From a virus: a stretch of 64,000 nucleotides of DNA. The stretch is taken from positions 62,001 to 126,000 of IMG/VR virus record IMGVR_UViG_3300035698_012962; one strand, given 5' to 3'. Both the position numbers and the translations under genes were made by a program. Shown in pieces: positions 1-64,000 of the stretch. The notes under the pieces are model-generated. The model ran no database searches, had not been told where the DNA came from, and worked only from the letters and a program-made list of their open reading frames with translations. The number at the start of each line of letters is the position of its first letter. Positions within the stretch are counted from its first letter, which is position 1.

Positions 1-336
1 TGCTTGTAGTATTTCTCTCTTGAAATCTTTTTTATTTCCTTTTTTAATTTCAGCCTTTATCCAATCATTTGAGCTCCAATAATCTGCCCATTTTGATTCT
101 TTCACTACTCTTTTTTTAGATGGTGGTCTACCACCTATACCTTTCTCTTTTCGTTCTTCTTTTATTTTAGCGAGTTCTCGTTTCCCAATCTTAACGTTAC
201 GAATAGAGATAATAGATTTTTTTCCGATATAGTAATTCCCGGTTGGTATATGAGTTATTTTATATACAAACCCTTGTGTATCTTTTGGAAAATCATCTAT
301 TGATGAAACTTCCTTGTTATTGTATAACCAATTCAT
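1..336 (-). CDS. GIY-YIG (Seg-like) endonuclease, 3' end cut by window
   Basis: Read from the ATG at 336, the frame is open to base 1, so the carboxyl end lies outside the window (112 codons visible). Near the amino end, FVYKITHIPTGNYYIGKKS fits the GIY-YIG core (aromatic-V-Y-K-I then YYIGKKS). After it comes a basic stretch and WADYWSSNDW, which recurs in T4-type Seg-like endonucleases and related phage proteins. Such enzymes nick or cut DNA, often as free-standing homing nucleases. The gene starts two bases after the stop of the small gene at 338-508 and belongs to the same transcript. The catalytic Glu and any DNA-binding module cannot be seen here, so activity is unproven. Confidence 0.75.
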   Translation of the reverse strand, partial: MNWLYNNKEVSSIDDFPKDTQGFVYKITHIPTGNYYIGKKSIISIRNVKIGKRELAKIKEERKEKGIGGRPPSKKRVVKESKWADYWSSNDWIKAEIKKGNKKDFKREILQA

Positions 337-337
337 T

Positions 338-508
338 TTAACCTCTAGGTGTATCTGAATATCTTGTTGTTGGTACAGCGCCATTTCGTGCTTGCTCTAA
401 TTCCTTGTCGGAAAGTTTTGATTTTGTTATAGGTGTTTTACTTTTACTTTTATCAATTTTTGATGATAAATCTGAAGCGTTATAGATATCTAATATTGTT
501 TTTGCCAT
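338..508 (-). CDS. Small hydrophilic protein, 56 aa
   Basis: This short gene starts MAKTILDIYNASDL, has a Lys/Ser-rich middle (SKIDKSKSKTPITKSKLS) and ends TRYSDTPRG. I do not recognise it. Support comes from a good ATG, a candidate late promoter 18 bases upstream (526-537), and a stop two bases before the ATG of the GIY-YIG gene. Its place at the end of the virion cluster and its low complexity suggest a small structural or assembly protein, but this is only inference from position. Confidence 0.65.
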   Translation of the reverse strand: MAKTILDIYNASDLSSKIDKSKSKTPITKSKLSDKELEQARNGAVPTTRYSDTPRG

Positions 509-525
509 AATTTATTTCCCTTTAG

Positions 526-537
526 TATAAGTATAAG
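526..537 (-). promoter_or_regulatory. Candidate late promoter motif
   Basis: On the minus strand this reads CTTATACTTATA, and the identical 12-mer occurs at 23038-23049. It lies 18 bases before the ATG at 508. It resembles, but does not match, the T4 late -10 box TATAAATA. A gp55-like sigma factor is encoded at 17000-17725, so a dedicated late promoter is expected. Confidence 0.45.
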
Positions 538-548
538 GTTTTTTAAAA

Positions 549-1661
549 TTACGTATCTAATCGTATAACAAAGTTTACTGGGTAATCGGGAAGAGATTTT
601 ATCGGTTGAGTTAATTTACCAATAGCTAACAATTCTCTATTATTGTTATATAATCCAATAGTTGTAATATAAGGAGCTAAAAAGGAACCTGTTTGGTCTA
701 ATATTCCTATTTTCTCATAATCATTAAATGAGCCTGAAACCGATGGGTTAAAATCAGATATAAATGAACGTTTTACAATTGGTATTGTTTTTGTAGTTTC
801 TTCACCAAATACACCCAAAATTGGTATCTGTTCTATTGCAGTTGGGTTTTGTGAAACATTAAATTCGTCTTCTTCTACGGTTAAAAAATACTCCAATTCG
901 TAAATAGTCTTTGTACTATTCAATTCAATATTGAATTCACTAAGAAAACTTAATACATTACTACTAACTACATTTATTACAACTATTCCCGATTCATAAA
1001 ATATATTTCCAATTTGTTCGGAATAAAGTGTAAGGCCGCCTATACTTAATTCCGGTTCCTCTATAATTAAAATATTTTCATTTGTATCCAATTCTAATAA
1101 TGTGAACTCTTTTGTTTCATTTTCATATGTTAAAATAATAGAGTTTGCATTAATATCTATTGAATTTATTTCAAATGTATAATCAATAGTATTATTAGTT
1201 AATATGAGAATATTATCATCTAAATTAACTAATTTTGTTTTATAGATGGTATGGGTATTACTATATAAGTTAGAGTAACCGTCATCTGTTATAGTTATAT
1301 TTTCTACAGAATTTGAAAGTTTAAATGTAGTTCTTCTTATCCCCTCACCATAAATCATTGGCGGAACAGAAAATACAATAGCATCTTCAAATAAAGTACG
1401 TTCAATATTTATCCCTCTATACTTTCTATCTCCTAAATCTGTTATACTACCTATATCATCACTGTAGTATTGTTTTTTTATTGATTGGTATAACGGATAT
1501 TGGTACACACCATTTGTAGTTGGGGCAGTAGTTGGATCAAATTCCCCACCGATTAACTTTTGTATTCTAAATACAGGTAAATCATTTTCATCCAATAACC
1601 ATCTCTTATATACTTGAAATGGTCTAATTGAGCTATCGGTATCTGGTATTTGTTTATACAT
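549..1661 (-). CDS. Virion protein with repeat-family carboxyl end (baseplate/tail-fibre type)
   Basis: The 370-residue product is beta-rich, acidic and free of membrane segments, as expected of a tail or baseplate appendage. I know no function for it. Its last ~40 residues (ITTIGLYNNNRELLAIGKLTQP...) match the end of the next gene upstream, 1741-2991 (ITSIGLYDSSNEMLAIAKTSQP...), so the two share a terminal domain. Both also have a residue pattern of N-P-T near 'SQNPTAIEQIPI' / 'SNNPTFADRTTGEF' before it. The gene is the last large member of a virion block running back to the gp5-like spike. A late-type motif (around 1692-1704) and 80 non-coding bases precede it. It could be a fibre, a fibre attachment protein or a neck protein. 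Confidence 0.75.
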   Translation of the reverse strand: MYKQIPDTDSSIRPFQVYKRWLLDENDLPVFRIQKLIGGEFDPTTAPTTNGVYQYPLYQSIKKQYYSDDIGSITDLGDRKYRGINIERTLFEDAIVFSVPPMIYGEGIRRTTFKLSNSVENITITDDGYSNLYSNTHTIYKTKLVNLDDNILILTNNTIDYTFEINSIDINANSIILTYENETKEFTLLELDTNENILIIEEPELSIGGLTLYSEQIGNIFYESGIVVINVVSSNVLSFLSEFNIELNSTKTIYELEYFLTVEEDEFNVSQNPTAIEQIPILGVFGEETTKTIPIVKRSFISDFNPSVSGSFNDYEKIGILDQTGSFLAPYITTIGLYNNNRELLAIGKLTQPIKSLPDYPVNFVIRLDT

Positions 1662-1740
1662 TTATTGATCCTATAAAAAAGTTCCTTATATAATTAAATA
1701 TAAGAAACTTTAATTTTATACTTTTAATTAATATCCTCTA

Positions 1741-2991
1741 TTAAAATGAAATTTTCACCTTGACCAAAACTTCTTTATCGAAGGATTTAGCCACAGGTTG
1801 AGATGTTTTAGCAATCGCCAACATTTCATTCGAACTATCATAAAGACCAATAGAAGTTATAAACACTTTTGGATCTCTTTCAAATGATTCTTCTACAAAT
1901 TCACCTGTCGTTCTATCCGCAAATGTAGGATTATTTGAAAAATTAAATTCTCTATTAGTAGCTCTTACAAAATAATGAGAAGTTGATATGTTTTCTTTTC
2001 GTCTACCTTCTAAATCACCACCTAATTTAACCATATTGTATACTAGGGCGTGATTTGCAATATCAGTATCACCACTTGTCCATCCACCTGAAGGAACTAA
2101 CACAGGAGCAACTTGCTCTACTCCATCAATATCTGCAACAGACCCTATTTTATCATGCATTGCAGTTGGATTAAGAATAATAATACCATGATCAGGATAA
2201 AATAATCCAAATCCTCTACCAGCAGAATCAGTTGTATTTAAAACCACTGAATCGTTTTGTGTACCAAGTAATAAGTTTCCTTCTACGATATTAAATACTT
2301 TACCACTTACACCCAATTCATTTTCAAATTTCATTCCGCTATCATCAATAAATTCAAAACTTCCTGATGAACCTGAAATCATTAATGATATATTACCCGG
2401 ATCAACTCTTTCTCTGTATCTAGATCTTGATATATTGATAACATAAATATCATCAGAATCATACTCACCTAAGAACGTAAACTTATCATCTACTGGTTGT
2501 AATAATAATGATTTATATTGACCATACGTAGTTCTAGTTGGAAATAATGCATCATCGTTAAAATTTAATGGTACAGAACCACTACCCACGCTATGTCCGT
2601 ATGCTACTGATAATTGTGTTTCTGCTCCGTCATCATAAGAACCATCACCTTCATTTGGATTTGCTTGATATACGTTCCAATAATATTTACCTGAAACGGA
2701 ACCTGTTTGTTCGGATGATGTGAAAAATGTTTCCAATGATCCTCTTCCACCACTCCATAATCCAGTAGTTACTACTTCTTGTCTACCTTCTACTTTATCG
2801 AACTCATTAAATCGTTTGTAAATACCTGAAGCAGAAACACCAGAAACAGTTGTTAATTCATCTGCACCTTGTAGGTACTCATTAATAAGATTTTGTAATT
2901 GAGCAGATGATAAATCACCTCCTGCTGAATCTAAATATTGTTGAAGTCTTGATGATAGGGATGCTCCCTGTTCTCCTGTTATTCTTGCCAT
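1741..2991 (-). CDS. Virion protein sharing a terminal domain with its neighbour
   Basis: This 416-residue protein begins MARITGEQGASLSSRLQQYLD with a short helical region, followed by a Gly/Ser/Asp-rich beta region that repeats 'SGS' and 'SG.SG' segments typical of extended virion proteins. The final 40 residues are homologous to those of 549-1661. There is no signal peptide or membrane segment. The start is nine bases before the stop of 3000-3632, so the two are co-transcribed. A tail or baseplate appendage role is inferred from neighbours and composition; I cannot assign a T4 counterpart. Confidence 0.75.
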   Translation of the reverse strand: MARITGEQGASLSSRLQQYLDSAGGDLSSAQLQNLINEYLQGADELTTVSGVSASGIYKRFNEFDKVEGRQEVVTTGLWSGGRGSLETFFTSSEQTGSVSGKYYWNVYQANPNEGDGSYDDGAETQLSVAYGHSVGSGSVPLNFNDDALFPTRTTYGQYKSLLLQPVDDKFTFLGEYDSDDIYVINISRSRYRERVDPGNISLMISGSSGSFEFIDDSGMKFENELGVSGKVFNIVEGNLLLGTQNDSVVLNTTDSAGRGFGLFYPDHGIIILNPTAMHDKIGSVADIDGVEQVAPVLVPSGGWTSGDTDIANHALVYNMVKLGGDLEGRRKENISTSHYFVRATNREFNFSNNPTFADRTTGEFVEESFERDPKVFITSIGLYDSSNEMLAIAKTSQPVAKSFDKEVLVKVKISF

Positions 2992-2999
2992 AATTAATT

Positions 3000-3632
3000 T
3001 TAGTTATTTTCTATATAATTTATTGTTATTGGAATAGTTACAGAACCTCCTGTTTCGTTTCCATAAACTGTTAAAGTAGTTTGTTTTGTCTTTGTGATAG
3101 ATGGGTTTGGAATAAATCTAAATTCTAAACCTGTCGTTACCTGTGCAGTTGAAGTAACTTCATCACCTAAAAATATTGGTGTAGTTCCTGCGGAAACATC
3201 TAATCCTTCACCTATGATAGTACCTACTTCTTTATTTGCTAGAACTGCGGTATAGCCAGCTGTTCTATTTCTTGTTGGATTAGTAGATGGTGTTAGTGCA
3301 ACTTCGCCAGAATTTTGATTTACTGTAATACTTTCTACACCTAATGTTACAATAGGAATTCTTGTTGTATTTTTTGGTAAAGTTACTAATTTATTTCTCA
3401 ATGATTGTGTTTCTATTGGAGATGCTTCTAAGATAGGTGTGGCTTTGATTGCTGCATCATAAAACGCTGAACCTTTTGGATGGGCTGGTTCATATAAAGT
3501 GTAATCAATTTCATCATCACTCAATGCGAATTGTGTAATTTCAATTCCCAATCCAGTTGCCAATCTCTCTCTTCCTTTTTTTGTAAGGATGGCATCTACT
3601 ATAATTTCTCCGTTTCCGTTTATATATCCCAT
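3000..3632 (-). CDS. Virion-associated protein, 210 aa
   Basis: The amino end MGYINGNGEIIVDAILTKKGRERLATG, followed by 'ITQFALSDDEIDYTLYEPAHPKGSAFYDAAI', is a pattern I recognise from unnamed structural proteins of large myophages, where it usually sits beside tail or baseplate genes. The carboxyl half is beta-rich with regularly spaced Thr and Val, ending 'VTIPITINYIENN', and looks like an immunoglobulin-like fold. A candidate late motif (3665-3676) lies 33 bases before the start. The exact role is unknown. Confidence 0.75.
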   Translation of the reverse strand: MGYINGNGEIIVDAILTKKGRERLATGLGIEITQFALSDDEIDYTLYEPAHPKGSAFYDAAIKATPILEASPIETQSLRNKLVTLPKNTTRIPIVTLGVESITVNQNSGEVALTPSTNPTRNRTAGYTAVLANKEVGTIIGEGLDVSAGTTPIFLGDEVTSTAQVTTGLEFRFIPNPSITKTKQTTLTVYGNETGGSVTIPITINYIENN

Positions 3633-3664
3633 ATCGTTGTTGTAATTTAATTAGTTGTATATAC

Positions 3665-3676
3665 TATAAGTATAAT
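3665..3676 (-). promoter_or_regulatory. Candidate late promoter motif
   Basis: The minus strand reads ATTATACTTATA, sharing TTATACTTATA with the copies at 526-537 and 23038-23049. It sits 33 bases before the ATG at 3632 in the short gap behind the 1518-residue virion gene. Confidence 0.45.
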
Positions 3677-3714
3677 AATTTTTAATTTTGATAATAATTT
3701 ACCATTTATATTTT

Positions 3715-6700
3715 TTATTCATCACTTACTATCAAGATTGGTTCTCCACTTCCACGTTCTGAATCACTTACACGTAACGTATTTGGATTAGTAACGAATA
3801 CTTCAACAGCAGTGGAACCATCTAATGTTGTTTCAGATGAATTGGTAGACCCCAAGTAATATGATCGTTCCAATCCAGTTGAAAGCCCATGTCTAAATTT
3901 ATAATGTGAATTTAAATATCCTTCAAGTGGTTTAATAGAAACAATACTTCCGTCTCCTGGTATTGAAGTTGGTGAAGAACCACTTACAGGTTGCGTGTTT
4001 AATTTATAAGAAAATTGCTCAACATCTACTAACTCACTACCACTTGGCATCAATACTATGTTTCTTTCTTTAAATAATTCTACATATAAACCTTCTCTTT
4101 TGATATTGTTAAATGAATCTCTGTATACTCTACTTACATAACCATTGTTACCAAATATTCCAAATCCTCCAACTGCTGGATTTTCAAATCCACCCATTCC
4201 AATTTGTGTCTGTGACCCAAATGCATCTACTTCACTTGTTATAGTTGGTGAAATAATACCATCAATTTCAGCAAATAAATTCTTATAATCACCTATCACA
4301 GTTGTTAAATCTTCTACATCTATTTTTGAAAGTAATTCTCTATAATCTACTTGTATTTCTGTAAAATCTTCTTCATTGATGATAGCTTCGTATGATGGAA
4401 GTGTAGTTAATATATTTACTTCTTCACTTGCATCAATTTCTACGTACCTCCCAATTTCTTCAGCAATAGTTTTAATAGTTTCACCCACTTCAACTTTCGC
4501 TTCATTTAAAGAAGATTCTGCTGTTGGTTTATCCCATCTTACTTTTGATCTTTCTAAAAAATGAGGTTCGATTAATAATCCTTTAGAGTATTTAGTTCTA
4601 GATGGTATTACATTCTCTACCATTTTGAATACAGACTTATCAATGTACCGTATTAGACGAATATACTCGTAGATATCCAAATTCAATCGTTGGAAATAAT
4701 ATTTTCTTATTTTTTTAAGTTCTTTGTAATCATCTCTGTACGTATCGGAAGGATCTCCAATATAATCATCAATATTAAAACTCCCGAATGATTTCACAAT
4801 ATCCATATTAACTTCTTTCATTGGAGAAAAGAATAACCCCAATCTATTTGAATCTACAGGCGCTCGATCAAATGATTTTTTTGTTGAGCGAGATTTAGAG
4901 GATAACTCACTTATAAGTTCGATATCTTCTATTCTTGTCTTATCACTGTATGTAAATCCTAACGATGGAATATCAGCGGTAACCGTTCTATCATATGTAA
5001 AATGAGAATATGGATATTCTGTAATAGAAGGGAATCCCACAGCGGTTCCGTATTCTCCATATGAGAAATTTGGAGAAACATTTTTAATTTCAGTATCTAT
5101 ACCTCTATTTTTAGGGTATTCAAAATCCATTCTAAATATTAAATCAATAGTAGAAGATTTAAATTGGTTCCCATCAATACTATCTGGAGATAATGTATGA
5201 TTATTAAATCTATCTTTATCTAATGGTACTTTCCATAATCTAAATTCATCTATATTACCAATAAAACCATCACCTATCTCAATTGTAGATGGAATACTTA
5301 CATCCCACATCGAATATTGAGTTGAAACAGAACCTGAACCATATGATTTTATTCTACCTTGATCTGCTTGCTGTCCATACACTGTAAATGTTTCATTTAA
5401 ACCAACCACTTCTCTATTTAACAATACAGAAAAATATTCATTATTGTATGCTAAAAATGGTTCGGATTGGAACGTTTCACTTCCTGATACTGATCCAGAT
5501 AGTGTATTTATTTCAAATTGTAAATATCCTAAATCTTCACTTCCTGTTGATGGTTCTAATGTCAAATTCCAATTAGTATCATATTGAACTAACGATTGTG
5601 AAGTTCTATTATCTGTTTTAACTCTTAATTCTATTCCGTTTGGTATACCATCTGTTACGTTGTATTCTTTCCAATCAACTTCTATTTTTGATGTACCATT
5701 AAATACTAAAGAAGCACTTAACTCATCATACGTAAATTGTGTTGTATTTGCATCGTTCGGATTTCTAGGACCTCCAAACTCTATAACAGTTAATAATGAT
5801 TGTGGAATCCCATATGTCGATAATATAGCGTGTATTGAACGTTTTGTTCCTTTATTTTTTAATAAATATGGAAGATTGTTTAATATACGTCTCCAAATTT
5901 GTTTTTGATAAGTAGAACCTGCAGAATTCTCCACTAATTGTTGTTCTGGATCAACTGCACCGAACGCAAGTTCCCAAAGTTGTTGTTTTGCTACTGAAGA
6001 GTTTAATTCCCAACCAAATGAAGACACCATATGATACACTAAATCATCAATGATACCATTATTCTTTTCAGCCTCAACAATTTTAGATTCTTTAATTGTA
6101 TTTATATACGACCACAAAATATCATAATGTTGCCCAATCATATCAAAGAATAATAAAAATTCTTCGTTATTTGTATCTATTTTAATATGGTTTGGTAAAT
6201 TATTGGATAGTTTGTTAGAATTATTCTTATCAAACTCTTTTGCAGATACTTCCATTCCATTATACCATGAAACAACTGTCGAATTGGTTGAATTTAACAA
6301 ATCACCATTTCCTTGTTTTGGATATGATAATGGATGAGTGTTATTATAGATGAAATTTTCAAACCCACTAAAACCACCTTTTATTTCATTTATTCTTGTA
6401 GTTAGACGTTTTACTTCATTATCTCTTTCAATACTTATACCAGTAACATTATCCTCTAACTCAGTTATCCGTTCCTCAACGCTCTCAATAACCTTTATTT
6501 TATACATTGAGTTAACAACTTGTTCTTCCGCAGATCCAAAATGTACAAAATTAGAGAATAAAATATCAGTATCATCTGCATATATAATTTCTAATTTTTG
6601 AGTATCAATGCCTGATTTATCAATGTACTTATTTATTAATTCAGTAGAAGATACCGAACCACTACCAATGATATCGTTAAATATTTCATATCCAAATGAA

Positions 6701-8271
6701 TCTCCGCTTACTACATCAAAGTTTGCGGGTTTCAACTTCATACAAGATTCAGTTTGATGTTCTGTTTTAACAACTTGATCTATATAAGGAGTTGATTTTA
6801 TTTTAGATATCCATAATTGTGAATTAGGTGTTATATCTGTAGGAAGTGGTTCATATAATTTAAGAACTAATGATTCTTCTATTTCTCCATTTGTAGGTAT
6901 CTCATTTCCTAGTTCATCTAAAGTAAACTCTGTAAATGTTACATCATCGGTATCCCAATTTGAAATAAGTGTAAAATCATCATTGTCAAACGATGCAATA
7001 TGAGTCAAATGTTTAGAATTGTATTCATCAAATATAGATAAATCTAATCTACGTTTGATCGTTTCATACATTCGATCTTCTGCTTCCTTACGTGTTAATT
7101 GTAATGGTGAACTTTCATACGTTATTTGAACGGTTTGTTGTTCACCTATACGATTACCATCTTTAGGTAAAAATTTAACCCAAAATGAAAAATCACTAGT
7201 ATTATTTGGATTTATAGAAAATCCTTTGTTCATTAAATCTTGAATATTGAAATTTAATGTATGTTGTGTACCAAATGTACCAAATTGTTTAAACTCTCTA
7301 CCTATACTAACATCTACAGTAGTTGCATGTTGTGAACTATATATTATTGAGAAATCAGTATTAAATCCTCTGTAATCGGCACCCATAATTTTATTTGGAT
7401 ATCTGATATTATCCATTATAGGTAATGGTGGAGGTGGCGGTGGTGGTGTAACCACAGGAGGTATCTCCGGCTCTGGTTCAGGTACTAAAGATGGTGGAAT
7501 ATATGGTGGTTTTGTATTTGGATCAATAGCATTAATAGTCAACCATCTATATCCGCCTGAAACATTAGGTTGTTCATTTCTATTTACCGCATTTAATAAT
7601 ACTTTGTGTTGCCCAATTCCATTTATAAAATCCGTTGATATAGTAATGTAATCTCCTTGTTTTACATTACTTTTACTATAGGTATGTTGTCCTTTTGGTT
7701 GATCAATTGGATTTGTAATATGAACTTGATCTGCTTTTGATAATTCCGTTAATTGGATTTTTAATTCTTGTCTATTCGTAATATCAAAATTAATCGAAGA
7801 TGGATTAATTTTTAGAGATGGTACATTAGATGAAGGTGGTGATTCTGCTTTTAAGGTGTTAAATTTAGCCACAGCCAATCTCGGTTGTATTATCCTACCA
7901 CTACTATCCAATTGATAAGCAGATGCCTCATACGTAGTATTTTGTTCTAATCCTACTAATGTATAGATACCTTTAGATCCTGTTCTATTGATACTATCAA
8001 TGATATCATTAGTTCCATCCTTTTTATATTGGATTTGGATATTTTTACTTGGAATATTATTAGTTGTATATTCTAAGTTAATAGAATTAGTAGTAGGTGA
8101 TTTAAATACTAACGAAGCAGTAGGTGTCGGTGGTGGTGGAGTGTTAAGTTCTAATTGAAAATCCAACACAATTTGAGCAGATCCATCGACATTACCAACT
8201 GGCACCTCTCTCCTTCCTATCTCATTACCATCTTTATTAAATGTTTGGACTAATATTTTTCCTAAACTCAT
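3715..8271 (-). CDS. Giant virion protein with FN3-like, polyproline and LamG-like regions
   Basis: At 1518 residues this is the largest protein of the window. Residues ~45-140 look like a fibronectin type III domain (SLVFKSPTTNSINLEYTT ... YTLVGLEQNTTYEASAYQLD). Pro-rich spacers follow, one near residue 45 and one near 265-285 (PPVVTPPPPPPPLP). The centre has a conserved-looking segment with 'KQIWRRILNNLPYLLKNKGT' and 'RSIHAILSTYGIP'. Then comes a region ending 'GFIGNIDEFRLWKVPLD', which is the signature of a concanavalin-like (LamG) jelly roll. The carboxyl third is helical. The stop-start overlap with 8268-8720 (ATGA) shows coupling. LamG folds often bind glycans, so host-surface contact is plausible. 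It may be a baseplate or tail-fibre backbone; no T4 equivalent is clear. Confidence 0.8.
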   Translation of the reverse strand: MSLGKILVQTFNKDGNEIGRREVPVGNVDGSAQIVLDFQLELNTPPPPTPTASLVFKSPTTNSINLEYTTNNIPSKNIQIQYKKDGTNDIIDSINRTGSKGIYTLVGLEQNTTYEASAYQLDSSGRIIQPRLAVAKFNTLKAESPPSSNVPSLKINPSSINFDITNRQELKIQLTELSKADQVHITNPIDQPKGQHTYSKSNVKQGDYITISTDFINGIGQHKVLLNAVNRNEQPNVSGGYRWLTINAIDPNTKPPYIPPSLVPEPEPEIPPVVTPPPPPPPLPIMDNIRYPNKIMGADYRGFNTDFSIIYSSQHATTVDVSIGREFKQFGTFGTQHTLNFNIQDLMNKGFSINPNNTSDFSFWVKFLPKDGNRIGEQQTVQITYESSPLQLTRKEAEDRMYETIKRRLDLSIFDEYNSKHLTHIASFDNDDFTLISNWDTDDVTFTEFTLDELGNEIPTNGEIEESLVLKLYEPLPTDITPNSQLWISKIKSTPYIDQVVKTEHQTESCMKLKPANFDVVSGDSFGYEIFNDIIGSGSVSSTELINKYIDKSGIDTQKLEIIYADDTDILFSNFVHFGSAEEQVVNSMYKIKVIESVEERITELEDNVTGISIERDNEVKRLTTRINEIKGGFSGFENFIYNNTHPLSYPKQGNGDLLNSTNSTVVSWYNGMEVSAKEFDKNNSNKLSNNLPNHIKIDTNNEEFLLFFDMIGQHYDILWSYINTIKESKIVEAEKNNGIIDDLVYHMVSSFGWELNSSVAKQQLWELAFGAVDPEQQLVENSAGSTYQKQIWRRILNNLPYLLKNKGTKRSIHAILSTYGIPQSLLTVIEFGGPRNPNDANTTQFTYDELSASLVFNGTSKIEVDWKEYNVTDGIPNGIELRVKTDNRTSQSLVQYDTNWNLTLEPSTGSEDLGYLQFEINTLSGSVSGSETFQSEPFLAYNNEYFSVLLNREVVGLNETFTVYGQQADQGRIKSYGSGSVSTQYSMWDVSIPSTIEIGDGFIGNIDEFRLWKVPLDKDRFNNHTLSPDSIDGNQFKSSTIDLIFRMDFEYPKNRGIDTEIKNVSPNFSYGEYGTAVGFPSITEYPYSHFTYDRTVTADIPSLGFTYSDKTRIEDIELISELSSKSRSTKKSFDRAPVDSNRLGLFFSPMKEVNMDIVKSFGSFNIDDYIGDPSDTYRDDYKELKKIRKYYFQRLNLDIYEYIRLIRYIDKSVFKMVENVIPSRTKYSKGLLIEPHFLERSKVRWDKPTAESSLNEAKVEVGETIKTIAEEIGRYVEIDASEEVNILTTLPSYEAIINEEDFTEIQVDYRELLSKIDVEDLTTVIGDYKNLFAEIDGIISPTITSEVDAFGSQTQIGMGGFENPAVGGFGIFGNNGYVSRVYRDSFNNIKREGLYVELFKERNIVLMPSGSELVDVEQFSYKLNTQPVSGSSPTSIPGDGSIVSIKPLEGYLNSHYKFRHGLSTGLERSYYLGSTNSSETTLDGSTAVEVFVTNPNTLRVSDSERGSGEPILIVSDE

Positions 8272-8720
8272 TTTACTTGTATATCACTGTTTATATTATC
8301 GTCTAATTCGGATGGATCGCTACCACCACCTCCACTTGTTCCACCACCGGACTTATTTGAAGGTTCGATGTAAGTCAATCTATAAGTAACATCGGGTGTA
8401 TATTTTTCCTTTCGCACTTCAGCAAGTGTACCATTTAATGAACGAATACTTATCGAATTTGTACCAATATTATTAGATATTTGTGTAGTTAAATTCCCTA
8501 CTTTTGCAGTATATCCTTTTTTATCTGTTTTAAATGTAATTGCTACTTTACCGATTGAATAAGTTGTACCACTACCACCACCGCCGCCTGAAGATCCCCC
8601 TGTACCACCACTTTGACTTTCATTACCTTCTCCGCTACCAGTTTCAATATCTGGATTACTATCCAGTCCCCGCTCATCGTTGGGAGAGTTAAAATTTAAA
8701 TTCGAATCTGCTGTTGCCAT
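8268..8720 (-). CDS. Gly/Ser-linker virion protein, 150 aa
   Basis: The protein has three parts: a polar amino end, a Gly/Ser linker near residues 37-52 (SGGTGGSSGGGGGSG), a compact beta segment (residues ~53-118, YSIGKVAITFKTDKKGYTAKV...), and a second Gly-rich linker near 124-133 before an acidic tail. Flexible linkers around a small domain suggest an adaptor between virion parts. It overlaps the giant protein by four bases and starts one base after the 8722-9600 stop, so it is in the same operon. I know no family for it. Confidence 0.7.
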   Translation of the reverse strand: MATADSNLNFNSPNDERGLDSNPDIETGSGEGNESQSGGTGGSSGGGGGSGTTYSIGKVAITFKTDKKGYTAKVGNLTTQISNNIGTNSISIRSLNGTLAEVRKEKYTPDVTYRLTYIEPSNKSGGGTSGGGGSDPSELDDNINSDIQVK

Positions 8721-8721
8721 A

Positions 8722-9600
8722 TTATATTTCTGTAAATGTTATTTCTGCCTTTTCTCTTATAGAAAATTTTGGAAGATGATAGTCAATACATTCTCTCATT
8801 TTTTGTAATGCTACATTATGAACGTTTAATGATATAGGTTCTTTTGTTGTTAATCTATTACCATATGTACTACTTCCTATTCTAGCATCTCTATGTTCTA
8901 TTATATAATTCATCACCTCTCTATAAGTATCTAAAATATCAATAAATGTTTTAGATAATTGTTGGGATGTAAAATACTGCTTTTTTAATTCATTTAAAAA
9001 CGAATTTCCATAATCATCTAATATTACTTTTTCTATATCATTAATATTAATTTTATCCAAATAAATCGGCATCATTTCTTTTATATCATCAAAAAACATT
9101 CCATTCTTTAAAAATGTTTCATATCGTTCTTTTAATTCCGCTTCACCTTCGGTATTATTTACTTTAATCGGTAGTACTCTTATCTCTGTTCTGGATGGAG
9201 ATACTTCATGAATCCACACCCTCATAGGTTGTTTATCAATTCCAACCCTATCATTAACTAACAAAACCTCTACTTTAAATATACCTGTGTTATACCCAGC
9301 TTCTTCTATTAACGCATCTACATCTAATTCATATTTAATAGTTTGGTTACTCCCTCTATCCGTATCCCTCACTTTTTTGAAATAAGTTGATAATTGGTTT
9401 GATGTTATGAAACGAACATTTCCATATTTCGTCTGGGGAAGTATATTATCATTTACATCATATAAAGAAAATCGAAGTACATCAGATGTACCACTTCCAT
9501 ATAAAGAAGGTTGTACTCCTTTTTCGTATACTTTACTATCTACATCATCAATAAAGTATCCTCTTTTATTTTCTATTTTTTTATATTTTTGTAATGACAT
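8722..9600 (-). CDS. Virion protein, 292 aa, unknown family
   Basis: The first ~150 residues are beta-rich (SLYGSGTSDVLRFSLYDVNDNILPQ ... FKVEVLLVNDRVG), and the rest is helical, with 'LNELKKQYFTSQQLSKTFIDILDTYREVMNYI'. No signal peptide or membrane helix is seen. It lies between the giant fibre-like protein and a coiled-coil protein, all with gaps of a few bases. It could be a fibre-connecting or baseplate-peripheral protein; this rests on position. Confidence 0.7.
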   Translation of the reverse strand: MSLQKYKKIENKRGYFIDDVDSKVYEKGVQPSLYGSGTSDVLRFSLYDVNDNILPQTKYGNVRFITSNQLSTYFKKVRDTDRGSNQTIKYELDVDALIEEAGYNTGIFKVEVLLVNDRVGIDKQPMRVWIHEVSPSRTEIRVLPIKVNNTEGEAELKERYETFLKNGMFFDDIKEMMPIYLDKININDIEKVILDDYGNSFLNELKKQYFTSQQLSKTFIDILDTYREVMNYIIEHRDARIGSSTYGNRLTTKEPISLNVHNVALQKMRECIDYHLPKFSIREKAEITFTEI

Positions 9601-9603
9601 ATT

Positions 9604-10590
9604 TTATTTTGATTTTTTAATTATAGTTTCTATAGAAGAACGTTCTACATTGTTCACAAATATTAATAATTTACCTCTGTATGTTCGTGTTCCTCTAAAA
9701 CTTATTCCGTTTGCTGGTTTTAACTTACTGACTATTGAACCAATTGGTTCAAAGTTTAATGTTGTGCTCCCATTTGCAGGGACTATATAGGTAGGTTGAA
9801 ATCCTAACCATGCTCTCCAATTTTTAGAGTCTTCAATATGTTGAACTCTTATATGAACTGATTCTTTGTTATTATTCGTAATTGAAACAGAAAATGGTAT
9901 AGTTGGTTTGGTGTTTCTATTATCTGCACTAACTTCAAAAAGTCCGATCGGATCTATTTTTACTTTATTTAGAGAGAATTGATCTATCAAATCATCAATT
10001 GGATCATCTGTATCATCAGGCAGCGTTCCATCATCTGGCACATCAGGTAGATCAAATTCCGTATCAAATTTTGAATTTGTTAATATCTCTTTCATTTTAG
10101 AACTATCGCCAGATATACGTAATTCACTTTTTAACTCTTCAATTTCTTTATTTGTAATTTCAATCGCAACTCTAGCCACATCATTCTGAGCAGCAATTGA
10201 AACTTTATCAATACCATATTCAATTGCTTTTTGTATAGCTTCTTTTAATAACGTTTCTAACTTTAAAATTTCATTATTCAATATTTGAAGTTGTGAAATT
10301 GAATTGGTTTTACCTGTCATGCTTTCTTCCAATTCGATTTGAAGTTGTTCTATTGCGGAATTTAAATCTCCAATTTCTTGTTGTAATTGATCATCTTCAT
10401 TAACTAAATTATTTAACTCACCTCTTAAACTATCATTAGATAATAACTTTTCATTATATATTTCAGTTAAAACTAAATCAGAATTCACATTTGGAAAATT
10501 AGGCTTTAACTCTACTACATTCGTATCTATCGCCCTTTTAAGTTGTGATACGTCATATATAGGTTTTTCTAAATTAGTTTTAACATTCAT
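9604..10590 (-). CDS. Coiled-coil plus Ig-like virion protein; paralogue at 47400-48026
   Basis: Residues ~18-30 read LKRAIDTNVVELK, followed by a long coiled coil (~60-165) with 'AIQKAIEYGIDKVSIAAQND', an acidic Asp/Pro spacer (~180-205), and a beta-sandwich carboxyl domain (~210-325). The two named motifs recur in the 208-residue protein at 47400-48026 (LRKAVDTNVVEL and ALQRAIQEEIDMTSLQSQND), which lacks the beta domain. The helical region suggests an oligomeric stalk, with the terminal domain displayed. It lies directly downstream of 10592-11575, and the same gene order appears at the second locus. Confidence 0.75.
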   Translation of the reverse strand: MNVKTNLEKPIYDVSQLKRAIDTNVVELKPNFPNVNSDLVLTEIYNEKLLSNDSLRGELNNLVNEDDQLQQEIGDLNSAIEQLQIELEESMTGKTNSISQLQILNNEILKLETLLKEAIQKAIEYGIDKVSIAAQNDVARVAIEITNKEIEELKSELRISGDSSKMKEILTNSKFDTEFDLPDVPDDGTLPDDTDDPIDDLIDQFSLNKVKIDPIGLFEVSADNRNTKPTIPFSVSITNNNKESVHIRVQHIEDSKNWRAWLGFQPTYIVPANGSTTLNFEPIGSIVSKLKPANGISFRGTRTYRGKLLIFVNNVERSSIETIIKKSK

Positions 10591-10591
10591 T

Positions 10592-11575
10592 TTATTTTAC
10601 AACTTTAAATGTAAATTTATTTTTATAATATTTTGTATCGTTATTTATAATTGTTTTAATAACTAATTCGTATACTCTTCCACTTTCCCAATCATTAAAA
10701 TCTAATATAATGTAGTTTCCTTTTTCATCACAACTAACTTTAGAATAATCTGAAAATGGAATTATAGTATCTTTTGTGATAAAATCTTGAACAGAAAAGA
10801 ATGTTGATGTAGGTAAATATTTATTAACACTGAATCTAAAATACTCATCAAAATCTTTTATTGGGAATTGATCCCTTGCGTTTATTCTAATTGTATAAAT
10901 ATTATCTACTTTATATGAATCATCAAATAATATAACTATTCTACTTTCATCAATATCAACAGGTAGTAACGAACCAGTAACGTGAGTTTGGTCATCCCAC
11001 CCTATTCTCAATTTCGGTTGATGTATTGTGTGTGATTCTTTACTAAAGAATTTTAATACACCTGTTCCATTAGTAGATGTTTCACCAAACTCATCAAATT
11101 TAATTAAAAATCCATCGTTAATAATTGAACCACTTATTACTTCACCAACTAATGGTAAAATATCTAATGCTAAATCTGCAGTGGAATATTCAAATGTATG
11201 AGATCCGGAAATGCTTGAATAATAATCACTTCCACTTTCTGCCCATTGTACATTTTCACTTTTTTCACTCCAATTAACACCTGTTATATCATTTTGTTCT
11301 AATTTTTTACCAATTCCCATATCCCAACTTCCAGATACTAAATATCCTTCGATGGAATAATCTAATGGTATTTCGGTACTTTCCGTTTCAGATAACAATA
11401 AAGTAGCTTCTTCTATATTATTGATATCTTCTAAATTAAAATGAATAAGAATCCTGCTTACACCACCTTCATAGTGAGTACTCCCTATCTCTAATATAGA
11501 ATCTAACCCAGTGTTTGTATTAGGGTTATTTTGATATATAGTAGCATCTTTTGTTGATTTTAATAATTTATACAT
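10592..11575 (-). CDS. Virion protein with DNRLRE-like amino half
   Basis: The amino end (MYKLLKSTKDATIYQNNPNTNTGLDSILEIGS, then SRILIHFNLEDI) matches the pattern of DNRLRE-like beta domains, which begin with 'a-T-I-y' and a conserved 'l-i-r-F-d-l'. The remainder is beta-rich. These domains are found in secreted and virion adhesins. It overlaps the gp6-like gene by one base. The following gene is a coiled-coil protein, and a gene with a similar opening (MYKTLDSF) at 48019-49269 precedes that protein's paralogue. A baseplate or fibre role is likely. Confidence 0.7.
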   Translation of the reverse strand: MYKLLKSTKDATIYQNNPNTNTGLDSILEIGSTHYEGGVSRILIHFNLEDINNIEEATLLLSETESTEIPLDYSIEGYLVSGSWDMGIGKKLEQNDITGVNWSEKSENVQWAESGSDYYSSISGSHTFEYSTADLALDILPLVGEVISGSIINDGFLIKFDEFGETSTNGTGVLKFFSKESHTIHQPKLRIGWDDQTHVTGSLLPVDIDESRIVILFDDSYKVDNIYTIRINARDQFPIKDFDEYFRFSVNKYLPTSTFFSVQDFITKDTIIPFSDYSKVSCDEKGNYIILDFNDWESGRVYELVIKTIINNDTKYYKNKFTFKVVK

Positions 11576-13587
11576 TATAGTACTCGTCCTCGGATATCTT
11601 GGTTTGGGTATTTCAATTCAAACACACATGGATCTAATGAAGGGTAAATCATGCGGTTCTGTGTAGAATCTTTAATATTATATGAGTTAGGTGAATATAC
11701 ACCCCCACATTTATTTTTAATTTCTAAAGATGGAACAGCTGATACACCTTCTATTCTTGCTATCAATACTTCTATTTCACTTAAATTTATCGGCATGTTA
11801 AATGTCCAGTTATCAATATTGAAATAATCTTTTAGTTCTTCAATGGCCTCTAATAATACTTCTCTTTTATTATAGTTTGGATATACAATAATATCAAATT
11901 CTACTCCGATGTTTACGATAAACCCATCAGTAATATTAACACCATCTGTTAGCATTCGATATTCATTTAAATATGTTTTTAAATTTTGCTTGATTGCGGG
12001 ATTAATATTTGTTAAATTTTGATTAGAATCATAACCTAAAACATATAAGTTAACGGCAAACGGATTGTTTTTTTCATCATAGTTATTTTTCTTTCCAACT
12101 AAAAAGTTCTTAACACTTTCTTTCACTTCATTCTTATCTATATCAACGCGAGATGAATATTCCAATATCAAATTAGAAAATTCTTCTAATGAAGAAGGGG
12201 TAGATAGAATAGAAGCAGGTGAATTATTATCCAATTCTCCGTCTGCAGTAGCGTATGCCTTTGTTACACTTCCATATTTTGGTGGAAGTGATAATGTTCG
12301 AACTATATAATCTTTTTTAGTTACTGCTCTGTTCTGTGCTCCAAAATTTGCTAAAGAGTTTTCTCTTATTTCCTCTAATGATTCAGCTCCTCTCCCACCA
12401 ACTGCTGGTACTTCATTTTCAACTGCCACTGAAGATTGAATGGATGTTACTAATTGAACTTGTTGTGGAGATAACGTAGAAAAGTCCACATCAAATTCTA
12501 TATTCACGATTCTAGTCAGATCACCTACTGCTACGTTTGTTTCTAAACCACCTCCTTTAAGATATTTAATTGTTAATGTTGTGTTCGCAGGCGATAGACC
12601 GTATGATCGTGTTTTTAAAAAGTTTGTAGGATCGAATGAATCATTTACCCTACTGATTGAATTTCTTGAACCAAGACCTACATTTTTAAAGTTGGGAACT
12701 AATAATTCATCTCTATTTTCTGGGTTTCCTACTCCAAATGTCAATGTAGTTGTATTATTTTCATTAACCTTTGTTACAAATCTTCTTGGTGTTTTTAATA
12801 ATTTTAAAACGTATGGTACTGAATTTTTATACTGTGATAATGAAGGATCGTTTATCTCTGTATTAGGATAATCTATATATATCATTTCTTGTGCTAAATA
12901 CGGAACTTCATACCATTTTGTTCCATTTTCATCCCTAACATCTTCTATTGAGATAACATTTGTATCTGTTAAATTAATCGTATTAAATGGTGTTGGTGAA
13001 CCAAAATCAAATGATCTAGTTTCAACTGTAGCTGATATCGCATCTATGTATTTTTTAACCAAATAAAACTCTGGCACATCAGTTGTTTCATTAGTTTGAT
13101 ACACAGAAATCTCTCTGTCATATTCAACTGAAAAATCTAGCGATTCAGTAGTAACAAATCGAAGTTCGGAATTAGATTGTGATTCCACTTCCATTCCAGG
13201 TTTAATCTTTATAAAATATCGTTCATCAGGTACGTATTCTCCACTCTTTTCAATAGATGGTACTAACTGATATACCGTTAGTGTCGTTATTGCAGGTGAA
13301 GTTACTTTTGGTTTATATCCTAAGTATTGCGCTAATGATAAAACATTTCGCTTATCTTGTGCGTGAACCATTAATGATTCTTTTAATGTATCGTCAATAT
13401 AATATGATAGTACATCACCTACATAAGAACTCATTTCAATAAATAACATTCCCGGTGATGATTCATTAAAATCCGAAAATGTTTTTGGAAAGTATGTTTT
13501 AGAAAAATCAATAAGTTGTTCTCTAAAAGATGAAAAATCTTTATTTAAGTATTGAATATTTCGTTTTTGTATTTTTGGTGTTGCCAT
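11575..13587 (-). CDS. 6: Baseplate wedge protein, gp6-like
   Basis: The opening (IQKRNIQYLNKDFSSFREQLIDFSKTYFP) and 'FNESSPGMLFIEMSSYVGDVLSYYIDD' are hallmarks of T4 gp6/Baseplate J family proteins. The length of 670 residues is close to T4 gp6. Later, 'GRGAESLEEIRENSLANFGAQNRAVTKKDY' matches the conserved region where wedge proteins dimerise. In T4-like phages gp6 forms the ring of the wedge and links to gp25 and gp53. Here gp25 is the next gene upstream, one base apart. Confidence in the family is high; details of assembly are inferred from T4. Confidence 0.92.
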   Translation of the reverse strand: MATPKIQKRNIQYLNKDFSSFREQLIDFSKTYFPKTFSDFNESSPGMLFIEMSSYVGDVLSYYIDDTLKESLMVHAQDKRNVLSLAQYLGYKPKVTSPAITTLTVYQLVPSIEKSGEYVPDERYFIKIKPGMEVESQSNSELRFVTTESLDFSVEYDREISVYQTNETTDVPEFYLVKKYIDAISATVETRSFDFGSPTPFNTINLTDTNVISIEDVRDENGTKWYEVPYLAQEMIYIDYPNTEINDPSLSQYKNSVPYVLKLLKTPRRFVTKVNENNTTTLTFGVGNPENRDELLVPNFKNVGLGSRNSISRVNDSFDPTNFLKTRSYGLSPANTTLTIKYLKGGGLETNVAVGDLTRIVNIEFDVDFSTLSPQQVQLVTSIQSSVAVENEVPAVGGRGAESLEEIRENSLANFGAQNRAVTKKDYIVRTLSLPPKYGSVTKAYATADGELDNNSPASILSTPSSLEEFSNLILEYSSRVDIDKNEVKESVKNFLVGKKNNYDEKNNPFAVNLYVLGYDSNQNLTNINPAIKQNLKTYLNEYRMLTDGVNITDGFIVNIGVEFDIIVYPNYNKREVLLEAIEELKDYFNIDNWTFNMPINLSEIEVLIARIEGVSAVPSLEIKNKCGGVYSPNSYNIKDSTQNRMIYPSLDPCVFELKYPNQDIRGRVL

Positions 13588-13588
13588 A

Positions 13589-14023
13589 TTATCCTGTTAT
13601 AGTAAATTGTATTGTATCTGTTTCTAGCGTCTTTCCCATTTTAAACTCTAACGTAACATCTATTCTATTTCTATCTATATTTTCTGGTGATAAATCTACA
13701 TCTATATTTTCTATTACGATATAAGGTAACCATTTTTTAATAGCACTATCTATTGAATCAAATACTCTATCTGAGAAATTTTCATCATTAATTTGTTCAA
13801 ACATTAATTTATGAAGATCTGTACCAAAATCAGAGTGTATTATTCTCTCACCCTTTCTAGTTTGTAATAAATTTCTTAAATTTGATTTGGCTTGCTCTAT
13901 TGTTGTGTAGTTAATATCGAAATATGAACGATTACCTCTTTCAATGGGAAGTTTTAATCCTAGTCCGTAATCACCAAATTCGGTAGTATCAACTACATTC
14001 TTTCTTCCTATTTCGTAAGCCAT
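13589..14023 (-). CDS. 25: Baseplate wedge protein, gp25-like
   Basis: At 144 residues this is close to T4 gp25 (132). The central 'IEQAKSNLRNLLQTRKGERIIHSDFGTDLHKLMFE' contains the family's R-G-E-R and F-G-T-L signature of the GPW/gp25 fold. In T4 gp25 sits at the inner baseplate beside gp6 and helps to start sheath assembly. The gene is immediately upstream of gp6 in the transcript, as expected. Confidence 0.92.
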   Translation of the reverse strand: MAYEIGRKNVVDTTEFGDYGLGLKLPIERGNRSYFDINYTTIEQAKSNLRNLLQTRKGERIIHSDFGTDLHKLMFEQINDENFSDRVFDSIDSAIKKWLPYIVIENIDVDLSPENIDRNRIDVTLEFKMGKTLETDTIQFTITG

Positions 14024-14027
14024 TTAT

Positions 14028-14657
14028 TTATTTCTTTTTATTCATATGTTTCATTAATTCTGAGTAATCTCTTGTTAATGCCTTTATAACTGGCTGTGTA
14101 TTCGGATCGTTAATATCAACAGTCCTACCAGAGTGAGTTGAAGAAGGAATCATAGATGCTTTAGAAAACTCACCATATCCTAATTTTTGTGCTAAATCTC
14201 CCTGTCCATTTGAACTTCTACCTGCTACACTATTTACATTACTTGAATTTACACTAATTGTACGTTCATCTGTTTCAAACGGTATAGTAGAATCATACCC
14301 ACCCGCCATTTGTCCTGGTTTATAATTAGATGCAGTTTCATTTAACATTTTATTAATCATAGGATCTTTACTAAAATTCTTTTCCTGTTCTCTATGAGTG
14401 TTCAGTGCTGCTTCCGCTTTATCGAACGGATCTTCAATTTCATCTAATTGTGTTTGTTTAGATGGAGTAGTATTGCTTGAAGTTACAGTTACTTTTTTAG
14501 TTTCCTTCAAAATTCTCTTTTCTGCTTTCTTTACTTCAAATTTAACCACTTCTTTAACTAATTTTGGAAGATTCTTTTTAATCTCTTCTTTAATTAGTAT
14601 TTGTATAGCTTCTAATAACTTATCAGTATTAATTTTATTTTTTTTACCAGTATTCAT
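14028..14657 (-). CDS. Helical, Lys-rich virion-cluster protein, 209 aa
   Basis: The first 70 residues are strongly charged and helical (EEIKKNLPKLVKEVVKFEVKKAEKRILKETKK), then comes a Ser/Thr/Asn-rich, probably disordered half containing 'AQKLGYGEFSKASMIP'. The end is helical again (VIKALTRDYSELMKHMNKKK). I do not recognise the family. It lies between gp25 and the gp5-like spike gene block. A candidate late motif is at 14681-14692. It could be a chaperone or a minor baseplate component. Confidence 0.7.
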   Translation of the reverse strand: MNTGKKNKINTDKLLEAIQILIKEEIKKNLPKLVKEVVKFEVKKAEKRILKETKKVTVTSSNTTPSKQTQLDEIEDPFDKAEAALNTHREQEKNFSKDPMINKMLNETASNYKPGQMAGGYDSTIPFETDERTISVNSSNVNSVAGRSSNGQGDLAQKLGYGEFSKASMIPSSTHSGRTVDINDPNTQPVIKALTRDYSELMKHMNKKK

Positions 14658-14680
14658 TTTATTAATATTTTGTTTGTACT

Positions 14681-14692
14681 ATATAAATATAA
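14681..14692 (-). promoter_or_regulatory. Candidate late promoter motif
   Basis: On the minus strand this reads TTATATTTATAT, about 24 bases before the ATG at 14657, in a 57-base gap between virion genes. It is one of about seven similar motifs in front of virion or late-type genes. Confidence 0.4.
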
Positions 14693-14714
14693 AAAACATA
14701 AAAAATGGATAAAA

Positions 14715-15293
14715 TCATTTAACCATATAACCAGTCCAAAAAATAATACCTGGACCCGGAGTGCCAAATGGTGGATATAAAGAAGTAGTCGTTATTAATC
14801 CTGATACGGTTTGAAGATGTGCCTGTGCTATAATAATAAAATTATCTAACCATCCTTCAACATTTTGTGTAGGTAGTGTAGGTAAGTCAATTGTCCACTG
14901 TCCTGGATTGACTATTGTGTGTGAAATAATTCCTATATTGGAAAATGAACCTGGAGCTGGTATCCAAGGGATTCCTGTTCCTGGTGGTGATTTAGGTGAG
15001 GGAAATGTTGCACCAATTCCTCCTGTCCAATAACTCATAACTGCATTTCCTAAATTTCGTAATAAGGGTCCTTGGTTTGGATTTCGCTGTTGTATTAATA
15101 ATGTACCATTCACTATTGTAGACATTATTTCAGTATTTCCTTTTTGTAGTGGTACGTAGTTTACCATATCGTATCCTCTACGGATGCAACTATCATATTC
15201 ACTTACAAACTTACGAACATAATCATCTACTGAAACAGAATTTGGATTCTGTTGTAGTTGTGTCATTCGTTGTTTAAAGATTTGCCATGACAT
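14715..15293 (-). CDS. Virion-cluster protein with Pro/Gly-rich centre, 192 aa
   Basis: The helical amino half (FKQRMTQLQQNPNSVSVDDYVRKFVSEYDSCIRRG) is followed by 'NLGNAVMSYWTGGIGATF' and a Pro/Gly stretch, then a hydrophobic end (GPGIIFWTGYMVK). I recognise this 'YWTG' plus Pro-rich layout from unnamed proteins next to spike genes in T4-like phages of marine hosts. It starts one base after the spike gene's stop. It could be a spike-tip or hub-associated protein; that is inference. Confidence 0.7.
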   Translation of the reverse strand: MSWQIFKQRMTQLQQNPNSVSVDDYVRKFVSEYDSCIRRGYDMVNYVPLQKGNTEIMSTIVNGTLLIQQRNPNQGPLLRNLGNAVMSYWTGGIGATFPSPKSPPGTGIPWIPAPGSFSNIGIISHTIVNPGQWTIDLPTLPTQNVEGWLDNFIIIAQAHLQTVSGLITTTSLYPPFGTPGPGIIFWTGYMVK

Positions 15294-15294
15294 T

Positions 15295-16563
15295 TTAAGA
15301 AGTTTTATTCTGTTTACTTAACATTGTTCTTAATTTAGATTTTATATTTCTAAATTGTGTTTGATTTAATGGGGCAACGGATGTTGGCCCTGAAGGGGTA
15401 GCGTATGATTGTTTAAGAATAGCATCAATCATGTCCGACATCAAATCTAATAAAGTATCACCCAATACCACAGGTTCTAATCCCTTATTACCCAAATTGA
15501 TCTTACCGTTACCAGTATTAAGAAATATGTTTTTATCGTTTGTAATAATATCAATATTATCTTTTACTTCACCAAAAATACCACCTCTTAGATCAAATGA
15601 GAAATTGCTATCACTTATTATCCCTATATTCCCCTTTGAATAGAATAACGTTTCAGCACTTCTAGATGAAAAAATTAATCTACCAGATGAGAGGATAACT
15701 TGATCACCTTTCAGTGTGTTTGGGTAATTTTTAAATGAATTAGGTTTGGTTTTAAAATCACTATTGAAGTTTTTATCAACAGTACCAGGAATAAAATTAA
15801 CAATTCTACTTCCAGATGTTATCCATATAGAAGTACCATCTCTATTCACATCTTCTGTTGTTATATCACCTATTAGCTTATCATTTTTAGAAAGAGAACT
15901 TTCGCTATTTCTAATTAAGATAGATGGATTAAAATCTTTCTTTGATTTTCCACCTTCATACCCATTAAATCTAATTGATTGTCCAAATCGGCTTTCTAAT
16001 AAAACATCTCCTTCGAATAACTCCAATCTATGTATTTTTTCATCACCTTTAAACTTATCACCTAATACATTGTCTTTATTATTTTTTACTGGATTATTTC
16101 TTGGTATACCTGTTTTACTATTTTTTGAGTAAGATGGGATTGGATTTGGGGTAGGTTCATTAAATTCCTTTGCATCCTTTAATGATTCTAAAAGAGTAGA
16201 ATCTGCTGTAACATTTGGAGTATTGTGTGAGAAAATTACTTTATAGTAGAAATCTCCCGATACTTCAATTAATTCAACTATTTCGTTTTTTAAAGGTAGT
16301 CGAATGAAGTTTCTATCATATGGGAATGCAATGTCAAAGTTATTTTCATCAATAACTCCCTGTGATATGTGTGAGAATCGAATTGCTCCAATATAATTTG
16401 TTCCTTTTGGTAAGGTATCATTTTCTACGTCTAAATCTGGGATAATATCATTATACTCATCAATATTTAGAATAATATCGTTTACTACACCTAATTTATT
16501 AGATTTAGAATGAGAAGGAGTTTGGGATAGATTGGTAGATATATTTGAAATACTTTTTATCAT
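15295..16563 (-). CDS. 5: Baseplate central spike, gp5-like
   Basis: Residues ~55-115 form the OB-fold typical of gp5 (YIGAIRFSHISQGV ... FPYDRNFIRLPLKNEIVELIEV ... YYKVIFSH). The middle has 'LELFEGDVLLESRFGQSIRFN' and 'DVNRDGTSIWITSGSRI', which recur in gp5-like spikes of T4-like marine phages. The carboxyl third has short repeats (IGIISDSNFSFDLRGG, ... NIDIITNDKNIFLNTGNGKINLG) resembling a beta-helix. I see no clear lysozyme domain, unlike T4 gp5, and the separate lysozyme-like gene at 18003 may supply that activity. It overlaps the next upstream gene by one base. Confidence 0.85.
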   Translation of the reverse strand: MIKSISNISTNLSQTPSHSKSNKLGVVNDIILNIDEYNDIIPDLDVENDTLPKGTNYIGAIRFSHISQGVIDENNFDIAFPYDRNFIRLPLKNEIVELIEVSGDFYYKVIFSHNTPNVTADSTLLESLKDAKEFNEPTPNPIPSYSKNSKTGIPRNNPVKNNKDNVLGDKFKGDEKIHRLELFEGDVLLESRFGQSIRFNGYEGGKSKKDFNPSILIRNSESSLSKNDKLIGDITTEDVNRDGTSIWITSGSRIVNFIPGTVDKNFNSDFKTKPNSFKNYPNTLKGDQVILSSGRLIFSSRSAETLFYSKGNIGIISDSNFSFDLRGGIFGEVKDNIDIITNDKNIFLNTGNGKINLGNKGLEPVVLGDTLLDLMSDMIDAILKQSYATPSGPTSVAPLNQTQFRNIKSKLRTMLSKQNKTS

Positions 16564-16955
16564 TATTCTATTTCAAATTTCTTTTTTAGGGAATTTACTT
16601 CACTTTCAAATACTTCTACTTCATTATTAATTCTTAATTCTTCAACACTATCGAGTAATTGCTTCTTTTCATCTTCTGTTAATATATTACTACCCTCATC
16701 TACCTTATTGGTAACAGATTGAATCTTTTGTGCGATTTGAGCTAATTTGATTAATTGCTCATCGTTTTTTACAGCCTCTTTCATTAAATCACTAATCAAT
16801 GGAAGTAAATTAAGTAAATCTGCTTTCTCTACTATTTTAAGACGTACCTCGTCTATAAAAGAATTGATTTTTATTTTTTTCTGTACTTGGTTAGTGTAAA
16901 TATCTTCGAATAAATCTGATAGTTTTTTTCCCTTAAATAATGTATAATCTTCCAT
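16563..16955 (-). CDS. Helical protein of the spike operon, 130 aa
   Basis: The start 'MEDYTLFKGKKLSDLFEDIYTNQVQKKIKINSFIDE' followed by several amphipathic helices matches unnamed proteins found beside baseplate or sigma genes in large myophages. It is acidic and coiled-coil-like, without membrane segments. It overlaps the spike gene by one base, which suggests coupled production. A candidate late motif at 16976-16985 lies just upstream. The function is unknown. Confidence 0.75.
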   Translation of the reverse strand: MEDYTLFKGKKLSDLFEDIYTNQVQKKIKINSFIDEVRLKIVEKADLLNLLPLISDLMKEAVKNDEQLIKLAQIAQKIQSVTNKVDEGSNILTEDEKKQLLDSVEELRINNEVEVFESEVNSLKKKFEIE

Positions 16956-16975
16956 AATATAGTTATCCCTTTAAC

Positions 16976-16985
16976 TATAAATATA
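16976..16985 (-). promoter_or_regulatory. Candidate late promoter motif
   Basis: The minus strand reads TATATTTATA within TTTATATATTTATAGTTAAA. It is 21 bases before the ATG at 16955 and would drive the spike and baseplate operon. Confidence 0.45.
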
Positions 16986-16999
16986 TAAAGAAATTATTT

Positions 17000-17725
17000 T
17001 CAGTACCAAAACCCGTTTTCTTCTGTATCGCTTATATCACCATTTTCAAAGAAGTCACTCATTATCTGTTGATTATATTCTTTCATTACTTTAATAACCT
17101 TTGTAATGTAGTGAGTTTTAACACCCGTCATTTCTCTGATAAGAAGATATAAATGTTTTTTATTGAAGTTTTCTACATATTTAGATCTTCTTAATAACTC
17201 TAATATAGAATCCGCGATTTGCATATCTCTCTTTTTGATAAAGATTGAGTTTAGATTTGCTTCCCAAAAATCTAATATAATGTGTTTTAGTTCTTGGTAT
17301 TCATCACTTAATTCTTGTTCATCAAAATCATTTTCAATATCCCAATACACCGGCATTTCCGATATATGAGTAAGTTTCTTGACCTTTTTATAGCCCTTCA
17401 TATTACTCATCGTTAAATGATTTCTTGCAATAACCGTGAAGTATGAAAAGGCCTTTCCCTTCCCCTCCTCATACATATGAATTTTTTCAATTAACTGTGA
17501 AACAATTTCTGCTTTACTGTCTTCAACATCCGTTTCTAAATAAGAAGTGGATGACTTGAATGTATGATATGCATTTTCTGCTAATTTTTCAAATGGGTAT
17601 TGAATATACTCATTATATATTTTATTTTTCTTAGCTCTATCATTTGTATTATTATACCGTATTATAGCTTCTTCTGTCTCTTTTGTAAAGTAATTTTTAC
17701 TCTTTTTCTTTTTCGTTTTCGTCAT
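17000..17725 (-). CDS. 55: Late-transcription sigma factor, gp55-like
   Basis: The protein shows sigma region 2 features: 'KIYNEYIQYPFEKLAENAYHTFK' then 'SQLIEKIHMYEEGKGKAFSYFTVIARNHL', which carries the conserved G-K-A-F-S-Y-F...A-R-N core that binds RNA polymerase and the -10 region. It is somewhat longer than T4 gp55 (185 residues). I chose the ATG at 17725 (MTKTKKKKSKN) over 17743 because it shortens the overlap with the upstream gene. In T4-like phages gp55 with gp33 and the sliding clamp directs polymerase to late promoters. It sits at the head of the virion block it would switch on. Confidence 0.87.
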   Translation of the reverse strand: MTKTKKKKSKNYFTKETEEAIIRYNNTNDRAKKNKIYNEYIQYPFEKLAENAYHTFKSSTSYLETDVEDSKAEIVSQLIEKIHMYEEGKGKAFSYFTVIARNHLTMSNMKGYKKVKKLTHISEMPVYWDIENDFDEQELSDEYQELKHIILDFWEANLNSIFIKKRDMQIADSILELLRRSKYVENFNKKHLYLLIREMTGVKTHYITKVIKVMKEYNQQIMSDFFENGDISDTEENGFWY

Positions 17726-17993
17726 AAATTGTAGTATTTCCACTGATTAATTTGTAATAAAATTGAATCATCTCTTTAAGTTGTGTAAAGATAGTTCCAA
17801 CTTCATCGTCTTTTTCAAACATTTGTTGATTATCAATCTCTCGTAAGTCTGATAGTAATTTATTAATTAATACAAAAATTCGAATACGATCTTCTTCGTA
17901 CGTTTCTATTTTCTTTATAGAATTCCAACATGCATATGTTAGTACTAAATTAATTATCATTGAAATGATTAATACGATTACAATTGTTTCCAT
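17697..17993 (-). CDS. Small membrane-anchored protein, 98 aa
   Basis: One amino-terminal membrane helix (IVIVLIISMIINLVLTYACW) is followed by an acidic helical cytoplasmic or periplasmic part. I do not recognise it. It overlaps the sigma factor gene and follows the lysozyme-like gene, and membrane proteins in such a position are sometimes spanin-like or holin-like. One helix and a charged coiled coil would fit an inner-membrane spanin, but no outer-membrane partner is adjacent. Confidence 0.7.
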   Translation of the reverse strand: METIVIVLIISMIINLVLTYACWNSIKKIETYEEDRIRIFVLINKLLSDLREIDNQQMFEKDDEVGTIFTQLKEMIQFYYKLISGNTTIYDENEKEKE

Positions 17994-18002
17994 ATTCTTT
18001 GT

Positions 18003-18557
18003 TTAAAGGTTAAATGAATATCCACTAAAGTTATGTAGATATTCTGTTATTGAGGTTCCATTTCCATCTTGTGATACTTCACCATATTGTAAGTATCTAC
18101 GTGTTCGATATGGTCCCAGTAAATGTGCTGCTGCCAATATTCCGCTTTTTGTTATTTGATTTCCGTTTATAACAGATCCATCATATTGGTAAATGAAATC
18201 TTCTAATATTTCTTTATTATGATTTAAAAGAGTGATCATTACTTCATCTTGCAATAAAGAATTATTAAGGAACTCGTATCGTGTAATATCATAACCTAGT
18301 CGTTTAATTAATGAAAAGGAAAACTGATATTTACCCATATACCCAAATCTATTAATTACATAATGTCTATTATTAGATTCTTTATATGCTATCGCTGTTA
18401 AAAAATCATTTAGACCAGGAGGTGGTGGCAACTCTTTTATTTCATCTATATATACCACTTTAGTTTCAGTTGGTATATAGTGATTAATCTTTTTTAATGA
18501 TATTCCTGATAAATTTGCTATTAAAAATATTAATACAAATGTTATTTTAGTTTTCAT
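18003..18557 (-). CDS. Exported lysozyme/transglycosylase-like endolysin
   Basis: The amino end (MKTKITFVLIFLIANLSG) is a signal peptide or signal anchor. The catalytic region begins 'FLTAIAYKESNNRHYVINRFGYMGKYQFS', where E60 in YKESNN is the likely catalytic acid and GYMGKYQ is the conserved glycan-binding turn of lytic transglycosylase-like enzymes. 'ITKSGILAAAHLLGP' is a further family motif. It would cut peptidoglycan. The export signal suggests a SAR-type or secreted endolysin, or a structural lysin released into the periplasm. The holin candidate lies far away at 56887-57228. Confidence 0.8.
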   Translation of the reverse strand: MKTKITFVLIFLIANLSGISLKKINHYIPTETKVVYIDEIKELPPPPGLNDFLTAIAYKESNNRHYVINRFGYMGKYQFSFSLIKRLGYDITRYEFLNNSLLQDEVMITLLNHNKEILEDFIYQYDGSVINGNQITKSGILAAAHLLGPYRTRRYLQYGEVSQDGNGTSITEYLHNFSGYSFNL

Positions 18558-18588
18558 TAGTTTTATATTAAGTTAGTATTAGTATAGA

Positions 18589-18816
18589 TTATGCATCTCC
18601 ACCTTCACCCCAGTATAATTCAGAAATTTCAGATGGATCAGCTTTTTTATTTATTGATTTTTTTTCTTTAATCTTTTCAATTCGGTTTTTTAAATTAACA
18701 GAATATTCATCTTTATCAATAATATTATTAATATACAACATATCTAACAAAGAGTCAATTATTGCACCATAAAAAACTAAAGTTGTTTGTAATACTTTAA
18801 TTTGTTTCTCATCCAT
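18589..18816 (-). CDS. Small helical protein, 75 aa
   Basis: The amino half (VLQTTLVFYGAIIDSLLDMLYINNII) is hydrophobic and helical, but not a clear membrane span, and the rest is Lys-rich. It ends ELYWGEGGDA. It overlaps the next upstream gene by eight bases. I do not recognise it. Confidence 0.65.
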   Translation of the reverse strand: MDEKQIKVLQTTLVFYGAIIDSLLDMLYINNIIDKDEYSVNLKNRIEKIKEKKSINKKADPSEISELYWGEGGDA

Positions 18817-19051
18817 TTAATAAAAATTTGGTTTTTTCTACAAAATCTTCTTCATCCTCATCATCTCCAAATGATTTTCTTATACTTGAATTTGCATATC
18901 CTACTGAATACGCAAGTCGCATACACATCCTCTTAAATTCTTTTATATCCATATCAATAGGTACTTCAAATTTAATTTTCGTAGCTTCCCTGTTATCATT
19001 AGATTGTACCTCATATGATAGTATACATTTTTCTTCTTTATAATAATTCAT
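18809..19051 (-). CDS. Small acidic protein, 80 aa
   Basis: The sequence has a beta-rich first half (CILSYEVQSNDNREATKIKFEVP) and a helical, Asp/Glu-rich end (FGDDEDEEDFVEKTKFLL). It overlaps the deformylase gene by 14 bases. No family is recognised. Confidence 0.65.
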   Translation of the reverse strand: MNYYKEEKCILSYEVQSNDNREATKIKFEVPIDMDIKEFKRMCMRLAYSVGYANSSIRKSFGDDEDEEDFVEKTKFLLNG

Positions 19052-19796
19052 AATTTCCTGTTTTCATTAGTTTAGTAGCATGTTTGTACTTTATATACAT
19101 CGTCGTATCATCATCCACATTTTTAATCATAACTTTTTCGTTTCTACCATAAGTATTAGTTTTTTCAATTTGTGGATTATAACGTACTAAATCATCTGTG
19201 ATTAACAACCCATCCAAATGCCCAATCTCATGTTGAACTACTACAGATTCAAGTAAACCTTCGTCCTTCAATAATTCATTTCCACCTTGTTTCCATTTAG
19301 TAGAATCTGGGCCGAATTCAATTATACCCAAATTATCTGTTTTAATAGTTATATGAGAAACCCTCATTGTTCGTTTTGGTTTTTTAATTGTCTTTGGTAT
19401 AGATAAGCAAGATTCTACATATACGATTCGCTCTCCAGCAGTATCCGTACTCACATGGCCCCATTTAACAATTGTAGGGTTAATAAGAACCAATGGTTCT
19501 TTTACGTTTACAATACATGCTCTATGTGGAACTCCTATTTGATTTGCTGAAAGACCTAACCCTCCTTCTTTTATTAAAGTAACAAACAACTCTGCAGTTA
19601 CCTTATCCATTTCATCTTTAGTCATTTCCGATTCTTCTACCTTTTGTTTTAGTATAGAAGTATCTGTTGTGATTTGTCTAGGTGTAGTATTTTCTACAAC
19701 TTCTTTTGATAAATACTCTAACCCTTCATTGGCTTGGTTAGGCACATTATCTGATATGTTTATATCTTCATCCATTTCTTGTATTTTATTTTGCAT
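19038..19796 (-). CDS. def: Peptide deformylase
   Basis: All three deformylase motifs are present: GLSANQIG (residues 81-88, motif 1), ESCLSIP with metal ligand C130 (motif 2), and QHEIGHLDG with H189, E190 and H193 (motif 3). The enzyme removes the formyl group from new proteins' first methionine. At 252 residues it is longer than usual because of a ~55-residue amino extension of low complexity. Phage deformylases are known in several marine phages, where they may sustain translation of abundant proteins. Neighbours are small unknown genes and thymidylate synthase. Confidence 0.92.
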   Translation of the reverse strand: MQNKIQEMDEDINISDNVPNQANEGLEYLSKEVVENTTPRQITTDTSILKQKVEESEMTKDEMDKVTAELFVTLIKEGGLGLSANQIGVPHRACIVNVKEPLVLINPTIVKWGHVSTDTAGERIVYVESCLSIPKTIKKPKRTMRVSHITIKTDNLGIIEFGPDSTKWKQGGNELLKDEGLLESVVVQHEIGHLDGLLITDDLVRYNPQIEKTNTYGRNEKVMIKNVDDDTTMYIKYKHATKLMKTGNYELL

Positions 19797-19801
19797 ATTA
19801 T

Positions 19802-20371
19802 TTATTTTTGATTTAGTGCCTTTGCTATTTTATTTCCTAATTTTTTATATTCATCTGTTTGTTCCAATCCTACTTGTAAATGTCTAAGTGAATTTTTAGA
19901 TGGGTCTATACCTGTTATTTTCGGTGGTAATAATTTCCAAATAAAATCTTTTTGTTCTTGTGTAATTCCATCTTTATTTATCACTTCAGATGCTGTGATA
20001 GGTGGAGTTCGAGGCCAATTCCTCTCCGAGCCAACTCTTAATCTAGCTCTAATTACTTTTTTGTCTTGAAAATAATCATCTGTAGCTTTGTTGAATTCTT
20101 CAATTTCTAATAAGTTTTGTTCTAATATAGTATCTATTAATTTACCAGCTAGTTGTCTTCGTACTTCTTTTAACAATGCTTCTCTTTCATGTGGGTGATG
20201 GTGTGGATGATTCATTGTGTCATCTATAGTTACCTCTGCTACAATTTCGGTTGATTGTGGTTTTGAAGGTGGTTGATAGGTTGGACGATATACACCCTCA
20301 AAATCAGCTATTGATGCGTTGTAATTTTTAATCCACTCTTTATCTATATTGTTAAAATTTAAAAGTGCCAT
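19802..20371 (-). CDS. Unknown soluble protein, 189 aa
   Basis: It opens MALLNFNNIDKEW, and holds a His-rich stretch (MNHPHHHPHE, near residues 53-62), which might bind metal, followed by helical segments. A conserved-looking 'LRVGSERNWPRTPPITASEVI' lies mid-protein. There is no signal peptide. It sits between deformylase and thymidylate synthase with gaps under ten bases. I do not recognise the family. Confidence 0.7.
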   Translation of the reverse strand: MALLNFNNIDKEWIKNYNASIADFEGVYRPTYQPPSKPQSTEIVAEVTIDDTMNHPHHHPHEREALLKEVRRQLAGKLIDTILEQNLLEIEEFNKATDDYFQDKKVIRARLRVGSERNWPRTPPITASEVINKDGITQEQKDFIWKLLPPKITGIDPSKNSLRHLQVGLEQTDEYKKLGNKIAKALNQK

Positions 20372-20379
20372 TGTTATAC

Positions 20380-21426
20380 TTAATTACTTAATGGGAATTT
20401 TATTGTAGGGTGTGGATTGTAATTTTCTAATATGAAATCACCTTCTCCACATGAGTGCATTCCATCTCTGATATGAAGTGTGGGAAGTTTTCTGGGTTCT
20501 CTTTCTAATTGTTCCAATACGCCTGAAATTTGATCTTCATAAATATGACAATCTCCAAAATTACCTATTAACATTTCTGGTACCATTCCTACTTCATCTG
20601 CTAACATAAGTAATAATATCCCATAACTAGCAATGTTAAACGGAATCCCCAATGGAAAATCACAAGAACGTTGATTCCATAATAAAGAGATACCCCGTCT
20701 TGGCGCTTCTTTATCTAAATCTACCTCACTCAAATCAATTTCTTCTTTACCAATAGTTCCCAAATCTCCTGTTAGTACTCTTTTTGCAAGATAATCTGCT
20801 CGTTCTTTACGTGTCAATTCTCGTGCCCACACTTGAAACCCATAATGACAAGGTGGAAGAACCATCTGTGATAACTGTTGTGGATTCCAAGCAGTAACCA
20901 TCAATCGTCTACTATCTGGATTTTCCTTTAAATCATTTAACAAGTTTTTTAGTTGGTCAATTCCTGTCCTTGTATATTTAAGTTCACTTGTAATAGAATT
21001 GAATGATTTATGACCATTCCAATGTCTCCATTGGAAACCATATATTTTTCCTAGATCCCATATTGAATCGTGGAATTTCTGGGAACGGTTCTTCTGTGTT
21101 CCCATTTTGATCATTTTTTCTAATGTATAAGGTACAGATGTAGAATTTAAGTAATTCTTGTACCAATCACCATCCCAGATGTGTACCTTGTTTTTCCATA
21201 AATCACGAATATCTGAGGAGCCTGATATAAACCACAATAATTCTTCTTTTACAATTCGGAACGGAACCCTTTTTGTGGTAAGGAGTGGGAATCCTTCTGC
21301 CATATTATGTTTAATCTGTTTACCAAATACAGAAAGTGTATCAACGCCAGTTCGATTTGTTTTCTTAACTCCATTTTCCAGTATCTCATTTAAGATTTCA
21401 AGGTATTGTTTATCTAAATTATTCAT
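20380..21426 (-). CDS. thyA: Thymidylate synthase (ThyA type)
   Basis: The product has the ThyA folate and substrate regions: 'TGVDTLSVFGKQIKHNMAEGFPLLTTKRV', 'LLWFISGSSDI', 'YGFQWRHWNG', the active-site 'LPPCHYGFQVW' with C193, 'RSCDFPLGIPFNIASYG' and 'IGNFGDCHIYEDQ'. It methylates dUMP to dTMP using methylene-tetrahydrofolate. At 348 residues it is longer than the E. coli enzyme (264) because of inserts near residues 95-125 and 200-235, as in some ThyA proteins. A sigma70-like promoter lies just upstream (21458-21486). An AT-rich phage would need the extra dTMP. Confidence 0.95.
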   Translation of the reverse strand: MNNLDKQYLEILNEILENGVKKTNRTGVDTLSVFGKQIKHNMAEGFPLLTTKRVPFRIVKEELLWFISGSSDIRDLWKNKVHIWDGDWYKNYLNSTSVPYTLEKMIKMGTQKNRSQKFHDSIWDLGKIYGFQWRHWNGHKSFNSITSELKYTRTGIDQLKNLLNDLKENPDSRRLMVTAWNPQQLSQMVLPPCHYGFQVWARELTRKERADYLAKRVLTGDLGTIGKEEIDLSEVDLDKEAPRRGISLLWNQRSCDFPLGIPFNIASYGILLLMLADEVGMVPEMLIGNFGDCHIYEDQISGVLEQLEREPRKLPTLHIRDGMHSCGEGDFILENYNPHPTIKFPLSN

Positions 21427-21457
21427 ATATCAAATCGTATTATATTACTAATATAAT

Positions 21458-21486
21458 AATATACAAAAAAATATATAAAATGTCAA
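21458..21486 (-). promoter_or_regulatory. Sigma70-like early promoter before thyA
   Basis: On the minus strand the -35 TTGACA (21486-21481) and -10 TATATT (21463-21458) are separated by exactly 17 bases. The predicted start is about 25 bases before the thyA ATG. Confidence 0.7.
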
Positions 21487-21503
21487 ATTAAATATATAAT
21501 AGT

Positions 21504-22817
21504 TTAATAAATCTTTGAGTCAAAATTATCTGGATATCTAGAGTTAATGCGTTTATCTCTAATGTTTGTAACCCAATAATTTACAGCGGCTTGGTCATCT
21601 TGCCACTGTGAAATGTTTGACCAATCAAAATCATTTCTCGTATAATATGGCTTTTTTGCATCCGCATACCTTCCTTTCATAGAATGTGTTGGTACGTCAA
21701 TTCTACCATCACCATCTGTATCATATCCATCAATTTCTTTTGAATTTTTGTCTATGTGAACGGGTACTCTGCCTATTTTCTTTTCTAAATTTGGAGTTTG
21801 TACAACTTCTTCTTTTACTTCTTCTACATCACTTTCCGGCTGTAGATGAGATTCTTCTATAGGGGGTTCTAATTCTTCTCCAGAATCATCTACTATAGGA
21901 GTACTACTACTATCATCTACTTTTTCATTATCATCCTTTACAACCGATTTTTGTGGTTTGGATTTTCGTTCACCATACACCTCATAGGTATTAGGAGACT
22001 TAACGGTGACCTTCGCATCTTTCTCTAATCTATTATAATAAAGAGATAAGTTAAATGCAATTACCAATGATATCGCCAATGGGTCGAATGTTATCATTAT
22101 AACAATTGCTATAATGTTTACTACTGTTGACATTGGTACATTTAATACATCAGCTAAGAATTGTAAAGGTCCGAGTTCATTTACTACATCGGTTTCGTCT
22201 CTTAGTTCATAAATTCGTTCATCAAAAGTAGTGATTGAATCAGTATATGCATCTATCCTTTCAGTAAGAAGATCTCTTCTTTCTTGAGCATTTTCTAATT
22301 GAGTGGTAAGAACATTACGTGTAGCGGATGAAGTGGTAGTAACTAGTTGTCCTGTTTCTTGATCTATATATTGAATGGTATTACCTGATAATCCTTCAGA
22401 TAATGTTAATATGGTAGATGTTAAATTACCTCTTTCTTCATTAAATGCATCTATTTGTTCATTGAACCTATCTTTTCTCAATTCAATAACTTCTACTCTA
22501 CGATCTAATATATTCAACTCATTCGATGATGACTGGAACGCTGAAGTTAGGTATCCATAAAACCCCATTGAAGTAATACATACTAATATTATTACTGCTA
22601 TAGTTAGATAAGTTTTCATAACAAATTTTACTCTATCCCAATATAAATATAAGAATGAAGCTGTTATGATTTTAGAAAACTCCATAACCCCTGCCATTAC
22701 CATTATTTCAGTTTTAGAACCTGAAAATAGTGCACCTAGCCCCTGTACGGAGAAGTATGCACCAACAATAGCCATAAGTAGTGCGGCTAATCCAATGAGT
22801 AATGTTCTAACGTTCAT
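21504..22817 (-). CDS. Coiled-coil membrane protein with Ca-binding-like loop
   Basis: The 437 residues hold two to three membrane helices near the amino end (LLIGLAALLMAIVGAYFSV, a weaker one near 40-60, and LTIAVIILVCITSMGFYGYL), a long coiled coil with a heptad-like 'RRVEVIELRKDRFNEQIDAF', then another hydrophobic pair near 225-260. The carboxyl third is acidic and disordered, followed by 'DGYDTDGDGRID', a DxDxDG EF-hand/dockerin-like loop. I recognise this architecture as a widespread uncharacterised phage membrane protein. Its length and coiled coil suggest a sensor or a scaffold at the inner membrane, but no function is known. Confidence 0.75.
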   Translation of the reverse strand: MNVRTLLIGLAALLMAIVGAYFSVQGLGALFSGSKTEIMVMAGVMEFSKIITASFLYLYWDRVKFVMKTYLTIAVIILVCITSMGFYGYLTSAFQSSSNELNILDRRVEVIELRKDRFNEQIDAFNEERGNLTSTILTLSEGLSGNTIQYIDQETGQLVTTTSSATRNVLTTQLENAQERRDLLTERIDAYTDSITTFDERIYELRDETDVVNELGPLQFLADVLNVPMSTVVNIIAIVIMITFDPLAISLVIAFNLSLYYNRLEKDAKVTVKSPNTYEVYGERKSKPQKSVVKDDNEKVDDSSSTPIVDDSGEELEPPIEESHLQPESDVEEVKEEVVQTPNLEKKIGRVPVHIDKNSKEIDGYDTDGDGRIDVPTHSMKGRYADAKKPYYTRNDFDWSNISQWQDDQAAVNYWVTNIRDKRINSRYPDNFDSKIY

Positions 22818-22827
22818 CTGTTATTAA

Positions 22828-23016
22828 TTATTGAGTTGGTACTATTTCTATAATAGCCTTATTTGAATCTGATAAGTGTTTTACTTCTTTTACTAATTTA
22901 AGTATTTCATCATTTGTTAAAACACGATTTCCTTGTGCTACATCCATAATGATACCTAATCGTTTTTCCATTGCGGAAATATTGTCTAATACTTTTTGTT
23001 GATATGCTAATTTCAT
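22828..23016 (-). CDS. Small helical protein, 62 aa
   Basis: The sequence (MKLAYQQKVLDNISAMEKRLGIIMDVAQGNR...) is entirely helical and soluble. It has a candidate late motif at 23038-23049 and lies behind a promoter and hairpin region at 23060-23163. It precedes the coiled-coil membrane protein by ten bases and may be its partner. Confidence 0.65.
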   Translation of the reverse strand: MKLAYQQKVLDNISAMEKRLGIIMDVAQGNRVLTNDEILKLVKEVKHLSDSNKAIIEIVPTQ

Positions 23017-23037
23017 ATATATTTAGTTTGTTTGATT

Positions 23038-23049
23038 TATAAGTATAAG
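23038..23049 (-). promoter_or_regulatory. Candidate late promoter motif
   Basis: The minus strand reads CTTATACTTATA, identical to the copy at 526-537. It is 22 bases before the ATG at 23016 and just downstream of the hairpin and T-run at 23060-23097, so it could start this operon independently. Confidence 0.45.
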
Positions 23050-23059
23050 TATAGAAAAT

Positions 23060-23097
23060 AAAAAAAATGGTGATAAGGCTATCAACCCTACCACCAT
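23060..23097 (-). terminator. Hairpin with U-run directly downstream of a promoter
   Basis: Read on the minus strand, ATGGTG (23097-23092) pairs with CACCAT (23072-23067), AGG and CCT pair inside, and a run of eight T follows (23067-23060). This looks like an intrinsic terminator. It starts only about 30 bases after the predicted start of the promoter at 23135-23163, so it would either attenuate that promoter or end a ~68-base RNA. Confidence 0.6.
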
Positions 23098-23134
23098 ACC
23101 TAACCTAATATTTTAATTTCTACTTATAATATAT

Positions 23135-23163
23135 AATATACGAAAAAATATACCAATTGTCAA
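23135..23163 (-). promoter_or_regulatory. Sigma70-like early promoter
   Basis: The minus strand carries TTGACA (23163-23158), 17 bases, then TATATT (23140-23135). Its -35 overlaps the end of the upstream lipoprotein gene (stop at 23160). A terminator-like hairpin follows closely. Confidence 0.65.
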
Positions 23164-23684
23164 ATTAATATTATATTAATAAATGTTGAAACATCTATAT
23201 CACTTTCTCTATAATAAACCTGTACTTGCATTGTATCACCTCTCATTGCAAATATTGGTGCAATTAATCCTGAAAATTCACCACTATCTTTTGTGATGGA
23301 AACTGGATTAACAGTTGGTACTTCCATACCCTTAAATCCCTGTACATAAATAGTATCCACTGTTACCCAAGTACCTGTTCTACGAATATATCTCCGTACT
23401 TCAATACCAAGAGAATCACCTAATACCCATTTATGTGAAGATTCCCATCCTAATTTTTTTCTTCTATCTATTTGACCACCATCTTTTTCAATCATACCTT
23501 GGACACGATGAATGGTTTGGTTTGAATGTTCATTTAATTGAAGTTCATAGTAACCATTACTATCTTTGTTCAACCTACCGTCTAAATATATTTCATAATC
23601 AGGTAGATATTCTACATTAGATATATCATTGCAATTGGTAAATATAAATAAACTAATTCCTAGCCACATCCATAAATACTTCAT
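23160..23684 (-). CDS. Putative phage-encoded lipoprotein
   Basis: From the ATG at 23684 the protein opens MKYLWMWLGISLFIFTNCNDIS: a short positive start, hydrophobic core and a cysteine at a relaxed lipobox (FTNC), as is common in Bacteroidota lipoproteins. The remaining ~150 residues are beta-rich (YEIYLDGRLNKDSNGYYELQLNEHSN ... VDTIYVQGFKGMEV). It would be membrane-anchored outside the cytoplasm. Roles for phage lipoproteins include superinfection exclusion, a possibility only. I preferred 23684 over 23696 because it gives the better signal sequence. Confidence 0.7.
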   Translation of the reverse strand: MKYLWMWLGISLFIFTNCNDISNVEYLPDYEIYLDGRLNKDSNGYYELQLNEHSNQTIHRVQGMIEKDGGQIDRRKKLGWESSHKWVLGDSLGIEVRRYIRRTGTWVTVDTIYVQGFKGMEVPTVNPVSITKDSGEFSGLIAPIFAMRGDTMQVQVYYRESDIDVSTFINIILI

Positions 23685-23898
23685 ACTCCACTCCATTTAT
23701 TATTATCGTTTTGGGGTTAGGTGCTTCCTTTTTCATTTTTAAATCATTATACTCCTCTTCTGTGATCACTCTATATACAATTCTGTTTTCTATAGCACAG
23801 TCGATTACTATTAAATGGTCTTCTGCTAGTTCGTTTATTTCACCAGTATCCCATCTATCGAAAACTTCTTGTTTAAATTCTCTGTATGTTTGTGTCAT
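23653..23898 (-). CDS. Small soluble protein, 81 aa
   Basis: It reads MTQTYREFKQEVFDRWDTGEINELAEDHLIV, then a beta-rich end (KTIIINGVEYEVFMDVARN). It overlaps the lipoprotein gene by about 30 bases and the ATP-grasp gene by four. No family is recognised. Confidence 0.65.
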   Translation of the reverse strand: MTQTYREFKQEVFDRWDTGEINELAEDHLIVIDCAIENRIVYRVITEEEYNDLKMKKEAPNPKTIIINGVEYEVFMDVARN

Positions 23899-24602
23899 GA
23901 CGCCGAAACTCTATCTGAAGTAATAATTATATCAAAATATCTATCTACTAACATTCTATAATAGGTATCGTTGGGTACTCCATAATTTCCAATTGACCAC
24001 ATATCATTAAACTCCACTACTACGTTTAGCTCATTTCTTAATATACCTACATCAATAATATATGTAGAAGGAAAATCTTTTTTATTTTCTTCTATTATAT
24101 CCTCTATAAATAATCTATGTGGTATCTGAAAAAGATCTCCACTATAATTATGCATATCCTTAATTTTATTTTTATGTACGTACACGCGTACATACGTATC
24201 ATCGGATATATTTGCTATAGAAGAATACACCATCTCATCAATAACAAATCCAGTAAATGATTTCAATTCAGTTGGTAATGGTTTAATAAAATACTTACCA
24301 CCTGCCTTTACTCTATTCTTTACTTCTCCTAATGTTAGAATTTCACTAAATCTATCAGAGTTTCTAGGTAATTGAATACAATCAAGTGTTATTCCAACTC
24401 GTCTAAATACCTCAGTCATAAACTCAACAGAACCTACGAATAAATTATTATCTATTACTAAATCATATTTACCTTCCTTTACTTCATCAAAAGTAACTAA
24501 TTTATATTTTAATACACCACTATCAAACGCTCCATAAAGAGCACTTGCAGCATCAAAGTGATGAGGTAGTATTCCATAATGGGATTTTTGAATAAATATC
24601 AT
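23895..24602 (-). CDS. ATP-grasp fold protein (DUF4343-like)
   Basis: Residues ~98-125 (AGGKYFIKPLPTELKSFTGFVIDE) fit the lysine-bearing ATP-binding loop of ATP-grasp enzymes, and 'STYIIDVGILRNELNVVVEFNDMWSIGNYG' matches the late metal-binding strand with E-x-N (EFND). I recognise this type as an uncharacterised phage ATP-grasp group. ATP-grasp enzymes ligate a carboxylate to an amine or thiol, but the substrate here is unknown. The gene overlaps its downstream neighbour by four bases (ATGA). Confidence 0.7.
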   Translation of the reverse strand: MIFIQKSHYGILPHHFDAASALYGAFDSGVLKYKLVTFDEVKEGKYDLVIDNNLFVGSVEFMTEVFRRVGITLDCIQLPRNSDRFSEILTLGEVKNRVKAGGKYFIKPLPTELKSFTGFVIDEMVYSSIANISDDTYVRVYVHKNKIKDMHNYSGDLFQIPHRLFIEDIIEENKKDFPSTYIIDVGILRNELNVVVEFNDMWSIGNYGVPNDTYYRMLVDRYFDIIITSDRVSAS

Positions 24603-24607
24603 ATTTG

Positions 24608-25030
24608 TTAAACTTTAAGTAATGGATCAACTTTCTTTTCTAACTTCTTTAATTCTTCATAAATTTCATTGGTGAAGTATCCATAAATCCGTAACGTTCC
24701 ATATTTCTCTTTTACATCATTAATAAGGATACCTTTTGCAAGTTTTCTATGGAGTTTATGCGCCCACCACCATCTGACCCTTACAATAGAATTATCATTT
24801 CCTACGAGGTGTAGTAATCTTAAAACTGTTTTAGGACACCACTTTGATCTCATTTGGGAATCTACATATTCAAAAAATGTATCTATATACTCATATCCTT
24901 CTGTTCCTTCTCTGAACAGATTGTATCCATATCCCATATATACCCATCTTCTTTGTTTGCCAGGGAAGATTGTATTCCAGAATGTTTTTGGTGTTAATTT
25001 ATTAAAATAATATTTCTTTTTTTTGTTCAT
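24608..25030 (-). CDS. Unknown Trp/Tyr-rich protein, 140 aa
   Basis: The protein is basic and aromatic (KQRRWVYMGYGYNLFREGTEGYEYIDTFFEYVD, then RVRWWWAHKLHRKLAKG, then VKEKYGTLRIYGYFTNE). The 'KEKYGTLRIY' segment recurs in unnamed phage proteins. It has no membrane segment. It follows the 25035-25367 membrane protein and precedes the ATP-grasp gene, with gaps of about five bases. Confidence 0.7.
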   Translation of the reverse strand: MNKKKKYYFNKLTPKTFWNTIFPGKQRRWVYMGYGYNLFREGTEGYEYIDTFFEYVDSQMRSKWCPKTVLRLLHLVGNDNSIVRVRWWWAHKLHRKLAKGILINDVKEKYGTLRIYGYFTNEIYEELKKLEKKVDPLLKV

Positions 25031-25034
25031 TTAT

Positions 25035-25367
25035 CTATTGTAATACTCTTCGTAAGGTTTTTAATACGGTATTTAGCTCTTGAAGTTTTCTATAAGAATT
25101 ATATTTCATTTCAAAGAGATTATGGTATTGATCTGAATTCAGAAACTCTAATAATTCTTTACGGGTTTTGATCGTTTGAATTTCTTCTTCAATCTTTCTA
25201 TATTCTTCAAAAAACTTATTAGAATATTCTATTTTTTTCGAGGTATCATATATTAAGAAGCCCGCCATTACCCCGAATAGACTACCCACCGTTAATGCTA
25301 ACAAAAACAGATCCGGATTGTTATAATACATTACACTGAAAAATAGTAAGAAAATAAATAGAAACAT
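25035..25367 (-). CDS. Membrane protein with coiled-coil tail, 110 aa
   Basis: Two amino-terminal membrane helices (MFLFIFLLFFSVMYY and LFLLALTVGSLFGVMAGFLIY) are followed by a charged coiled coil. The function is unknown. An inner-membrane anchor or a holin-like class are possible; it has no obvious lysis neighbour. Confidence 0.7.
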   Translation of the reverse strand: MFLFIFLLFFSVMYYNNPDLFLLALTVGSLFGVMAGFLIYDTSKKIEYSNKFFEEYRKIEEEIQTIKTRKELLEFLNSDQYHNLFEMKYNSYRKLQELNTVLKTLRRVLQ

Positions 25368-25427
25368 ATAAATAGATAACTTCGATGGAGAAGTGTTTTC
25401 AATTTTTCTAATAAATTCATATATTTT

Positions 25428-25649
25428 TTATCTATAAAGGGTTACAAAACTTCCAAAGTATTTATCGAACGTATCTACTAAGTGATCGTAACCACTTTCA
25501 GTCATTTCTTTTTGAACAGTTTCCCAATCTAACTCTAATTGATCAGCAAATCGCTTTGCCTTACCTAAAAGAGAATATGCATTCCCCTCTGGCCCAGTTA
25601 AATCAATTTCAATTCGTCTATTTTCGATTTCTTTTTTTGATTTTATCAT
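25428..25649 (-). CDS. Unknown phage protein, 73 aa
   Basis: The segment 'EIDLTGPEGNAYSLLGKAKRFADQ' is one I know from many phages as a short uncharacterised family, often near RNA or DNA metabolism genes. The protein is soluble and helical. It starts one base after the 25651-26004 stop. Confidence 0.75.
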   Translation of the reverse strand: MIKSKKEIENRRIEIDLTGPEGNAYSLLGKAKRFADQLELDWETVQKEMTESGYDHLVDTFDKYFGSFVTLYR

Positions 25650-25650
25650 A

Positions 25651-26004
25651 CTAACTCTGATTTTGGGTTTGTTTTTTAATTGCTTCTTCTAACAGTTGTT
25701 TTTTATACATCATAATTCTTGGTCGATTCTTTTTACCTATCGGTCGTTGCCAGTAATCTATTTGTTTTGGGGTTAAAAACCCTCTTTTCATATAAAACTT
25801 TGCCATTGAAGTTCCAATCTCACCATGGGCACCTGTGAATCCAATACCGTTATTTCTGTTAGTGGTTTCGTAGATTTGTTCTTCTCTGGTCTGTCGATTG
25901 AATAAATGAACAAGAGCCTTACCAACTGCGTGAACTCTCATTGGTTCTTTACTCGTCAATACCGCCTCAATTTGTTCAATTAACTTTTTTTTATCAACTT
26001 TCAT
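25651..26004 (-). CDS. Unknown phage protein, 117 aa
   Basis: The central 'MRVHAVGKALVHLFNRQTREEQ' and 'NNGIGFTGAHGEIGTSMAKFYMKRGFLTPKQIDYW' mark a widespread uncharacterised phage family. The end is Lys/Gln-rich. A promoter lies 40 bases upstream (26044-26072), making this the first gene of a small operon. Confidence 0.75.
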   Translation of the reverse strand: MKVDKKKLIEQIEAVLTSKEPMRVHAVGKALVHLFNRQTREEQIYETTNRNNGIGFTGAHGEIGTSMAKFYMKRGFLTPKQIDYWQRPIGKKNRPRIMMYKKQLLEEAIKKQTQNQS

Positions 26005-26043
26005 AATAATTAGGTTAAGTTGTTGTTCTCATTCAACACCAGT

Positions 26044-26072
26044 AATATAGTGTATAGTATGATAAAAGTCAA
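26044..26072 (-). promoter_or_regulatory. Sigma70-like early promoter
   Basis: On the minus strand TTGACT (26072-26067), 17 bases, TATATT (26049-26044). It is followed by the ATG at 26004 and lies right behind the 26081-26251 stop. Confidence 0.65.
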
Positions 26073-26080
26073 GGATTATT

Positions 26081-26251
26081 TCACTCTTCGGAAATATTTA
26101 CTAATGACGAGTATACTTCCTCACTCATTTGATTTATTAAATCTGAAATTTCATCTACTGATAGTTTATGATGATTGGATAGAGTTACATCTACCTCGAT
26201 TTCACATTTATCTTCTATATCAAAATTAAATACGTAAGATTGTCCTAACAT
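26081..26251 (-). CDS. Small acidic protein, 56 aa
   Basis: Translated from the ATG at 26251 it reads MLGQSYVFNFDIEDKCEIEVDVTL..., ending SSLVNISEE. It is acidic and helical in its second half. Its ATG overlaps the stop of the gene at 26245-26403, which supports coupled expression. No family is recognised. Confidence 0.6.
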   Translation of the reverse strand: MLGQSYVFNFDIEDKCEIEVDVTLSNHHKLSVDEISDLINQMSEEVYSSLVNISEE

Positions 26252-26403
26252 TGCTCTACCACCGTTTCTCCCAGTTTAGTTAATTTTAATGTGTAATGCC
26301 ATGCCATAGTATCAAAATCTAATAGATTTTTATCAAAAAGAGAGTTTGCGGTTAGAAGAGTGCCGTTTTCATTTCTTGCATTGAATCTTGATTCTTCTGG
26401 CAT
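26245..26403 (-). CDS. Small protein, 52 aa
   Basis: The ORF reads MPEESRFNARNENGTLLTANSLF..., ending KLTKLGETVVEQC. It resembles a winged-helix end (TKLGE..V). It overlaps the 26352-26561 gene by 52 bases in another frame, which is long for this genome, so the true start may be internal (ATG at 26304). The stop-start overlap with 26081-26251 supports translation. Confidence 0.5.
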   Translation of the reverse strand: MPEESRFNARNENGTLLTANSLFDKNLLDFDTMAWHYTLKLTKLGETVVEQC

Positions 26404-26561
26404 AGTATCCAATTTCGTTTATAATGTTCTGCATACTTTTCAAACGAATATGATCCGTCATCTCTATACTCCAAATATCCTTTTTCTTTAGCTCGTTTTA
26501 ACAGTGATACTTCATCATCTGTTAATTCTAATTCGATAGAAATTGTATGTTTATATTTCAT
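26352..26561 (-). CDS. Small helical protein, 69 aa
   Basis: MKYKHTISIELELTDDEVSLLKRAKEKGYLEYR... resembles a short beta strand followed by helices, as in many small phage regulators. It overlaps the RNA ligase gene by four bases (ATGA). The function is unknown. Confidence 0.65.
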   Translation of the reverse strand: MKYKHTISIELELTDDEVSLLKRAKEKGYLEYRDDGSYSFEKYAEHYKRNWILCQKNQDSMQEMKTALF

Positions 26562-27571
26562 AATTTTCTAAATTCTGGTCTTATTAAAGCCCAAATTAAT
26601 TGTTTGTAAGATTTCCCATCTAACATTTTGAATAAGATAGCGGGTTTGTTAGTAGAGTTTATTGCATATTCAGCGAATAATTTTCTATCTTCAACAATAT
26701 CCCTTTTTTTTGCTTCTGCGAATAGAGATAAATAGAACTCTTTTGTTTCTAAATACTTCATTTTTAGTTCTTCTTCATATGATCTTATTTTGTCATAGAA
26801 TTCATCTGGAACATCTTCTAATATTTTAGTCATATCATCACCGTTCCGTAATATATCCCATACACCTAATGTAGATATTTCTGTCATAATTTTATGAAGT
26901 CTAAAGTACTCTTCGAATTTTACCTTTATAAAATCACCATTAGAAAATCTAACAACGAATCCTTCTGAATTATCCCACTCTAAATCTTTCAGTTCTTCCA
27001 ATTTTAAGTTAGGATACTCTTTAACTACGTCAAATCCAAATTCTCTGTAGTGTTGAATTTCTTTATACTCACCTGTAGTAAAATTTCGTTTACCTAACAT
27101 AACTAATCGCTCTTCCTCATATAACACCACAATACGATTCTCAGGATATATAATTTCCCACATGTACGTGAAATTTTTATCCAATTTATCTTTATCATAT
27201 CGTTCAATAAGTTCGTATGCCTTCATTGCTTGGTCTGAAATGAAGGAGCCACGTGAAGTAATAATTAATGTATCATTATAGTAAAAGGAAGAAATATAGG
27301 AACCATCTAACTTTTCATATACAGTGTAATCTTCAGTAGGTGTATGCTTATCTTCTTCAAGATTAAAGAATTTATCAAATCCACGAGATACAACATATCC
27401 AGTAGTGTTATCAGTAACCAATCCTCTACAAGCAATTGTTACTTCATCCCAATGTTGTTCGTATGTAGTGGAAAGTGAATAATTCCAAATTGTTAAAGGA
27501 AGAGTCGGATGATCTTGTGAAATTAACCAACCATCAGCTTCGTACAATCGTAATGTTTCTTCGAAATTCAT
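26558..27571 (-). CDS. RNA ligase 1 (T4 RnlA family)
   Basis: The nucleotidyl-transferase motifs are clear: motif I YEKLDGS with lysine K87 as the adenylated residue, 'ACRGLV' and 'SRGFDKFFN' before it, 'FTYMWEIIYPENRIV' (motif IIIa), 'SEGFVVRF' (motif IV) and 'DFIKVKFEEY' (motif V). Length 337 is near T4 Rnl1 (374). The enzyme seals 5'-phosphate to 3'-hydroxyl RNA ends. In T4 it works with a kinase/phosphatase to repair tRNA cut by a host anticodon nuclease. No polynucleotide kinase is visible in this window. It has its own promoter at 27605-27633. Confidence 0.92.
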   Translation of the reverse strand: MNFEETLRLYEADGWLISQDHPTLPLTIWNYSLSTTYEQHWDEVTIACRGLVTDNTTGYVVSRGFDKFFNLEEDKHTPTEDYTVYEKLDGSYISSFYYNDTLIITSRGSFISDQAMKAYELIERYDKDKLDKNFTYMWEIIYPENRIVVLYEEERLVMLGKRNFTTGEYKEIQHYREFGFDVVKEYPNLKLEELKDLEWDNSEGFVVRFSNGDFIKVKFEEYFRLHKIMTEISTLGVWDILRNGDDMTKILEDVPDEFYDKIRSYEEELKMKYLETKEFYLSLFAEAKKRDIVEDRKLFAEYAINSTNKPAILFKMLDGKSYKQLIWALIRPEFRKL

Positions 27572-27604
27572 TTATTCAATTAAATTAGTAATTATTAATA
27601 CTCT

Positions 27605-27633
27605 ATTATACATAAAGTTTTTATCAAAGTCAA
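27605..27633 (-). promoter_or_regulatory. Sigma70-like early promoter before RNA ligase 1
   Basis: On the minus strand TTGACT (27633-27628), 17 bases, then a perfect TATAAT (27610-27605). The predicted start is about 27 bases before the ligase ATG, and the -35 abuts the methyltransferase stop at 27637. Confidence 0.72.
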
Positions 27634-27636
27634 ATA

Positions 27637-28878
27637 CTAATTTTTTAAATCAGAATCATACCGATCTGGGATGTATTCGTTAATAAAATCCCATTCACTG
27701 TTAGAAAGTTTAAAGTACTTCTTTAATTTTCTATCAGACCATTTTTTTGAAAAATCTAAATATGGTACTGCTTTCAATTCACCACTTTCTAAATGTTGAT
27801 TAACTTTAAATAAAGATAAACAAAATCTTGCAAACTTAGTTAATAAATAAGATTTCCCATTTTCTAATTCCTTTTCATTTTTGAACGAAATTTCATTATA
27901 CGGTGTACCCTTTTTATTTTTACCAATTGGGGTTTGAGTTATTCTAGATGATATATCATGTTCGTGCATCTTTCCTAGAAATGTATTAAAATTTGGGTGC
28001 GGGGCTCCGTTATTAGGAATTCCCGTCGCTATTGTATTAACTCGTAGATAAACATTTCCACCCGTTGCGCCATTTCTATATGTATAATCCTCAAGTGATT
28101 GGTTCATCTTTTCAAAAATCTTATCTCTTATTGATAATACTATATCGTTACCATGAATGAATACATTATCAAGTGAATTATATTGAATACTATCATCAGT
28201 ATTGTAATGAGAATATATAACATTTATATTTTTATTCTCTCTTTTTATAACAGTTGTAATAGAAAGAGGTATTTCTTGTTGAACATTAAAGAAAGAGTTA
28301 CCATTTATAATTTTCAGTTCAGTTTCATATGTATTTATAATACTTTGAATCTTTTTTACCCTTCCTTTAAAGTTTAAAGGTTTTCTTGTTATAAACGGTG
28401 TTGCTGGATGTATACATACAATAGTTCCACCTTCTTTTAATAACTCAAATGCGTTATTAAAATGATTCATATGCGAACCATGGGAATATGATGGATTCAT
28501 TACAATTCCAGCGAATTTTATTTTCTTCAATTTGTTAAGGTCTTTACCAAACTTTTTAAAGTCGGCTTTTGTAATATTAACAAACCCCAAATTTATTCCA
28601 AACTTTTCCGATGTTGGTGATATATCGTTTCCGTAGATCATATTATTTATAATATGTTCATGTGAATGATATTTTATCAATTTTCTATAAAGGGCGATGA
28701 GAAACGAACCTGTTCCACTAGTTGGATCTAAAAACTTCGAATCTGGATTTTGAAATAACAATTCATCAAATTTTGAAATCATTTCATTTACTAATTCAAT
28801 AGGTGTAGGTTGTAATGAACCGGCCCGACACATTGAATATTTACTTAGTTGTATTTTTCTCTGTTCTTTTGTAATCAT
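27637..28878 (-). CDS. N6-adenine-type DNA methyltransferase
   Basis: Motif I is FLDPTSGTGSF (residues 49-59), where AdoMet binds, and the catalytic motif IV is NPSY (128-131), a variant of NPPY. The amino end (LQPTPIELVNEMISKFDELL) matches the region before motif I in type I, IIG and Eco57I-like N6-adenine methyltransferases. The later part (residues ~265-400, with YRNGATGGNVYLRVN) may act in target recognition. At 413 residues it is compact. Its start overlaps the helicase gene by four bases (ATGA), so the two products are made together. It probably methylates phage DNA, either for self-protection or as part of a restriction system. Confidence 0.85.
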   Translation of the reverse strand: MITKEQRKIQLSKYSMCRAGSLQPTPIELVNEMISKFDELLFQNPDSKFLDPTSGTGSFLIALYRKLIKYHSHEHIINNMIYGNDISPTSEKFGINLGFVNITKADFKKFGKDLNKLKKIKFAGIVMNPSYSHGSHMNHFNNAFELLKEGGTIVCIHPATPFITRKPLNFKGRVKKIQSIINTYETELKIINGNSFFNVQQEIPLSITTVIKRENKNINVIYSHYNTDDSIQYNSLDNVFIHGNDIVLSIRDKIFEKMNQSLEDYTYRNGATGGNVYLRVNTIATGIPNNGAPHPNFNTFLGKMHEHDISSRITQTPIGKNKKGTPYNEISFKNEKELENGKSYLLTKFARFCLSLFKVNQHLESGELKAVPYLDFSKKWSDRKLKKYFKLSNSEWDFINEYIPDRYDSDLKN

Positions 28879-31130
28879 AAATAATAGTTTAGTTCAAATT
28901 CATTAATAACGTTTTCTGATAGTAATAATCGTACCGATCCTAAATTACAATGAGTATTTTCATATAATACATCTTCTTCCACTTCATTGAGTAAGTCTGA
29001 AACCGTAGCCACCTTATATAAATCGGCTAACATAGGAAATGAAGATACTATTGAAGCTACATTATCAAATGCCGTTTCAATATCCTTCTTATCTTTTTTA
29101 TTTATATCTCTTTTTTCTCTATTTTTTATTGTATAATTCTTCCCACCTTTCAATTCACTATCACTAAATTTAGTTGATACTGCTTTATTTTTTTTGAAGG
29201 TTTTATCAAGAAACTCACTGAGTACTTTATGTAGATTATCCATATTAATCCAAGATTTAGCAGTGGCATGTAATTTGTGTTCCCGGTAATCACCATTGTT
29301 GATTACACCCATTACATCTTCTATATCAACTTCTTCAAAATTGGGCCCAGTTCCATTTCTATAGATATTATTATTATCCAACCACTCTTTAATTATTTCT
29401 TTAGGATCTTTTTCACCTTGTATAATTGCTCTTGATTTTGCAAATTCAAACACCATTTCAAATGTTCTATTAGGAACAAAATCAAAAACATATGCTACGT
29501 CCTTTCCTTTTAATGGGGATGATGCTCTAAATATAAATTGGAAATAACGTTCGGGTGACGTTGTCTCAGATAATACAAAACAAGCGTTCCAAGGTTCAAC
29601 TGTAGTTCCTTCGATAAATCTACCAATAGTAACTGTTATTGATTTTTCAAACTTATCGACCGCTTTTAATACCTCACTTACAGCTTTCACATTATTTCCA
29701 GATGCGTTAATAATTTTTGTGTTTTCATCTGTTAATCTTTCTAGCATTTTTGATAGTGCTGTTGCAGATGCTACTGAATTTCCAGGCAGTAACCAAACTG
29801 TGTGATTTAAATTTGATACTATACGGTATGGAGAATATTTAGCCTTTCCATTTAATATTTGCGTCATCCAATGTTCCACATCTCCTTCAAATACAAATTT
29901 ACCTTTTTTATCAGTTGCTAATAATTTTGTTATTCTGAATTGTTCATCATCTTTAAACGAATTCTTTTTAATAATAGAATTAGGAATTGATGGAATATAG
30001 GTTTTAAGAGTCACTGCATCATTCGGGATTCCATTTTCAATATCTTTTCTTTTATCTTGTTGTTGGTCGATATAATCATAAAAATAACTATCTTCATCTC
30101 CAAATCCTCTATTAACATAAGTCTTTAATGGTGTTCCTGATGCCCATGTTCTATGATCTGATTTGATAAGTTTTATAAGTTTTTCAAAGTTCTCTGTGTT
30201 TGTTCCTGAATGGCATTCATCAATAAAAACATCAGTGAAGTGAAATTTCTCTAAAAACTTTTGAACTTCTGATCCAGATTTTTCATTATAGATTAGTTGA
30301 GTGGATATGGCAATAACAGTCGGATTACTATAGTTCACAATATCAGGAGTTCTATCTTCTTCTTTTTGTAATTCTATATAATCCCAATCCTTATAATATA
30401 CGTGTTTATTTATATCCTTTTCCAAAGAAGCAAATACATTGGGTTTAGAAGTCAATACAAGGAAAACACTTTCTCTGTTTAAATATTTATCTTCAATCAA
30501 TGTTCGATTTGCAGTTAACCATGCAAAATTCTTTCCCCATCTCATAATTGCGGCTAATAAGTAATCAGTTCCACCTGATTTCCGATGTTTCACATATCCA
30601 TTAATAAATTCAATTTGCCGATCTCTAGGCGGATATGCAAGACGTTTTTTACTACCATATAAAATATAATTCACATTTTCAATGATCCGTTCTGGTTCAC
30701 ACTCGTAAATTTCAGTACTCGTTCCATCTGGATATATCCCTACTCCCTCTGACAATAAAGTTCGTCTTACAACTTGTTCAATTACATACGGTTCTTTTTT
30801 AATTTTAACACTTGATCGGTTGAAATTAACAGCCCATAATATAATTACAAAATCTGTAGTTGTCCCAAGATACCCATCAATTGTTGATTGGGGTGTTGAC
30901 CCGTATTCTGCTTTGGTTCCATATTCTCCGAATTTGGGTACTAGTGGTTCAAATCCCCTCTCTGCGTTCATATAAGAAGTTCCCCAAACCCACATATACA
31001 ACCCCTTACCATTTTCTCTAAATACATCAAATTCATTTGGACTCATAGTGGTTTTAAATTTTGCACCACCTTTGTTGCTCATAGAAATCGTAGGTAGATT
31101 TTTTACATACCTTGCTACTTCATCAATCAT
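28875..31130 (-). CDS. SF2 helicase/translocase with GIY-YIG-like amino domain
   Basis: Residues ~170-660 form an SF2 helicase core: Q-like PPRDRQ (167-172), a degenerate Walker A (MRWGKN, 196-201), DECH (304-307), SGTPL (331-335), and a late 'QFIFRASSP' as motif VI. The Walker A differs from the usual GxGKT. Residues ~40-155 resemble the GIY-YIG/T5orf172 fold: GLYMWVWG, KFGEYG (66-71), an E at 118 in a helix (IEQVVRR) and TSTEIYE (137-143). This combination suggests an ATP-driven endonuclease, like restriction subunits, paired with the methyltransferase whose start overlaps its stop. The nuclease call is tentative; helicase is firm. Confidence 0.8.
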   Translation of the reverse strand: MIDEVARYVKNLPTISMSNKGGAKFKTTMSPNEFDVFRENGKGLYMWVWGTSYMNAERGFEPLVPKFGEYGTKAEYGSTPQSTIDGYLGTTTDFVIILWAVNFNRSSVKIKKEPYVIEQVVRRTLLSEGVGIYPDGTSTEIYECEPERIIENVNYILYGSKKRLAYPPRDRQIEFINGYVKHRKSGGTDYLLAAIMRWGKNFAWLTANRTLIEDKYLNRESVFLVLTSKPNVFASLEKDINKHVYYKDWDYIELQKEEDRTPDIVNYSNPTVIAISTQLIYNEKSGSEVQKFLEKFHFTDVFIDECHSGTNTENFEKLIKLIKSDHRTWASGTPLKTYVNRGFGDEDSYFYDYIDQQQDKRKDIENGIPNDAVTLKTYIPSIPNSIIKKNSFKDDEQFRITKLLATDKKGKFVFEGDVEHWMTQILNGKAKYSPYRIVSNLNHTVWLLPGNSVASATALSKMLERLTDENTKIINASGNNVKAVSEVLKAVDKFEKSITVTIGRFIEGTTVEPWNACFVLSETTSPERYFQFIFRASSPLKGKDVAYVFDFVPNRTFEMVFEFAKSRAIIQGEKDPKEIIKEWLDNNNIYRNGTGPNFEEVDIEDVMGVINNGDYREHKLHATAKSWINMDNLHKVLSEFLDKTFKKNKAVSTKFSDSELKGGKNYTIKNREKRDINKKDKKDIETAFDNVASIVSSFPMLADLYKVATVSDLLNEVEEDVLYENTHCNLGSVRLLLSENVINEFELNYYL

Positions 31131-31163
31131 TGTATCTTTATTTTATATTATATGTCAAACTAT

Positions 31164-31952
31164 TTAATTACCAAACACTAATTTTACTTTATCTTCCACT
31201 TCATTCAATGGTGGAAAATGAACTACTTGAATCCTTGATCTTTCTACTACTAAATCTGGATTTGTATGTGCTTGGTGTTTTGGTGGGAGTGTATCTAATT
31301 CTTCCTTTGTGAAAGCTGATGATACAATACTTCGTTTTACGTATGTACCTTTCCTAAATTTATCAGGCAAATCCTTCCAATTTACACCTACAGAATGTAA
31401 CATCAACTTTTTCATTTCATCTCCGTTTTTGTTCTGTAGTTGTTTATGTGAAAAGAATGATTGTGCCAACATAGAAACTGAATTCTTTGTGGCATCGTTC
31501 TCTCGCCATAGTAATTGCGCAACAGCATCTTCTAATGTAGGTGTTTGATAAATTCTACTATCGAAGATTGCAATTTTATTGTGATTTGGTAAATGAATAT
31601 CAACCAATCTATTAAACTCAACAGATGCCTTAGAAGTTAATTTAGAAAGTATTTTTTGTTTTTTTCCTATATGATATAATGAAGAGTGTCGATTTGCTTC
31701 ATATAATACAAGTGTAATTTCATCTGATTGAGTATATCCTATTACTGCATTCGTTTCATCTACTAAATATTTAGTAAGTTCAATCATTATATCGGTTAAC
31801 TTTTCATCGAAAGGTCTTTCCAACCCATTTGTCCAATTATGAAAGTTGTTTCCATCTAATCTAATAATAACTGGAAGCGTTGGTATCATAATTTCTGGAG
31901 AGAAGCTCTTCTCTAACCATTTACACCAATCTCCTAATGTTTCAAATTTCAT
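31164..31952 (-). CDS. Thg1-like tRNA 3'-5' nucleotidyltransferase
   Basis: The Thg1 signatures are present: IIRLDGNNFHNWT (residues 29-41, with D33), 'AVIGYTQSDEIT' with D77 (metal ligands), and 'IFDSRIYQTP', 'AQLLWRENDATKNSVSMLAQ'. Thg1 adds G to the 5' end of tRNA-His; Thg1-like proteins repair truncated tRNA 5' ends by reverse polymerisation. At 262 residues it matches the family. It lies directly upstream of the helicase and methyltransferase, in one operon, near RNA ligase 1. A repair role against tRNA damage is inferred. Confidence 0.9.
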   Translation of the reverse strand: MKFETLGDWCKWLEKSFSPEIMIPTLPVIIRLDGNNFHNWTNGLERPFDEKLTDIMIELTKYLVDETNAVIGYTQSDEITLVLYEANRHSSLYHIGKKQKILSKLTSKASVEFNRLVDIHLPNHNKIAIFDSRIYQTPTLEDAVAQLLWRENDATKNSVSMLAQSFFSHKQLQNKNGDEMKKLMLHSVGVNWKDLPDKFRKGTYVKRSIVSSAFTKEELDTLPPKHQAHTNPDLVVERSRIQVVHFPPLNEVEDKVKLVFGN

Positions 31953-31954
31953 AT

Positions 31955-32149
31955 TTATTTATCCATGAGGTCTGTGATTAAAAGGTAAGCGCCTAATAAT
32001 GTAAATACAGGCCATAGTATTATTACTATTATTGTTAATGGAATTGCAACGGGTAAGGTTACATCATTACATCTATCAATGTATTTTCTCAATGAAAAAT
32101 CCATAACAATTCCTAAAAAAAGTATTCCTATTAGTAAATAAGTGATCAT
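31955..32149 (-). CDS. Small membrane protein, 64 aa
   Basis: Two membrane helices (YLLIGILFLGIVMDFSL and LPVAIPLTIIVIILWPVFTLLGAYLLI) with a short cytoplasmic or periplasmic loop between. The function is unknown. It starts two bases after the next upstream gene's stop and precedes the Thg1-like gene by two. Confidence 0.65.
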   Translation of the reverse strand: MITYLLIGILFLGIVMDFSLRKYIDRCNDVTLPVAIPLTIIVIILWPVFTLLGAYLLITDLMDK

Positions 32150-32151
32150 AA

Positions 32152-32478
32152 TTAATAATGTTTATTTGTAAATTTACCTTGTCTAAAATTATATCTATAT
32201 CTATCATCTATGGATATTTGATGAAACTCATTTTCATTTACTTTCCATTTAAACGGAACATCTTTTTTGATATATCCAACTAAAATATATTGTGGAATTG
32301 ATTTTTCAATGAAATGTTTTTCAGTTACTTTTATATAAACTGTTTGAGATGTTCCTAATACATAATCACTTAGGGCAAAACTAATACTAATAAATATAAG
32401 TCCCCACCCGATGATACAAATTTGATAAAAAAGCCCAAAGTTCCAATATCGAACTAGTTTTAATATATACTTTTTCAT
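32152..32478 (-). CDS. Single-span membrane protein, 108 aa
   Basis: A helix near residues 18-40 (LFYQICIIGWGLIFISISFAL) is followed by a soluble, beta-rich domain (VYIKVTEKHFIEKSIPQYILVGYIKKD). The gene overlaps the 32475-32651 membrane gene by four bases (ATGA). No family is known. Confidence 0.65.
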   Translation of the reverse strand: MKKYILKLVRYWNFGLFYQICIIGWGLIFISISFALSDYVLGTSQTVYIKVTEKHFIEKSIPQYILVGYIKKDVPFKWKVNENEFHQISIDDRYRYNFRQGKFTNKHY

Positions 32479-32651
32479 TCACTATCTCCATTTTTCAAAC
32501 CATTCATATATATATATGGTACAGTGAAAGCCATACTACCAAACCATCCTACGAAAAATTCATCAAATTCCAAAGTTCTCATAATAATTACAACTATAAT
32601 GGCAAATAGAAATCCAACAGTAAATTGTTTTAGTGCATTTTTTAAACTCAT
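32475..32651 (-). CDS. Small membrane protein, 58 aa
   Basis: The frame from the ATG at 32651 reads MSLKNALKQFTVGFLFAIIVV..., with one or two membrane helices, ending GLKNGDSE. It overlaps both neighbours by exactly four bases (ATGA at each end), which is the strongest positional support possible for a small gene here. The function is unknown. Confidence 0.75.
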   Translation of the reverse strand: MSLKNALKQFTVGFLFAIIVVIIMRTLEFDEFFVGWFGSMAFTVPYIYMNGLKNGDSE

Positions 32652-32899
32652 AGTTCTCGTTTTCCCTTAAAAATTTCTAATTTATCATTAATGTTTTTAA
32701 TTATACGTCTACCCATTTCTAGTTTCGATATGTTAATATTATAATCATATAACGTATCAATCTCTTCGTTGACAGACGGTATAACCTTATCTAATGTGAA
32801 TTCTGCTAACAGTTTTCTAGCATAATCCTCTGTAGTACCAGCTTCTTCAACCAATAATGTTAATAGTGTATGTTCAACTACGTCTTTTCTTGTAATCAT
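32648..32899 (-). CDS. Small helical protein, 83 aa
   Basis: It reads MITRKDVVEHTLLTLLVEEAGTTEDYARKLLAE..., an all-helical, ankyrin-free, soluble protein. It overlaps its neighbours by four bases on both sides. I do not recognise it. Confidence 0.7.
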   Translation of the reverse strand: MITRKDVVEHTLLTLLVEEAGTTEDYARKLLAEFTLDKVIPSVNEEIDTLYDYNINISKLEMGRRIIKNINDKLEIFKGKREL

Positions 32900-33147
32900 A
32901 ATTTTTCAGTTAAGGATTCTTTAATATTATTTCGAACAAACTCTTGTCCATTCAGACTTGACAACTTATATGATTTTTCAATGAGAGCTGATATTACATT
33001 TGGCGCACATAAATGATCTACACGGTTCATATTAATAGTCACTTGTGAACCAAATACATTACTGTGTGTTACTAAATCACCATCTACTCTCAATCCCATT
33101 TCTTTAAGAGAACGGATGCAGTAATCTTTATTTTCTTGTTTATCCAT
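32896..33147 (-). CDS. Small soluble protein, 83 aa
   Basis: It reads MDKQENKDYCIRSLKEMGLRVDGDLVTHSNVFG..., ending VRNNIKESLTEKL. A mixed alpha/beta fold is likely. It overlaps neighbours by four and eight bases, so it is part of the operon from promoter 33483-33511. The function is unknown. Confidence 0.65.
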   Translation of the reverse strand: MDKQENKDYCIRSLKEMGLRVDGDLVTHSNVFGSQVTINMNRVDHLCAPNVISALIEKSYKLSSLNGQEFVRNNIKESLTEKL

Positions 33148-33451
33148 TTTTATCCTCTTCTATTGGTTCATCTGGTCTTCTGTTTAGTAATAGTTTTTCT
33201 TTAATATTTACTTCTACACCACTATGTTCAACAAAATCGTTTACTATCCAACCAGCTTTACCAATTAATAGTCCTGGTTTTCGTAACTCTACTGTAAGAG
33301 TGTTTGTTGCTTCATCGTATGATAAATCAGTAACGCCCATTGTAAAGGTATTTGAAACTCCCTCTTTCCCAGGATAATCATATACGCCATCAAAGTAAGT
33401 TGTAAATGAAGATTTCACTTCCCATTCTTTTACTGTTTTTTCTGTTTTCAT
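33140..33451 (-). CDS. KH-domain-like RNA-binding protein candidate
   Basis: After a variable start, the segment 'VTDLSYDEATNTLTVELRKPGLLIGKAGWIVNDFVEHSGVEVNIKE' has the beta-alpha-alpha-beta pattern of KH domains, with the nucleic-acid-binding GxxG loop at 'IGKAG' (residues ~67-71). KH domains bind single-stranded RNA or DNA. It is the first gene of an operon that includes the Thg1-like enzyme. The assignment rests on a single motif. Confidence 0.6.
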   Translation of the reverse strand: MKTEKTVKEWEVKSSFTTYFDGVYDYPGKEGVSNTFTMGVTDLSYDEATNTLTVELRKPGLLIGKAGWIVNDFVEHSGVEVNIKEKLLLNRRPDEPIEEDKNG

Positions 33452-33482
33452 AGTTTAACATTAGTTTATCGTTTGTGTTGTT

Positions 33483-33511
33483 AACATACAAAAATACTCT
33501 ATCAATGTCAA
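33483..33511 (-). promoter_or_regulatory. Sigma70-like early promoter for the Thg1/helicase operon
   Basis: On the minus strand TTGACA (33511-33506), 17 bases, TATGTT (33488-33483). It precedes the KH-like gene ATG at 33451, and no other strong promoter is seen before the methyltransferase end at 27637. Confidence 0.68.
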
Positions 33512-33512
33512 A

Positions 33513-33764
33513 TTAAAAATTTAAAACTACCATTTCATTTAGTTGTTGTTCAATATCCATTGATAAGTTATATACTTCCATCACTATAGACATTGATTCC
33601 GCATCATTGTATTGCTCATATAAAAGTTCTGCTTCTTCTTTTGATGTTGCATATATAGGATAATCTATATAATCAAACGTATCACATACAACCAACATAT
33701 GAGTTGCATTCTTTTCATCTTTTTTATGTAACCAATGTCTAATTTGATTTTCTAATGTCGTCAT
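33513..33764 (-). CDS. Small acidic protein, 83 aa
   Basis: It reads MTTLENQIRHWLHKKDEKNATHMLVVCDTFDYIDYPIYAT..., with one likely alpha/beta domain. It starts five bases after the DNA ligase stop and ends just before the promoter at 33483-33511. The pattern 'HMLVVCDTFDYEDYP' occurs in unnamed phage proteins. Confidence 0.7.
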   Translation of the reverse strand: MTTLENQIRHWLHKKDEKNATHMLVVCDTFDYIDYPIYATSKEEAELLYEQYNDAESMSIVMEVYNLSMDIEQQLNEMVVLNF

Positions 33765-33769
33765 ATTTT

Positions 33770-34846
33770 TTATTTATCAAGCCTCCACCCTACGAATACA
33801 GGAAATCTAGGAATACCATCATCTGTCCATTCAAAGAATCTTATCTCTGCTGTTTTTCCAATATGTTCTTTTTTGTTTCTCAAAAGTTCTTCACGCTCTT
33901 CATGTGATAGTTTTGGATTTGCTTTAAACGTTTTTCCATTTTCTAATTCACATACTACAACACCTTGTTCTGGTCTTGCATCTGAAGGTTCAATATCAAT
34001 TACTCTTACCGCTTCATCAATAAAATCTTTAAACTTTAATAAACTATCACATCTACCATTTACTTTATATCCTTTGTTACCATGTCGGAGAATAGTTCCC
34101 TCATATCCTTCAGAAAGTAATTGAGTGTGTAATCTATCCAATTCCTCTTTAGATTTTAATTCCACATTTTCTACTACTCTAATATGTTCTCGTGGATGTG
34201 TAGTTACGATACGAAGTAATTCATTGTACCTTTGGATAAATGGTTCTTCTGAAATAAGGTCATATAGATGGAACTTTACTTTTTCGGTTTTACCTTTTCT
34301 GTATTTCTTTATCATCTTCATATTTTCTTGAAAGGAATGCCCGTGAGCGTACAATTCTCCATCCAACACCACATCAGGCAACCCTTTCAAATCTTCTTTA
34401 ATATGATCTACTGTTTCAATTTCTACACCACCCCTCGATTGAAATTTCACTTTACCATTACGAATAATAGCCGTACATCTCATCCCATCTAATTTTGGTT
34501 GTCCAATAACAACACCATTCCAATCTATTTTCTTATAATGATCATCAAATGATTTTGCTAACATAGGTAATATCACTTCCTCATTTTCTGCCTCATCCTT
34601 TGTTTGGAAGTATCCCTTATCTATCTTTTTATTAATTGTAGATTCGGCTTCTGAAATTGCCTGCTCATCTGGCGTTGTTTCATTTGATCTACCAACGTTC
34701 TTTGCCTTTGCAACCTTTCTATGTTCAACAGGATTATCAGTTCCATCAATTCCACTTTGTTGAACTATCTCAGAACCTTCAGTAAATATTGTGAAGAATC
34801 TTATATTATCTTTTGAATCTTTTTTGTATAACGTAATCGGTTTCAT
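33770..34846 (-). CDS. ATP-dependent DNA ligase
   Basis: Motif I is QPKLDGMRC with K118 adenylated, followed by 'FQSRGGVEIET' (motif Ia/II), 'DVVLDGELYAHG' (motif III), 'EGTILRHGNKGY' (motif IV) and 'SLLKFKDFIDEAVRV' (motif V), then an OB domain to the end. The first ~95 residues look like a WGR-like module (KAKNVGRSNETTPDEQA) ending in 'ILPMLA'. At 358 residues it is a compact ligase. It seals nicks during phage DNA replication and repair. Confidence 0.92.
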   Translation of the reverse strand: MKPITLYKKDSKDNIRFFTIFTEGSEIVQQSGIDGTDNPVEHRKVAKAKNVGRSNETTPDEQAISEAESTINKKIDKGYFQTKDEAENEEVILPMLAKSFDDHYKKIDWNGVVIGQPKLDGMRCTAIIRNGKVKFQSRGGVEIETVDHIKEDLKGLPDVVLDGELYAHGHSFQENMKMIKKYRKGKTEKVKFHLYDLISEEPFIQRYNELLRIVTTHPREHIRVVENVELKSKEELDRLHTQLLSEGYEGTILRHGNKGYKVNGRCDSLLKFKDFIDEAVRVIDIEPSDARPEQGVVVCELENGKTFKANPKLSHEEREELLRNKKEHIGKTAEIRFFEWTDDGIPRFPVFVGWRLDK

Positions 34847-34871
34847 ATATTATTTTGTTTATTTATTTAGT

Positions 34872-35507
34872 TTAAAATGGTGCAAATAAAATCGTTGGAT
34901 TATTTTTCTGGATATCATCATTAGTCAATCCAAACTCCTTTATTGCAGGTAACTGTAAAAACTTTTTGATGTTGAACGGTTCCGTTAAAATATGTAATCC
35001 GTTCGGTGTTGGAATAGTTTCTAATCTTTGATATTTTTGATGTTGATCATTTGTATGTAACGTATCAATGATAAAACAAATACCATCATATACAGTTTCA
35101 AATAATCTATTAGAATCATAATCATCTCTATCTAAATCAATAATCCATCTTTTACGTGATTCAGATTGAGTCCTCCCACATGCTTTACTGAATGCCTTCC
35201 GTGTAAATTCAAACTGTTTATTCTTTAGAATATCCACCATTTGCTTTAACATTTCAACGTATACATCTTCCCAACTTCGTCTACTCATTCGAATATAGGC
35301 TCTTGCAGTAAAAAATGTACAGAGTTCTTTGATATGCTCTTCATGTGATTCTAAATAATCCATATTAGATACATAAAAATCCTTAATCGTTTTTACTGAT
35401 TTTGAATCTTTGTTCTCTTTTTTCCTGGCAAGTAACTGAATATAGTAGAATTTACTAGGATCGGTAAAATCCAAGAGTGGTTTGATAAGATTAAAATTAT
35501 CCGTCAT
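34872..35507 (-). CDS. Unknown phage protein, 211 aa, with a primase-like motif
   Basis: Helical first half (LIKPLLDFTDPSKFYYIQLLARKK, FFTARAYIRMSRRSWEDVYVEMLKQM), then 'SRKRWIIDLDRDD' and 'ETIPTPNGLHILTEPFN'. The D-x-D after a hydrophobic strand and the later 'T.NGLHI...PF' recall archaeo-eukaryotic primase-like folds, but the rest does not fit, so I call it unknown. It is widespread in phages by my recollection. It overlaps the next upstream gene by 11 bases. Confidence 0.65.
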   Translation of the reverse strand: MTDNFNLIKPLLDFTDPSKFYYIQLLARKKENKDSKSVKTIKDFYVSNMDYLESHEEHIKELCTFFTARAYIRMSRRSWEDVYVEMLKQMVDILKNKQFEFTRKAFSKACGRTQSESRKRWIIDLDRDDYDSNRLFETVYDGICFIIDTLHTNDQHQKYQRLETIPTPNGLHILTEPFNIKKFLQLPAIKEFGLTNDDIQKNNPTILFAPF

Positions 35508-35832
35508 TATCCTTTTTCTGTTTTAATTTTTTTAATGTGTACTCTAACTGGTCTACAATTTGATTATAGAATTTAGGAAATTCATCTCTTATTCGTTCCA
35601 TTTCTCCATTAAATGGATTAACATCTATTACTGTATTTCCAATGTGAACATATACAGTTTTGTCATCAGCGTGTCTTGTTCTATGAACTTTGGTTTGTGC
35701 TAGTGCATAATCAAACCGATCCATTTTACCTTTAGATATGTACTTGTCTATATCTTCTACAAATTCGACGGGGTTATCTTCTATTTCATGCCACCTATCG
35801 TTATATACTGTAATTGTTGTTAAGAATCCCAT
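35497..35832 (-). CDS. Unknown phage protein, 111 aa
   Basis: The motif 'RHADDKTVYVHIGNTVIDVNPF' with beta strands is typical of a common uncharacterised phage family. The end is Lys-rich. It overlaps 34872-35507 by 11 bases. Confidence 0.7.
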   Translation of the reverse strand: MGFLTTITVYNDRWHEIEDNPVEFVEDIDKYISKGKMDRFDYALAQTKVHRTRHADDKTVYVHIGNTVIDVNPFNGEMERIRDEFPKFYNQIVDQLEYTLKKLKQKKDNDG

Positions 35833-35847
35833 AATTATTTTAATATT

Positions 35848-35997
35848 TTATTGTTGTTTTCTTGCTTCTATAATTTTGGGAAGATGAGTATTAATATTAT
35901 TAGTTATCCCATCTTTCTTCCACCTAACATTATTTTGTATATGTAGTTGTTTTAGCTTGTATCTTAATCTGTTGTATAGTGATGGTGTCTGTGGCAT
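35848..35997 (-). CDS. Small basic protein, 49 aa
   Basis: From the ATG at 35997 it reads MPQTPSLYNRLRYKLKQLHIQ..., ending HLPKIIEARKQQ. It is strongly basic and helical. It fits neatly between two flanking genes with 15-base gaps. The function is unknown. Confidence 0.55.
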   Translation of the reverse strand: MPQTPSLYNRLRYKLKQLHIQNNVRWKKDGITNNINTHLPKIIEARKQQ

Positions 35998-36011
35998 GAT
36001 GTATTTATTAT

Positions 36012-36422
36012 TTAGAAATTGTAGTCGTGGAACTTATACGGTTTCTCAGTTGGTTGAAATACATTATATCCTGCTCCCCAATCATACACTTCATTGTATA
36101 TTCTGGTTTGAGTTGTATCATCCCATCCTTTAAATATCTTTCTTGGATTTTTCTTTTTCCTTAGTCTCACAGTCTTACCATTTGGGTTACTCTCATAAAA
36201 GTATCTCTGTGATCGTTGGTTGGAACAATGGGCGGCAAACCCACCAATATGAAAATCAGGCTTCCATGTTGGGTCAAGTTTGGATTTCATTGAACGTACT
36301 ACAACAGTTTGTTCTGATATCACTTCAACCGTTTCATACGGGAAAGCATCAGAACCAATAGGGAGTGTAAAATATTCGGGTACTTCAACTTCTTTTCCTT
36401 TTTTTGTTTTCATTGTTTTCAT
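36012..36422 (-). CDS. Unknown protein, 136 aa
   Basis: The sequence 'EYFTLPIGSDAFPYETVEVISEQTVVVRSMKSKLDP' and 'FKGWDDTTQTRIYNEVYDWG' recurs in unnamed phage proteins. It is beta-rich. The start may be the second methionine (36413). It has its own promoter and shared leader element immediately upstream (36437-36489). Confidence 0.7.
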   Translation of the reverse strand: MKTMKTKKGKEVEVPEYFTLPIGSDAFPYETVEVISEQTVVVRSMKSKLDPTWKPDFHIGGFAAHCSNQRSQRYFYESNPNGKTVRLRKKKNPRKIFKGWDDTTQTRIYNEVYDWGAGYNVFQPTEKPYKFHDYNF

Positions 36423-36436
36423 AACTACTTAGATTA

Positions 36437-36452
36437 GGTTATCATTAACTCA
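36437..36452 (-). repeat. Shared leader element with GTTA-N4-TAAC dyad
   Basis: The 16 bases read TGAGTTAATGATAACC on the minus strand. Five other copies exist. The copy lies at the predicted transcription start of the promoter at 36461-36489. Confidence 0.65.
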
Positions 36453-36460
36453 ACATTTAT

Positions 36461-36489
36461 AATGTAGTAAGAATTTATATTAATGTCAA
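36461..36489 (-). promoter_or_regulatory. Sigma70-like early promoter
   Basis: TTGACA (36489-36484), 17 bases, TACATT (36466-36461) on the minus strand, followed by the shared leader and the ATG at 36422. Confidence 0.72.
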
Positions 36490-36496
36490 GTTCTAT

Positions 36497-36715
36497 TTAA
36501 TCTCTTAAATGATTTAAAGAAATCTGTGGTTCCATAATCGGATGAGATAATTCTGCTTTGGGGTGTTCCAATTTAGCTTCTTCAATTGAATCATAACTAC
36601 CCAAAAAGGATTTTTTGGATTGTCCTGCTAACACTGAACTCTTATGATAATAACTCCAACCATATACAACGTATTCAGTTTCCTTTTCTATAATTGTTTT
36701 ATATAAGTAACTCAT
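36497..36715 (-). CDS. Small unknown protein, 72 aa
   Basis: It reads MSYLYKTIIEKETEYVVYGWSYYHKSSVLAGQ..., soluble with aromatic beta strands and a DSIEEAKLEHP helix. It is a single-gene transcript unit with its own promoter. The function is unknown. Confidence 0.65.
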   Translation of the reverse strand: MSYLYKTIIEKETEYVVYGWSYYHKSSVLAGQSKKSFLGSYDSIEEAKLEHPKAELSHPIMEPQISLNHLRD

Positions 36716-36734
36716 TTATTTCACCATTTCTAAA

Positions 36735-36750
36735 CGTTATCATTAACTCA
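36735..36750 (-). repeat. Shared leader element with dyad
   Basis: This copy reads TGAGTTAATGATAACG on the minus strand, at the predicted start of the promoter at 36758-36786. Confidence 0.65.
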
Positions 36751-36757
36751 CTACTAT

Positions 36758-36786
36758 AATGTAGTGGTTATTTACCTTAATGTCAA
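36758..36786 (-). promoter_or_regulatory. Sigma70-like early promoter
   Basis: TTGACA (36786-36781), 17 bases, TACATT (36763-36758) on the minus strand. It drives the gene at 36497-36715. Confidence 0.72.
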
Positions 36787-36842
36787 GTACTATTTAGTGA
36801 GCAGAGTTTTAAATGTTTTGTTATACTCTGATAAAGTAGTAC
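36787..36842 (-). other. Two-stem inverted-repeat structure behind nadR-like gene
   Basis: GTACTA (36842-36837) pairs with TAGTAC (36792-36787), and CAGAGT (36830-36825) pairs with ACTCTG (36807-36802), leaving internal loops. No T-run follows. It lies about 70 bases past the end of the NAD-salvage operon and could end or protect that transcript. Chance similarity is possible in AT-rich DNA. Confidence 0.3.
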
Positions 36843-36912
36843 CATGCTCATACCAATCTAATGGTAATAAGATTAAATAACTAAATGGAATTAATATAAC
36901 ATAATACTAGTA

Positions 36913-37959
36913 TTAAAAAATTAATGTTTGTTTTAGTTTTTCTATTTGTTTTAAAGCTTTTGGTGTACGTGTATCATAACCACCTTCCAATGTTATGTAC
37001 TCAATATTCTTCATTCTTAAAATTGTTCGAAGTGTTCTATCAAGCTCATTCCTGTTTTTCTCAGGCATCCTTGTTCCATCTTGTTCCCATTTTATTCCGT
37101 TTGGTGAACAATAGATATACATATCACCTACTCTATAATTTTTCTGATATGCCTTCATATCAATAGGATTTTCATCAAAACAGTATATACCATATGACAT
37201 TGTCGTATGAACATCCGTATCCATAATTATAAATGGTGTTAGTTTCTTTCTAACACTTTGATACCGTTTATAATGTTTTTCTAAAATAGTATGTAACATT
37301 TTAAATTCAAAATCAGCTGAATCATCAACGAGTTCTCTTCCCACCTCACTTACCATACTTACTATATCAGTTCCGTACGAATGTAATAAGTTATTTACTA
37401 ATGTAGTTTTTCCTGTTGATTCAGTACCTACTACTACAATAGTTTTTTGAAGAGATTGTTTTACCGTATCTGGTAGATACTCCCAATTAGCTACCCAGTC
37501 AAATCGAATATCAGTTGATGAAATTGGAAATATTTTCCGTTCTTCATCGAACATTTCATGTGATATATTCATATACTCTGCAACGTAATCACCGTATTTT
37601 TCCGATGAAACTATTACATCCAAATCATTATATATGATACTATATCTACTTATTTCTTTTAACTTATTTGCCCACACTTTTGATACTTCACGTGAACTCT
37701 CGGTAGCAGAAACCAATCCATCTACACCTTCTTTGTATTCAAATATATCTACCCATAAATCACTTGGTTTGTAATCTAGGCTTCGTACCCACTCAAATCG
37801 TTCCCAGCCATCTATTGATTCAGATTCTTCCGAACATATTAGGACAATCGTTTCATCTGCAATACTTCTTGCATATTCAATTAATGCTACATGCCCTTTA
37901 TGTAATGGACAAAATTTACCAAGAACTAAAGCCTTCCTATATTTTTTTGTTTGTTCCAT
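36913..37959 (-). CDS. nadR: Bifunctional NMN adenylyltransferase / ribosylnicotinamide kinase (NadR type)
   Basis: The adenylyltransferase domain has GKFCPLHKGH (residues 14-23) and ISSTDIR (146-152), both standard for the nucleotidyl-transferase fold. The kinase domain has the P-loop GTESTGKTTL (178-187). Together they phosphorylate nicotinamide riboside to NMN and adenylate NMN to NAD. I chose ATG 37959 (MEQTKKYRKALVLGKF) because it removes five residues that further overlap PnuC. There is no amino-terminal helix-turn-helix repressor, unlike E. coli NadR. It overlaps PnuC by about 34 bases. Confidence 0.92.
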   Translation of the reverse strand: MEQTKKYRKALVLGKFCPLHKGHVALIEYARSIADETIVLICSEESESIDGWERFEWVRSLDYKPSDLWVDIFEYKEGVDGLVSATESSREVSKVWANKLKEISRYSIIYNDLDVIVSSEKYGDYVAEYMNISHEMFDEERKIFPISSTDIRFDWVANWEYLPDTVKQSLQKTIVVVGTESTGKTTLVNNLLHSYGTDIVSMVSEVGRELVDDSADFEFKMLHTILEKHYKRYQSVRKKLTPFIIMDTDVHTTMSYGIYCFDENPIDMKAYQKNYRVGDMYIYCSPNGIKWEQDGTRMPEKNRNELDRTLRTILRMKNIEYITLEGGYDTRTPKALKQIEKLKQTLIF

Positions 37960-38507
37960 TGATATAGACCCCATATCGCGTTTATTAATAAAATTATGTA
38001 TTGAATAACTACTATATACATATCTACCATTAGATACACATAAATAGCTACAATATCAACTACTATCCATAATATCCACGATTCTATTCTCCGATATGCT
38101 AATAAAACCACAGCCATCATAGATCCCCACCAAATAAAAGAATCAAGATATGGATATTGTACTATTCCAAAAATTTCGGTTAAATATGTAGAGTTAGATA
38201 ATAAATAACCAAATACTATCGCTCCCATTATGGATACATAAAAAGAAAGAGCTATTGCATATTTATTTGACCATTTAATATGGTGGCCGTTATATGAACT
38301 ATCTCTCCATGTCCATAACCCAACAATAGAAACAATAATGAAATATAATTGAAGTAATACACTACCAACTAAACCTACACTATAAAATAAATAAGTGAAT
38401 AGTATTACACTTATTAAACTATATACCCATGTTACTTTATCGTTTAATCTAGCATACCATGCAGCTAATAGGCCAGTAATTACTGCAACTGTTTCAATAA
38501 TTAACAT
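37926..38507 (-). CDS. pnuC: PnuC-family nicotinamide riboside transporter
   Basis: This 193-residue inner-membrane protein has about seven membrane helices. The PnuC signatures are 'LQLYFIIVSIVGLWTWR' (residues 52-68), 'DSFIWWG' (122-128), 'RRIESWILWIVVD' (139-151) and 'INAIWGLYQW' (175-184). PnuC moves nicotinamide riboside by facilitated diffusion, trapped by phosphorylation. Relatives move thiamine or riboflavin, but the NadR-type gene next to it favours nicotinamide riboside. Its ATG overlaps the receptor gene's stop by one base (TGATG), so translation is coupled. Confidence 0.9.
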   Translation of the reverse strand: MLIIETVAVITGLLAAWYARLNDKVTWVYSLISVILFTYLFYSVGLVGSVLLQLYFIIVSIVGLWTWRDSSYNGHHIKWSNKYAIALSFYVSIMGAIVFGYLLSNSTYLTEIFGIVQYPYLDSFIWWGSMMAVVLLAYRRIESWILWIVVDIVAIYVYLMVDMYIVVIQYIILLINAIWGLYQWNKQKNIGRL

Positions 38508-40486
38508 CAGAAGTTATATTTAACAGTTGTAAAGTAATTTCTAGGTGACTGAATATGATATCTTGGTTCACCATCAAACATATCCACATATCCATTTGTA
38601 AAGTATCTTTCATCAGTAACATTATTAATGTATAATGATATTGTTATATCTTTTACATCAAGAGATAATCTCAAATCAGTTACAAAAAATCCATCTATAA
38701 CCTCTGTATTAGAAAAATCTATATAGGATTCCCCTTGATACCTTAACGTAGTTCCTACGTTAAATTTGCCCAATCTAACATCAATTAAATTGTTTACAAT
38801 GAATTCTGGTGATAGAATAGGTTTAAATGAATTACCTTGATCTTTAATTCTATTATCACTAAAACTTCCGTTTAATCCGTATTGAAATCTATCACTATTA
38901 AACATATAATCAAATTCAACCCCACTTCGAACAGAAGTTTCTACATTTTGTGTAAGAGCTATTCCATTCGGACCGAATTGGCCGTTCAATGTAATTTCAT
39001 TTCGAAAATCCATATAATATCCATTCAAAGTAAATACATTTCTATCAGATCGTAATCGTACTCCCACTTCGTAATTGGTTACATACTCAGGTTGAGTTTG
39101 ATATACTTCAACTAAATTATCTTCACCACCGAACATATCATTTCTTGTTGGTTCTCTACCTGTGCTACCTACGCTAGTATACACATTAAATAATCCCAAT
39201 GTATAACTAGCACCAATTCTAGGATTAAAAAATAACCATGTTTGTTTATCCATCTGTACATCTCCTTCATACAAAAAGTTTGTATATCTTAATTGGAAAT
39301 CCCCAAATAAAGTAAATCGGTTAATATCATTTTCAATTCGTTGATGTACACTTACTTCGTTTCTAATACCCGTGTTTTGATATAACTCACCTAATTGTAA
39401 TTCGGACCCGACGTGTCTTCGTTCATAATTATTTAAATGAATACCAGTAACAGATTCTAAACCATTGTTAACGTAAATGAGATTTGTAAAAGTACCGATC
39501 CAACCTGATCGTAAGTCGTAATTATAAAATTCATTGGTTGCAAATTCAGTTCCACTCAATCCTAAGAAAGCATCTAAATCAAAATCGTAATTACCTTCTA
39601 AAAAGTTATAATAAAAAGCGTTTTGTAGTTGGAATCTATCAGATAGAGTTACATTAGTTTGTACAGATACCATTCCTTGTGTAAAACTATCATCTTCATT
39701 TTTAGTATTTACATTAGTCTGTGGTCTTTGATTTATTTGCTCCAATGGAACTCCTAACCAACCCATACCATTTCGTTGCCTTCCAATGAAGGAAACAAGT
39801 TTAATGTTATATGATGGTTTATAATAACCAGAAGAATAAAAAACAGATTGAGAATTATTCCATACATTATCTCTATAACCATCTGATTCGATATGGGAAA
39901 TACGTACATAAGTTCCTACCTCAGAATTAATTCCTGTGTTATGTTCAATAGAAAATCGTTTTGAATTGAAAGAACCCAATCCTATATTAAAGTTTGTATA
40001 TTTATCATCCCATAGAGAAGGAGACGATAACTGAACAGATCCACCATAAGATGCCGTACCATTCTGCGTCATTCCGGTTCCTCTTTGAATTTGTACTGAA
40101 CTTACAGAACTAAATATGTCAGGATAATTTGAAAAGTAAACACCCTGATCTTCAGGTTCGTTTAATGGCATTCCATCTAATGTCATATTTAATCTGGTTT
40201 GATCTATCCCACGTAATCTAAAATAAGAATAACCATTACCACTACCCGCATCCGAGTACGTAGTAAATCCTGGCGTATTCCGTAAGATAAGGGAAGGTTC
40301 TTGTCCATAATTCACCTTTTGTATTTCTCTCTGTGAAATAGTGCGGAAAGAGATAGGTGTAGTTGGTGTTGCTCGATATGTGATAATCACATCATCCATA
40401 GTATATAAACTATCTGGATTAACTGTTGATTGCCCATACAGAGATGTACTCACAAAGAGTGTTAGTATTAAAAATAACGATTTCAT
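38507..40486 (-). CDS. TonB-dependent outer-membrane receptor, full length
   Basis: The protein has a signal peptide (MKSLFLILTLFVSTSLYGQS, residues 1-20), a TonB-box-like stretch (DDVIITYRAT, 31-40), a plug domain (residues ~45-155, with LRNTPGFTTYSDAG, YFRLRGIDQTRLNMTLDGMP and SVQIQRGTGM) and a ~500-residue beta-barrel ending in NYFTTVKYNF with the terminal Phe used by the barrel machinery. I see no frameshift or stop, and the length (659) fits the family. It would bind a scarce ligand and import it into the periplasm, using the host's TonB. Its neighbours, PnuC and NadR, point to nicotinamide riboside or a related vitamin. A phage-encoded receptor of this class is, to my knowledge, unreported. 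Confidence 0.9.
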   Translation of the reverse strand: MKSLFLILTLFVSTSLYGQSTVNPDSLYTMDDVIITYRATPTTPISFRTISQREIQKVNYGQEPSLILRNTPGFTTYSDAGSGNGYSYFRLRGIDQTRLNMTLDGMPLNEPEDQGVYFSNYPDIFSSVSSVQIQRGTGMTQNGTASYGGSVQLSSPSLWDDKYTNFNIGLGSFNSKRFSIEHNTGINSEVGTYVRISHIESDGYRDNVWNNSQSVFYSSGYYKPSYNIKLVSFIGRQRNGMGWLGVPLEQINQRPQTNVNTKNEDDSFTQGMVSVQTNVTLSDRFQLQNAFYYNFLEGNYDFDLDAFLGLSGTEFATNEFYNYDLRSGWIGTFTNLIYVNNGLESVTGIHLNNYERRHVGSELQLGELYQNTGIRNEVSVHQRIENDINRFTLFGDFQLRYTNFLYEGDVQMDKQTWLFFNPRIGASYTLGLFNVYTSVGSTGREPTRNDMFGGEDNLVEVYQTQPEYVTNYEVGVRLRSDRNVFTLNGYYMDFRNEITLNGQFGPNGIALTQNVETSVRSGVEFDYMFNSDRFQYGLNGSFSDNRIKDQGNSFKPILSPEFIVNNLIDVRLGKFNVGTTLRYQGESYIDFSNTEVIDGFFVTDLRLSLDVKDITISLYINNVTDERYFTNGYVDMFDGEPRYHIQSPRNYFTTVKYNF

Positions 40487-40504
40487 AACTTATTGTTGTT
40501 TTTT

Positions 40505-40609
40505 TTAGTTTTCTTTTATATTTGTGTTACGAGTAACCCAAATTGGTTTGTATTTATATACACTGTTTAAGTTATCACGAATAGAAATTTCTTTGGGCTC
40601 TATATTCAT
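40505..40609 (-). CDS. Small protein, 34 aa
   Basis: From ATG 40609 it reads MNIEPKEISIRDNLNSVYKY..., ending VTRNTNIKEN. It overlaps the EcoRI-type methyltransferase stop by four bases (ATGA) and ends 19 bases before the receptor ATG, so it is a plausible bridge gene in the operon. The function is unknown. Confidence 0.5.
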   Translation of the reverse strand: MNIEPKEISIRDNLNSVYKYKPIWVTRNTNIKEN

Positions 40610-41616
40610 AGTCTTTTGTTTCTAATAATTATTCGGGCATAAGGTACTTTAACTTCGCCATCTTTCATCATATATAAGTCACCATCAACGGCTCCTCTTT
40701 TTTGTACCTCTTTACGGTATTTTTTGTGATCATCTTTGTATGGTTCTACACCTATTTCTAATCCTGAACTGGATATTCCTAATCCAATTATCTCAAATTG
40801 ATCTGGATTATGTCTATTTAAAAAGGTTATCGGCACTCCCATATATCCCTCAAAATCTTTAGGTATATGTTTTGTTACATTAACATTGATGGCATCATAG
40901 TTATCATATTTCGGGTAGGCATCTTTATTTTCATTATAAGATTTGTAAAGTATAATATCTTCATGCCTTTTGGCAATGTCTAAGTTAGTGTACCAAAAGG
41001 ATCTTGCTGTTTCATACATTGAACCGTCTGGTCTTCCAAAATGCCTTACTGTATTGTAGCCAAGCCACATTTTATTTGATTTTATTTGTTCAAAACACTC
41101 TTTATAAGAAATGGCGTTGATGTTCCCAATTATCAAAAATTTCTTTTCGCATTCGACTAATTGGCTTACATATTCTCTGAAAAGTGAAAATGGTGGATTG
41201 GTTACAACAATATCTGCTTGTTTCAGAAGTTCAATAGATTCTTTCGAGCGAAAGTCTCCGTCTTCTTTTAACTCTTTAATTCCAATATCGTCAGGGTCTG
41301 GAATTTTGTTTCCTTTCTTATCACCATCATACTCAAGGAAGATTGCTTGTTCAGAATCGTGTTGACTGAACAAATTCATATCCTGCTTTTTATAGCAAGT
41401 TGTTATAAGTTTTTTAAGACCTAATTTTTCAAAGTTATAGGAGAAATAGTGGAAGAAATTACTTACTCTTGGGTCATCACAATTGCAGTAAACAACTTTA
41501 TTTTTAAAATATTCTCGGTAGTGTTTTAACTCTTTTTCTATATCTGAAAGTTGGGTATAAAATTCGTCCTTTTTCGCGTCTTTTGCTTTGTGTAGATTCT
41601 TATTATTGGTTGACAT
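40606..41616 (-). CDS. EcoRI-type adenine DNA methyltransferase
   Basis: The region KAKDAKKDEFYTQLSDIEKEL and 'NKVVYCNCDDPRVSNFFHYF' matches the family of the EcoRI methylase, and 'DIVVTNPPFSLFREYV' is the catalytic motif (NPPF, residues 140-143). The enzyme adds a methyl group to adenine N6. I chose ATG 41616 (MSTNNKNLHKAK) instead of 41706, since the 30 extra residues are hydrophobic and unlike the family. No EcoRI-like endonuclease is adjacent. An orphan phage methylase would shield the genome from host restriction. Product is 336 residues. Confidence 0.87.
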   Translation of the reverse strand: MSTNNKNLHKAKDAKKDEFYTQLSDIEKELKHYREYFKNKVVYCNCDDPRVSNFFHYFSYNFEKLGLKKLITTCYKKQDMNLFSQHDSEQAIFLEYDGDKKGNKIPDPDDIGIKELKEDGDFRSKESIELLKQADIVVTNPPFSLFREYVSQLVECEKKFLIIGNINAISYKECFEQIKSNKMWLGYNTVRHFGRPDGSMYETARSFWYTNLDIAKRHEDIILYKSYNENKDAYPKYDNYDAINVNVTKHIPKDFEGYMGVPITFLNRHNPDQFEIIGLGISSSGLEIGVEPYKDDHKKYRKEVQKRGAVDGDLYMMKDGEVKVPYARIIIRNKRL

Positions 41617-41731
41617 TTTTAATCTCTTTATAAATAAATTTATTATACCAAATCCAATTACTAACGTGTTGATGTGACATCTTATCAATATCAACACGGT
41701 TACCATCGAATGTTTGAACGTATGATTTCAT
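41603..41731 (-). CDS. Small unknown protein, 42 aa
   Basis: From ATG 41731 it reads MKSYVQTFDGNRVDIDKMSHQ..., ending FIYKEIKNVNQ. The 'I-D-K-M-s-H-Q-H-v-S-N' segment resembles small phage proteins seen in similar positions. It overlaps its upstream partner by four bases (ATGA) and the methyltransferase start by 14. Confidence 0.6.
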   Translation of the reverse strand: MKSYVQTFDGNRVDIDKMSHQHVSNWIWYNKFIYKEIKNVNQ

Positions 41732-41826
41732 ATCTTTTGTTTTTTACCTGTCCATTTATTATAATCTTCTTCGTTTACTTTTACCCATTGTTTTGTTTTC
41801 GGTTTGTAGATGAAGTATGTATCCAT
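41728..41826 (-). CDS. Small unknown protein, 32 aa
   Basis: MDTYFIYKPKTKQWVKVNEED..., ending KWTGKKQKI. The four-base overlap (ATGA) with 41603-41731 and the promoter 63 bases upstream support it. It would be the first gene of the receptor operon. Confidence 0.5.
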   Translation of the reverse strand: MDTYFIYKPKTKQWVKVNEEDYNKWTGKKQKI

Positions 41827-41888
41827 AATGTAGGTATTATTTATTATTAGTTATGTTATATTAATGTTTTATTTAACATTATGTAATG

Positions 41889-41917
41889 ATAATAGTAAAT
41901 TAATTTATTAATGTCAA
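41889..41917 (-). promoter_or_regulatory. Sigma70-like promoter of the NAD-salvage operon
   Basis: TTGACA (41917-41912), 17 bases, TATTAT (41894-41889) on the minus strand. It precedes two small genes, the EcoRI-type methylase, the receptor, pnuC and nadR; no other strong promoter is seen before 36913. The -35 overlaps the tail of the interrupted gene at 41914-42159. Confidence 0.68.
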
Positions 41918-42159
41918 ATTTTAGTTCTACTAAATGTTTTTATGATACGTTTTCTTACAAATTTACGAAGTTTATTTAGTCGATGCTCCAGATCTTCGAT
42001 TTATTGGAGCATTTCTTTCACTTGTGAATTGTAAGGTCTTCCAAAAGATTCACGAATTTCAACACAATCCAAATAATTCATTTCAAGTTGATCATTAATA
42101 CTATCATATACAGATAGCCACCATTCTAGTGAATACGGGTTTGATTTAAATTTTCTCAT
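41914..42159 (-). pseudogene. Helical gene interrupted by an in-frame TAA
   Basis: From ATG 42159 the frame reads MRKFKSNPYSLEWWLSVYDS... to ...QVKEMLQ, then TAA at 42001-42003. The same frame stays open after the stop (IEDLEHRLNKLRKFVRKRIIK...) to TGA at 41914-41916. The two halves make one continuous amphipathic helix, which suggests a longer protein cut by a single stop. Its ATG overlaps the upstream stop (ATGA). The 52-residue front part may still be made. Confidence 0.55.
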
Positions 42160-42371
42160 ATTATATAGCTTTGAATCAATTTATGACTTTCTTCGTTACA
42201 TAAATATATTTCATTATTATCCACGTCTACCCCACTTGCAGTAATCGGTTCGTCAAATGCATAGTGTTCTTCGTCGCCCAGCTCACCTATTGTTCTGTAA
42301 ACAACGGTATAATTACCCAATTCTTCTTCAGGTAATTTATTGACCCATTCTTTTAATTCTGTTAATTTCAT
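42156..42371 (-). CDS. Small acidic protein, 71 aa
   Basis: From the ATG at 42371 the protein reads MKLTELKEWVNKLPEEELGNYTVVYRT..., a helix-strand layout common to unnamed phage proteins. I rejected the longer start (42422), which adds 17 unlike residues and overlaps mnmA. It is four bases into the downstream gene (ATGA). The function is unknown. Confidence 0.7.
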   Translation of the reverse strand: MKLTELKEWVNKLPEEELGNYTVVYRTIGELGDEEHYAFDEPITASGVDVDNNEIYLCNEESHKLIQSYII

Positions 42372-42384
42372 AATATATAAACCC

Positions 42385-43497
42385 TCATATTGTAACGTTA
42401 ATTTTACGTATCCATCCACCACTCACAACGTCATCTCCTTCATAGGAAACTAAAGCCTGTCCAGGTGTTATTGCATCTCTCCCAACTGGAAAGTGAACGT
42501 GTAATTCTGTATCAGATACTTGTGTTATTTCAGAAGACGTTCCATCGTCATTATATCTGATTTTGGATATAGCTTCATATTTTTCAGTTGGTATTGAATC
42601 ATATTTCACCATATTCACCTCATCTACAATACAATCATAACTTACCAACTCTGATTTTTCACCTACTGTGATCGTGTTTGTTGTTGGCTCTATATGAGTA
42701 ACATACAACGGTTCGGTATTAGGTATATTTATCCCTCTACGTTGCCCAATTGTAAACTTATAGTAACCCTCATGCTCTCCTATTTTGGCTCCATCTGAGT
42801 TAATTATGGAACCACCAGATAGATCACCTGTTAATCTTCCACTCTCTTTGATAAACCTATGATAATTATTATCAGGAATAAAGCAGATTTCATAGGAATC
42901 AGGTTTGTCAGCAACATTCAACAATCCCCAATCCGTTGCCATATCTCTAATTTCTGTCTTATGATAAGACCCCAATGGAAATATAGTTCTGGCTAAATGT
43001 TTTTGTGACACACCCCAAAGTGCATAAGACTGATCTTTAGAATGATCCTTACCTTTAGAAATTACATACCGTCCATTTTCTTCTCGTAAATTCGCATAAT
43101 GACCTGTTGCAATAAAATCACATCCAAGATCATCTGCTCTACGTAAAAGTGCAGCCCATTTAATATGAGTGTTACAAAGTACACACGGGTTTGGTGTTCT
43201 ACCACTTACATAATCATCAACAAACCGATCAATAACAAATGCACCAAACTCGTCTCTAATGTCTACAATGAAATGTTTGAATCCATGTCGGACTGCAACT
43301 TGTCTAGCATCATTCATTGATTCAACAGTACAACATCCAACTTCTTTACCTGACTTCACATCTTCTGGGTTATGAGCCCAAGTTTTCATTGTGATACCTA
43401 TGATATCATACCCTTGTTTTTTGAGCATAACTGCCCCTACTGTGGAATCTACACCACCCGACATTGCAAATAAAACTTTTCCTTTATTCATTTTCAT
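42385..43497 (-). CDS. mnmA: tRNA 2-thiouridylase MnmA
   Basis: The ATP loop AMSGGVDS (residues 11-18), the first catalytic cysteine in TPNPCVLCN (C105), the second in SYEICF (C205), and 'ATGHYA' and 'TIGQRRGI' are all present. MnmA adds sulfur to U34 of Glu, Lys and Gln tRNAs, with a sulfur relay from the host. Length (370) is full for the family. A phage copy could maintain wobble decoding during heavy translation or alter targets of anticodon nucleases. It overlaps the gene upstream by 14 bases. Function is well supported; the benefit to the phage is inferred. Confidence 0.92.
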   Translation of the reverse strand: MKMNKGKVLFAMSGGVDSTVGAVMLKKQGYDIIGITMKTWAHNPEDVKSGKEVGCCTVESMNDARQVAVRHGFKHFIVDIRDEFGAFVIDRFVDDYVSGRTPNPCVLCNTHIKWAALLRRADDLGCDFIATGHYANLREENGRYVISKGKDHSKDQSYALWGVSQKHLARTIFPLGSYHKTEIRDMATDWGLLNVADKPDSYEICFIPDNNYHRFIKESGRLTGDLSGGSIINSDGAKIGEHEGYYKFTIGQRRGINIPNTEPLYVTHIEPTTNTITVGEKSELVSYDCIVDEVNMVKYDSIPTEKYEAISKIRYNDDGTSSEITQVSDTELHVHFPVGRDAITPGQALVSYEGDDVVSGGWIRKINVTI

Positions 43498-43632
43498 TAT
43501 CTACTTTTGACCAATCCACACTAACCACGTATACCGAATAAAACGTCTGTTCGTTTGGTGTTAGTCGATCACCACGATCTAATTTATCTTCCAACTTTCT
43601 GAAATGTATATCAGTATAGATTTCGTACTCAT
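43484..43632 (-). pseudogene. Small gene with a one-base frame lesion next to its start
   Basis: A 49-codon frame (43484-43631) reads ...EYEIYTDIHFRKLEDKLDRG..., ending VDWSKVDNENE, a coherent protein overlapping mnmA by 14 bases, but it has no ATG. An ATG at 43632 overlaps the upstream stop (ATGA) in a different frame. One extra base just after that ATG would join them into a 49-residue product. I read this as a one-base deletion, or as a non-ATG start (TTG in 'KLEDK'). Confidence 0.5.
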
Positions 43633-43865
43633 TTAATCACCATTGGTGTACCTTCCATGAACTGTAAATAACTCCCGTGTGAAGTTACGACCCACCAAAA
43701 AGTTTTCCCGATTTTCAGGGAACCTTTGATATCTGAAAATTCAAAAACTGCACATTCTTTGGTCGTATTTTCTACAACATTAAATATTTCAGCTTCAAAT
43801 GTTTTCGTATCATCATTAATTTCTGTGATATGACCTTTCCATATTAAACATACATCTTTATTCAT
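43629..43865 (-). CDS. Unknown protein, 78 aa
   Basis: It reads MNKDVCLIWKGHITEINDDTKTFEAEIFNVVENTT..., a beta-barrel-like or OB-like pattern that may bind nucleic acid or another protein, ending MEGTPMVIK. There is no membrane segment. The function is unknown. Confidence 0.65.
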   Translation of the reverse strand: MNKDVCLIWKGHITEINDDTKTFEAEIFNVVENTTKECAVFEFSDIKGSLKIGKTFWWVVTSHGSYLQFMEGTPMVIK

Positions 43866-43906
43866 TTAAGTATAGTTTTAAATTATTTAATCGGTGAAGA
43901 ATTTGA

Positions 43907-44101
43907 TTACCAAATCCGACCTGATCGTTTTGCTTGTTTTCCTATTTCTGATAACGTAGGGAATTCAAAAATATTCTCACATAGATTGCATTTAGCTTCC
44001 ATGACTACTATAAATGGTGAAACACCCTTTCGTTTTTCTGTGTTTGTAACTGTAAAATCTACTGATTCGCACTCGTCGCATTTTGTTATTCTTTCAGACA
44101 T
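43907..44101 (-). CDS. Zinc-ribbon small protein, 64 aa
   Basis: With the start at 44101 (MSERITKCDECES) the protein has two CxxC pairs (CDEC and CNLC) some 30 residues apart, a zinc ribbon. It may bind DNA, RNA or RNA polymerase. The alternative start at 44110 adds three residues. Confidence 0.65.
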   Translation of the reverse strand: MSERITKCDECESVDFTVTNTEKRKGVSPFIVVMEAKCNLCENIFEFPTLSEIGKQAKRSGRIW

Positions 44102-44162
44102 AATATTCATTGTGAAGTTTTATTATAATGCCCAGTTCTGATATAAGATATCCTAAGTGATT

Positions 44163-44336
44163 TTAATAAATCAAGTTGTGCTTCACTACGCCATATCTGA
44201 AACTGTGCAAAATCTGAAGTGTTTCATCATCATAATCCAAATGTGGTTCGTATTGTTTGATAATTTCTTTTATCTTATCTCTACGTTCATCCAAATCTTT
44301 TATTAATGATGTAAAAAGTTCTTGTTGATTATTCAT
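44163..44336 (-). CDS. Small helical protein, 57 aa
   Basis: From ATG 44336: MNNQQELFTSLIKDLDERRD..., ending VVKHNLIY. Charged helices predominate. It overlaps the 44329-44700 stop by eight bases. The function is unknown. Confidence 0.55.
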   Translation of the reverse strand: MNNQQELFTSLIKDLDERRDKIKEIIKQYEPHLDYDDETLQILHSFRYGVVKHNLIY

Positions 44337-44700
44337 TTTCAATCAATTTTAATCCCTCCTCTAACGCCTTATCCATTGCTTCTTCATACGTTTTGTGTTT
44401 TGCTTTTGTTCTATCTAAATATTTCATTGTTTCTATTTGAGCCACAAACCGAAAAACATTTGTTCTTAAATAGTTAACAGGTAATATAGATATATGAATT
44501 TTATGTTCATCCCTCAACCATTTTTGAAGTAGTGATTGAGTTGGGGCGGGGTATAATATTTGCTTGTACCATCTTTCATCAACTTCATCTAATAAATCCC
44601 CATCTTCATTGTAATCGGTATAACCACCATATATGTTATAATCAAATCCCCGTTCTTTGGCTAATTTGGCTGTTTCAAAACTTATTAATTGATCATTCAT
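44329..44700 (-). CDS. Unknown protein, 123 aa
   Basis: The pattern 'ISFETAKLAKERGFDY' at the start and 'APTQSLLQKWLRDEHKIHISILP' mid-protein match a common uncharacterised phage family often linked to 'ETA..A.e.GF' openings. The end 'KTYEEAMDKALEEGLKLI' is helical. No function is established. Confidence 0.75.
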   Translation of the reverse strand: MNDQLISFETAKLAKERGFDYNIYGGYTDYNEDGDLLDEVDERWYKQILYPAPTQSLLQKWLRDEHKIHISILPVNYLRTNVFRFVAQIETMKYLDRTKAKHKTYEEAMDKALEEGLKLIENE

Positions 44701-44786
44701 CTTCCCATTCTATTTTAGGACATCTCTTTTGTTTTTTTAGCGCTAATATATTCCTTTGCCATCTCAATTGTTTTAGTTGAATAAAT

Positions 44787-45023
44787 TTACGGATGGTATA
44801 TTTCAATTACTTTTTCCAACCTTTTTGAAAATAATTTACTGATATAATCCTTTGCCGAATAAATAGTATTAAATTGGATAGTAACGTAATTACCGGTTTT
44901 ATTACATTCCAAATCCTTCCAAATACCTAACCAATTTTTTTGTTGTACTACATATTTTTTATCACTTATATTTAAACCAGTTCTGGATATTATTCGTGCG
45001 CTTTTATTCTTATTTGCTTTCAT
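44787..45023 (-). CDS. Basic protein, 78 aa, with triplicated start
   Basis: It begins MKANKNKSARIISRTGLNIS. Its first 22 bases (start codon and seven codons' worth) occur three times in tandem at 45002-45067. Only the last copy is in frame with the rest of the gene; the two upstream copies would encode an 11-residue peptide each. The product is Lys-rich. The function is unknown. Confidence 0.65.
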   Translation of the reverse strand: MKANKNKSARIISRTGLNISDKKYVVQQKNWLGIWKDLECNKTGNYVTIQFNTIYSAKDYISKLFSKRLEKVIEIYHP

Positions 45024-45067
45024 TTTTATTCTTATTTGCTTTCATTTTTATTCTTATTTGCTTTCAT
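45002..45067 (-). repeat. 22-base tandem repeat, three copies, spanning a start codon
   Basis: Three exact copies of 22 bases (45002-45023, 45024-45045, 45046-45067); each begins, on the minus strand, with ATGAAAGCAAATAAG. The unit is not a multiple of three, so each copy shifts frame relative to the next. Confidence 0.85.
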
Positions 45068-45403
45068 TTATTTGAGTTTTACATCATTGGAATTTAAAAT
45101 ACAATCCATTACATAATTTCTAATTCCAATACCTCTAAATTCGTAGTTATTTGAATCTCGTGTATGTAGAGTATATTCTTTTGCACATATCTCTTTTTGG
45201 GTTTGGATTACATCATTCAATTTAGTGGTAGTACGCAACCATATCCACTCCATTAATTCTCTATCGGAATCAAGCGCATCCCAATTCATTCTTTCCACAT
45301 GAATGTTATACCTTGCGACAATCAATGTAAGTATTTCAATCCACCACTGTATAGTATATGGTGTAGATATTGTATAACGTTTTTTAACAGGTATATGTTT
45401 CAT
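45068..45403 (-). CDS. Unknown protein, 111 aa
   Basis: It reads MKHIPVKKRYTISTPYTIQWWIEILTLIVARYNIHVER..., partly hydrophobic but not clearly membrane-spanning. It overlaps the 45400-45744 gene by four bases and ends just at the tandem repeat. No family is recognised. Confidence 0.65.
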   Translation of the reverse strand: MKHIPVKKRYTISTPYTIQWWIEILTLIVARYNIHVERMNWDALDSDRELMEWIWLRTTTKLNDVIQTQKEICAKEYTLHTRDSNNYEFRGIGIRNYVMDCILNSNDVKLK

Positions 45404-45744
45404 TGTAACATTTTTTCCATAGCCGCATTTACATTAACTAATACTTTTGTATAACCATCTTGCATTTCTGAAACATCTTCCCTTAATGATTTTACTTCTT
45501 TTTCCAGAATTTCATTTTTAACTAAAAGATCAGTAGTAAGTGCAGAAGTAATAGTAGCCTTATTTTCATTATCTTTAATATTATCATTAAATCTAATTAA
45601 TGTACTATCTAAATGTATTAATAAATCTTGTAATGCATAGAACGTTTCTCCAACTCCTAATGTAATTGGATTTTTGGTATCTAATTTTTCTATAAAATTT
45701 AACAGTTTATCAATTTCTTGCCTTACTTCAGTTGTGCTAATCAT
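45400..45744 (-). CDS. Coiled-coil protein, 114 aa
   Basis: Long heptad-like helices (EKLDTKNPITLGVGETFYALQDLLI, then LLVKNEILEKEVKSLREDVSEMQ) make an extended coiled coil with no membrane segment. It follows its own promoter. The function is unknown, possibly a small oligomeric regulator. Confidence 0.65.
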   Translation of the reverse strand: MISTTEVRQEIDKLLNFIEKLDTKNPITLGVGETFYALQDLLIHLDSTLIRFNDNIKDNENKATITSALTTDLLVKNEILEKEVKSLREDVSEMQDGYTKVLVNVNAAMEKMLQ

Positions 45745-45778
45745 ATAACATAGGTTAGTTTAAAATGTTATTAATTAT

Positions 45779-45807
45779 AATGTAAATATAAATTTAACTA
45801 ATGTCAA
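45779..45807 (-). promoter_or_regulatory. Sigma70-like early promoter
   Basis: TTGACA (45807-45802), 17 bases, TACATT (45784-45779) on the minus strand, upstream of the ATG at 45744. No leader element like those at 36437 is found here. Confidence 0.7.
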
Positions 45808-45813
45808 ATTATT

Positions 45814-46038
45814 TTAATATGATTTATGAAATGAATCTGTCCATACCCCGTCATCTATATCATCCAACGCTAACGTATGTTTAATATACGGTTGCCTCTT
45901 AATAAGATACTCCCCCTCCATTTGTAATAACCATTGGTCTGCAGAATCTTCATTTACAAATTCTTTGGATTTTTTCATAAAAGTTGCTTTAATTTTTCCA
46001 TTATCTAATACTTCTTTGTGTTGTTTAATTTTTGCCAT
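45814..46038 (-). CDS. Small basic protein, 74 aa
   Basis: MAKIKQHKEVLDNGKIKATFMKKSKEFVNEDSADQWLLQMEGEY... with a Lys-rich first half. The function is unknown. It ends before the promoter at 45779. Confidence 0.65.
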   Translation of the reverse strand: MAKIKQHKEVLDNGKIKATFMKKSKEFVNEDSADQWLLQMEGEYLIKRQPYIKHTLALDDIDDGVWTDSFHKSY

Positions 46039-46056
46039 AGTGTAACCCCATTTTAT

Positions 46057-46362
46057 TTATTGAACCCATTTAATAATCATTAACTTTGGAAAAGAGAAAA
46101 TACTACCTATAAATCCGAATGAAACATAATTTACTGAAAAGTTTCTATTACGTAAACTCCATATTACAAACTCAATATCTATAGTTCGATATTTGTTTTC
46201 ATCTATTATATGAACACAATATGTATATCCCAAATCTGCCATATTTCGAATCCTTTTATGTATAGAGAATATTAACTCATCACTCTCAGGCAATTCTTCA
46301 GGTTCATTATATATTTTTGCTATTTCCGATGCTTCTTTTGCTGTAATTAAATCTAAAGCCAT
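46057..46362 (-). CDS. Unknown protein, 101 aa
   Basis: It begins MALDLITAKEASEIAKIYNE, followed by beta-rich 'YCVHIIDENKYRTIDIEFVIWSLRNRNFSVNYVSFG'. The opening 'a..A.k' helix and strand order recall small regulators. It overlaps the 46353-46628 gene by ten bases. Confidence 0.65.
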   Translation of the reverse strand: MALDLITAKEASEIAKIYNEPEELPESDELIFSIHKRIRNMADLGYTYCVHIIDENKYRTIDIEFVIWSLRNRNFSVNYVSFGFIGSIFSFPKLMIIKWVQ

Positions 46363-46628
46363 TTATCTTTCAAATTTGTTTTATTTACTTCTGTATATTC
46401 TGTAATCTCTATTTTATGAATATTAATATTTTCTTTTTTTAGTTCATCCATATCCGAATTTAATTTTGTGTATTCAATAATATCATTAATTAAAAAAGGT
46501 TTTGGATATGAATTAAATAATTTAACCTTACTAATATTCAGATCCCACTTAATTTCTTTATAAAACGTTATCCCAATAAGGTATAATAATTTATCATTGG
46601 TTTTATATGATATGTAATATTGTATCAT
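46353..46628 (-). CDS. Unknown protein, 91 aa
   Basis: MIQYYISYKTNDKLLYLIGITFYKEI... alternates beta strands and helices. It overlaps the upstream gene by four bases (ATGA). The function is unknown. Confidence 0.65.
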   Translation of the reverse strand: MIQYYISYKTNDKLLYLIGITFYKEIKWDLNISKVKLFNSYPKPFLINDIIEYTKLNSDMDELKKENINIHKIEITEYTEVNKTNLKDKWL

Positions 46629-47101
46629 TTAGATTTCTTAGGTCTACCACGTTTCTTACCAGTAGTTGTCTTCTTTTTAACAGTAGTTCCTTTTTTTGCT
46701 GTCTTCTTTTTACCAGTAGTAGTTTTCTTTGTAGTTGACTTTTTTTTCGTAACTTTCTTTTTTCTTTTTTTAGATGGTGGATCAGTTTCTCCATTCAACG
46801 GCTCCCATTCAATTGGATGTAACATAACCTCTTCAGGATATTTTGTTCTCCAAATTATCTCACCTCTTACTTGAATTTTCACATAACCATCAGTAACCTT
46901 TTTTACATATACTTTACTTGTTCTCGTATCATCAACCAACCAACATCTTGATAGAACGTGCTTTGGTTTTAACTTTCCTTCTTCTGGAATATTTTTGAAT
47001 ATAGGATATGTAATTTGGTATTCATTTGTTACGAATTCTGTATCAATTTGTTTCAACAATTTTCGTTTCGTTTGTGTCCAAGTTAATTTTCGTTTAGCCA
47101 T
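46625..47101 (-). CDS. Protein with histone-like, AT-hook basic tail, 158 aa
   Basis: The first ~105 residues form a mixed alpha/beta domain (LTWTQTKRKLLKQIDTEFV ... VSKVYVKKVTDGYVKIQVRG). The last ~55 residues are Lys/Thr repeats (KKKSTTKKTTTGKKKTAKKG, TTVKKKTTTG) ending in RGRPKK, an AT-hook core. Such tails bind DNA, like histone H1 or H1-like proteins of bacteria. A nucleoid or DNA-binding role is probable, while the target (host or phage DNA) is unknown. Confidence 0.7.
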   Translation of the reverse strand: MAKRKLTWTQTKRKLLKQIDTEFVTNEYQITYPIFKNIPEEGKLKPKHVLSRCWLVDDTRTSKVYVKKVTDGYVKIQVRGEIIWRTKYPEEVMLHPIEWEPLNGETDPPSKKRKKKVTKKKSTTKKTTTGKKKTAKKGTTVKKKTTTGKKRGRPKKSK

Positions 47102-47114
47102 ATTATTTATTTTA

Positions 47115-47324
47115 TTAAAACCATTTATTAGTTGATTGTTCTTTTTTATCTTTCTCTTTTCGTTCTTTTATAATTCCCAAAAAGTCTTCTCTATACTCTG
47201 GATACATTCCTAAATATATCAATTCAACTTCATCTCGGTTGGTTAATACATTATCACGTGGAAGTGTAGTATCCGCTAATTCAATATCTTTTTTAAATTC
47301 ATTTAGAATTAAATGTTTACTCAT
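47115..47324 (-). CDS. Small acidic protein, 69 aa
   Basis: MSKHLILNEFKKDIELADTTLPRDNVLTNRDEVELIYLGMYP... with a charged tail. It has a promoter 46 bases upstream (47370-47398). The function is unknown. Confidence 0.65.
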   Translation of the reverse strand: MSKHLILNEFKKDIELADTTLPRDNVLTNRDEVELIYLGMYPEYREDFLGIIKERKEKDKKEQSTNKWF

Positions 47325-47369
47325 TATAAATGTTCCAAAATTGAACGATTAATATTAAATCTATATATT

Positions 47370-47398
47370 AATGTAATCATAATTCCAATCAATTTCAA
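47370..47398 (-). promoter_or_regulatory. Sigma70-like promoter, weaker -35
   Basis: TTGAAA (47398-47393), 17 bases, TACATT (47375-47370) on the minus strand. The -35 differs by one base from the others. It lies between the displaced virion pair and the small-gene group. Confidence 0.55.
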
Positions 47399-47399
47399 T

Positions 47400-48026
47400 T
47401 TATCTATTAATCAATTGTTGAATAGCTTGAGTTACTTGATTTTGAAACGTTTGTATTTGATGATTGATTTGTGCAACTATTGATTGAGTTTGTTCCGCAT
47501 CCCGTTGGATTGATCCTGCTAATAATTCTTGTTCTTCAACCCTACGATCTGTTTGTTGTAGTAACCCTTGTAGTGAATTTTCTATTTCTTTCAGTGTGTT
47601 AAATTCTGCACGCAACCCATCATTCTGTGATTGTAATGAAGTCATATCTATTTCTTCTTGAATAGCTCGTTGAAGTGCTTGTGTAAAATCTAAATTTAGT
47701 TTTATAAATCTATTTTGAGTAGTTTCCACTTTATTGGTTTCTATATTTTCTTCTACTTTAACATAATCTACTTTTTTATTAATCTCCTCAATAGTATTTG
47801 ATAGATCAGTTATAATCAAATTCTTTACTTCTATATTTTTAATCACTTTTTTTATTTCTTCATTGATGAGTCTCTCATCCTCTAATAATTCTCTATATAA
47901 CTCACCCGGGGTAGTATCTGGTTTCAATACCCTTTTGGATTTGATCAATTCAACTACGTTTGTATCTACTGCTTTACGTAATTCATCATCATTATATTTT
48001 GGTTTAAATAATGGTGTTCTATTCAT
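47400..48026 (-). CDS. Coiled-coil virion-type protein; paralogue of 9604-10590
   Basis: The first ~30 residues carry LRKAVDTNVVEL and the middle has ALQRAIQEEIDMTSLQSQND, matching LKRAIDTNVVEL and AIQKAIEYGIDKVSIAAQND of 9604-10590. The rest is long coiled coil rich in Gln. It has no carboxyl beta domain. It follows 48019-49269 with an eight-base overlap, as the other copy follows 10592-11575. It is probably a trimeric stalk or connector. Confidence 0.75.
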   Translation of the reverse strand: MNRTPLFKPKYNDDELRKAVDTNVVELIKSKRVLKPDTTPGELYRELLEDERLINEEIKKVIKNIEVKNLIITDLSNTIEEINKKVDYVKVEENIETNKVETTQNRFIKLNLDFTQALQRAIQEEIDMTSLQSQNDGLRAEFNTLKEIENSLQGLLQQTDRRVEEQELLAGSIQRDAEQTQSIVAQINHQIQTFQNQVTQAIQQLINR

Positions 48027-49269
48027 TTTCTTGTAAAGTTTGTTTACCTACTGCACCAACTACTATAACAAATTTACCTGTTGAGTTCCAACTTTCTACA
48101 GTTGTATTAACTCCAATATCCATATTCGTTTTACCGAACTCATAGTATGGGAAGGTAAAACTTGTTTGTCCAAATACATTTTTTGGATATGTGTTTGCAT
48201 ATGCTTGTAATATTCCTGTTTGATCTGTAGTTCCCGCCCAATAATTTATACTATTCGAATCAGTATTAAGTTTATTTAAATCTGTATCTCTGTTCCTTTT
48301 TAATATCTTATAAGTAAAATTTCCAAATCCGGACTTATTTAAATTGGATTTTCTTACTTGATCCAAGTCAAAATGTACTGAAACAAGTTTCTTATCTAGT
48401 GTAATCAGTTTACCTCTAGCAGGTTGTTGCTTACCTCTATCTGTTACGAACACATCCCAGTTGATAGGTTCATTAAAAAATTTATAACGTTGGTTATTTA
48501 AAAATATATCTACAGGTGTTCCTAATTCAAAATTCTTTGATAAAAATACCACTGATACTTGAGTACTTCCGTTAGGAAATGTAAATGGTTGATCTGCGGG
48601 TGGATAAATCTCTCCTGGAGCAGGATTAATATCCGTACCTGTATATTGTTTAGTATTTCTACTCCCACGCCTACCACTTCGACTACCACGTCTACCCTTA
48701 TTATTCACAAACTCACCAGAAGGTTTATCTGAAAAATTATAAGTCATAGTAAGCCCATCTACCTCTATATCCCATTCAGCGAAATCAGTTACAAGCGATT
48801 TAGATTTTTTACCTGTTGATGGGGATAGTGCCCAATTTATTTGTTTTACAATATCTTCTGGTACATCAAGATTGAGATTTTCTACATATGTTAGTTTGAC
48901 TCCTCTAATTTCTAGCGACCGCTCTTCTAACTTTCTTACTTCAATACTCTTCCGTAACTCTTCCATATCTACATTAATAATAGTTATAAAATCTATTGTG
49001 AAGAATGGGTTATTATTTTCCTCTGCTTCTTTTAAATCATCAACTAAGGATTTAGATGTATAATACTCATTATTTATATTCACAATAAAACGAAGTGTAG
49101 TATCTTCTACTGAAATTAAATCTTCGATTGTAACATGGACAATTTCTGGAGACTGGATGGATATTACGTTTCCTAATTGTGTAGATATATTTATACTATC
49201 ATCAGTCCGTGTAAGGTCAGCATTTTGTAAAATATAATCGTTTTGAAATGAATCTAATGTTTTGTACAT
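48019..49269 (-). CDS. Virion-type protein with Arg-Gly-Ser repeat, 416 aa
   Basis: It starts MYKTLDSFQNDYILQNADL, like MYKLLKSTKDATIYQNN in 10592-11575. The centre has a flexible Arg/Gly/Ser repeat (GRRGSRSGRRGSRN, near 200-215), followed by a domain with 'GSTQVSVVFLSKNFELGTPV' and an end 'KFVIVVGAVGKQ'. The product is beta-rich with no membrane segment. A putative late motif at 49273-49282 is right at its start. It lies 35 kb away from the main virion block. Confidence 0.7.
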   Translation of the reverse strand: MYKTLDSFQNDYILQNADLTRTDDSINISTQLGNVISIQSPEIVHVTIEDLISVEDTTLRFIVNINNEYYTSKSLVDDLKEAEENNNPFFTIDFITIINVDMEELRKSIEVRKLEERSLEIRGVKLTYVENLNLDVPEDIVKQINWALSPSTGKKSKSLVTDFAEWDIEVDGLTMTYNFSDKPSGEFVNNKGRRGSRSGRRGSRNTKQYTGTDINPAPGEIYPPADQPFTFPNGSTQVSVVFLSKNFELGTPVDIFLNNQRYKFFNEPINWDVFVTDRGKQQPARGKLITLDKKLVSVHFDLDQVRKSNLNKSGFGNFTYKILKRNRDTDLNKLNTDSNSINYWAGTTDQTGILQAYANTYPKNVFGQTSFTFPYYEFGKTNMDIGVNTTVESWNSTGKFVIVVGAVGKQTLQENE

Positions 49270-49272
49270 ATC

Positions 49273-49282
49273 TATAAATATA
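49273..49282 (-). promoter_or_regulatory. Candidate late promoter motif, very close to start codon
   Basis: The minus strand reads TATATTTATA just four bases before the ATG at 49269, so a transcript from it would have little or no leader. Confidence 0.35.
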
Positions 49283-49287
49283 GTCTT

Positions 49288-49839
49288 TTATAGTTTTTGT
49301 ACATTTAATGATTTCTCAACATAATCTGCTATAGTAATAATTGTATCAGATGATATCCACAAAAAACCTATACCATTTACAGTTATAGAAAAATCACCAT
49401 CGAAAGGATCTAATTCTACATCAGTGAACGTAGAAATTGGATTATGTTGCTCTTGTCGTTTTTCAAATACAGCATTCCACCGATCTACCATACCTCCTTT
49501 ATAACCTTTTGCAAACTTTATTGGTTTATGTAATTCTTTATTATAAAATTGTATTGGTTTTTTTTGAAATGCACCTTGGATCGTAATCTCCAATTTTGAC
49601 CAATCATCTACCTTCTCCCAATTTTCTAATATGTAGAATTTTGCAGATTCAGCTATCATATTAGCTTCTCTAAATTTACGTAAATACTCTTCCATAAAAT
49701 TTGATGTTCTCCACCCTTTCTGAGCAGAATATCCTTCTCTCATTTCATCTTCATTTTCAAAACAAGGAGTAAATGCTCCATATTTTACTATATCGTTCAT
49801 TGTTTCGTCCGTTAAATCTATATAATCTTCAATTTCCAT
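49288..49839 (-). CDS. Unknown soluble protein, 183 aa
   Basis: It reads MEIEDYIDLTDETMNDIVKYGAFTPCFENEDEM..., helical first half, then beta-rich 'LDPFDGDFSITVNGIGFLWISSDTIITI'. It begins one base after the HNH gene's stop. No family is recognised. Confidence 0.65.
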   Translation of the reverse strand: MEIEDYIDLTDETMNDIVKYGAFTPCFENEDEMREGYSAQKGWRTSNFMEEYLRKFREANMIAESAKFYILENWEKVDDWSKLEITIQGAFQKKPIQFYNKELHKPIKFAKGYKGGMVDRWNAVFEKRQEQHNPISTFTDVELDPFDGDFSITVNGIGFLWISSDTIITIADYVEKSLNVQKL

Positions 49840-50349
49840 TTAAATAAATAAATAAGGTTTCCATTCTTCTGGGATATGATCAAGAGTTTTCATCAACATC
49901 AAGAAGTGTGGGCGTTTCGGCTTCGGGTGGTCTCTTCCCCATTCTACAATATCCAAGTCTGCTTTTTCGGAATTGCACATTTGACAAGATGTTACTAAGT
50001 TTTCCCATGAATCTTTCCCACCCTTACTTCTAGGGATCACGTGATCTAAAGTAAGTTGTTTTCTACTATCACCTCCACAATATACACAACTATAATTATC
50101 TCTCTTATAGATGTTTGTTCGTGTAAGAGGAACTTTTGTATACTCTAATCGAATAAACTTAAAGATTCTAATAATAGATGGTTTAGGAAATGCTAAATTT
50201 TTATTCACAGTACGGAAAAACGTATCATGGGTTTCAACAACTTCGGCATTTCCTTTGTATGTGATTACAAATGCCCTTTCGGTTGTAATAACTGAACGTG
50301 GCATGTATGCAGTATCAATAACTAAACATTTCTTATCTGTGGATTTCAT
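49840..50349 (-). CDS. HNH endonuclease
   Basis: Residues ~85-130 are a zinc-HNH domain: CVYCG (C88, C91), 'LTLDHVIPRSKGGKDSWENLV' (H103 and N117 as HNH residues) and 'SCQMCN' (C122, C125). The amino half is beta-rich. HNH enzymes cut DNA; in phages they may aid packaging, act as homing nucleases or degrade host DNA. No terminase is adjacent. Confidence in the fold is high, less in the role. Confidence 0.85.
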   Translation of the reverse strand: MKSTDKKCLVIDTAYMPRSVITTERAFVITYKGNAEVVETHDTFFRTVNKNLAFPKPSIIRIFKFIRLEYTKVPLTRTNIYKRDNYSCVYCGGDSRKQLTLDHVIPRSKGGKDSWENLVTSCQMCNSEKADLDIVEWGRDHPKPKRPHFLMLMKTLDHIPEEWKPYLFI

Positions 50350-50379
50350 TGTGTAACGTTTTTGTAACGGTTAGTATCA

Positions 50380-50634
50380 TTATCTTAACAATTGAGATAG
50401 TTCACTATGTTTCATATCATGATACAATGTGATATTATCTCTATCGTACTTTAACAATGCTGTTTTTGGCTTGTCTTTTTGTATTAAATACTCAGCGCCA
50501 TCTGATTTAGATATCACTGATTTGGTGTTAGGATTTTTATTTAAAAAGTTCTTTTTAATTTTATCCCATTGATAAGGGAATACTTTTCCCTTTGCTCTAA
50601 AAACTGTTTCTGGTATTAAGTTTGTTAATTTCAT
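50380..50634 (-). CDS. Small basic protein, 84 aa
   Basis: From the ATG at 50634: MKLTNLIPETVFRAKGKVFPYQWDKIKK..., a mixed fold ending DMKHSELSQLLR. The alternative start at 50643 would overlap the upstream stop. The function is unknown. Confidence 0.65.
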   Translation of the reverse strand: MKLTNLIPETVFRAKGKVFPYQWDKIKKNFLNKNPNTKSVISKSDGAEYLIQKDKPKTALLKYDRDNITLYHDMKHSELSQLLR

Positions 50635-50639
50635 ATTTA

Positions 50640-50888
50640 TCAATTTCTATATACGAACGGATATGTTATTGGTAGATTTGGATATTTCTTTTGCAATCCA
50701 ACTGCGATAATACTATCATTAATAGATTTCTTATAATCCATTCCGACTTTATCAATTATTTTCATTGCCATCAAAATCCCCAACTTATCTTGTGGGGATA
50801 TCCTGAAGTTATGTTTCTTAGATAAAGTTCTTACCCGTTCCTTCATTATGCTCAATAACTCACTATGCCTTTCGTTATTATCATTCAT
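50640..50888 (-). CDS. Small basic protein, 82 aa
   Basis: MNDNNERHSELLSIMKERVRTLSKKHNFRISPQDK..., a helical protein with a short hydrophobic end (LPITYPFVYRN). A late-type motif lies three bases upstream (50891-50902). The function is unknown. Confidence 0.65.
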   Translation of the reverse strand: MNDNNERHSELLSIMKERVRTLSKKHNFRISPQDKLGILMAMKIIDKVGMDYKKSINDSIIAVGLQKKYPNLPITYPFVYRN

Positions 50889-50890
50889 AT

Positions 50891-50902
50891 ATATAAATAT
50901 AA
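50891..50902 (-). promoter_or_regulatory. Candidate late promoter motif
   Basis: The minus strand reads TTATATTTATAT, two bases before the ATG at 50888. Like the copy at 49273 it is very close to the start codon. Confidence 0.35.
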
Positions 50903-50981
50903 GAATTATTAATTAATATTCCAAATTTTTTTATCTTATCTTTAATTGATGATTTACATAATGTTTAAGTTTTACTTTTAA

Positions 50982-51716
50982 TTATATGTGTTGTAAATGG
51001 TGATCATTCATTAAGAACGAACCATATGGTTTTGCTTGTAATATTTTAACAACATCCATTAAGTTATATGGTTTAAGATCATTTCCGTCAATTCCTACAT
51101 CCATACACTTACCTGGAAACTTCAACTTCTCTTCAGATGAAGAATGTAGATGCCCAAATAAATGGAACCATCCCACGGACATTTTCTCCCAACTTAACAT
51201 TGGTCTGTGAAATAAATCAAAATTAAATGCCATGTTTGGATAAATGATTTTAACCCAGGGGTTTACAGTAACATACGTAAATAAATCTTGAGTTAGTACA
51301 TATGGTATACTCTTATGTTCAGTACGTTCCCACGGTATGTTCAATTTTTCTGCTATTTCAATATCTGAATTATCAATGTAAATTGGTTTTGAGTCTGGAA
51401 AAATATGGTGATCGTGATTTCCCCTAACTAACAAAATATTCTTGACATTTAATCTCTTGCGAAATTCCCAAATTTGTTCGATACCTCCAAATGATACATC
51501 TCCAAGATGAATTAACCAATCATCTTCATTAACTATCATATTGATGTTACCAACAATTTCAGTATTCATTTCATACCGAGTACCAAAATCTCTAACAGAG
51601 TTTGAGGCACGTTCCATATTCCATGAAGTTTCACCTTTCACAATATTCTTATGTGAATAATGAGAATCTGCTGTAGCAAAACATTGTTGCCCTTTTTCTA
51701 ATCTAATTTTAATCAT
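50982..51716 (-). CDS. Calcineurin-like metallophosphoesterase
   Basis: The metal-binding pattern is complete: D-x-H (ADSHYS, residues 16-21), GD (LGDVSFGG, 71-78), GNHDH (99-103), an 'LFHRP' histidine and GHLH near the carboxyl end. The enzyme cleaves phosphoesters, perhaps in nucleotides or nucleic acids. The 244-residue length is typical. Its substrate is unknown; neighbours are small unknown genes. Confidence 0.87.
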   Translation of the reverse strand: MIKIRLEKGQQCFATADSHYSHKNIVKGETSWNMERASNSVRDFGTRYEMNTEIVGNINMIVNEDDWLIHLGDVSFGGIEQIWEFRKRLNVKNILLVRGNHDHHIFPDSKPIYIDNSDIEIAEKLNIPWERTEHKSIPYVLTQDLFTYVTVNPWVKIIYPNMAFNFDLFHRPMLSWEKMSVGWFHLFGHLHSSSEEKLKFPGKCMDVGIDGNDLKPYNLMDVVKILQAKPYGSFLMNDHHLQHI

Positions 51717-51897
51717 TAGGTTTAATATTTAGTTTTTTAACTTCCATTGGGTATAATCCAAATACTTCATATCCCCTTTTAATTTTACATATAAACTCAT
51801 TTGTATTTTTTTGAATACTATGAATTGCTATCTTCCGTATTAATTCAGTATCAGTAATACTATCATCAGATAAATTTTTAATATCAATTATTTTCAT
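51709..51897 (-). CDS. Small basic protein, 62 aa
   Basis: MKIIDIKNLSDDSITDTELIRKIAIHSIQKNTNEFICKIKRGYE..., an alpha/beta protein of unknown function. Its ATG directly follows the stop of the interrupted gene at 51898 (TAAATG). Confidence 0.65.
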   Translation of the reverse strand: MKIIDIKNLSDDSITDTELIRKIAIHSIQKNTNEFICKIKRGYEVFGLYPMEVKKLNIKPND

Positions 51898-52110
51898 TTA
51901 ATCAAATACCAATTTTCCAATTTGTTTAACTTCAGTAATATCGTTTGATTCAACATATTGAGTAGTGTGCAACTCCGATCAAATTTCATTGTCCGGGTTG
52001 TGGTATCCTTTAGGTCCGATTGCAATGGAATACCCATTAGATATTTTAATGAACACATTTCCATTTGGAGCTTCCCATACATCATATATGTCTAAATCCT
52101 TTTCAATCAT
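51898..52110 (-). pseudogene. Gene interrupted by an in-frame TGA
   Basis: From ATG 52110 the frame reads MIEKDLDIYDVWEAPNGNVF... to ...GYHNPDNEI, then TGA (51979-51981), and the same frame continues without a break (SELHTTQYVESNDITEVKQIG...) to TAA at 51898-51900, next to the following ATG. The total is 71 codons. This exact abutment strongly suggests a formerly full-length gene, probably with Trp (TGG) at the TGA. Confidence 0.7.
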
Positions 52111-52348
52111 CTCGTTCTACTACCAATTTAGTCTCAAATGCTGCAGGGAACTCGACAGTAGTTTGATAATCTGTTACTGATTGTTCTATATCTCTATATT
52201 CGTAGTACTCATTAGTTTCATCACTACGAATAATTAATTGATCGTTGTGACCAACAGTTATTTGAAGTCCCATGTCATCCATGAGTTGTTCTAACTTTCT
52301 TACTTTCTGAGTAACTGGGTGTTCTTCTTTTAATTTATAATATGCCAT
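52103..52348 (-). CDS. Unknown protein, 81 aa
   Basis: MAYYKLKEEHPVTQKVRKLEQLMDDMGLQITVGHNDQLII... has a helix then beta strands. It overlaps the interrupted gene by eight bases. No family is recognised, but similar small proteins occur in large phages. Confidence 0.7.
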   Translation of the reverse strand: MAYYKLKEEHPVTQKVRKLEQLMDDMGLQITVGHNDQLIIRSDETNEYYEYRDIEQSVTDYQTTVEFPAAFETKLVVERDD

Positions 52349-52352
52349 AGAA

Positions 52353-52457
52353 TTATCCCAACCCAGCTATTAATATTCCCACTCCAACCCAAAAAGGAAT
52401 ACCTGTTAAAAATCCTACGATTAAATGTGTTTTATATTTTTTAATATCTTCAAACAT
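52353..52457 (-). CDS. Small membrane protein, 34 aa
   Basis: From ATG 52457: MFEDIKKYKTHLIVGFLTGI..., ending GVGILIAGLG, a single membrane helix. It is preceded by a promoter at 52500-52528. The function is unknown. Confidence 0.55.
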   Translation of the reverse strand: MFEDIKKYKTHLIVGFLTGIPFWVGVGILIAGLG

Positions 52458-52499
52458 AATATTTCAATTTAGGTTAATAGTTTTCTTTATCACTTTTAT

Positions 52500-52528
52500 A
52501 ATGTAATTATAAATTCAATGAATGTCAA
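52500..52528 (-). promoter_or_regulatory. Sigma70-like early promoter
   Basis: TTGACA (52528-52523), 17 bases, TACATT (52505-52500) on the minus strand, before a 34-residue membrane protein gene. Confidence 0.68.
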
Positions 52529-52532
52529 ATAT

Positions 52533-52919
52533 TTAATTATCGTTTGAAAATTCCAATGGAAGAAGTGAAAGTTCATATCCATTTGAAATATAAAAACAAC
52601 CTTCTATTTGAATCACATCCCCGATTGAGAATGATGAATGTTGTGTGGTTAATTCCCCACTTCTAATTTTATCTGAAATCTTGGTTGGGTATGAACCAAC
52701 GTTATGAGAAGTTATAATTGATCGAAAAACCTCATTATTGGAAGTTTCTGGTTGAAATTCAACTGCGGAAACTTTTTCATAATGTTTAATTGATGGAGAA
52801 TGAAAAACAAACTCTACAAACTTACCATCTTCATCATACACCCTTTCAGTAATTTTACCTTTGAAGCGGAAATCAAAACCGGAAAAGTTTTCTTTAGGAT
52901 AAAAAACGTTAACTTTCAT
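52533..52919 (-). CDS. Unknown protein, 128 aa
   Basis: MKVNVFYPKENFSGFDFRFKGKITERVYDEDGKFVEFVF..., a beta-rich, acidic protein, ending LLPLEFSNDN. Its promoter carries the shared leader element. It may be an OB-like fold, but I cannot name it. Confidence 0.65.
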   Translation of the reverse strand: MKVNVFYPKENFSGFDFRFKGKITERVYDEDGKFVEFVFHSPSIKHYEKVSAVEFQPETSNNEVFRSIITSHNVGSYPTKISDKIRSGELTTQHSSFSIGDVIQIEGCFYISNGYELSLLPLEFSNDN

Positions 52920-52933
52920 TTTAGATTGGATTA

Positions 52934-52949
52934 GGTTATCATTAACTCA
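52934..52949 (-). repeat. Shared leader element with dyad
   Basis: Copy of TGAGTTAATGATAACC on the minus strand, at the predicted start of promoter 52958-52986 and 15 bases before the ATG at 52919. Confidence 0.65.
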
Positions 52950-52957
52950 ACACTTAT

Positions 52958-52986
52958 AATGTAGTGATTAATTTACTTAATGTCAA
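52958..52986 (-). promoter_or_regulatory. Sigma70-like early promoter
   Basis: TTGACA (52986-52981), 17 bases, TACATT (52963-52958) on the minus strand. Confidence 0.72.
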
Positions 52987-53005
52987 GTCCTATTTAAAGA
53001 AGTTA

Positions 53006-53167
53006 TTAATTAAAATCTTCTACGGCTTCACCAGTGTGTTCCAACCATTCATCTGAATCACCATCCGCCCAAATTATATTTTCAGTATCCCAACATTCAC
53101 TACATCCACCATTATCTGAATTGGATGCGTATGAATCATAAGCACCGCATGTTTTACAATAAGTCAT
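53006..53167 (-). CDS. Small zinc-binding protein, 53 aa
   Basis: From ATG 53167: MTYCKTCGAYDSYASNSDNG..., with CxxC (residues 4-7) and CSEC (residues 22-25), so a four-cysteine zinc knuckle, then an acidic end with a D-W helix (WADGDSDEWLEH). It fits between 53177 and the promoter at 52958. The function is unknown. Confidence 0.6.
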   Translation of the reverse strand: MTYCKTCGAYDSYASNSDNGGCSECWDTENIIWADGDSDEWLEHTGEAVEDFN

Positions 53168-53176
53168 TTTATTGCC

Positions 53177-53392
53177 TCAATTTTTAAGTTGTAATTTTGA
53201 TTTCTGATAATTCTCCCATTCTCTATATAATACCTCTATCATACCATCAGTGAGACCTTCGAAGTGAAGTTCCCCATCAAGATACATATTACTGAAATCA
53301 TCAACTCTTGCGATTCCATTATGGATAGTGGAGTAGAATGAATCTTCTACAATGTATTCAAATTTTTCATCAACAGTTAATTCAGCTTTCAT
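53177..53392 (-). CDS. Unknown protein, 71 aa
   Basis: MKAELTVDEKFEYIVEDSFYSTIHNGIARVDDFSNM..., acidic and mixed alpha/beta. It has the shared leader and promoter upstream. The function is unknown. Confidence 0.65.
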   Translation of the reverse strand: MKAELTVDEKFEYIVEDSFYSTIHNGIARVDDFSNMYLDGELHFEGLTDGMIEVLYREWENYQKSKLQLKN

Positions 53393-53406
53393 ATCGGTAT
53401 TGATTA

Positions 53407-53422
53407 GGTTATCATTAACTCA
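53407..53422 (-). repeat. Shared leader element with dyad
   Basis: Copy of TGAGTTAATGATAACC on the minus strand, between promoter 53430-53458 and the ATG at 53392. Confidence 0.65.
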
Positions 53423-53429
53423 CTTCTAT

Positions 53430-53458
53430 AATGTAGTTAGAATTTATATTAATGTCAA
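53430..53458 (-). promoter_or_regulatory. Sigma70-like early promoter
   Basis: TTGACA (53458-53453), 17 bases, TACATT (53435-53430) on the minus strand. Confidence 0.72.
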
Positions 53459-53461
53459 GCA

Positions 53462-53644
53462 CTATCTGTTTCTTTTTCTATCTTCTTTTGCTTTATTCTC
53501 TCTCCAATTTCTAAGTAATTGTTTTGAAATATCTAAGTGATCAGGTGGTACAACATAATCTTCACCTAATCTTCTAATTGCATATCCACAAGAATGGATG
53601 AATAGTGCTTCTTCATTATTTTTTAAATTTATTTTTTCCCACAT
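53462..53644 (-). CDS. Small basic protein, 60 aa
   Basis: MWEKINLKNNEEALFIHSCGYAIRRLGEDYVVPPDHLD..., ending RENKAKEDRKRNR with a strongly basic tail. The gene may bind nucleic acid. The function is unknown. Confidence 0.65.
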   Translation of the reverse strand: MWEKINLKNNEEALFIHSCGYAIRRLGEDYVVPPDHLDISKQLLRNWRENKAKEDRKRNR

Positions 53645-53657
53645 ATTATTTATTTAT

Positions 53658-54068
53658 TTAAGTTAAAATGTAAAATGTTAAAAGTAATTGTACGTAATGT
53701 AATACTTGATCGAAACCGATGGAAGTAAATGCTCCTAAATTTGGTATTGAACTTCCCAAATGGTTTTGTTCAAATTGTCTACTTACTTTCTTTGATGTAA
53801 AATAATCAGTTATTGTATGAAACACAAATGTTATTAATGGAAACAGTATTATTAAATTGAATAACAAATCAGAATCAATTGAATATATAATACAAAACAC
53901 CCCCATTACAAATACCCAATATAATGAATATGTTACTGTGTGTTTTAGTAAAGGTATAAGTGATTTAGATTTCCCAAGTGCCCATTGTTCGTCTTGAAAT
54001 ATAAAATCAGCTATCCAATGGTTAACTATAATCCATAATATAATCCATACTGTAGTTAAATCAATCAT
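53658..54068 (-). CDS. DUF3307-like membrane protein
   Basis: The opening (IILWIIVNHWIADFIFQDEQWALGKSKS) and 'FDQVLHYVQLLLTFYIL' match DUF3307, a membrane family found in phages and bacteria with about four membrane helices. Its function is unknown. The 136 residues are typical. It lies just downstream of the frameshifted gene at 54072. Confidence 0.8.
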   Translation of the reverse strand: MIDLTTVWIILWIIVNHWIADFIFQDEQWALGKSKSLIPLLKHTVTYSLYWVFVMGVFCIIYSIDSDLLFNLIILFPLITFVFHTITDYFTSKKVSRQFEQNHLGSSIPNLGAFTSIGFDQVLHYVQLLLTFYILT

Positions 54069-54071
54069 ATT

Positions 54072-54339
54072 TTATTTTAAATCTTCCTTTCTTACTAAAT
54101 CCACTGCCGTTAACTTAATCTTATGAATAATATCATCTTTGAAATTGTCTACTTCTACAAAAAATCGCATCGCAGGTTTTAACATCTTAATAGATTCCAG
54201 TGATTGGTTAATAGGTTTCAAATCTACGTATAACAAAAAACTTAATCGCATCAAATATCCAAAGAGTTTCCCCATCGGTTTTGATTCTATATGGCCAATT
54301 AATGGCGAAAAAATGCATGAAGTCTAATTTACTTTTCAT
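54072..54339 (-). pseudogene. Gene with a one-base frameshift in a T6 run
   Basis: The ATG at 54339 starts MKSKLDFMHFFAINWPYRIK..., which breaks at a stop, while the frame to 54072 holds ...YVDLKPINQSLESIKMLKPAM... to TAA. Between them the minus strand has a run of six T (AAGTTTTTTGTTATAC). Removing one T joins both into an 88-residue protein without a break. The spliced reading (IFDAIKFLLYVDLKP) is smooth. It overlaps the RNA ligase gene by 11 bases. Confidence 0.6.
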
Positions 54340-55411
54340 TTAATAGAAATTTATTTGATATAACTTTGAATGATTCATTACCATTTTCTACATTTACGAA
54401 TACAAACCCCTCTTGATCAACTGTATCATTGAGAGTAGATTCAACATCGGCAATACGAATTAACTCTTCCATTCGTGAAGGAAGTTTTACATCATTCCAA
54501 ACAAGTGGAACCGTTTCCAAGTTCATCCATTTAATAGTTTGATAAAAATCAGAATACTCTACGTATGTGTACAAATCAATATCAAAAAGTGAAAAGAATT
54601 TAACAGTTTGACCTTTTAATTTGTACGGATTTCCTTGCACGCCCTCACCAATCAATTCACCCTGTATGGCGAAATTATTAATTTGGGATTCACTGTTCCA
54701 ACATTCCCTCATCTTTTCCTCAATCTCAAGATCACGAGCAACTTTCCAAAATGTATTATCGTCTGTTTCTAACAAATCAATATTTCTGGAACATACACCA
54801 AATTCACCATCACGTAAATAAAATGTTGCTGAACTACCATCTAACTTTTCTGTTGCGATCCATGTCTTTTTACGTAGATCCTCATATTCATCAACTAAAT
54901 TCTGTATCCGTTCTTGGTCAGTTTTTCTAATCCATGACGGGAAGTATCCTTTTGCGACACCTGATAAATTAGCAGGAATTGGTGGTTCGTATTTTACGAT
55001 CCCAAGTATATCCGATACATCCTCACCGATTAAATAATCATCAGTTTCTTTTGATTCATCTACCATATCAAACAATACTTCTTCTGGGATATTCTCAATC
55101 GGTAAGATCAATCCTTGCGACGTCTGCCCACGCATCCGTATCGTTTTCAGCCGGAATCCTTCAGTACCATCGGACATTTGTTTGTACGATGTTTTACGTA
55201 AAAACTCAAACTCCTCACGAATTGGTAAGAAGGAATCTACCTCACAGTAAATAATAATATCACCTATATTATATAATCCTTTTTTGATTACAACATCCCA
55301 ACCACGTACAGTTGCAACTTCAATGTTGTCTGCATTGGGAATCGGTCTAATATCTTTAATTTTTTGTATTGTTGCTAATTGTCGCATTGCGATTCTCTTA
55401 TTTTGTTCCAT
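54329..55411 (-). CDS. RNA ligase of the DraRnl (Rnl5) type
   Basis: Motif I is EKLDGSS with K189 adenylated, preceded by a ~180-residue amino domain with an OB-like fold (IQKIKDIRPIPNADNIEVATVRGWDVV), as in DraRnl. 'IQGELIGEGVQGN' (E252), 'EGFVFV' and 'FKVISNKFL' are motifs III, IV and V. The enzyme seals RNA ends, preferring nicks in duplex. The ATG at 55411 gives 360 residues; an ATG at 55387 (MRQLATIQ) is equally possible. It is the second, distinct RNA ligase in the window. Confidence 0.87.
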   Translation of the reverse strand: MEQNKRIAMRQLATIQKIKDIRPIPNADNIEVATVRGWDVVIKKGLYNIGDIIIYCEVDSFLPIREEFEFLRKTSYKQMSDGTEGFRLKTIRMRGQTSQGLILPIENIPEEVLFDMVDESKETDDYLIGEDVSDILGIVKYEPPIPANLSGVAKGYFPSWIRKTDQERIQNLVDEYEDLRKKTWIATEKLDGSSATFYLRDGEFGVCSRNIDLLETDDNTFWKVARDLEIEEKMRECWNSESQINNFAIQGELIGEGVQGNPYKLKGQTVKFFSLFDIDLYTYVEYSDFYQTIKWMNLETVPLVWNDVKLPSRMEELIRIADVESTLNDTVDQEGFVFVNVENGNESFKVISNKFLLNEK

Positions 55412-55426
55412 CTTTGTATAATTGTT

Positions 55427-55609
55427 TTAATTGTTTTTTATAATTTGTGAAAGTTCGTCTACGATCTCATCAATATAATCGTCTCCACAATTTATATCAT
55501 CACTACCTACACTAATAGTAAAGTCCTTTCTAATAATTGAGTAATCAATAGCACTTATAATGTTTTCAGATTCGATATATGTTTTATCTGTAATGTTTTG
55601 TATACTCAT
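55427..55609 (-). CDS. Small acidic protein, 60 aa
   Basis: MSIQNITDKTYIESENIISAIDYSIIRKDFTISVGSDDINCGDDYI... shows short strands then a helical end (IDEIVDELSQIIKNN). The function is unknown. Confidence 0.65.
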   Translation of the reverse strand: MSIQNITDKTYIESENIISAIDYSIIRKDFTISVGSDDINCGDDYIDEIVDELSQIIKNN

Positions 55610-55644
55610 AATTTTTATATTAAGATGTTATTTGGTTTTAATTT

Positions 55645-56028
55645 TCAATAGAACCCCTTCCATGTTTCTCCGTATGGAACTGCATAGCCTATTTTTAGTA
55701 AGTGTTCCCCTAATGAATCTCCCTCATCAAAATGAATATTATCAGGAATCCATAACCAAGCAATCCACCGACCATACTTACCCGTCTTCATAGTGTTGAT
55801 TATTACATCTTTACCTTTTATAATGGATCGGACATAATCTCCTACAATTAAACCATCTTCACGTTCATCACCTCGTAACTCTGGGGTATTAATATCTGCG
55901 ATACGATAAGAACGATTCATCACAGTCACCGACATCCCCAAATCCGTATCTGCACGGAATGTATCACCATCATATACACTAATCACATTTATTCGATAAT
56001 AATATAAGTTATTTCCTATTTTATTCAT
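55645..56028 (-). CDS. Staphylococcal nuclease-fold (thermonuclease-like) protein
   Basis: The SNase fold is visible: VYDGDTFRADTDLG (residues 18-31), the catalytic 'YRIADINTPEL' with R42 and E50, and 'GKYGRWIAWLWI' with R87. These match R35, E43 and R87 of micrococcal nuclease. The protein likely hydrolyses DNA or RNA. It lacks a signal peptide, so it acts in the cytoplasm, maybe in host genome breakdown. Confidence 0.85.
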   Translation of the reverse strand: MNKIGNNLYYYRINVISVYDGDTFRADTDLGMSVTVMNRSYRIADINTPELRGDEREDGLIVGDYVRSIIKGKDVIINTMKTGKYGRWIAWLWIPDNIHFDEGDSLGEHLLKIGYAVPYGETWKGFY

Positions 56029-56084
56029 ACGTATTATTGGTTTAATTTATATTTGATGATAGTAGTTTACAGAATAGAATCGTA

Positions 56085-56801
56085 TCAATCCCACCAACTC
56101 ATTGAATGTTCACTCATAATCTTATATAACAAATCTACACAACGTTTTTGATTTGTGGTTGCAATATACGTTGCTATTTTCTCTTTATCTAATGGATTGA
56201 TTGGATCTAAATTCGGATATCTACTTCTTACTAGTTCATACTGAAGTGGATACAAATTAAAATATGAATCTAAATCTTCCCAAATAGTTTCAAATTCAAT
56301 CCGTGACATATCAGAATCTTTAATTGGAATTCCCCACATTTTTCTATCCATATAATCCATATGTTCTAATTCATAATAATCATTATTAATTCTATCAATC
56401 AGCTTACATGATACTCTCATCCACTTTACATTTTTATCCCACCCTTCATAATATTTCCTATCCTCATGGTAGATAGCCATGTTTTCAATTTTGTGTTTTA
56501 ACATAATAAACATATAGTGCCGATCCCAATCTCTATCATTCCAAATGATATAGAACCATGATTTGATACTTTTCAAACCTCTCCATATTTCTTTATGTTT
56601 AAAACTCCAATTATATTCCCAGTGTAAATTCATTCTTCGAAAAAAGTTAGGACGTTTTCTATCTTCATCGAAGAACAAAAATCTATCTTCAGTTTCACTC
56701 TCTTCATCTATATTCCCAATTGATTTCATATATTTAAATACATAATAAAAATAACCACATAAAAAAATAAAAACAAGTGAAGTAATTATATAAAATGTCA
56801 T
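56085..56801 (-). CDS. Single-span membrane protein, 238 aa
   Basis: One amino-terminal membrane helix (MTFYIITSLVFIFLCGYFYYVF) is followed by a large, Trp/Tyr-rich soluble domain (FRRMNLHWEYNWSFKHKEIWRGLKSIKSWF, DRDWDRHYMFIMLKHK). It is a type often seen as an unnamed phage protein. Its place near a holin candidate may reflect lysis, but this is speculation. Confidence 0.7.
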   Translation of the reverse strand: MTFYIITSLVFIFLCGYFYYVFKYMKSIGNIDEESETEDRFLFFDEDRKRPNFFRRMNLHWEYNWSFKHKEIWRGLKSIKSWFYIIWNDRDWDRHYMFIMLKHKIENMAIYHEDRKYYEGWDKNVKWMRVSCKLIDRINNDYYELEHMDYMDRKMWGIPIKDSDMSRIEFETIWEDLDSYFNLYPLQYELVRSRYPNLDPINPLDKEKIATYIATTNQKRCVDLLYKIMSEHSMSWWD

Positions 56802-56844
56802 ATCACTTTTTCCTCTTCATATTTTACTATATACAAGCATATGT

Positions 56845-56873
56845 AATATAGATAATATTTATATCAAAGTCAA
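56845..56873 (-). promoter_or_regulatory. Sigma70-like early promoter
   Basis: TTGACT (56873-56868), 17 bases, TATATT (56850-56845) on the minus strand, before the ATG at 56801. Confidence 0.65.
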
Positions 56874-56886
56874 TAAACTTCCGGGA

Positions 56887-57228
56887 TTATTTGGTTCCAG
56901 TACGGCCAGCCATAATTACAGTGCCAGTTAAAATACTACCAAACGCTAAATGAAATAAACCACCACCCATTAAGGTTAACGGTTCATGCGTTCTGGTTAG
57001 TGTTTGTACTGTATATAAAGCTACTTCAGTTTCCATTCCCTGTGTAATGTTTACGATTTCTATAATGGATGGGCGAGAATATCCTACGAATATTGGTAGA
57101 ATAACGAAATCAAATAAACATATAAAGAAGTATAAAATTCCGGCAATGCCTTTCCAGCTATCATTAGAAACTAACCAATCTATAAATGTTCTCATTAATC
57201 TTTTCCGTTTTGGAGTTGTATTATTCAT
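56887..57228 (-). CDS. Holin candidate, 113 aa
   Basis: Two clear membrane segments, GIAGILYFFICLFDFVILPIF and the second near 'PLTLMGGGLFHLAFGSILTGTVIMAG', flank a loop. The pattern 'G..YFFICLFDFVI.P' and 'PLTL.GGGLFHLAFG.ILTG' matches a family of phage holins that I recall from marine phages. A holin would permeabilise the inner membrane. The lysozyme-like gene is 38 kb away. Confidence 0.7.
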   Translation of the reverse strand: MNNTTPKRKRLMRTFIDWLVSNDSWKGIAGILYFFICLFDFVILPIFVGYSRPSIIEIVNITQGMETEVALYTVQTLTRTHEPLTLMGGGLFHLAFGSILTGTVIMAGRTGTK

Positions 57229-57418
57229 AACAAACTTTTTACGTGTATATATAAATATTATATTTTTAAGTTTAACTATAAATAATATTCCGTTTATCGG
57301 AAATTAATTAATCCATTCAAATTTCGTTTCTAAGAAGTTATAAATAAATTACACTGTACTTACCTAACCTACTGTAGTTGAATCCTCTGTGGTAAAATTT
57401 GCCCACTTACAATTGATT

Positions 57419-57697
57419 CTAAGTGTGATATAATAACTTTAATATTTCTTTGATATTATTATTTGCAGATTCTAAATTTATCTCTCTTCCTTCTTTATTT
57501 TTTTCTGTGTGGAAAATCTGGCATAGTAGAACTGCTTCATGAACGTTTTCAACGAGATCTATCAGTTCGTTATTCTTCTTTTCATTATAGTTTGCAAATA
57601 TATTAAAGTCTATATAGTCACCTATAGATGGGTGGTTGATTCTAATCTTATTCCACTCTTCTTTTTGTTTGGTTATATCTTTCATTTTATCTGCCAC
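57419..57697 (-). CDS. Small soluble protein, 92 aa
   Basis: MADKMKDITKQKEEWNKIRINHPSIGDYIDFNIFANYNEKK..., helical, acidic. It overlaps the 57682-57924 gene by 16 bases. The 190-base gap to 57228 shows only an imperfect hairpin (57288-57302) and AT-rich DNA. The function is unknown. Confidence 0.65.
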   Translation of the reverse strand: MADKMKDITKQKEEWNKIRINHPSIGDYIDFNIFANYNEKKNNELIDLVENVHEAVLLCQIFHTEKNKEGREINLESANNNIKEILKLLYHT

Positions 57698-57924
57698 ACT
57701 CCAGTTTCTCCTTTATTAGCTAATGAATGTTGTACCCATTCACTTACATTTTTCCATGTTTTATTTGCGGCTTTACATACGGCAATTGTATCTCCTTTCT
57801 TAAAGAAATGATCTTTATTCCAGTACCATTTAATTTCATTATGAAATGTATCACTATTCTCTATATTAGGATGGCATAAGTAAGAAGAACCTTCTTCTAA
57901 TTTTTGTAAAAATTCAGCTTTCAT
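57682..57924 (-). CDS. Unknown protein, 80 aa
   Basis: MKAELFLQK-like opening: MKAEFLQKLEEGSSYLCHPNIENSDTFHNEIK, then 'KKGDTIAVCKAANKTWKNVSEWVQHSL'. A W-rich, soluble protein of unknown function. Confidence 0.65.
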   Translation of the reverse strand: MKAEFLQKLEEGSSYLCHPNIENSDTFHNEIKWYWNKDHFFKKGDTIAVCKAANKTWKNVSEWVQHSLANKGETGVWQIK

Positions 57925-57925
57925 A

Positions 57926-58123
57926 TTATAATGATTCTGTTTTGTGCCGTTCCGTAAAGTAGGCTACATTAATTAATGGTATCCATTTACTTTTTCCACT
58001 TATGATAAGTCGTAATAATCCACCTTCTGTTTGAAAATGCTCTACATTATCTATGTACTCAGGCGTAGGTGAATCGGTGTAGTATAAAACTATATCATAC
58101 GTTCTTTTAACTTTTGATTTCAT
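57926..58123 (-). CDS. Small protein, 65 aa
   Basis: MKSKVKRTYDIVLYYTDSPTPEYIDNVEHFQTEGGLLRLII..., an OB-like or LSm-like strand pattern. It overlaps the upstream gene by four bases. The function is unknown. Confidence 0.65.
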   Translation of the reverse strand: MKSKVKRTYDIVLYYTDSPTPEYIDNVEHFQTEGGLLRLIISGKSKWIPLINVAYFTERHKTESL

Positions 58124-58515
58124 AATTCGTTATTGTTTAATGTTTTAGGATCAGTTACGGAACCATCATCTGGCCACTCAAATGGATATACTCCTCTTGA
58201 TAGAAGGTACATCAAATCCTCAGTGTATCCTGCTGTATGTGGTAGATGTGTTTTTCTGAAACTTCCTATACCACCACTGTATAATTTATAAAATGATAGA
58301 TTCCGAACTTCCTCATCCGTCATATCCTCAATCCTACGTGCGATTAGGGTGCAGTCATCAACGCCTTTGCTTTCATAAAATGTGCCTAAGTCTATTGTGT
58401 GATTTCTCGGATGAATACCAAAAAACACTTCATCTTTCAATCCAAGAATAGTCGATACTTGAACTTTAAACATCCCATTTGCAAAAAGGTGTGGTACTTC
58501 TTTCCAGTTTTTCAT
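58120..58515 (-). CDS. Unknown protein, 131 aa
   Basis: MKNWKEVPHLFANGMFKVQVSTILGLKDEVFFGIHPRN..., with 'KGVDDCTLIARRIEDMTDEEVRNLSFYKLYSGGIG', a beta-rich layout seen in phage proteins of unknown role. It overlaps its downstream neighbour by four bases. Confidence 0.65.
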   Translation of the reverse strand: MKNWKEVPHLFANGMFKVQVSTILGLKDEVFFGIHPRNHTIDLGTFYESKGVDDCTLIARRIEDMTDEEVRNLSFYKLYSGGIGSFRKTHLPHTAGYTEDLMYLLSRGVYPFEWPDDGSVTDPKTLNNNEL

Positions 58516-58519
58516 TTTC

Positions 58520-58801
58520 TTATTGGTTTTTAATTCTAGTGTCTTTACAAACTTGCATTAATGTACGTTGTACCTGTTCGATTGCATCTGAATCCTTATA
58601 GTACCAATTATGTAATGTATCCACCGTGTGGTACGAACCAGTAGGTTTTAATGCCCATCTTTCAATATCAATCAACGATTCTAACATTCGTTCATAATTC
58701 TTTGCTATCTTAACATCAACAGGATACGACAGACCATCTATCTCAATATACGATTTTTTAGACGGATCGTTTATTTCTATTTTTGGTTTATATATTTTCA
58801 T
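58520..58801 (-). CDS. Small protein, 93 aa
   Basis: MKIYKPKIEINDPSKKSYIEIDGLSYPVDVKIAKNYER..., mixed alpha/beta, ending VQRTLMQVCKDTRIKNQ. The function is unknown. Confidence 0.65.
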   Translation of the reverse strand: MKIYKPKIEINDPSKKSYIEIDGLSYPVDVKIAKNYERMLESLIDIERWALKPTGSYHTVDTLHNWYYKDSDAIEQVQRTLMQVCKDTRIKNQ

Positions 58802-59010
58802 ACAATATTCGGTTTTGTGTTTTCTACTATCTCCATTGCCTTATGAAAACAAGATAAAATTAAAAGTTCATTATCCTTAAAAACCTCATTATCAGGTTTG
58901 TCCAATGACTTAACATACTTCTTTATTTTCTTTAAAATCATATCCGTTCTATCCTCACTTACTACACGAGCATATCCTTTCATAATTGTTATAATTTTTC
59001 GTGGAACCAA
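58798..59010 (-). CDS. Small helical protein, 70 aa
   Basis: MVPRKIITIMKGYARVVSEDRTDMILKKIKKYVKSLDKPDNE..., helical, basic. It overlaps the membrane protein gene at 58989 by 22 bases; a start at the second Met (58983) would remove this overlap. The function is unknown. Confidence 0.6.
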   Translation of the reverse strand: MVPRKIITIMKGYARVVSEDRTDMILKKIKKYVKSLDKPDNEVFKDNELLILSCFHKAMEIVENTKPNIV

Positions 59011-59189
59011 TGGGTATTTTCAATCAGGTCAGCTATTACAAAAATGAGTGATACTGGGCCGGACAGTCCGGCTGAAATTAACTCCATTATATATTGGATT
59101 CGTGTTATATTTGTTGTGTTTCTGTGTACGATTATACCACAGAGTACTCCTATAAAGAGCCAAGTTGATGTAAGAATATAGATTGTCAT
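58989..59189 (-). CDS. Two-span small membrane protein, 66 aa
   Basis: Membrane helices near residues 2-21 (TIYILTSTWLFIGVLCGIIV) and 37-54 (LISAGLSGPVSLIFVIADL) with a short loop. The function is unknown. Confidence 0.65.
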   Translation of the reverse strand: MTIYILTSTWLFIGVLCGIIVHRNTTNITRIQYIMELISAGLSGPVSLIFVIADLIENTHWFHEKL

Positions 59190-59218
59190 AGTGATTGTGT
59201 TATTAGATTTATATGAGT

Positions 59219-59584
59219 TTAAAACCCATAGTGATTTTCAACTTCTGTTTTATATTCTTTACTACTATCATTATCAGTTTCAACCAACCGATCAATAATT
59301 TCAACTAGCTGATCAACATATACTTCATTGGTTTCAGATACTAAGTTGTAGTGAGAATTTCGAATTTCAACATTAAACAAATCCGGAACTCTATTATAAG
59401 TGATATCGACAATTCCTTTATGTTTGAATCCTTGCACCTTAAAGGTAAGTGCCTTATTAAAAAAATTAGTGAAATTATGTGCTCCCCATGACCATACTAC
59501 TGGCCCAGAAAAGAGATTTGATAATTGTTGAACATCAAATTCATCTTTGTTTTGAACGTATTCGTTGAATTTTATTTTACTCAT
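59219..59584 (-). CDS. Unknown phage protein, 121 aa
   Basis: The segment 'FSGPVVWSWGAHNFTNFFNKALTFKVQGFKHKGIVDI' is one I recall from a widespread, uncharacterised phage family. The end is acidic. It has a promoter with the shared leader. Confidence 0.75.
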   Translation of the reverse strand: MSKIKFNEYVQNKDEFDVQQLSNLFSGPVVWSWGAHNFTNFFNKALTFKVQGFKHKGIVDITYNRVPDLFNVEIRNSHYNLVSETNEVYVDQLVEIIDRLVETDNDSSKEYKTEVENHYGF

Positions 59585-59598
59585 TTGTTTGTTGATTA

Positions 59599-59614
59599 GG
59601 TTATCATTAACTCA
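59599..59614 (-). repeat. Shared leader element with dyad
   Basis: TGAGTTAATGATAACC on the minus strand, at the start predicted for promoter 59622-59650. Confidence 0.65.
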
Positions 59615-59621
59615 ATACTAT

Positions 59622-59650
59622 AATGTATTAATAATATTTATCAATGTCAA
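59622..59650 (-). promoter_or_regulatory. Sigma70-like early promoter
   Basis: TTGACA (59650-59645), 17 bases, TACATT (59627-59622) on the minus strand. Confidence 0.72.
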
Positions 59651-59676
59651 ATATATTTATCAATTAATTGTTGTAG

Positions 59677-60255
59677 TTAAAATGTTGCATTACAATTTGA
59701 ACAAGGGCAAGATATATAACGAACACATGGCTCACCACGATTGGTAATACCTGTTCCATTGCACTTAGGGCATTGATAATGCATACATTGTTGGTTATCA
59801 TCCTTACCCATAAATCGTTTTGGAACATTAAATATTTTACTCAATTCATTTATCTGTTCCTTATAATCTTCTTGATTGTTATTCCTATTCATTTTTTTCA
59901 ATTTTTGTATTAATTTTTTATCTTCGTCACTCAATGGAGCCTTAAAAGTTAATGGAACCATAGTCTCATGTCTTCCATTTAAGAAAAATTCTACTGTTAT
60001 TTGTACTCTATTCACATATTTTATATAATGAACTCCAATTTCTTGGGTATCCTTTATATCAATTGCAAAAGTGATTTTATCATCACTATCTAATTTTCTT
60101 TCTATTTTCTTTCGTACTTTTTTAAGAAGCTTCTCTAATCCACCATTAAAGGTTTTATGATCTAAATCTAAACGATCAAGAACTTTCCATATTATGTGTT
60201 TTTTGTCTTTTTGGCTAAGTTCTTTTCTTCTTAATAGTTCTTTAAATTTACTCAT
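59677..60255 (-). CDS. Protein with DnaJ-like zinc-finger end, 192 aa
   Basis: The first 150 residues are helical and basic. The end (MHYQCPKCNGTGITNRGEPCVRY) has CPKCNGTG, the CxxCxGxG repeat of DnaJ zinc fingers, followed by further cysteines (CPCSNC). The latter may bind zinc or unfolded proteins. No J domain is seen. The role is unknown; a partner of a host chaperone is possible. Confidence 0.65.
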   Translation of the reverse strand: MSKFKELLRRKELSQKDKKHIIWKVLDRLDLDHKTFNGGLEKLLKKVRKKIERKLDSDDKITFAIDIKDTQEIGVHYIKYVNRVQITVEFFLNGRHETMVPLTFKAPLSDEDKKLIQKLKKMNRNNNQEDYKEQINELSKIFNVPKRFMGKDDNQQCMHYQCPKCNGTGITNRGEPCVRYISCPCSNCNATF

Positions 60256-60469
60256 ATCTAGAACTCATAAACTCTACTATATGTTTCATACAATTTTGTT
60301 TGATGATCGTTTGTTGGTGTGTATACTCTTCAAACTGTTTACAAATAGATTCCAACTCTTCTATAGAATGATTTCCTTTCCCTCTATATATTGGCTTTGA
60401 TGCTTTATTACCTTTGTAAGAAATCGGTAAGTACATATCATCTGTTTTATATGCATCTGAATTTTTCAT
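60248..60469 (-). CDS. Small protein, 73 aa
   Basis: MKNSDAYKTDDMYLPISYKGNKASKPIYRGKGNHSIEELESICKQFEEYT... with a likely helical end. It overlaps the 59677-60255 gene by eight bases and 60469-60831 by one. The function is unknown. Confidence 0.65.
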   Translation of the reverse strand: MKNSDAYKTDDMYLPISYKGNKASKPIYRGKGNHSIEELESICKQFEEYTHQQTIIKQNCMKHIVEFMSSRYE

Positions 60470-60831
60470 TATATGTAACCTTTATTATCGTTTTTGTATT
60501 CTTCTTCTGTAATTTTTATTAGTGGTTGGCGGTGTAATTCTGGATGTCCCATGTTTGGATACCAGCTTACCAATTCCCCATCTATAAATTTATAACCAAC
60601 TTCCCATTGGCCTGCATCTCTATAATAAACATCACCTCTTAATCTAAGAGCGGATATATTTAGTTTTACATATTTAGGTGGTTTCCATGTCCAATAATCC
60701 CCTTCTTCTTTGTCAACGGTTTTTACTGGTGTAGTAAGTACTTCACATTTAATATAGAGCCCATACTCAAACTCATAGTGGATATCCCCTACTTTTATAT
60801 CCTCTGTTTTGATATTTCCTTTTGTATGCAT
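60469..60831 (-). CDS. Unknown protein, 120 aa
   Basis: The pattern 'DIKVGDIHYEFEYGLYIKCEVLTTPVKTV' and 'LRGDVYYRDAGQWEVGYKFIDGEL' gives a beta-barrel-like protein without membrane segments. It may bind nucleic acid. The function is unknown. Confidence 0.65.
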   Translation of the reverse strand: MHTKGNIKTEDIKVGDIHYEFEYGLYIKCEVLTTPVKTVDKEEGDYWTWKPPKYVKLNISALRLRGDVYYRDAGQWEVGYKFIDGELVSWYPNMGHPELHRQPLIKITEEEYKNDNKGYI

Positions 60832-60837
60832 ATATTA

Positions 60838-61068
60838 TTATTTTTCTAATTGTGCTAATTCAATTTCAATCCTATTTCTATACCAATTCAGAAAACGGAT
60901 TACTTGCTTCCTACCAACGGTAAGTGATCTAAAGCGTTTTATCTCAACTGATCGACCCTTTACGTAATCATCCAAATACCCTAATTGAACAGAGTATAAA
61001 TGATAGTATCCATCATCTTCTTTTTGTGCTCGTATTGATAGATCTCCATATGTATAAAAATGATTCAT
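60838..61068 (-). CDS. Small protein, 76 aa
   Basis: MNHFYTYGDLSIRAQKEDDGYYHLYSVQLGYLDDYVKGRSVEIK..., beta-rich then a basic helix (GRKQVIRFLNWYRNRIEIEL). Its promoter carries the shared leader. The function is unknown. Confidence 0.65.
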   Translation of the reverse strand: MNHFYTYGDLSIRAQKEDDGYYHLYSVQLGYLDDYVKGRSVEIKRFRSLTVGRKQVIRFLNWYRNRIEIELAQLEK

Positions 61069-61121
61069 CTATTCCTCATATTTTTCAAGTAAGTTTAAAT
61101 CTATTTCGTTTTGTTTTGGTT

Positions 61122-61137
61122 GGTTATCATTAACTCA
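61122..61137 (-). repeat. Shared leader element with dyad
   Basis: TGAGTTAATGATAACC on the minus strand, at the predicted start of promoter 61145-61173. Confidence 0.65.
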
Positions 61138-61144
61138 CTACAGT

Positions 61145-61173
61145 AGTGTACGGAAAATTTAAGTGAAAGTCAA
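61145..61173 (-). promoter_or_regulatory. Sigma70-like early promoter
   Basis: TTGACT (61173-61168), 17 bases, TACACT (61150-61145) on the minus strand, upstream of the ATG at 61068. Confidence 0.65.
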
Positions 61174-61181
61174 GGATGAAC

Positions 61182-61541
61182 TTAAAATTTTTTCAAAAGG
61201 TAATCTATTTTAATTAATAACAATTCAGTGTTGATTGGCTTGACAAGATAATCAATAATCCCCAACTCAAATAGTTGAGTTGCCTCCTCTTTATCAAATT
61301 TCTTGGATACTACAATGATTGGAATGTCCAAATCATTTTCTTTCATATAGTATAATATCTGTCTTCCATCTGAAGCATCTAAAATCAAATCCAATACAAT
61401 TAAGTGAATAGGGTATGTATTTACAATAACGATTATCTCATCAACTGATAATGCAGTAAATATTGTGTATCCTTTTTTCTCAAGTATCCGTTGGATATAG
61501 GTTTGAACAAGTTCTTCATTTTCTGCTATTAAGATATTCAT
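61182..61541 (-). CDS. Response-regulator receiver (CheY-like), stand-alone
   Basis: The 119-residue product is a complete receiver fold: NILIAENEE at the start (where the usual acidic pair is E7/N8), LIVLDLIL with phosphoacceptor D51, IIVVSKK with S79, and DYLVKPI with K101. It has no DNA-binding output domain. Host sensor kinases could phosphorylate it, or it may titrate a host partner. The amide at position 8 may reduce metal binding. It overlaps the next upstream gene by four bases. Confidence 0.85.
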   Translation of the reverse strand: MNILIAENEELVQTYIQRILEKKGYTIFTALSVDEIIVIVNTYPIHLIVLDLILDASDGRQILYYMKENDLDIPIIVVSKKFDKEEATQLFELGIIDYLVKPINTELLLIKIDYLLKKF

Positions 61542-61864
61542 TCAATGGATTGGAGTTTTACTAACTGTCTCCTACACGCTTCTAGTCTTGGTTCCACCTC
61601 ATATAGTTCTGCGAAATATTCTGAGTTGTTGTCAAATGATTCAACAACGTAATGATCTTCCACGCCTAAAAATATCCGCCAATGTTGGTATATATCTACA
61701 CCTTTCTCGTTATATAATAGATTGCATAAACCTATATAGCCCTTTTTCCACTTTTCGGTATTTGATGATGCTAACCCATTGGTTTCTAAATAGTCTATAG
61801 TCCATTGTATAAGTTCTATATGTTCTTCTTTTGATAATTCGCGAAAGTAGATAAGTTTGTTCAT
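61538..61864 (-). CDS. Unknown protein, 108 aa
   Basis: From ATG 61864: MNKLIYFRELSKEEHIELIQWTIDYLETNGLASSNTEK..., helical and soluble. The longer start at 61885 would overlap the membrane gene at 61867. It is linked to the receiver gene by a four-base overlap. The function is unknown, perhaps a partner of the receiver. Confidence 0.65.
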   Translation of the reverse strand: MNKLIYFRELSKEEHIELIQWTIDYLETNGLASSNTEKWKKGYIGLCNLLYNEKGVDIYQHWRIFLGVEDHYVVESFDNNSEYFAELYEVEPRLEACRRQLVKLQSIE

Positions 61865-61866
61865 CG

Positions 61867-62343
61867 TTATTGTTTTTGTTTCCATTTTATTTTAGGGCAA
61901 TAGTTATCCTTCCAAGAAACATATCTTGTTTGGACTATTTGATATGCTTCTGTTTTATTTACAGTAGTTAACGCAATTATTAATAGGATCACGAATAATA
62001 CTAATGCTACACCTAACGTTATACCAACCGCAATTAATACCTCATAAGGATTTAATATAATTTCTACTGCTAATGATCCAAAAGCAAATCCTAACAGGAT
62101 CAGTGTAGCATATGTTAGTACTGATACTACTATGTATATTAAGATTTTAAAAAGGATAGAATGAGTGTTGATATCATATTGATCGGTGAATTTTTCATAA
62201 ATAGCTTTTCCTAAAAAACAAGGAATAACTAAAAGTAATCCGATTAATAGTTGCCAAACGTAATCACAAAAGTTTTCAGTTGGTTCCTTACCCCACCACC
62301 ATACATAAAATTTTCTGTGAAATGAATTAGTTAATAGTTCCAT
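61867..62343 (-). CDS. Multi-span membrane protein, 158 aa
   Basis: About three to four membrane helices: 'WQLLIGLLLVIPCFLGKAIY', 'ILFKILIYIVVSVLTYATLILLGFAFGSL' and 'VLIAVGITLGVALVLFVILLIIALTTV'. The end is soluble and basic. The function is unknown. It follows the 62349-62504 gene by a few bases. Confidence 0.7.
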   Translation of the reverse strand: MELLTNSFHRKFYVWWWGKEPTENFCDYVWQLLIGLLLVIPCFLGKAIYEKFTDQYDINTHSILFKILIYIVVSVLTYATLILLGFAFGSLAVEIILNPYEVLIAVGITLGVALVLFVILLIIALTTVNKTEAYQIVQTRYVSWKDNYCPKIKWKQKQ

Positions 62344-62346
62344 AAT

Positions 62347-62369
62347 TATTATTTATTGTTATTGTTTTT
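62347..62369 (-). repeat. 23-base direct repeat at a gene end (copy 1)
   Basis: Identical to 62504-62526. On the minus strand it encodes a KNNNNK-type end with a TAA stop, then the gap before the next gene. Confidence 0.7.
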
Positions 62370-62504
62370 ATATCTATATCTTGCAACAATTTTAGCACTC
62401 CATAGTGCTACCGATGTTCGAATGAACCCAATAGTTAATACGCCTATTAATCCGTCAAGTAATAAACAAAACGCACATAACCATTTTAGTAATTGTAATT
62501 TCAT
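62349..62504 (-). CDS. Small membrane protein, 51 aa
   Basis: From ATG 62504: MKLQLLKWLCAFCLLLDGLIGVLTIGF..., one membrane helix, ending YRYKNNNNK. The longer start at 62540 would overlap the upstream gene by 35 bases. The terminal 23 bases repeat those at the end of 62506-63135. The function is unknown. Confidence 0.65.
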   Translation of the reverse strand: MKLQLLKWLCAFCLLLDGLIGVLTIGFIRTSVALWSAKIVARYRYKNNNNK

Positions 62505-62526
62505 ATTATTTATTGTTATTGTTTTT
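62504..62526 (-). repeat. 23-base direct repeat at a gene end (copy 2)
   Basis: Identical to 62347-62369, again at the end of a gene (62506-63135) whose product also ends KNNNNK. Confidence 0.7.
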
Positions 62527-63135
62527 CGCCCATATAGCACCTGCTTTAAAGGCTTCGTATTGATACTGATATGTTGAACTTACATCATGTTCATGATGGA
62601 TAATCGCATAATCATCAGCCGCTTTGGCTAAAGATGGCGCAATTGGATATATCGTAATATGATTTTGTTCGTTCAGATGGATTCTATAATATTCAGGATC
62701 ATCATATTCCCATGTCGTTGATTGAGTAACCCCTTCGCATTTTAAATACACTTCATCCCCATCAGTTAAATTACCATCTGCTATATACTGTAATATTGGA
62801 TCTGAAAATTGCTCAGGTAATGCTAATATTTTTTTAACCCATTTGTTTTTATAATCTTCACTTACTTTAGAATCCTTTAACTGTAATGTAGATTCGTGAT
62901 AAATTTTCCCATAAAATGGATTCTTTTTATTTCCATCAACTTCTAAATTTAGATATTTATCACCGACTTCTATTTCTTCAGTTTCGGAAACAATCATAGG
63001 TTTTACTATATCATTACACCAATCAACGCCTGAAGTGATGGGTTCAGTATATGGTTCTTGAAGAACCAACTTTCCTTTAACTACATTTTTACCATTAATA
63101 GTTTCTATATTAGTTACTTTAGGTTGATATTTCAT
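62506..63135 (-). CDS. Unknown protein, 209 aa
   Basis: MKYQPKVTNIETINGKNVVKGKLVLQEPYTEPITSGVDWCND... is mostly soluble. 'YQYQYEAFKAGAIWAKNNNNK' at the end resembles other phage proteins that finish with an 'F..GA.W' segment. It overlaps 63132-63689 by four bases. Confidence 0.65.
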   Translation of the reverse strand: MKYQPKVTNIETINGKNVVKGKLVLQEPYTEPITSGVDWCNDIVKPMIVSETEEIEVGDKYLNLEVDGNKKNPFYGKIYHESTLQLKDSKVSEDYKNKWVKKILALPEQFSDPILQYIADGNLTDGDEVYLKCEGVTQSTTWEYDDPEYYRIHLNEQNHITIYPIAPSLAKAADDYAIIHHEHDVSSTYQYQYEAFKAGAIWAKNNNNK

Positions 63136-63689
63136 GATAGTTTATTAAATTCAATTACGTATTGATCGTATAATTCCTGTTTAGCAATAGCGTGAACATT
63201 TGAACCAAAAAATTTCATTCCCATTCCACCGTTCCCATCTCCGTTTGGAGCTTCTGGCTCATCACCGAATTCAACGATATCCATATAAAGTGCATCTGCA
63301 TCTTTCGCGCTTGATCGGAAAAATCCTGCAATTCCACTACCTGAAAATCTTATTCGTACATATAAGTTTTCAATTGGTAAGGGATTGAGGTCAGTAATCG
63401 GTTCCAACTGCTCTTCCGTATGAATGATTACGCCTGCTTTCTCCAATGTATTTAAGATAAAGGTTCGATCTAAACTTCCCATATTTTTCCACACAATAGG
63501 ATTACTAGCGATTCTTATTAAACCCTCAATCATATCTGGTACAGCGGATATGGCTTTTATATCATGTTCGTTGCCATGAAATTCCGTTCCACTACCTTGC
63601 GGGTGACTTAGTACATCACCAATGTTAAAATGCCCATCAGGTATATAACCTTCAAATTCGTAGTTTTTCGTTATGTTCGGTTTTTTCAT
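63132..63689 (-). CDS. Unknown phage protein, 185 aa
   Basis: From ATG 63689: MKKPNITKNYEFEGYIPDGHFNIGDVLSHPQGSGTEFHGNEH..., beta-rich, acidic, with a Gly-rich loop (NGDGNGGMGMKFFGSN). It overlaps the 62506 gene by four bases. The function is unknown. Confidence 0.7.
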   Translation of the reverse strand: MKKPNITKNYEFEGYIPDGHFNIGDVLSHPQGSGTEFHGNEHDIKAISAVPDMIEGLIRIASNPIVWKNMGSLDRTFILNTLEKAGVIIHTEEQLEPITDLNPLPIENLYVRIRFSGSGIAGFFRSSAKDADALYMDIVEFGDEPEAPNGDGNGGMGMKFFGSNVHAIAKQELYDQYVIEFNKLS

Positions 63690-63691
63690 AT

Positions 63692-63970
63692 TTACCAACT
63701 ATTAACGAATCTTATAAATTTCACATCCTTTGGAAGTTTTGAAACGTCAACCTCATATCCCTTTGAAGATTCATTACCCCACTCTTTACATGCATCACCC
63801 AACTTTACTTCCATTACTGGTTTATCACCGGGTTCTTCATATTCAAAGAAATCAAAAACTTCATCAGGAATAGAAACATCTGCTCCCTCACAAGTTTCCC
63901 AAATCTCTTTCATCTTATTCCATTTGTCGTCTGGTGGTTTAAATCCCACTACATATGTACTCATTCCCAT
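63692..63970 (-). CDS. Unknown conserved phage protein, 92 aa
   Basis: The start 'STYVVGFKPPDDKWNKMKEIWETCEGADVSIPDEVFDFFE' matches a very common short phage family ('VGF.PPD.KW.KM..vw..C..a.v.iP.ev..FF'), whose role is unknown. The ATG at 63964 is an alternative start. The 30 bases beyond, to the window end, show no gene. Confidence 0.8.
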   Translation of the reverse strand: MGMSTYVVGFKPPDDKWNKMKEIWETCEGADVSIPDEVFDFFEYEEPGDKPVMEVKLGDACKEWGNESSKGYEVDVSKLPKDVKFIRFVNSW

Positions 63971-64000
63971 AATCTATTTTGTTTTATTATATTAAAATTC

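What the first reader, a model, noticed from the sequence alone, without database searches (positions are those of the whole stretch)
36913..40486. Phage-encoded three-step nicotinamide riboside route: outer-membrane receptor, PnuC and NadR
Three consecutive, overlapping genes encode a full-length TonB-dependent receptor (659 aa, signal peptide, plug, terminal Phe), a PnuC transporter and a NadR-type kinase/adenylyltransferase. Receptor stop and pnuC start overlap by one base; pnuC and nadR overlap by about 34. Known: PnuC and NAD-salvage enzymes occur in phages such as KVP40, and phages restore NAD against NAD-depleting defence systems. Not known to me: a phage supplying its own outer-membrane receptor for the same substrate. 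Inference: the operon imports and converts a vitamin to NAD during infection, either for DNA replication demands or to counter NAD depletion.
Basis: partly seen in the sequence, partly recalled or inferred. Interest (0 to 1): 0.95.

Follow-up and report, generated by a model that had tools for sequence, protein, structure and literature searches.

The report
Phage operon importing vitamin B3 riboside
A virus of Bacteroidota bacteria carries a three-gene set that most likely brings a vitamin B3 precursor (nicotinamide riboside) through both membranes of the host and turns it into NAD; the same set is found across many large phages, including an outer-membrane gate that was previously read as a sugar importer.

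Summary
Window 36913-40486 (- strand) encodes a full-length TonB-dependent receptor (659 aa), PnuC (193 aa) and a two-domain NadR, with a 1-nt receptor/PnuC overlap and a 34-49-nt PnuC/NadR overlap. The record (136 kb, IMG/VR) is a T4-like phage: its terminase is 55% identical to that of a Flavobacterium phage, and the operon's GC and GC3 match the neighbouring genes. The receptor's closest relatives (41-48% identity) lie in Bacteroidota; 71 of the best 80 cellular loci have NadR beside the receptor and 47 the same receptor-PnuC-NadR order. In phages, 37 of 40 receptor loci also carry NadR and 31 the whole trio, including complete Lak megaphages and 635-735-kb phages. The rival ligand, thiamine, belongs to a separate receptor clade with TPP riboswitches. 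Best explanation: energised outer-membrane import of nicotinamide riboside, PnuC transport, then phosphorylation and adenylation to NAD. NAD supply for infection is the likely purpose; countering NAD-depleting defence is possible but untested. A TonB receptor was reported in related megaphages (called SusC, sugar uptake); the NAD-module reading was not found in the literature searched. New variant of known phage NAD salvage.

The parts
38507..40486 (-). TonB-dependent outer-membrane receptor, nicotinamide-riboside class (659 aa)
40430..40486 (-). predicted signal peptide of the receptor (residues 1-19)
   Evidence: read from sequence; hydrophobic helix then low-confidence linker in the model
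40373..40396 (-). TonB-box-like stretch DDVIITYR (residues 31-38)
   Evidence: aligned with similar stretches in phage and cellular relatives; V33 invariant in A1
40040..40360 (-). plug domain, with class motif RGIDQTRLNMTLDGMPLNEPEDQGVYFSN
   Evidence: PF07715, residues 43-149; motif comparison
38510..40000 (-). beta-barrel domain (residues 163-659)
   Evidence: (PF00593), model
37926..38507 (-). PnuC inner-membrane transporter (193 aa)
   Evidence: only significant structural match is PnuC 4QTN
36913..37974 (-). NadR-type bifunctional enzyme (353 aa; likely real start at 37959)
37504..37935 (-). NMN adenylyltransferase domain, HKGH and ISSTDIR motifs
36937..37449 (-). ribosylnicotinamide kinase domain, Walker A GTESTGKTT

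Best explanation
A phage-borne copy of a Bacteroidota nicotinamide riboside (NR) operon. The receptor, powered by the host's TonB system, moves NR across the outer membrane. PnuC lets NR diffuse into the cytoplasm. NadR phosphorylates it to NMN, trapping it, and adenylates NMN to NAD. The phage thereby bypasses host NAD synthesis during infection. Shown here: the genes, their intact motifs and predicted folds, operon layout, conservation in phages and cells, purifying selection in related phages, and separation from the thiamine class. Inferred: NR as the receptor's ligand (from context), expression during infection, and use of host TonB. The purpose is most likely general NAD supply for a large DNA phage; NAD restoration against depleting defences is possible. 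NADases leave nicotinamide and ADP-ribose rather than NR, so this route needs outside NR.
For: Trio confirmed. The receptor is next to NadR in 71 of the 80 best cellular relatives, 47 with the identical contiguous order, and NrtR (a NAD regulator) sits beside another. Viral loci: 37 of 40 with NadR, 31 with the trio; NAD synthase and an isochorismatase/nicotinamidase-like gene flank it in a 735-kb phage, nicotinate phosphoribosyltransferase in two more loci. In Lak-type phages the receptor sits with a NadR-PnuC pair of deeply different lineage and order, which points to the set being assembled more than once. The receptor plug motif matches NR-operon receptors and not TPP-riboswitch-linked receptors. 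dN/dS of receptor pairs 0.05-0.30. PnuC model matches 4QTN, the vitamin B3 transporter; NadR motifs intact. Operon GC3 0.19-0.20, within the phage genes' range.
Against: No ligand data for any receptor of this class; NR is inferred from neighbours. PnuC-family members differ in substrate (NR, thiamine), and the window PnuC is a long branch placed only loosely. NCBIfam's NadR models score below their cut-offs, so enzyme activity is untested. The window phage has no close relative in hand, so selection was measured only in other phages. Six viral loci have receptor and NadR but no PnuC nearby.
Confidence: 0.83

Rival explanations
1. Counter-defence first: the module exists mainly to rebuild NAD after NAD-depleting host defences, like the NARP pathways.
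For: Phages are known to rebuild NAD against depletion (NARP1, abstract of PMC12774641). Macro-domain genes lie near the module in some viral loci (one hit slightly below the Pfam cut-off).
Against: NADase products are nicotinamide and ADP-ribose, not NR, so the module cannot recycle them and depends on outside NR. The window record carries no macro domain, NAPRTase or isochorismatase-family gene that these searches detect. No test of infection was possible.
Confidence: 0.3
2. The receptor is for another ligand (thiamine, another cofactor, or sugar as the published 'SusC' label suggests) and is beside PnuC/NadR by chance.
For: PnuC relatives can carry thiamine; Bacteroides PnuC proteins have been called likely thiamine porters (PMC6281302). 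The receptor's nearest solved fold is the PQQ importer PqqU, showing that the fold does not fix the ligand.
Against: Linkage to NadR in 37/40 viral and 71/80 cellular loci; the outgroup of receptor-PnuC pairs, two of which have TPP riboswitches, is fully supported as separate and has a different plug motif; no riboswitch near the window operon.
Confidence: 0.08
3. The receptor acts as a superinfection or adsorption factor (decoy or receptor replacement), with the NAD genes incidental.
For: TonB-dependent receptors are common phage receptors (general knowledge; FhuA-phage protein complexes appear among the fold matches).
Against: It retains a TonB-box-like stretch, plug and barrel conserved with transporters and stays linked to NadR across distant phages.
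Confidence: 0.05
4. Host DNA wrongly joined to a phage contig.
For: The receptor falls inside the cellular clade in the tree (SH-aLRT 85).
Against: Phage hallmark genes lie in the same record on both sides; composition matches; the module recurs in complete phage genomes. The closest cell receptor is only 49% identical.
Confidence: 0.02

Closest known systems
Phage PnuC-NadR pairs (Vibrio phages, Caulobacter phages; KVP40 from general knowledge)
   Same: PnuC transporter plus NadR-type enzyme adjacent in a phage genome
   Different: Those have no outer-membrane receptor: Vibrio (341 records with PnuC) and Caulobacter (8) are absent from the receptor hits
Bacteroidota receptor-PnuC-NadR operon
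   Same: Same three genes, same order, and in many the same 1-nt receptor/PnuC overlap
   Different: Cellular; no experimental ligand found in the literature searched
Megaphage 'TonB-dependent receptor (SusC)' of Mar_Mega_1 and LR745206 (PMC9723777)
   Same: LR745206 carries the homologous receptor (41.5% identity)
   Different: Published as possible carbohydrate uptake; here LR745206's receptor is contiguous with PnuC and NadR. That the published SusC gene is this very receptor is likely but not checked gene by gene
Bacteroidota TPP-riboswitch-linked receptor-PnuT pair (thiamine)
   Same: Receptor followed by a PnuC-family transporter
   Different: TPP riboswitch upstream, no NadR, separate receptor clade and plug motif
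NARP1 phage NAD reconstitution
   Same: Phage-encoded NAD rebuilding
   Different: Repurposes the products of NAD-depleting systems inside the cell; this module imports a precursor and uses different enzymes

Membership tests
TonB-dependent transporter | Plug plus barrel, signal peptide, aromatic C-terminus | tested here: met
   Pfam plug and barrel, model pLDDT 88 with PqqU, Fiu, FoxA, FecA matches, terminal F
TonB-dependent transporter | TonB coupling | tested here: inconclusive
   TonB-box-like stretch present; coupling itself not testable
NR-class receptor of Bacteroidota | Genetic linkage of homologues to PnuC/NadR | tested here: met
   71/80 cellular and 37/40 viral loci with NadR
NR-class receptor of Bacteroidota | Binds and imports nicotinamide riboside | not testable with these tools
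   no assay; no solved relative with this ligand
Thiamine receptor/PnuT system | TPP riboswitch and thiamine-class receptor clade | tested here: not met
   no riboswitch; outside the clade that holds the TPP-linked receptors
SusC carbohydrate receptor | Partner SusD and glycan-utilisation context | tested here: not met
   neighbours are EcoRI-type methylase, MnmA, PnuC, NadR, DNA ligase; no SusD hit among the ten neighbourhood proteins scanned
PnuC NR transporter | PnuC family score and fold | tested here: met
   TIGR01528 84.6 bits over 42.45 cut-off; 4QTN is the only significant fold match
PnuC NR transporter | Transports NR rather than thiamine | tested here: inconclusive
   context is NadR; the tree places window PnuC in a 98%-supported set with NadR-linked and Vibrio-phage PnuC, but on a long branch
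NadR bifunctional enzyme | NMNAT motifs (HxGH, ISSTxxR) and kinase Walker A | tested here: met
   HKGH, ISSTDIR, GTESTGKTT conserved
NadR bifunctional enzyme | NCBIfam equivalog cut-offs for NadR | tested here: not met
   136.9 bits vs 201 and 132.9 vs 341; so a divergent NadR-type protein rather than a certified equivalog
NARP counter-defence pathways | Restores NAD and phage growth against NAD-depleting defence | not testable with these tools
   needs infection assays

The most novel reading that the evidence does not exclude
Phages of Bacteroidota add a dedicated, energised outer-membrane vitamin receptor to their NAD salvage pair, and have done so more than once, because their hosts' outer membrane does not let the vitamin through by general porins; the infected cell becomes a nutrient-importing cell that the virus has remodelled down to its surface.
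Probability: 0.5. Interest if true: 0.85.

Novelty: new variant of a known kind. Interest (0 to 1): 0.74.

Why it matters
Phage metabolic genes are usually single enzymes or inner-membrane transporters. A complete outside-to-cytoplasm-to-cofactor route would show that viruses can remodel the host's surface for feeding. It links the largest known phages (Lak and 635-735-kb genomes) with a T4-like phage, corrects a published sugar-uptake reading, and points to a ligand for a cellular receptor class that seems to have no tested ligand. It also makes testable whether NAD supply limits large phages or is a weapon against NAD-depleting immunity.

Tried and rejected
Single-protein scan of IMG/VR with the window receptor found nothing; the profile scan found 35 loci. 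A riboswitch near the window operon was sought and not found. Chimera was rejected (composition, recurrence). Thiamine as ligand was rejected after finding TPP riboswitches only in the outgroup class. A single viral origin was tested: the tree splits viral receptors into several clades, but AU tests do not reject one clade (p 0.18 for all viral), so the number of captures is left open. Window PnuC placement is unreliable (long branch). Other NAD genes in the window record: NAPRTase, isochorismatase family and macro domain absent; the NAD-synthase hit lies in the MnmA gene and is below cut-off. Immuto phage (closest terminase) gave no tblastn match to any of the three genes in its first 150 of 160 kb.

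Full report
Observation. The receptor stop and PnuC start share one base. PnuC and NadR overlap by 49 nt from the first ATG or by 34 nt from the second Met, and homologues favour the second. Pfam assigns plug and barrel, NMN_transporter, and adenylyltransferase plus AAA_28 domains.

The record is a phage. The window is bases 62001-126000 of a 136,266-base IMG/VR virus record. That record holds a terminase, a T4-type major head protein and tail-fibre-like genes, and the window holds baseplate, RNA ligase and thymidylate synthase genes. The terminase is 54.7% identical to that of Flavobacterium phage immuto, so the host is probably a Bacteroidota bacterium (inference). Operon GC (0.315) and GC3 (0.19-0.20) lie within the range of surrounding phage genes. 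The linear record may be incomplete.

The module recurs in phages. In 50,697 phage records, 24 hold a receptor relative, among them LR745206 (635 kb), LR756501/3 (735 kb), LR756502 (642 kb) and fifteen Lak records of about 540-552 kb. In five representatives PnuC and NadR lie next to or within about 8 kb of the receptor. LR745206 and LR756502 have the same order and the same 1-nt overlap as the window. A profile scan of IMG/VR gave 35 more loci, some of them near-duplicates. Of 40 viral loci, 31 have the trio, 6 have receptor and NadR, and 3 have neither: one cut at a contig end, one truncated receptor remnant, and one with no partner in 8 kb.

The module is cellular in origin and NAD-linked. 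The best 80 relatives in 84,980 genomes are nearly all in Bacteroidota (two records titled as other phyla are probably mis-binned, an inference). Of these, 47 have receptor-PnuC-NadR in the same contiguous order, 24 have receptor and NadR, and 9 have the receptor alone within the fetched DNA. NrtR, a NAD regulator, sits beside the receptor in L046; NAD synthase and an isochorismatase-family gene flank the module in LR756501; nicotinate phosphoribosyltransferase is near it in L017 and L038.

Ligand class. Bacteroidota also carry receptor-PnuC-family pairs without NadR. Two of these have a TPP riboswitch directly upstream, marking them as thiamine systems. The receptors of such pairs form a separate, fully supported group; the TPP-linked ones have the plug motif PLNNPESQEVYWVN, whereas the window and most NR-operon receptors have PLNEPEDQGxYFSN. 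No RNA family matches near the window operon. NR is therefore the best-supported ligand, by context and not by assay.

Integrity. The receptor model has mean pLDDT 88 and matches PqqU, Fiu, FoxA and FecA. The PnuC model (pLDDT 92) has one significant match in the PDB, the vitamin B3 transporter 4QTN. NadR keeps the HxGH, ISSTxxR and Walker A motifs, though its NCBIfam scores are under the equivalog cut-offs. In related phages, dN/dS of the receptor is 0.05-0.30 and of PnuC and NadR 0.04-0.37, so the genes are kept by selection there.

History. Viral receptors fall in several deep groups and the window's falls with cellular ones (SH-aLRT 85), but a single viral clade is not rejected (AU p 0.18). 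In Lak-type phages the NadR is very distant from all others and the order is NadR-PnuC, which suggests that the same three functions were put together more than once (inference).

Contrast with other phages. PnuC is found in 372 phage records, 341 of them Vibrio phages, and NadR relatives in 742; the two Vibrio phages read have the NadR-PnuC pair alone. Of 22 IMG/VR loci found through NadR, 17 lack a receptor in the DNA fetched. The receptor is thus an added part in a subset of phages. One reading is that Bacteroidota hosts need an energised receptor where other hosts have general porins; this is a hypothesis.

Mechanism. The receptor imports NR with TonB energy; PnuC passes it inward; the NadR kinase traps it as NMN; the NadR adenylyltransferase makes NAD. 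Steps two to four follow from the known functions of these families; step one is inferred from context. Because NADases release nicotinamide and ADP-ribose (established knowledge; NARP1 repurposes such products), this route does not recycle them. It adds NAD from outside and could serve supply, counter-defence or both.

Literature. PMC9723777 reported a TonB receptor '(SusC)' in Mar_Mega_1 and LR745206 and proposed carbohydrate uptake. The huge-phage and Lak papers searched do not mention TonB, PnuC or nicotinamide in their main text. No held paper combined these terms with phages. Only open-licence papers were searchable, so earlier reports elsewhere cannot be ruled out.

Verdict. Real, conserved, phage-borne; a new variant of phage NAD salvage that extends it to the outer membrane.

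Noticed in passing
window 40606-41706 (-): EcoRI-type adenine methyltransferase (PF13651, E 1e-121) directly upstream of the receptor, without a recognised nuclease partner among the neighbours scanned.
   Followed up: no
window 42385-43497 (-): Full-length MnmA tRNA 2-thiouridine synthase in a phage; with a tRNA-His guanylyltransferase-like gene at 31164-31952 and a tRNA nucleotidyltransferase domain in the record, although no tRNA gene was found in the window.
   Followed up: no
L040:2926-3384: A truncated receptor (152 aa, about 54% identical to the window's) with no PnuC or NadR in the following 8 kb, in another virus contig: looks like a decayed copy.
   Followed up: partly
L016:10156-10635, L025:10876-11400: Macro-domain (ADP-ribose-binding) genes near the receptor-NadR pair in virus contigs that lack PnuC nearby.
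   Followed up: partly
L003:7052-7987 and 12848-13522: 735-kb phage with NAD synthase and an isochorismatase/nicotinamidase-like gene around receptor, PnuC and NadR: a larger NAD cluster.
   Followed up: partly
L007: 5.5-kb 'Bacteriophage sp.' record MT838261 holds a receptor-PnuC pair that groups with the thiamine-class outgroup; it may be a bacterial fragment labelled as phage.
   Followed up: no
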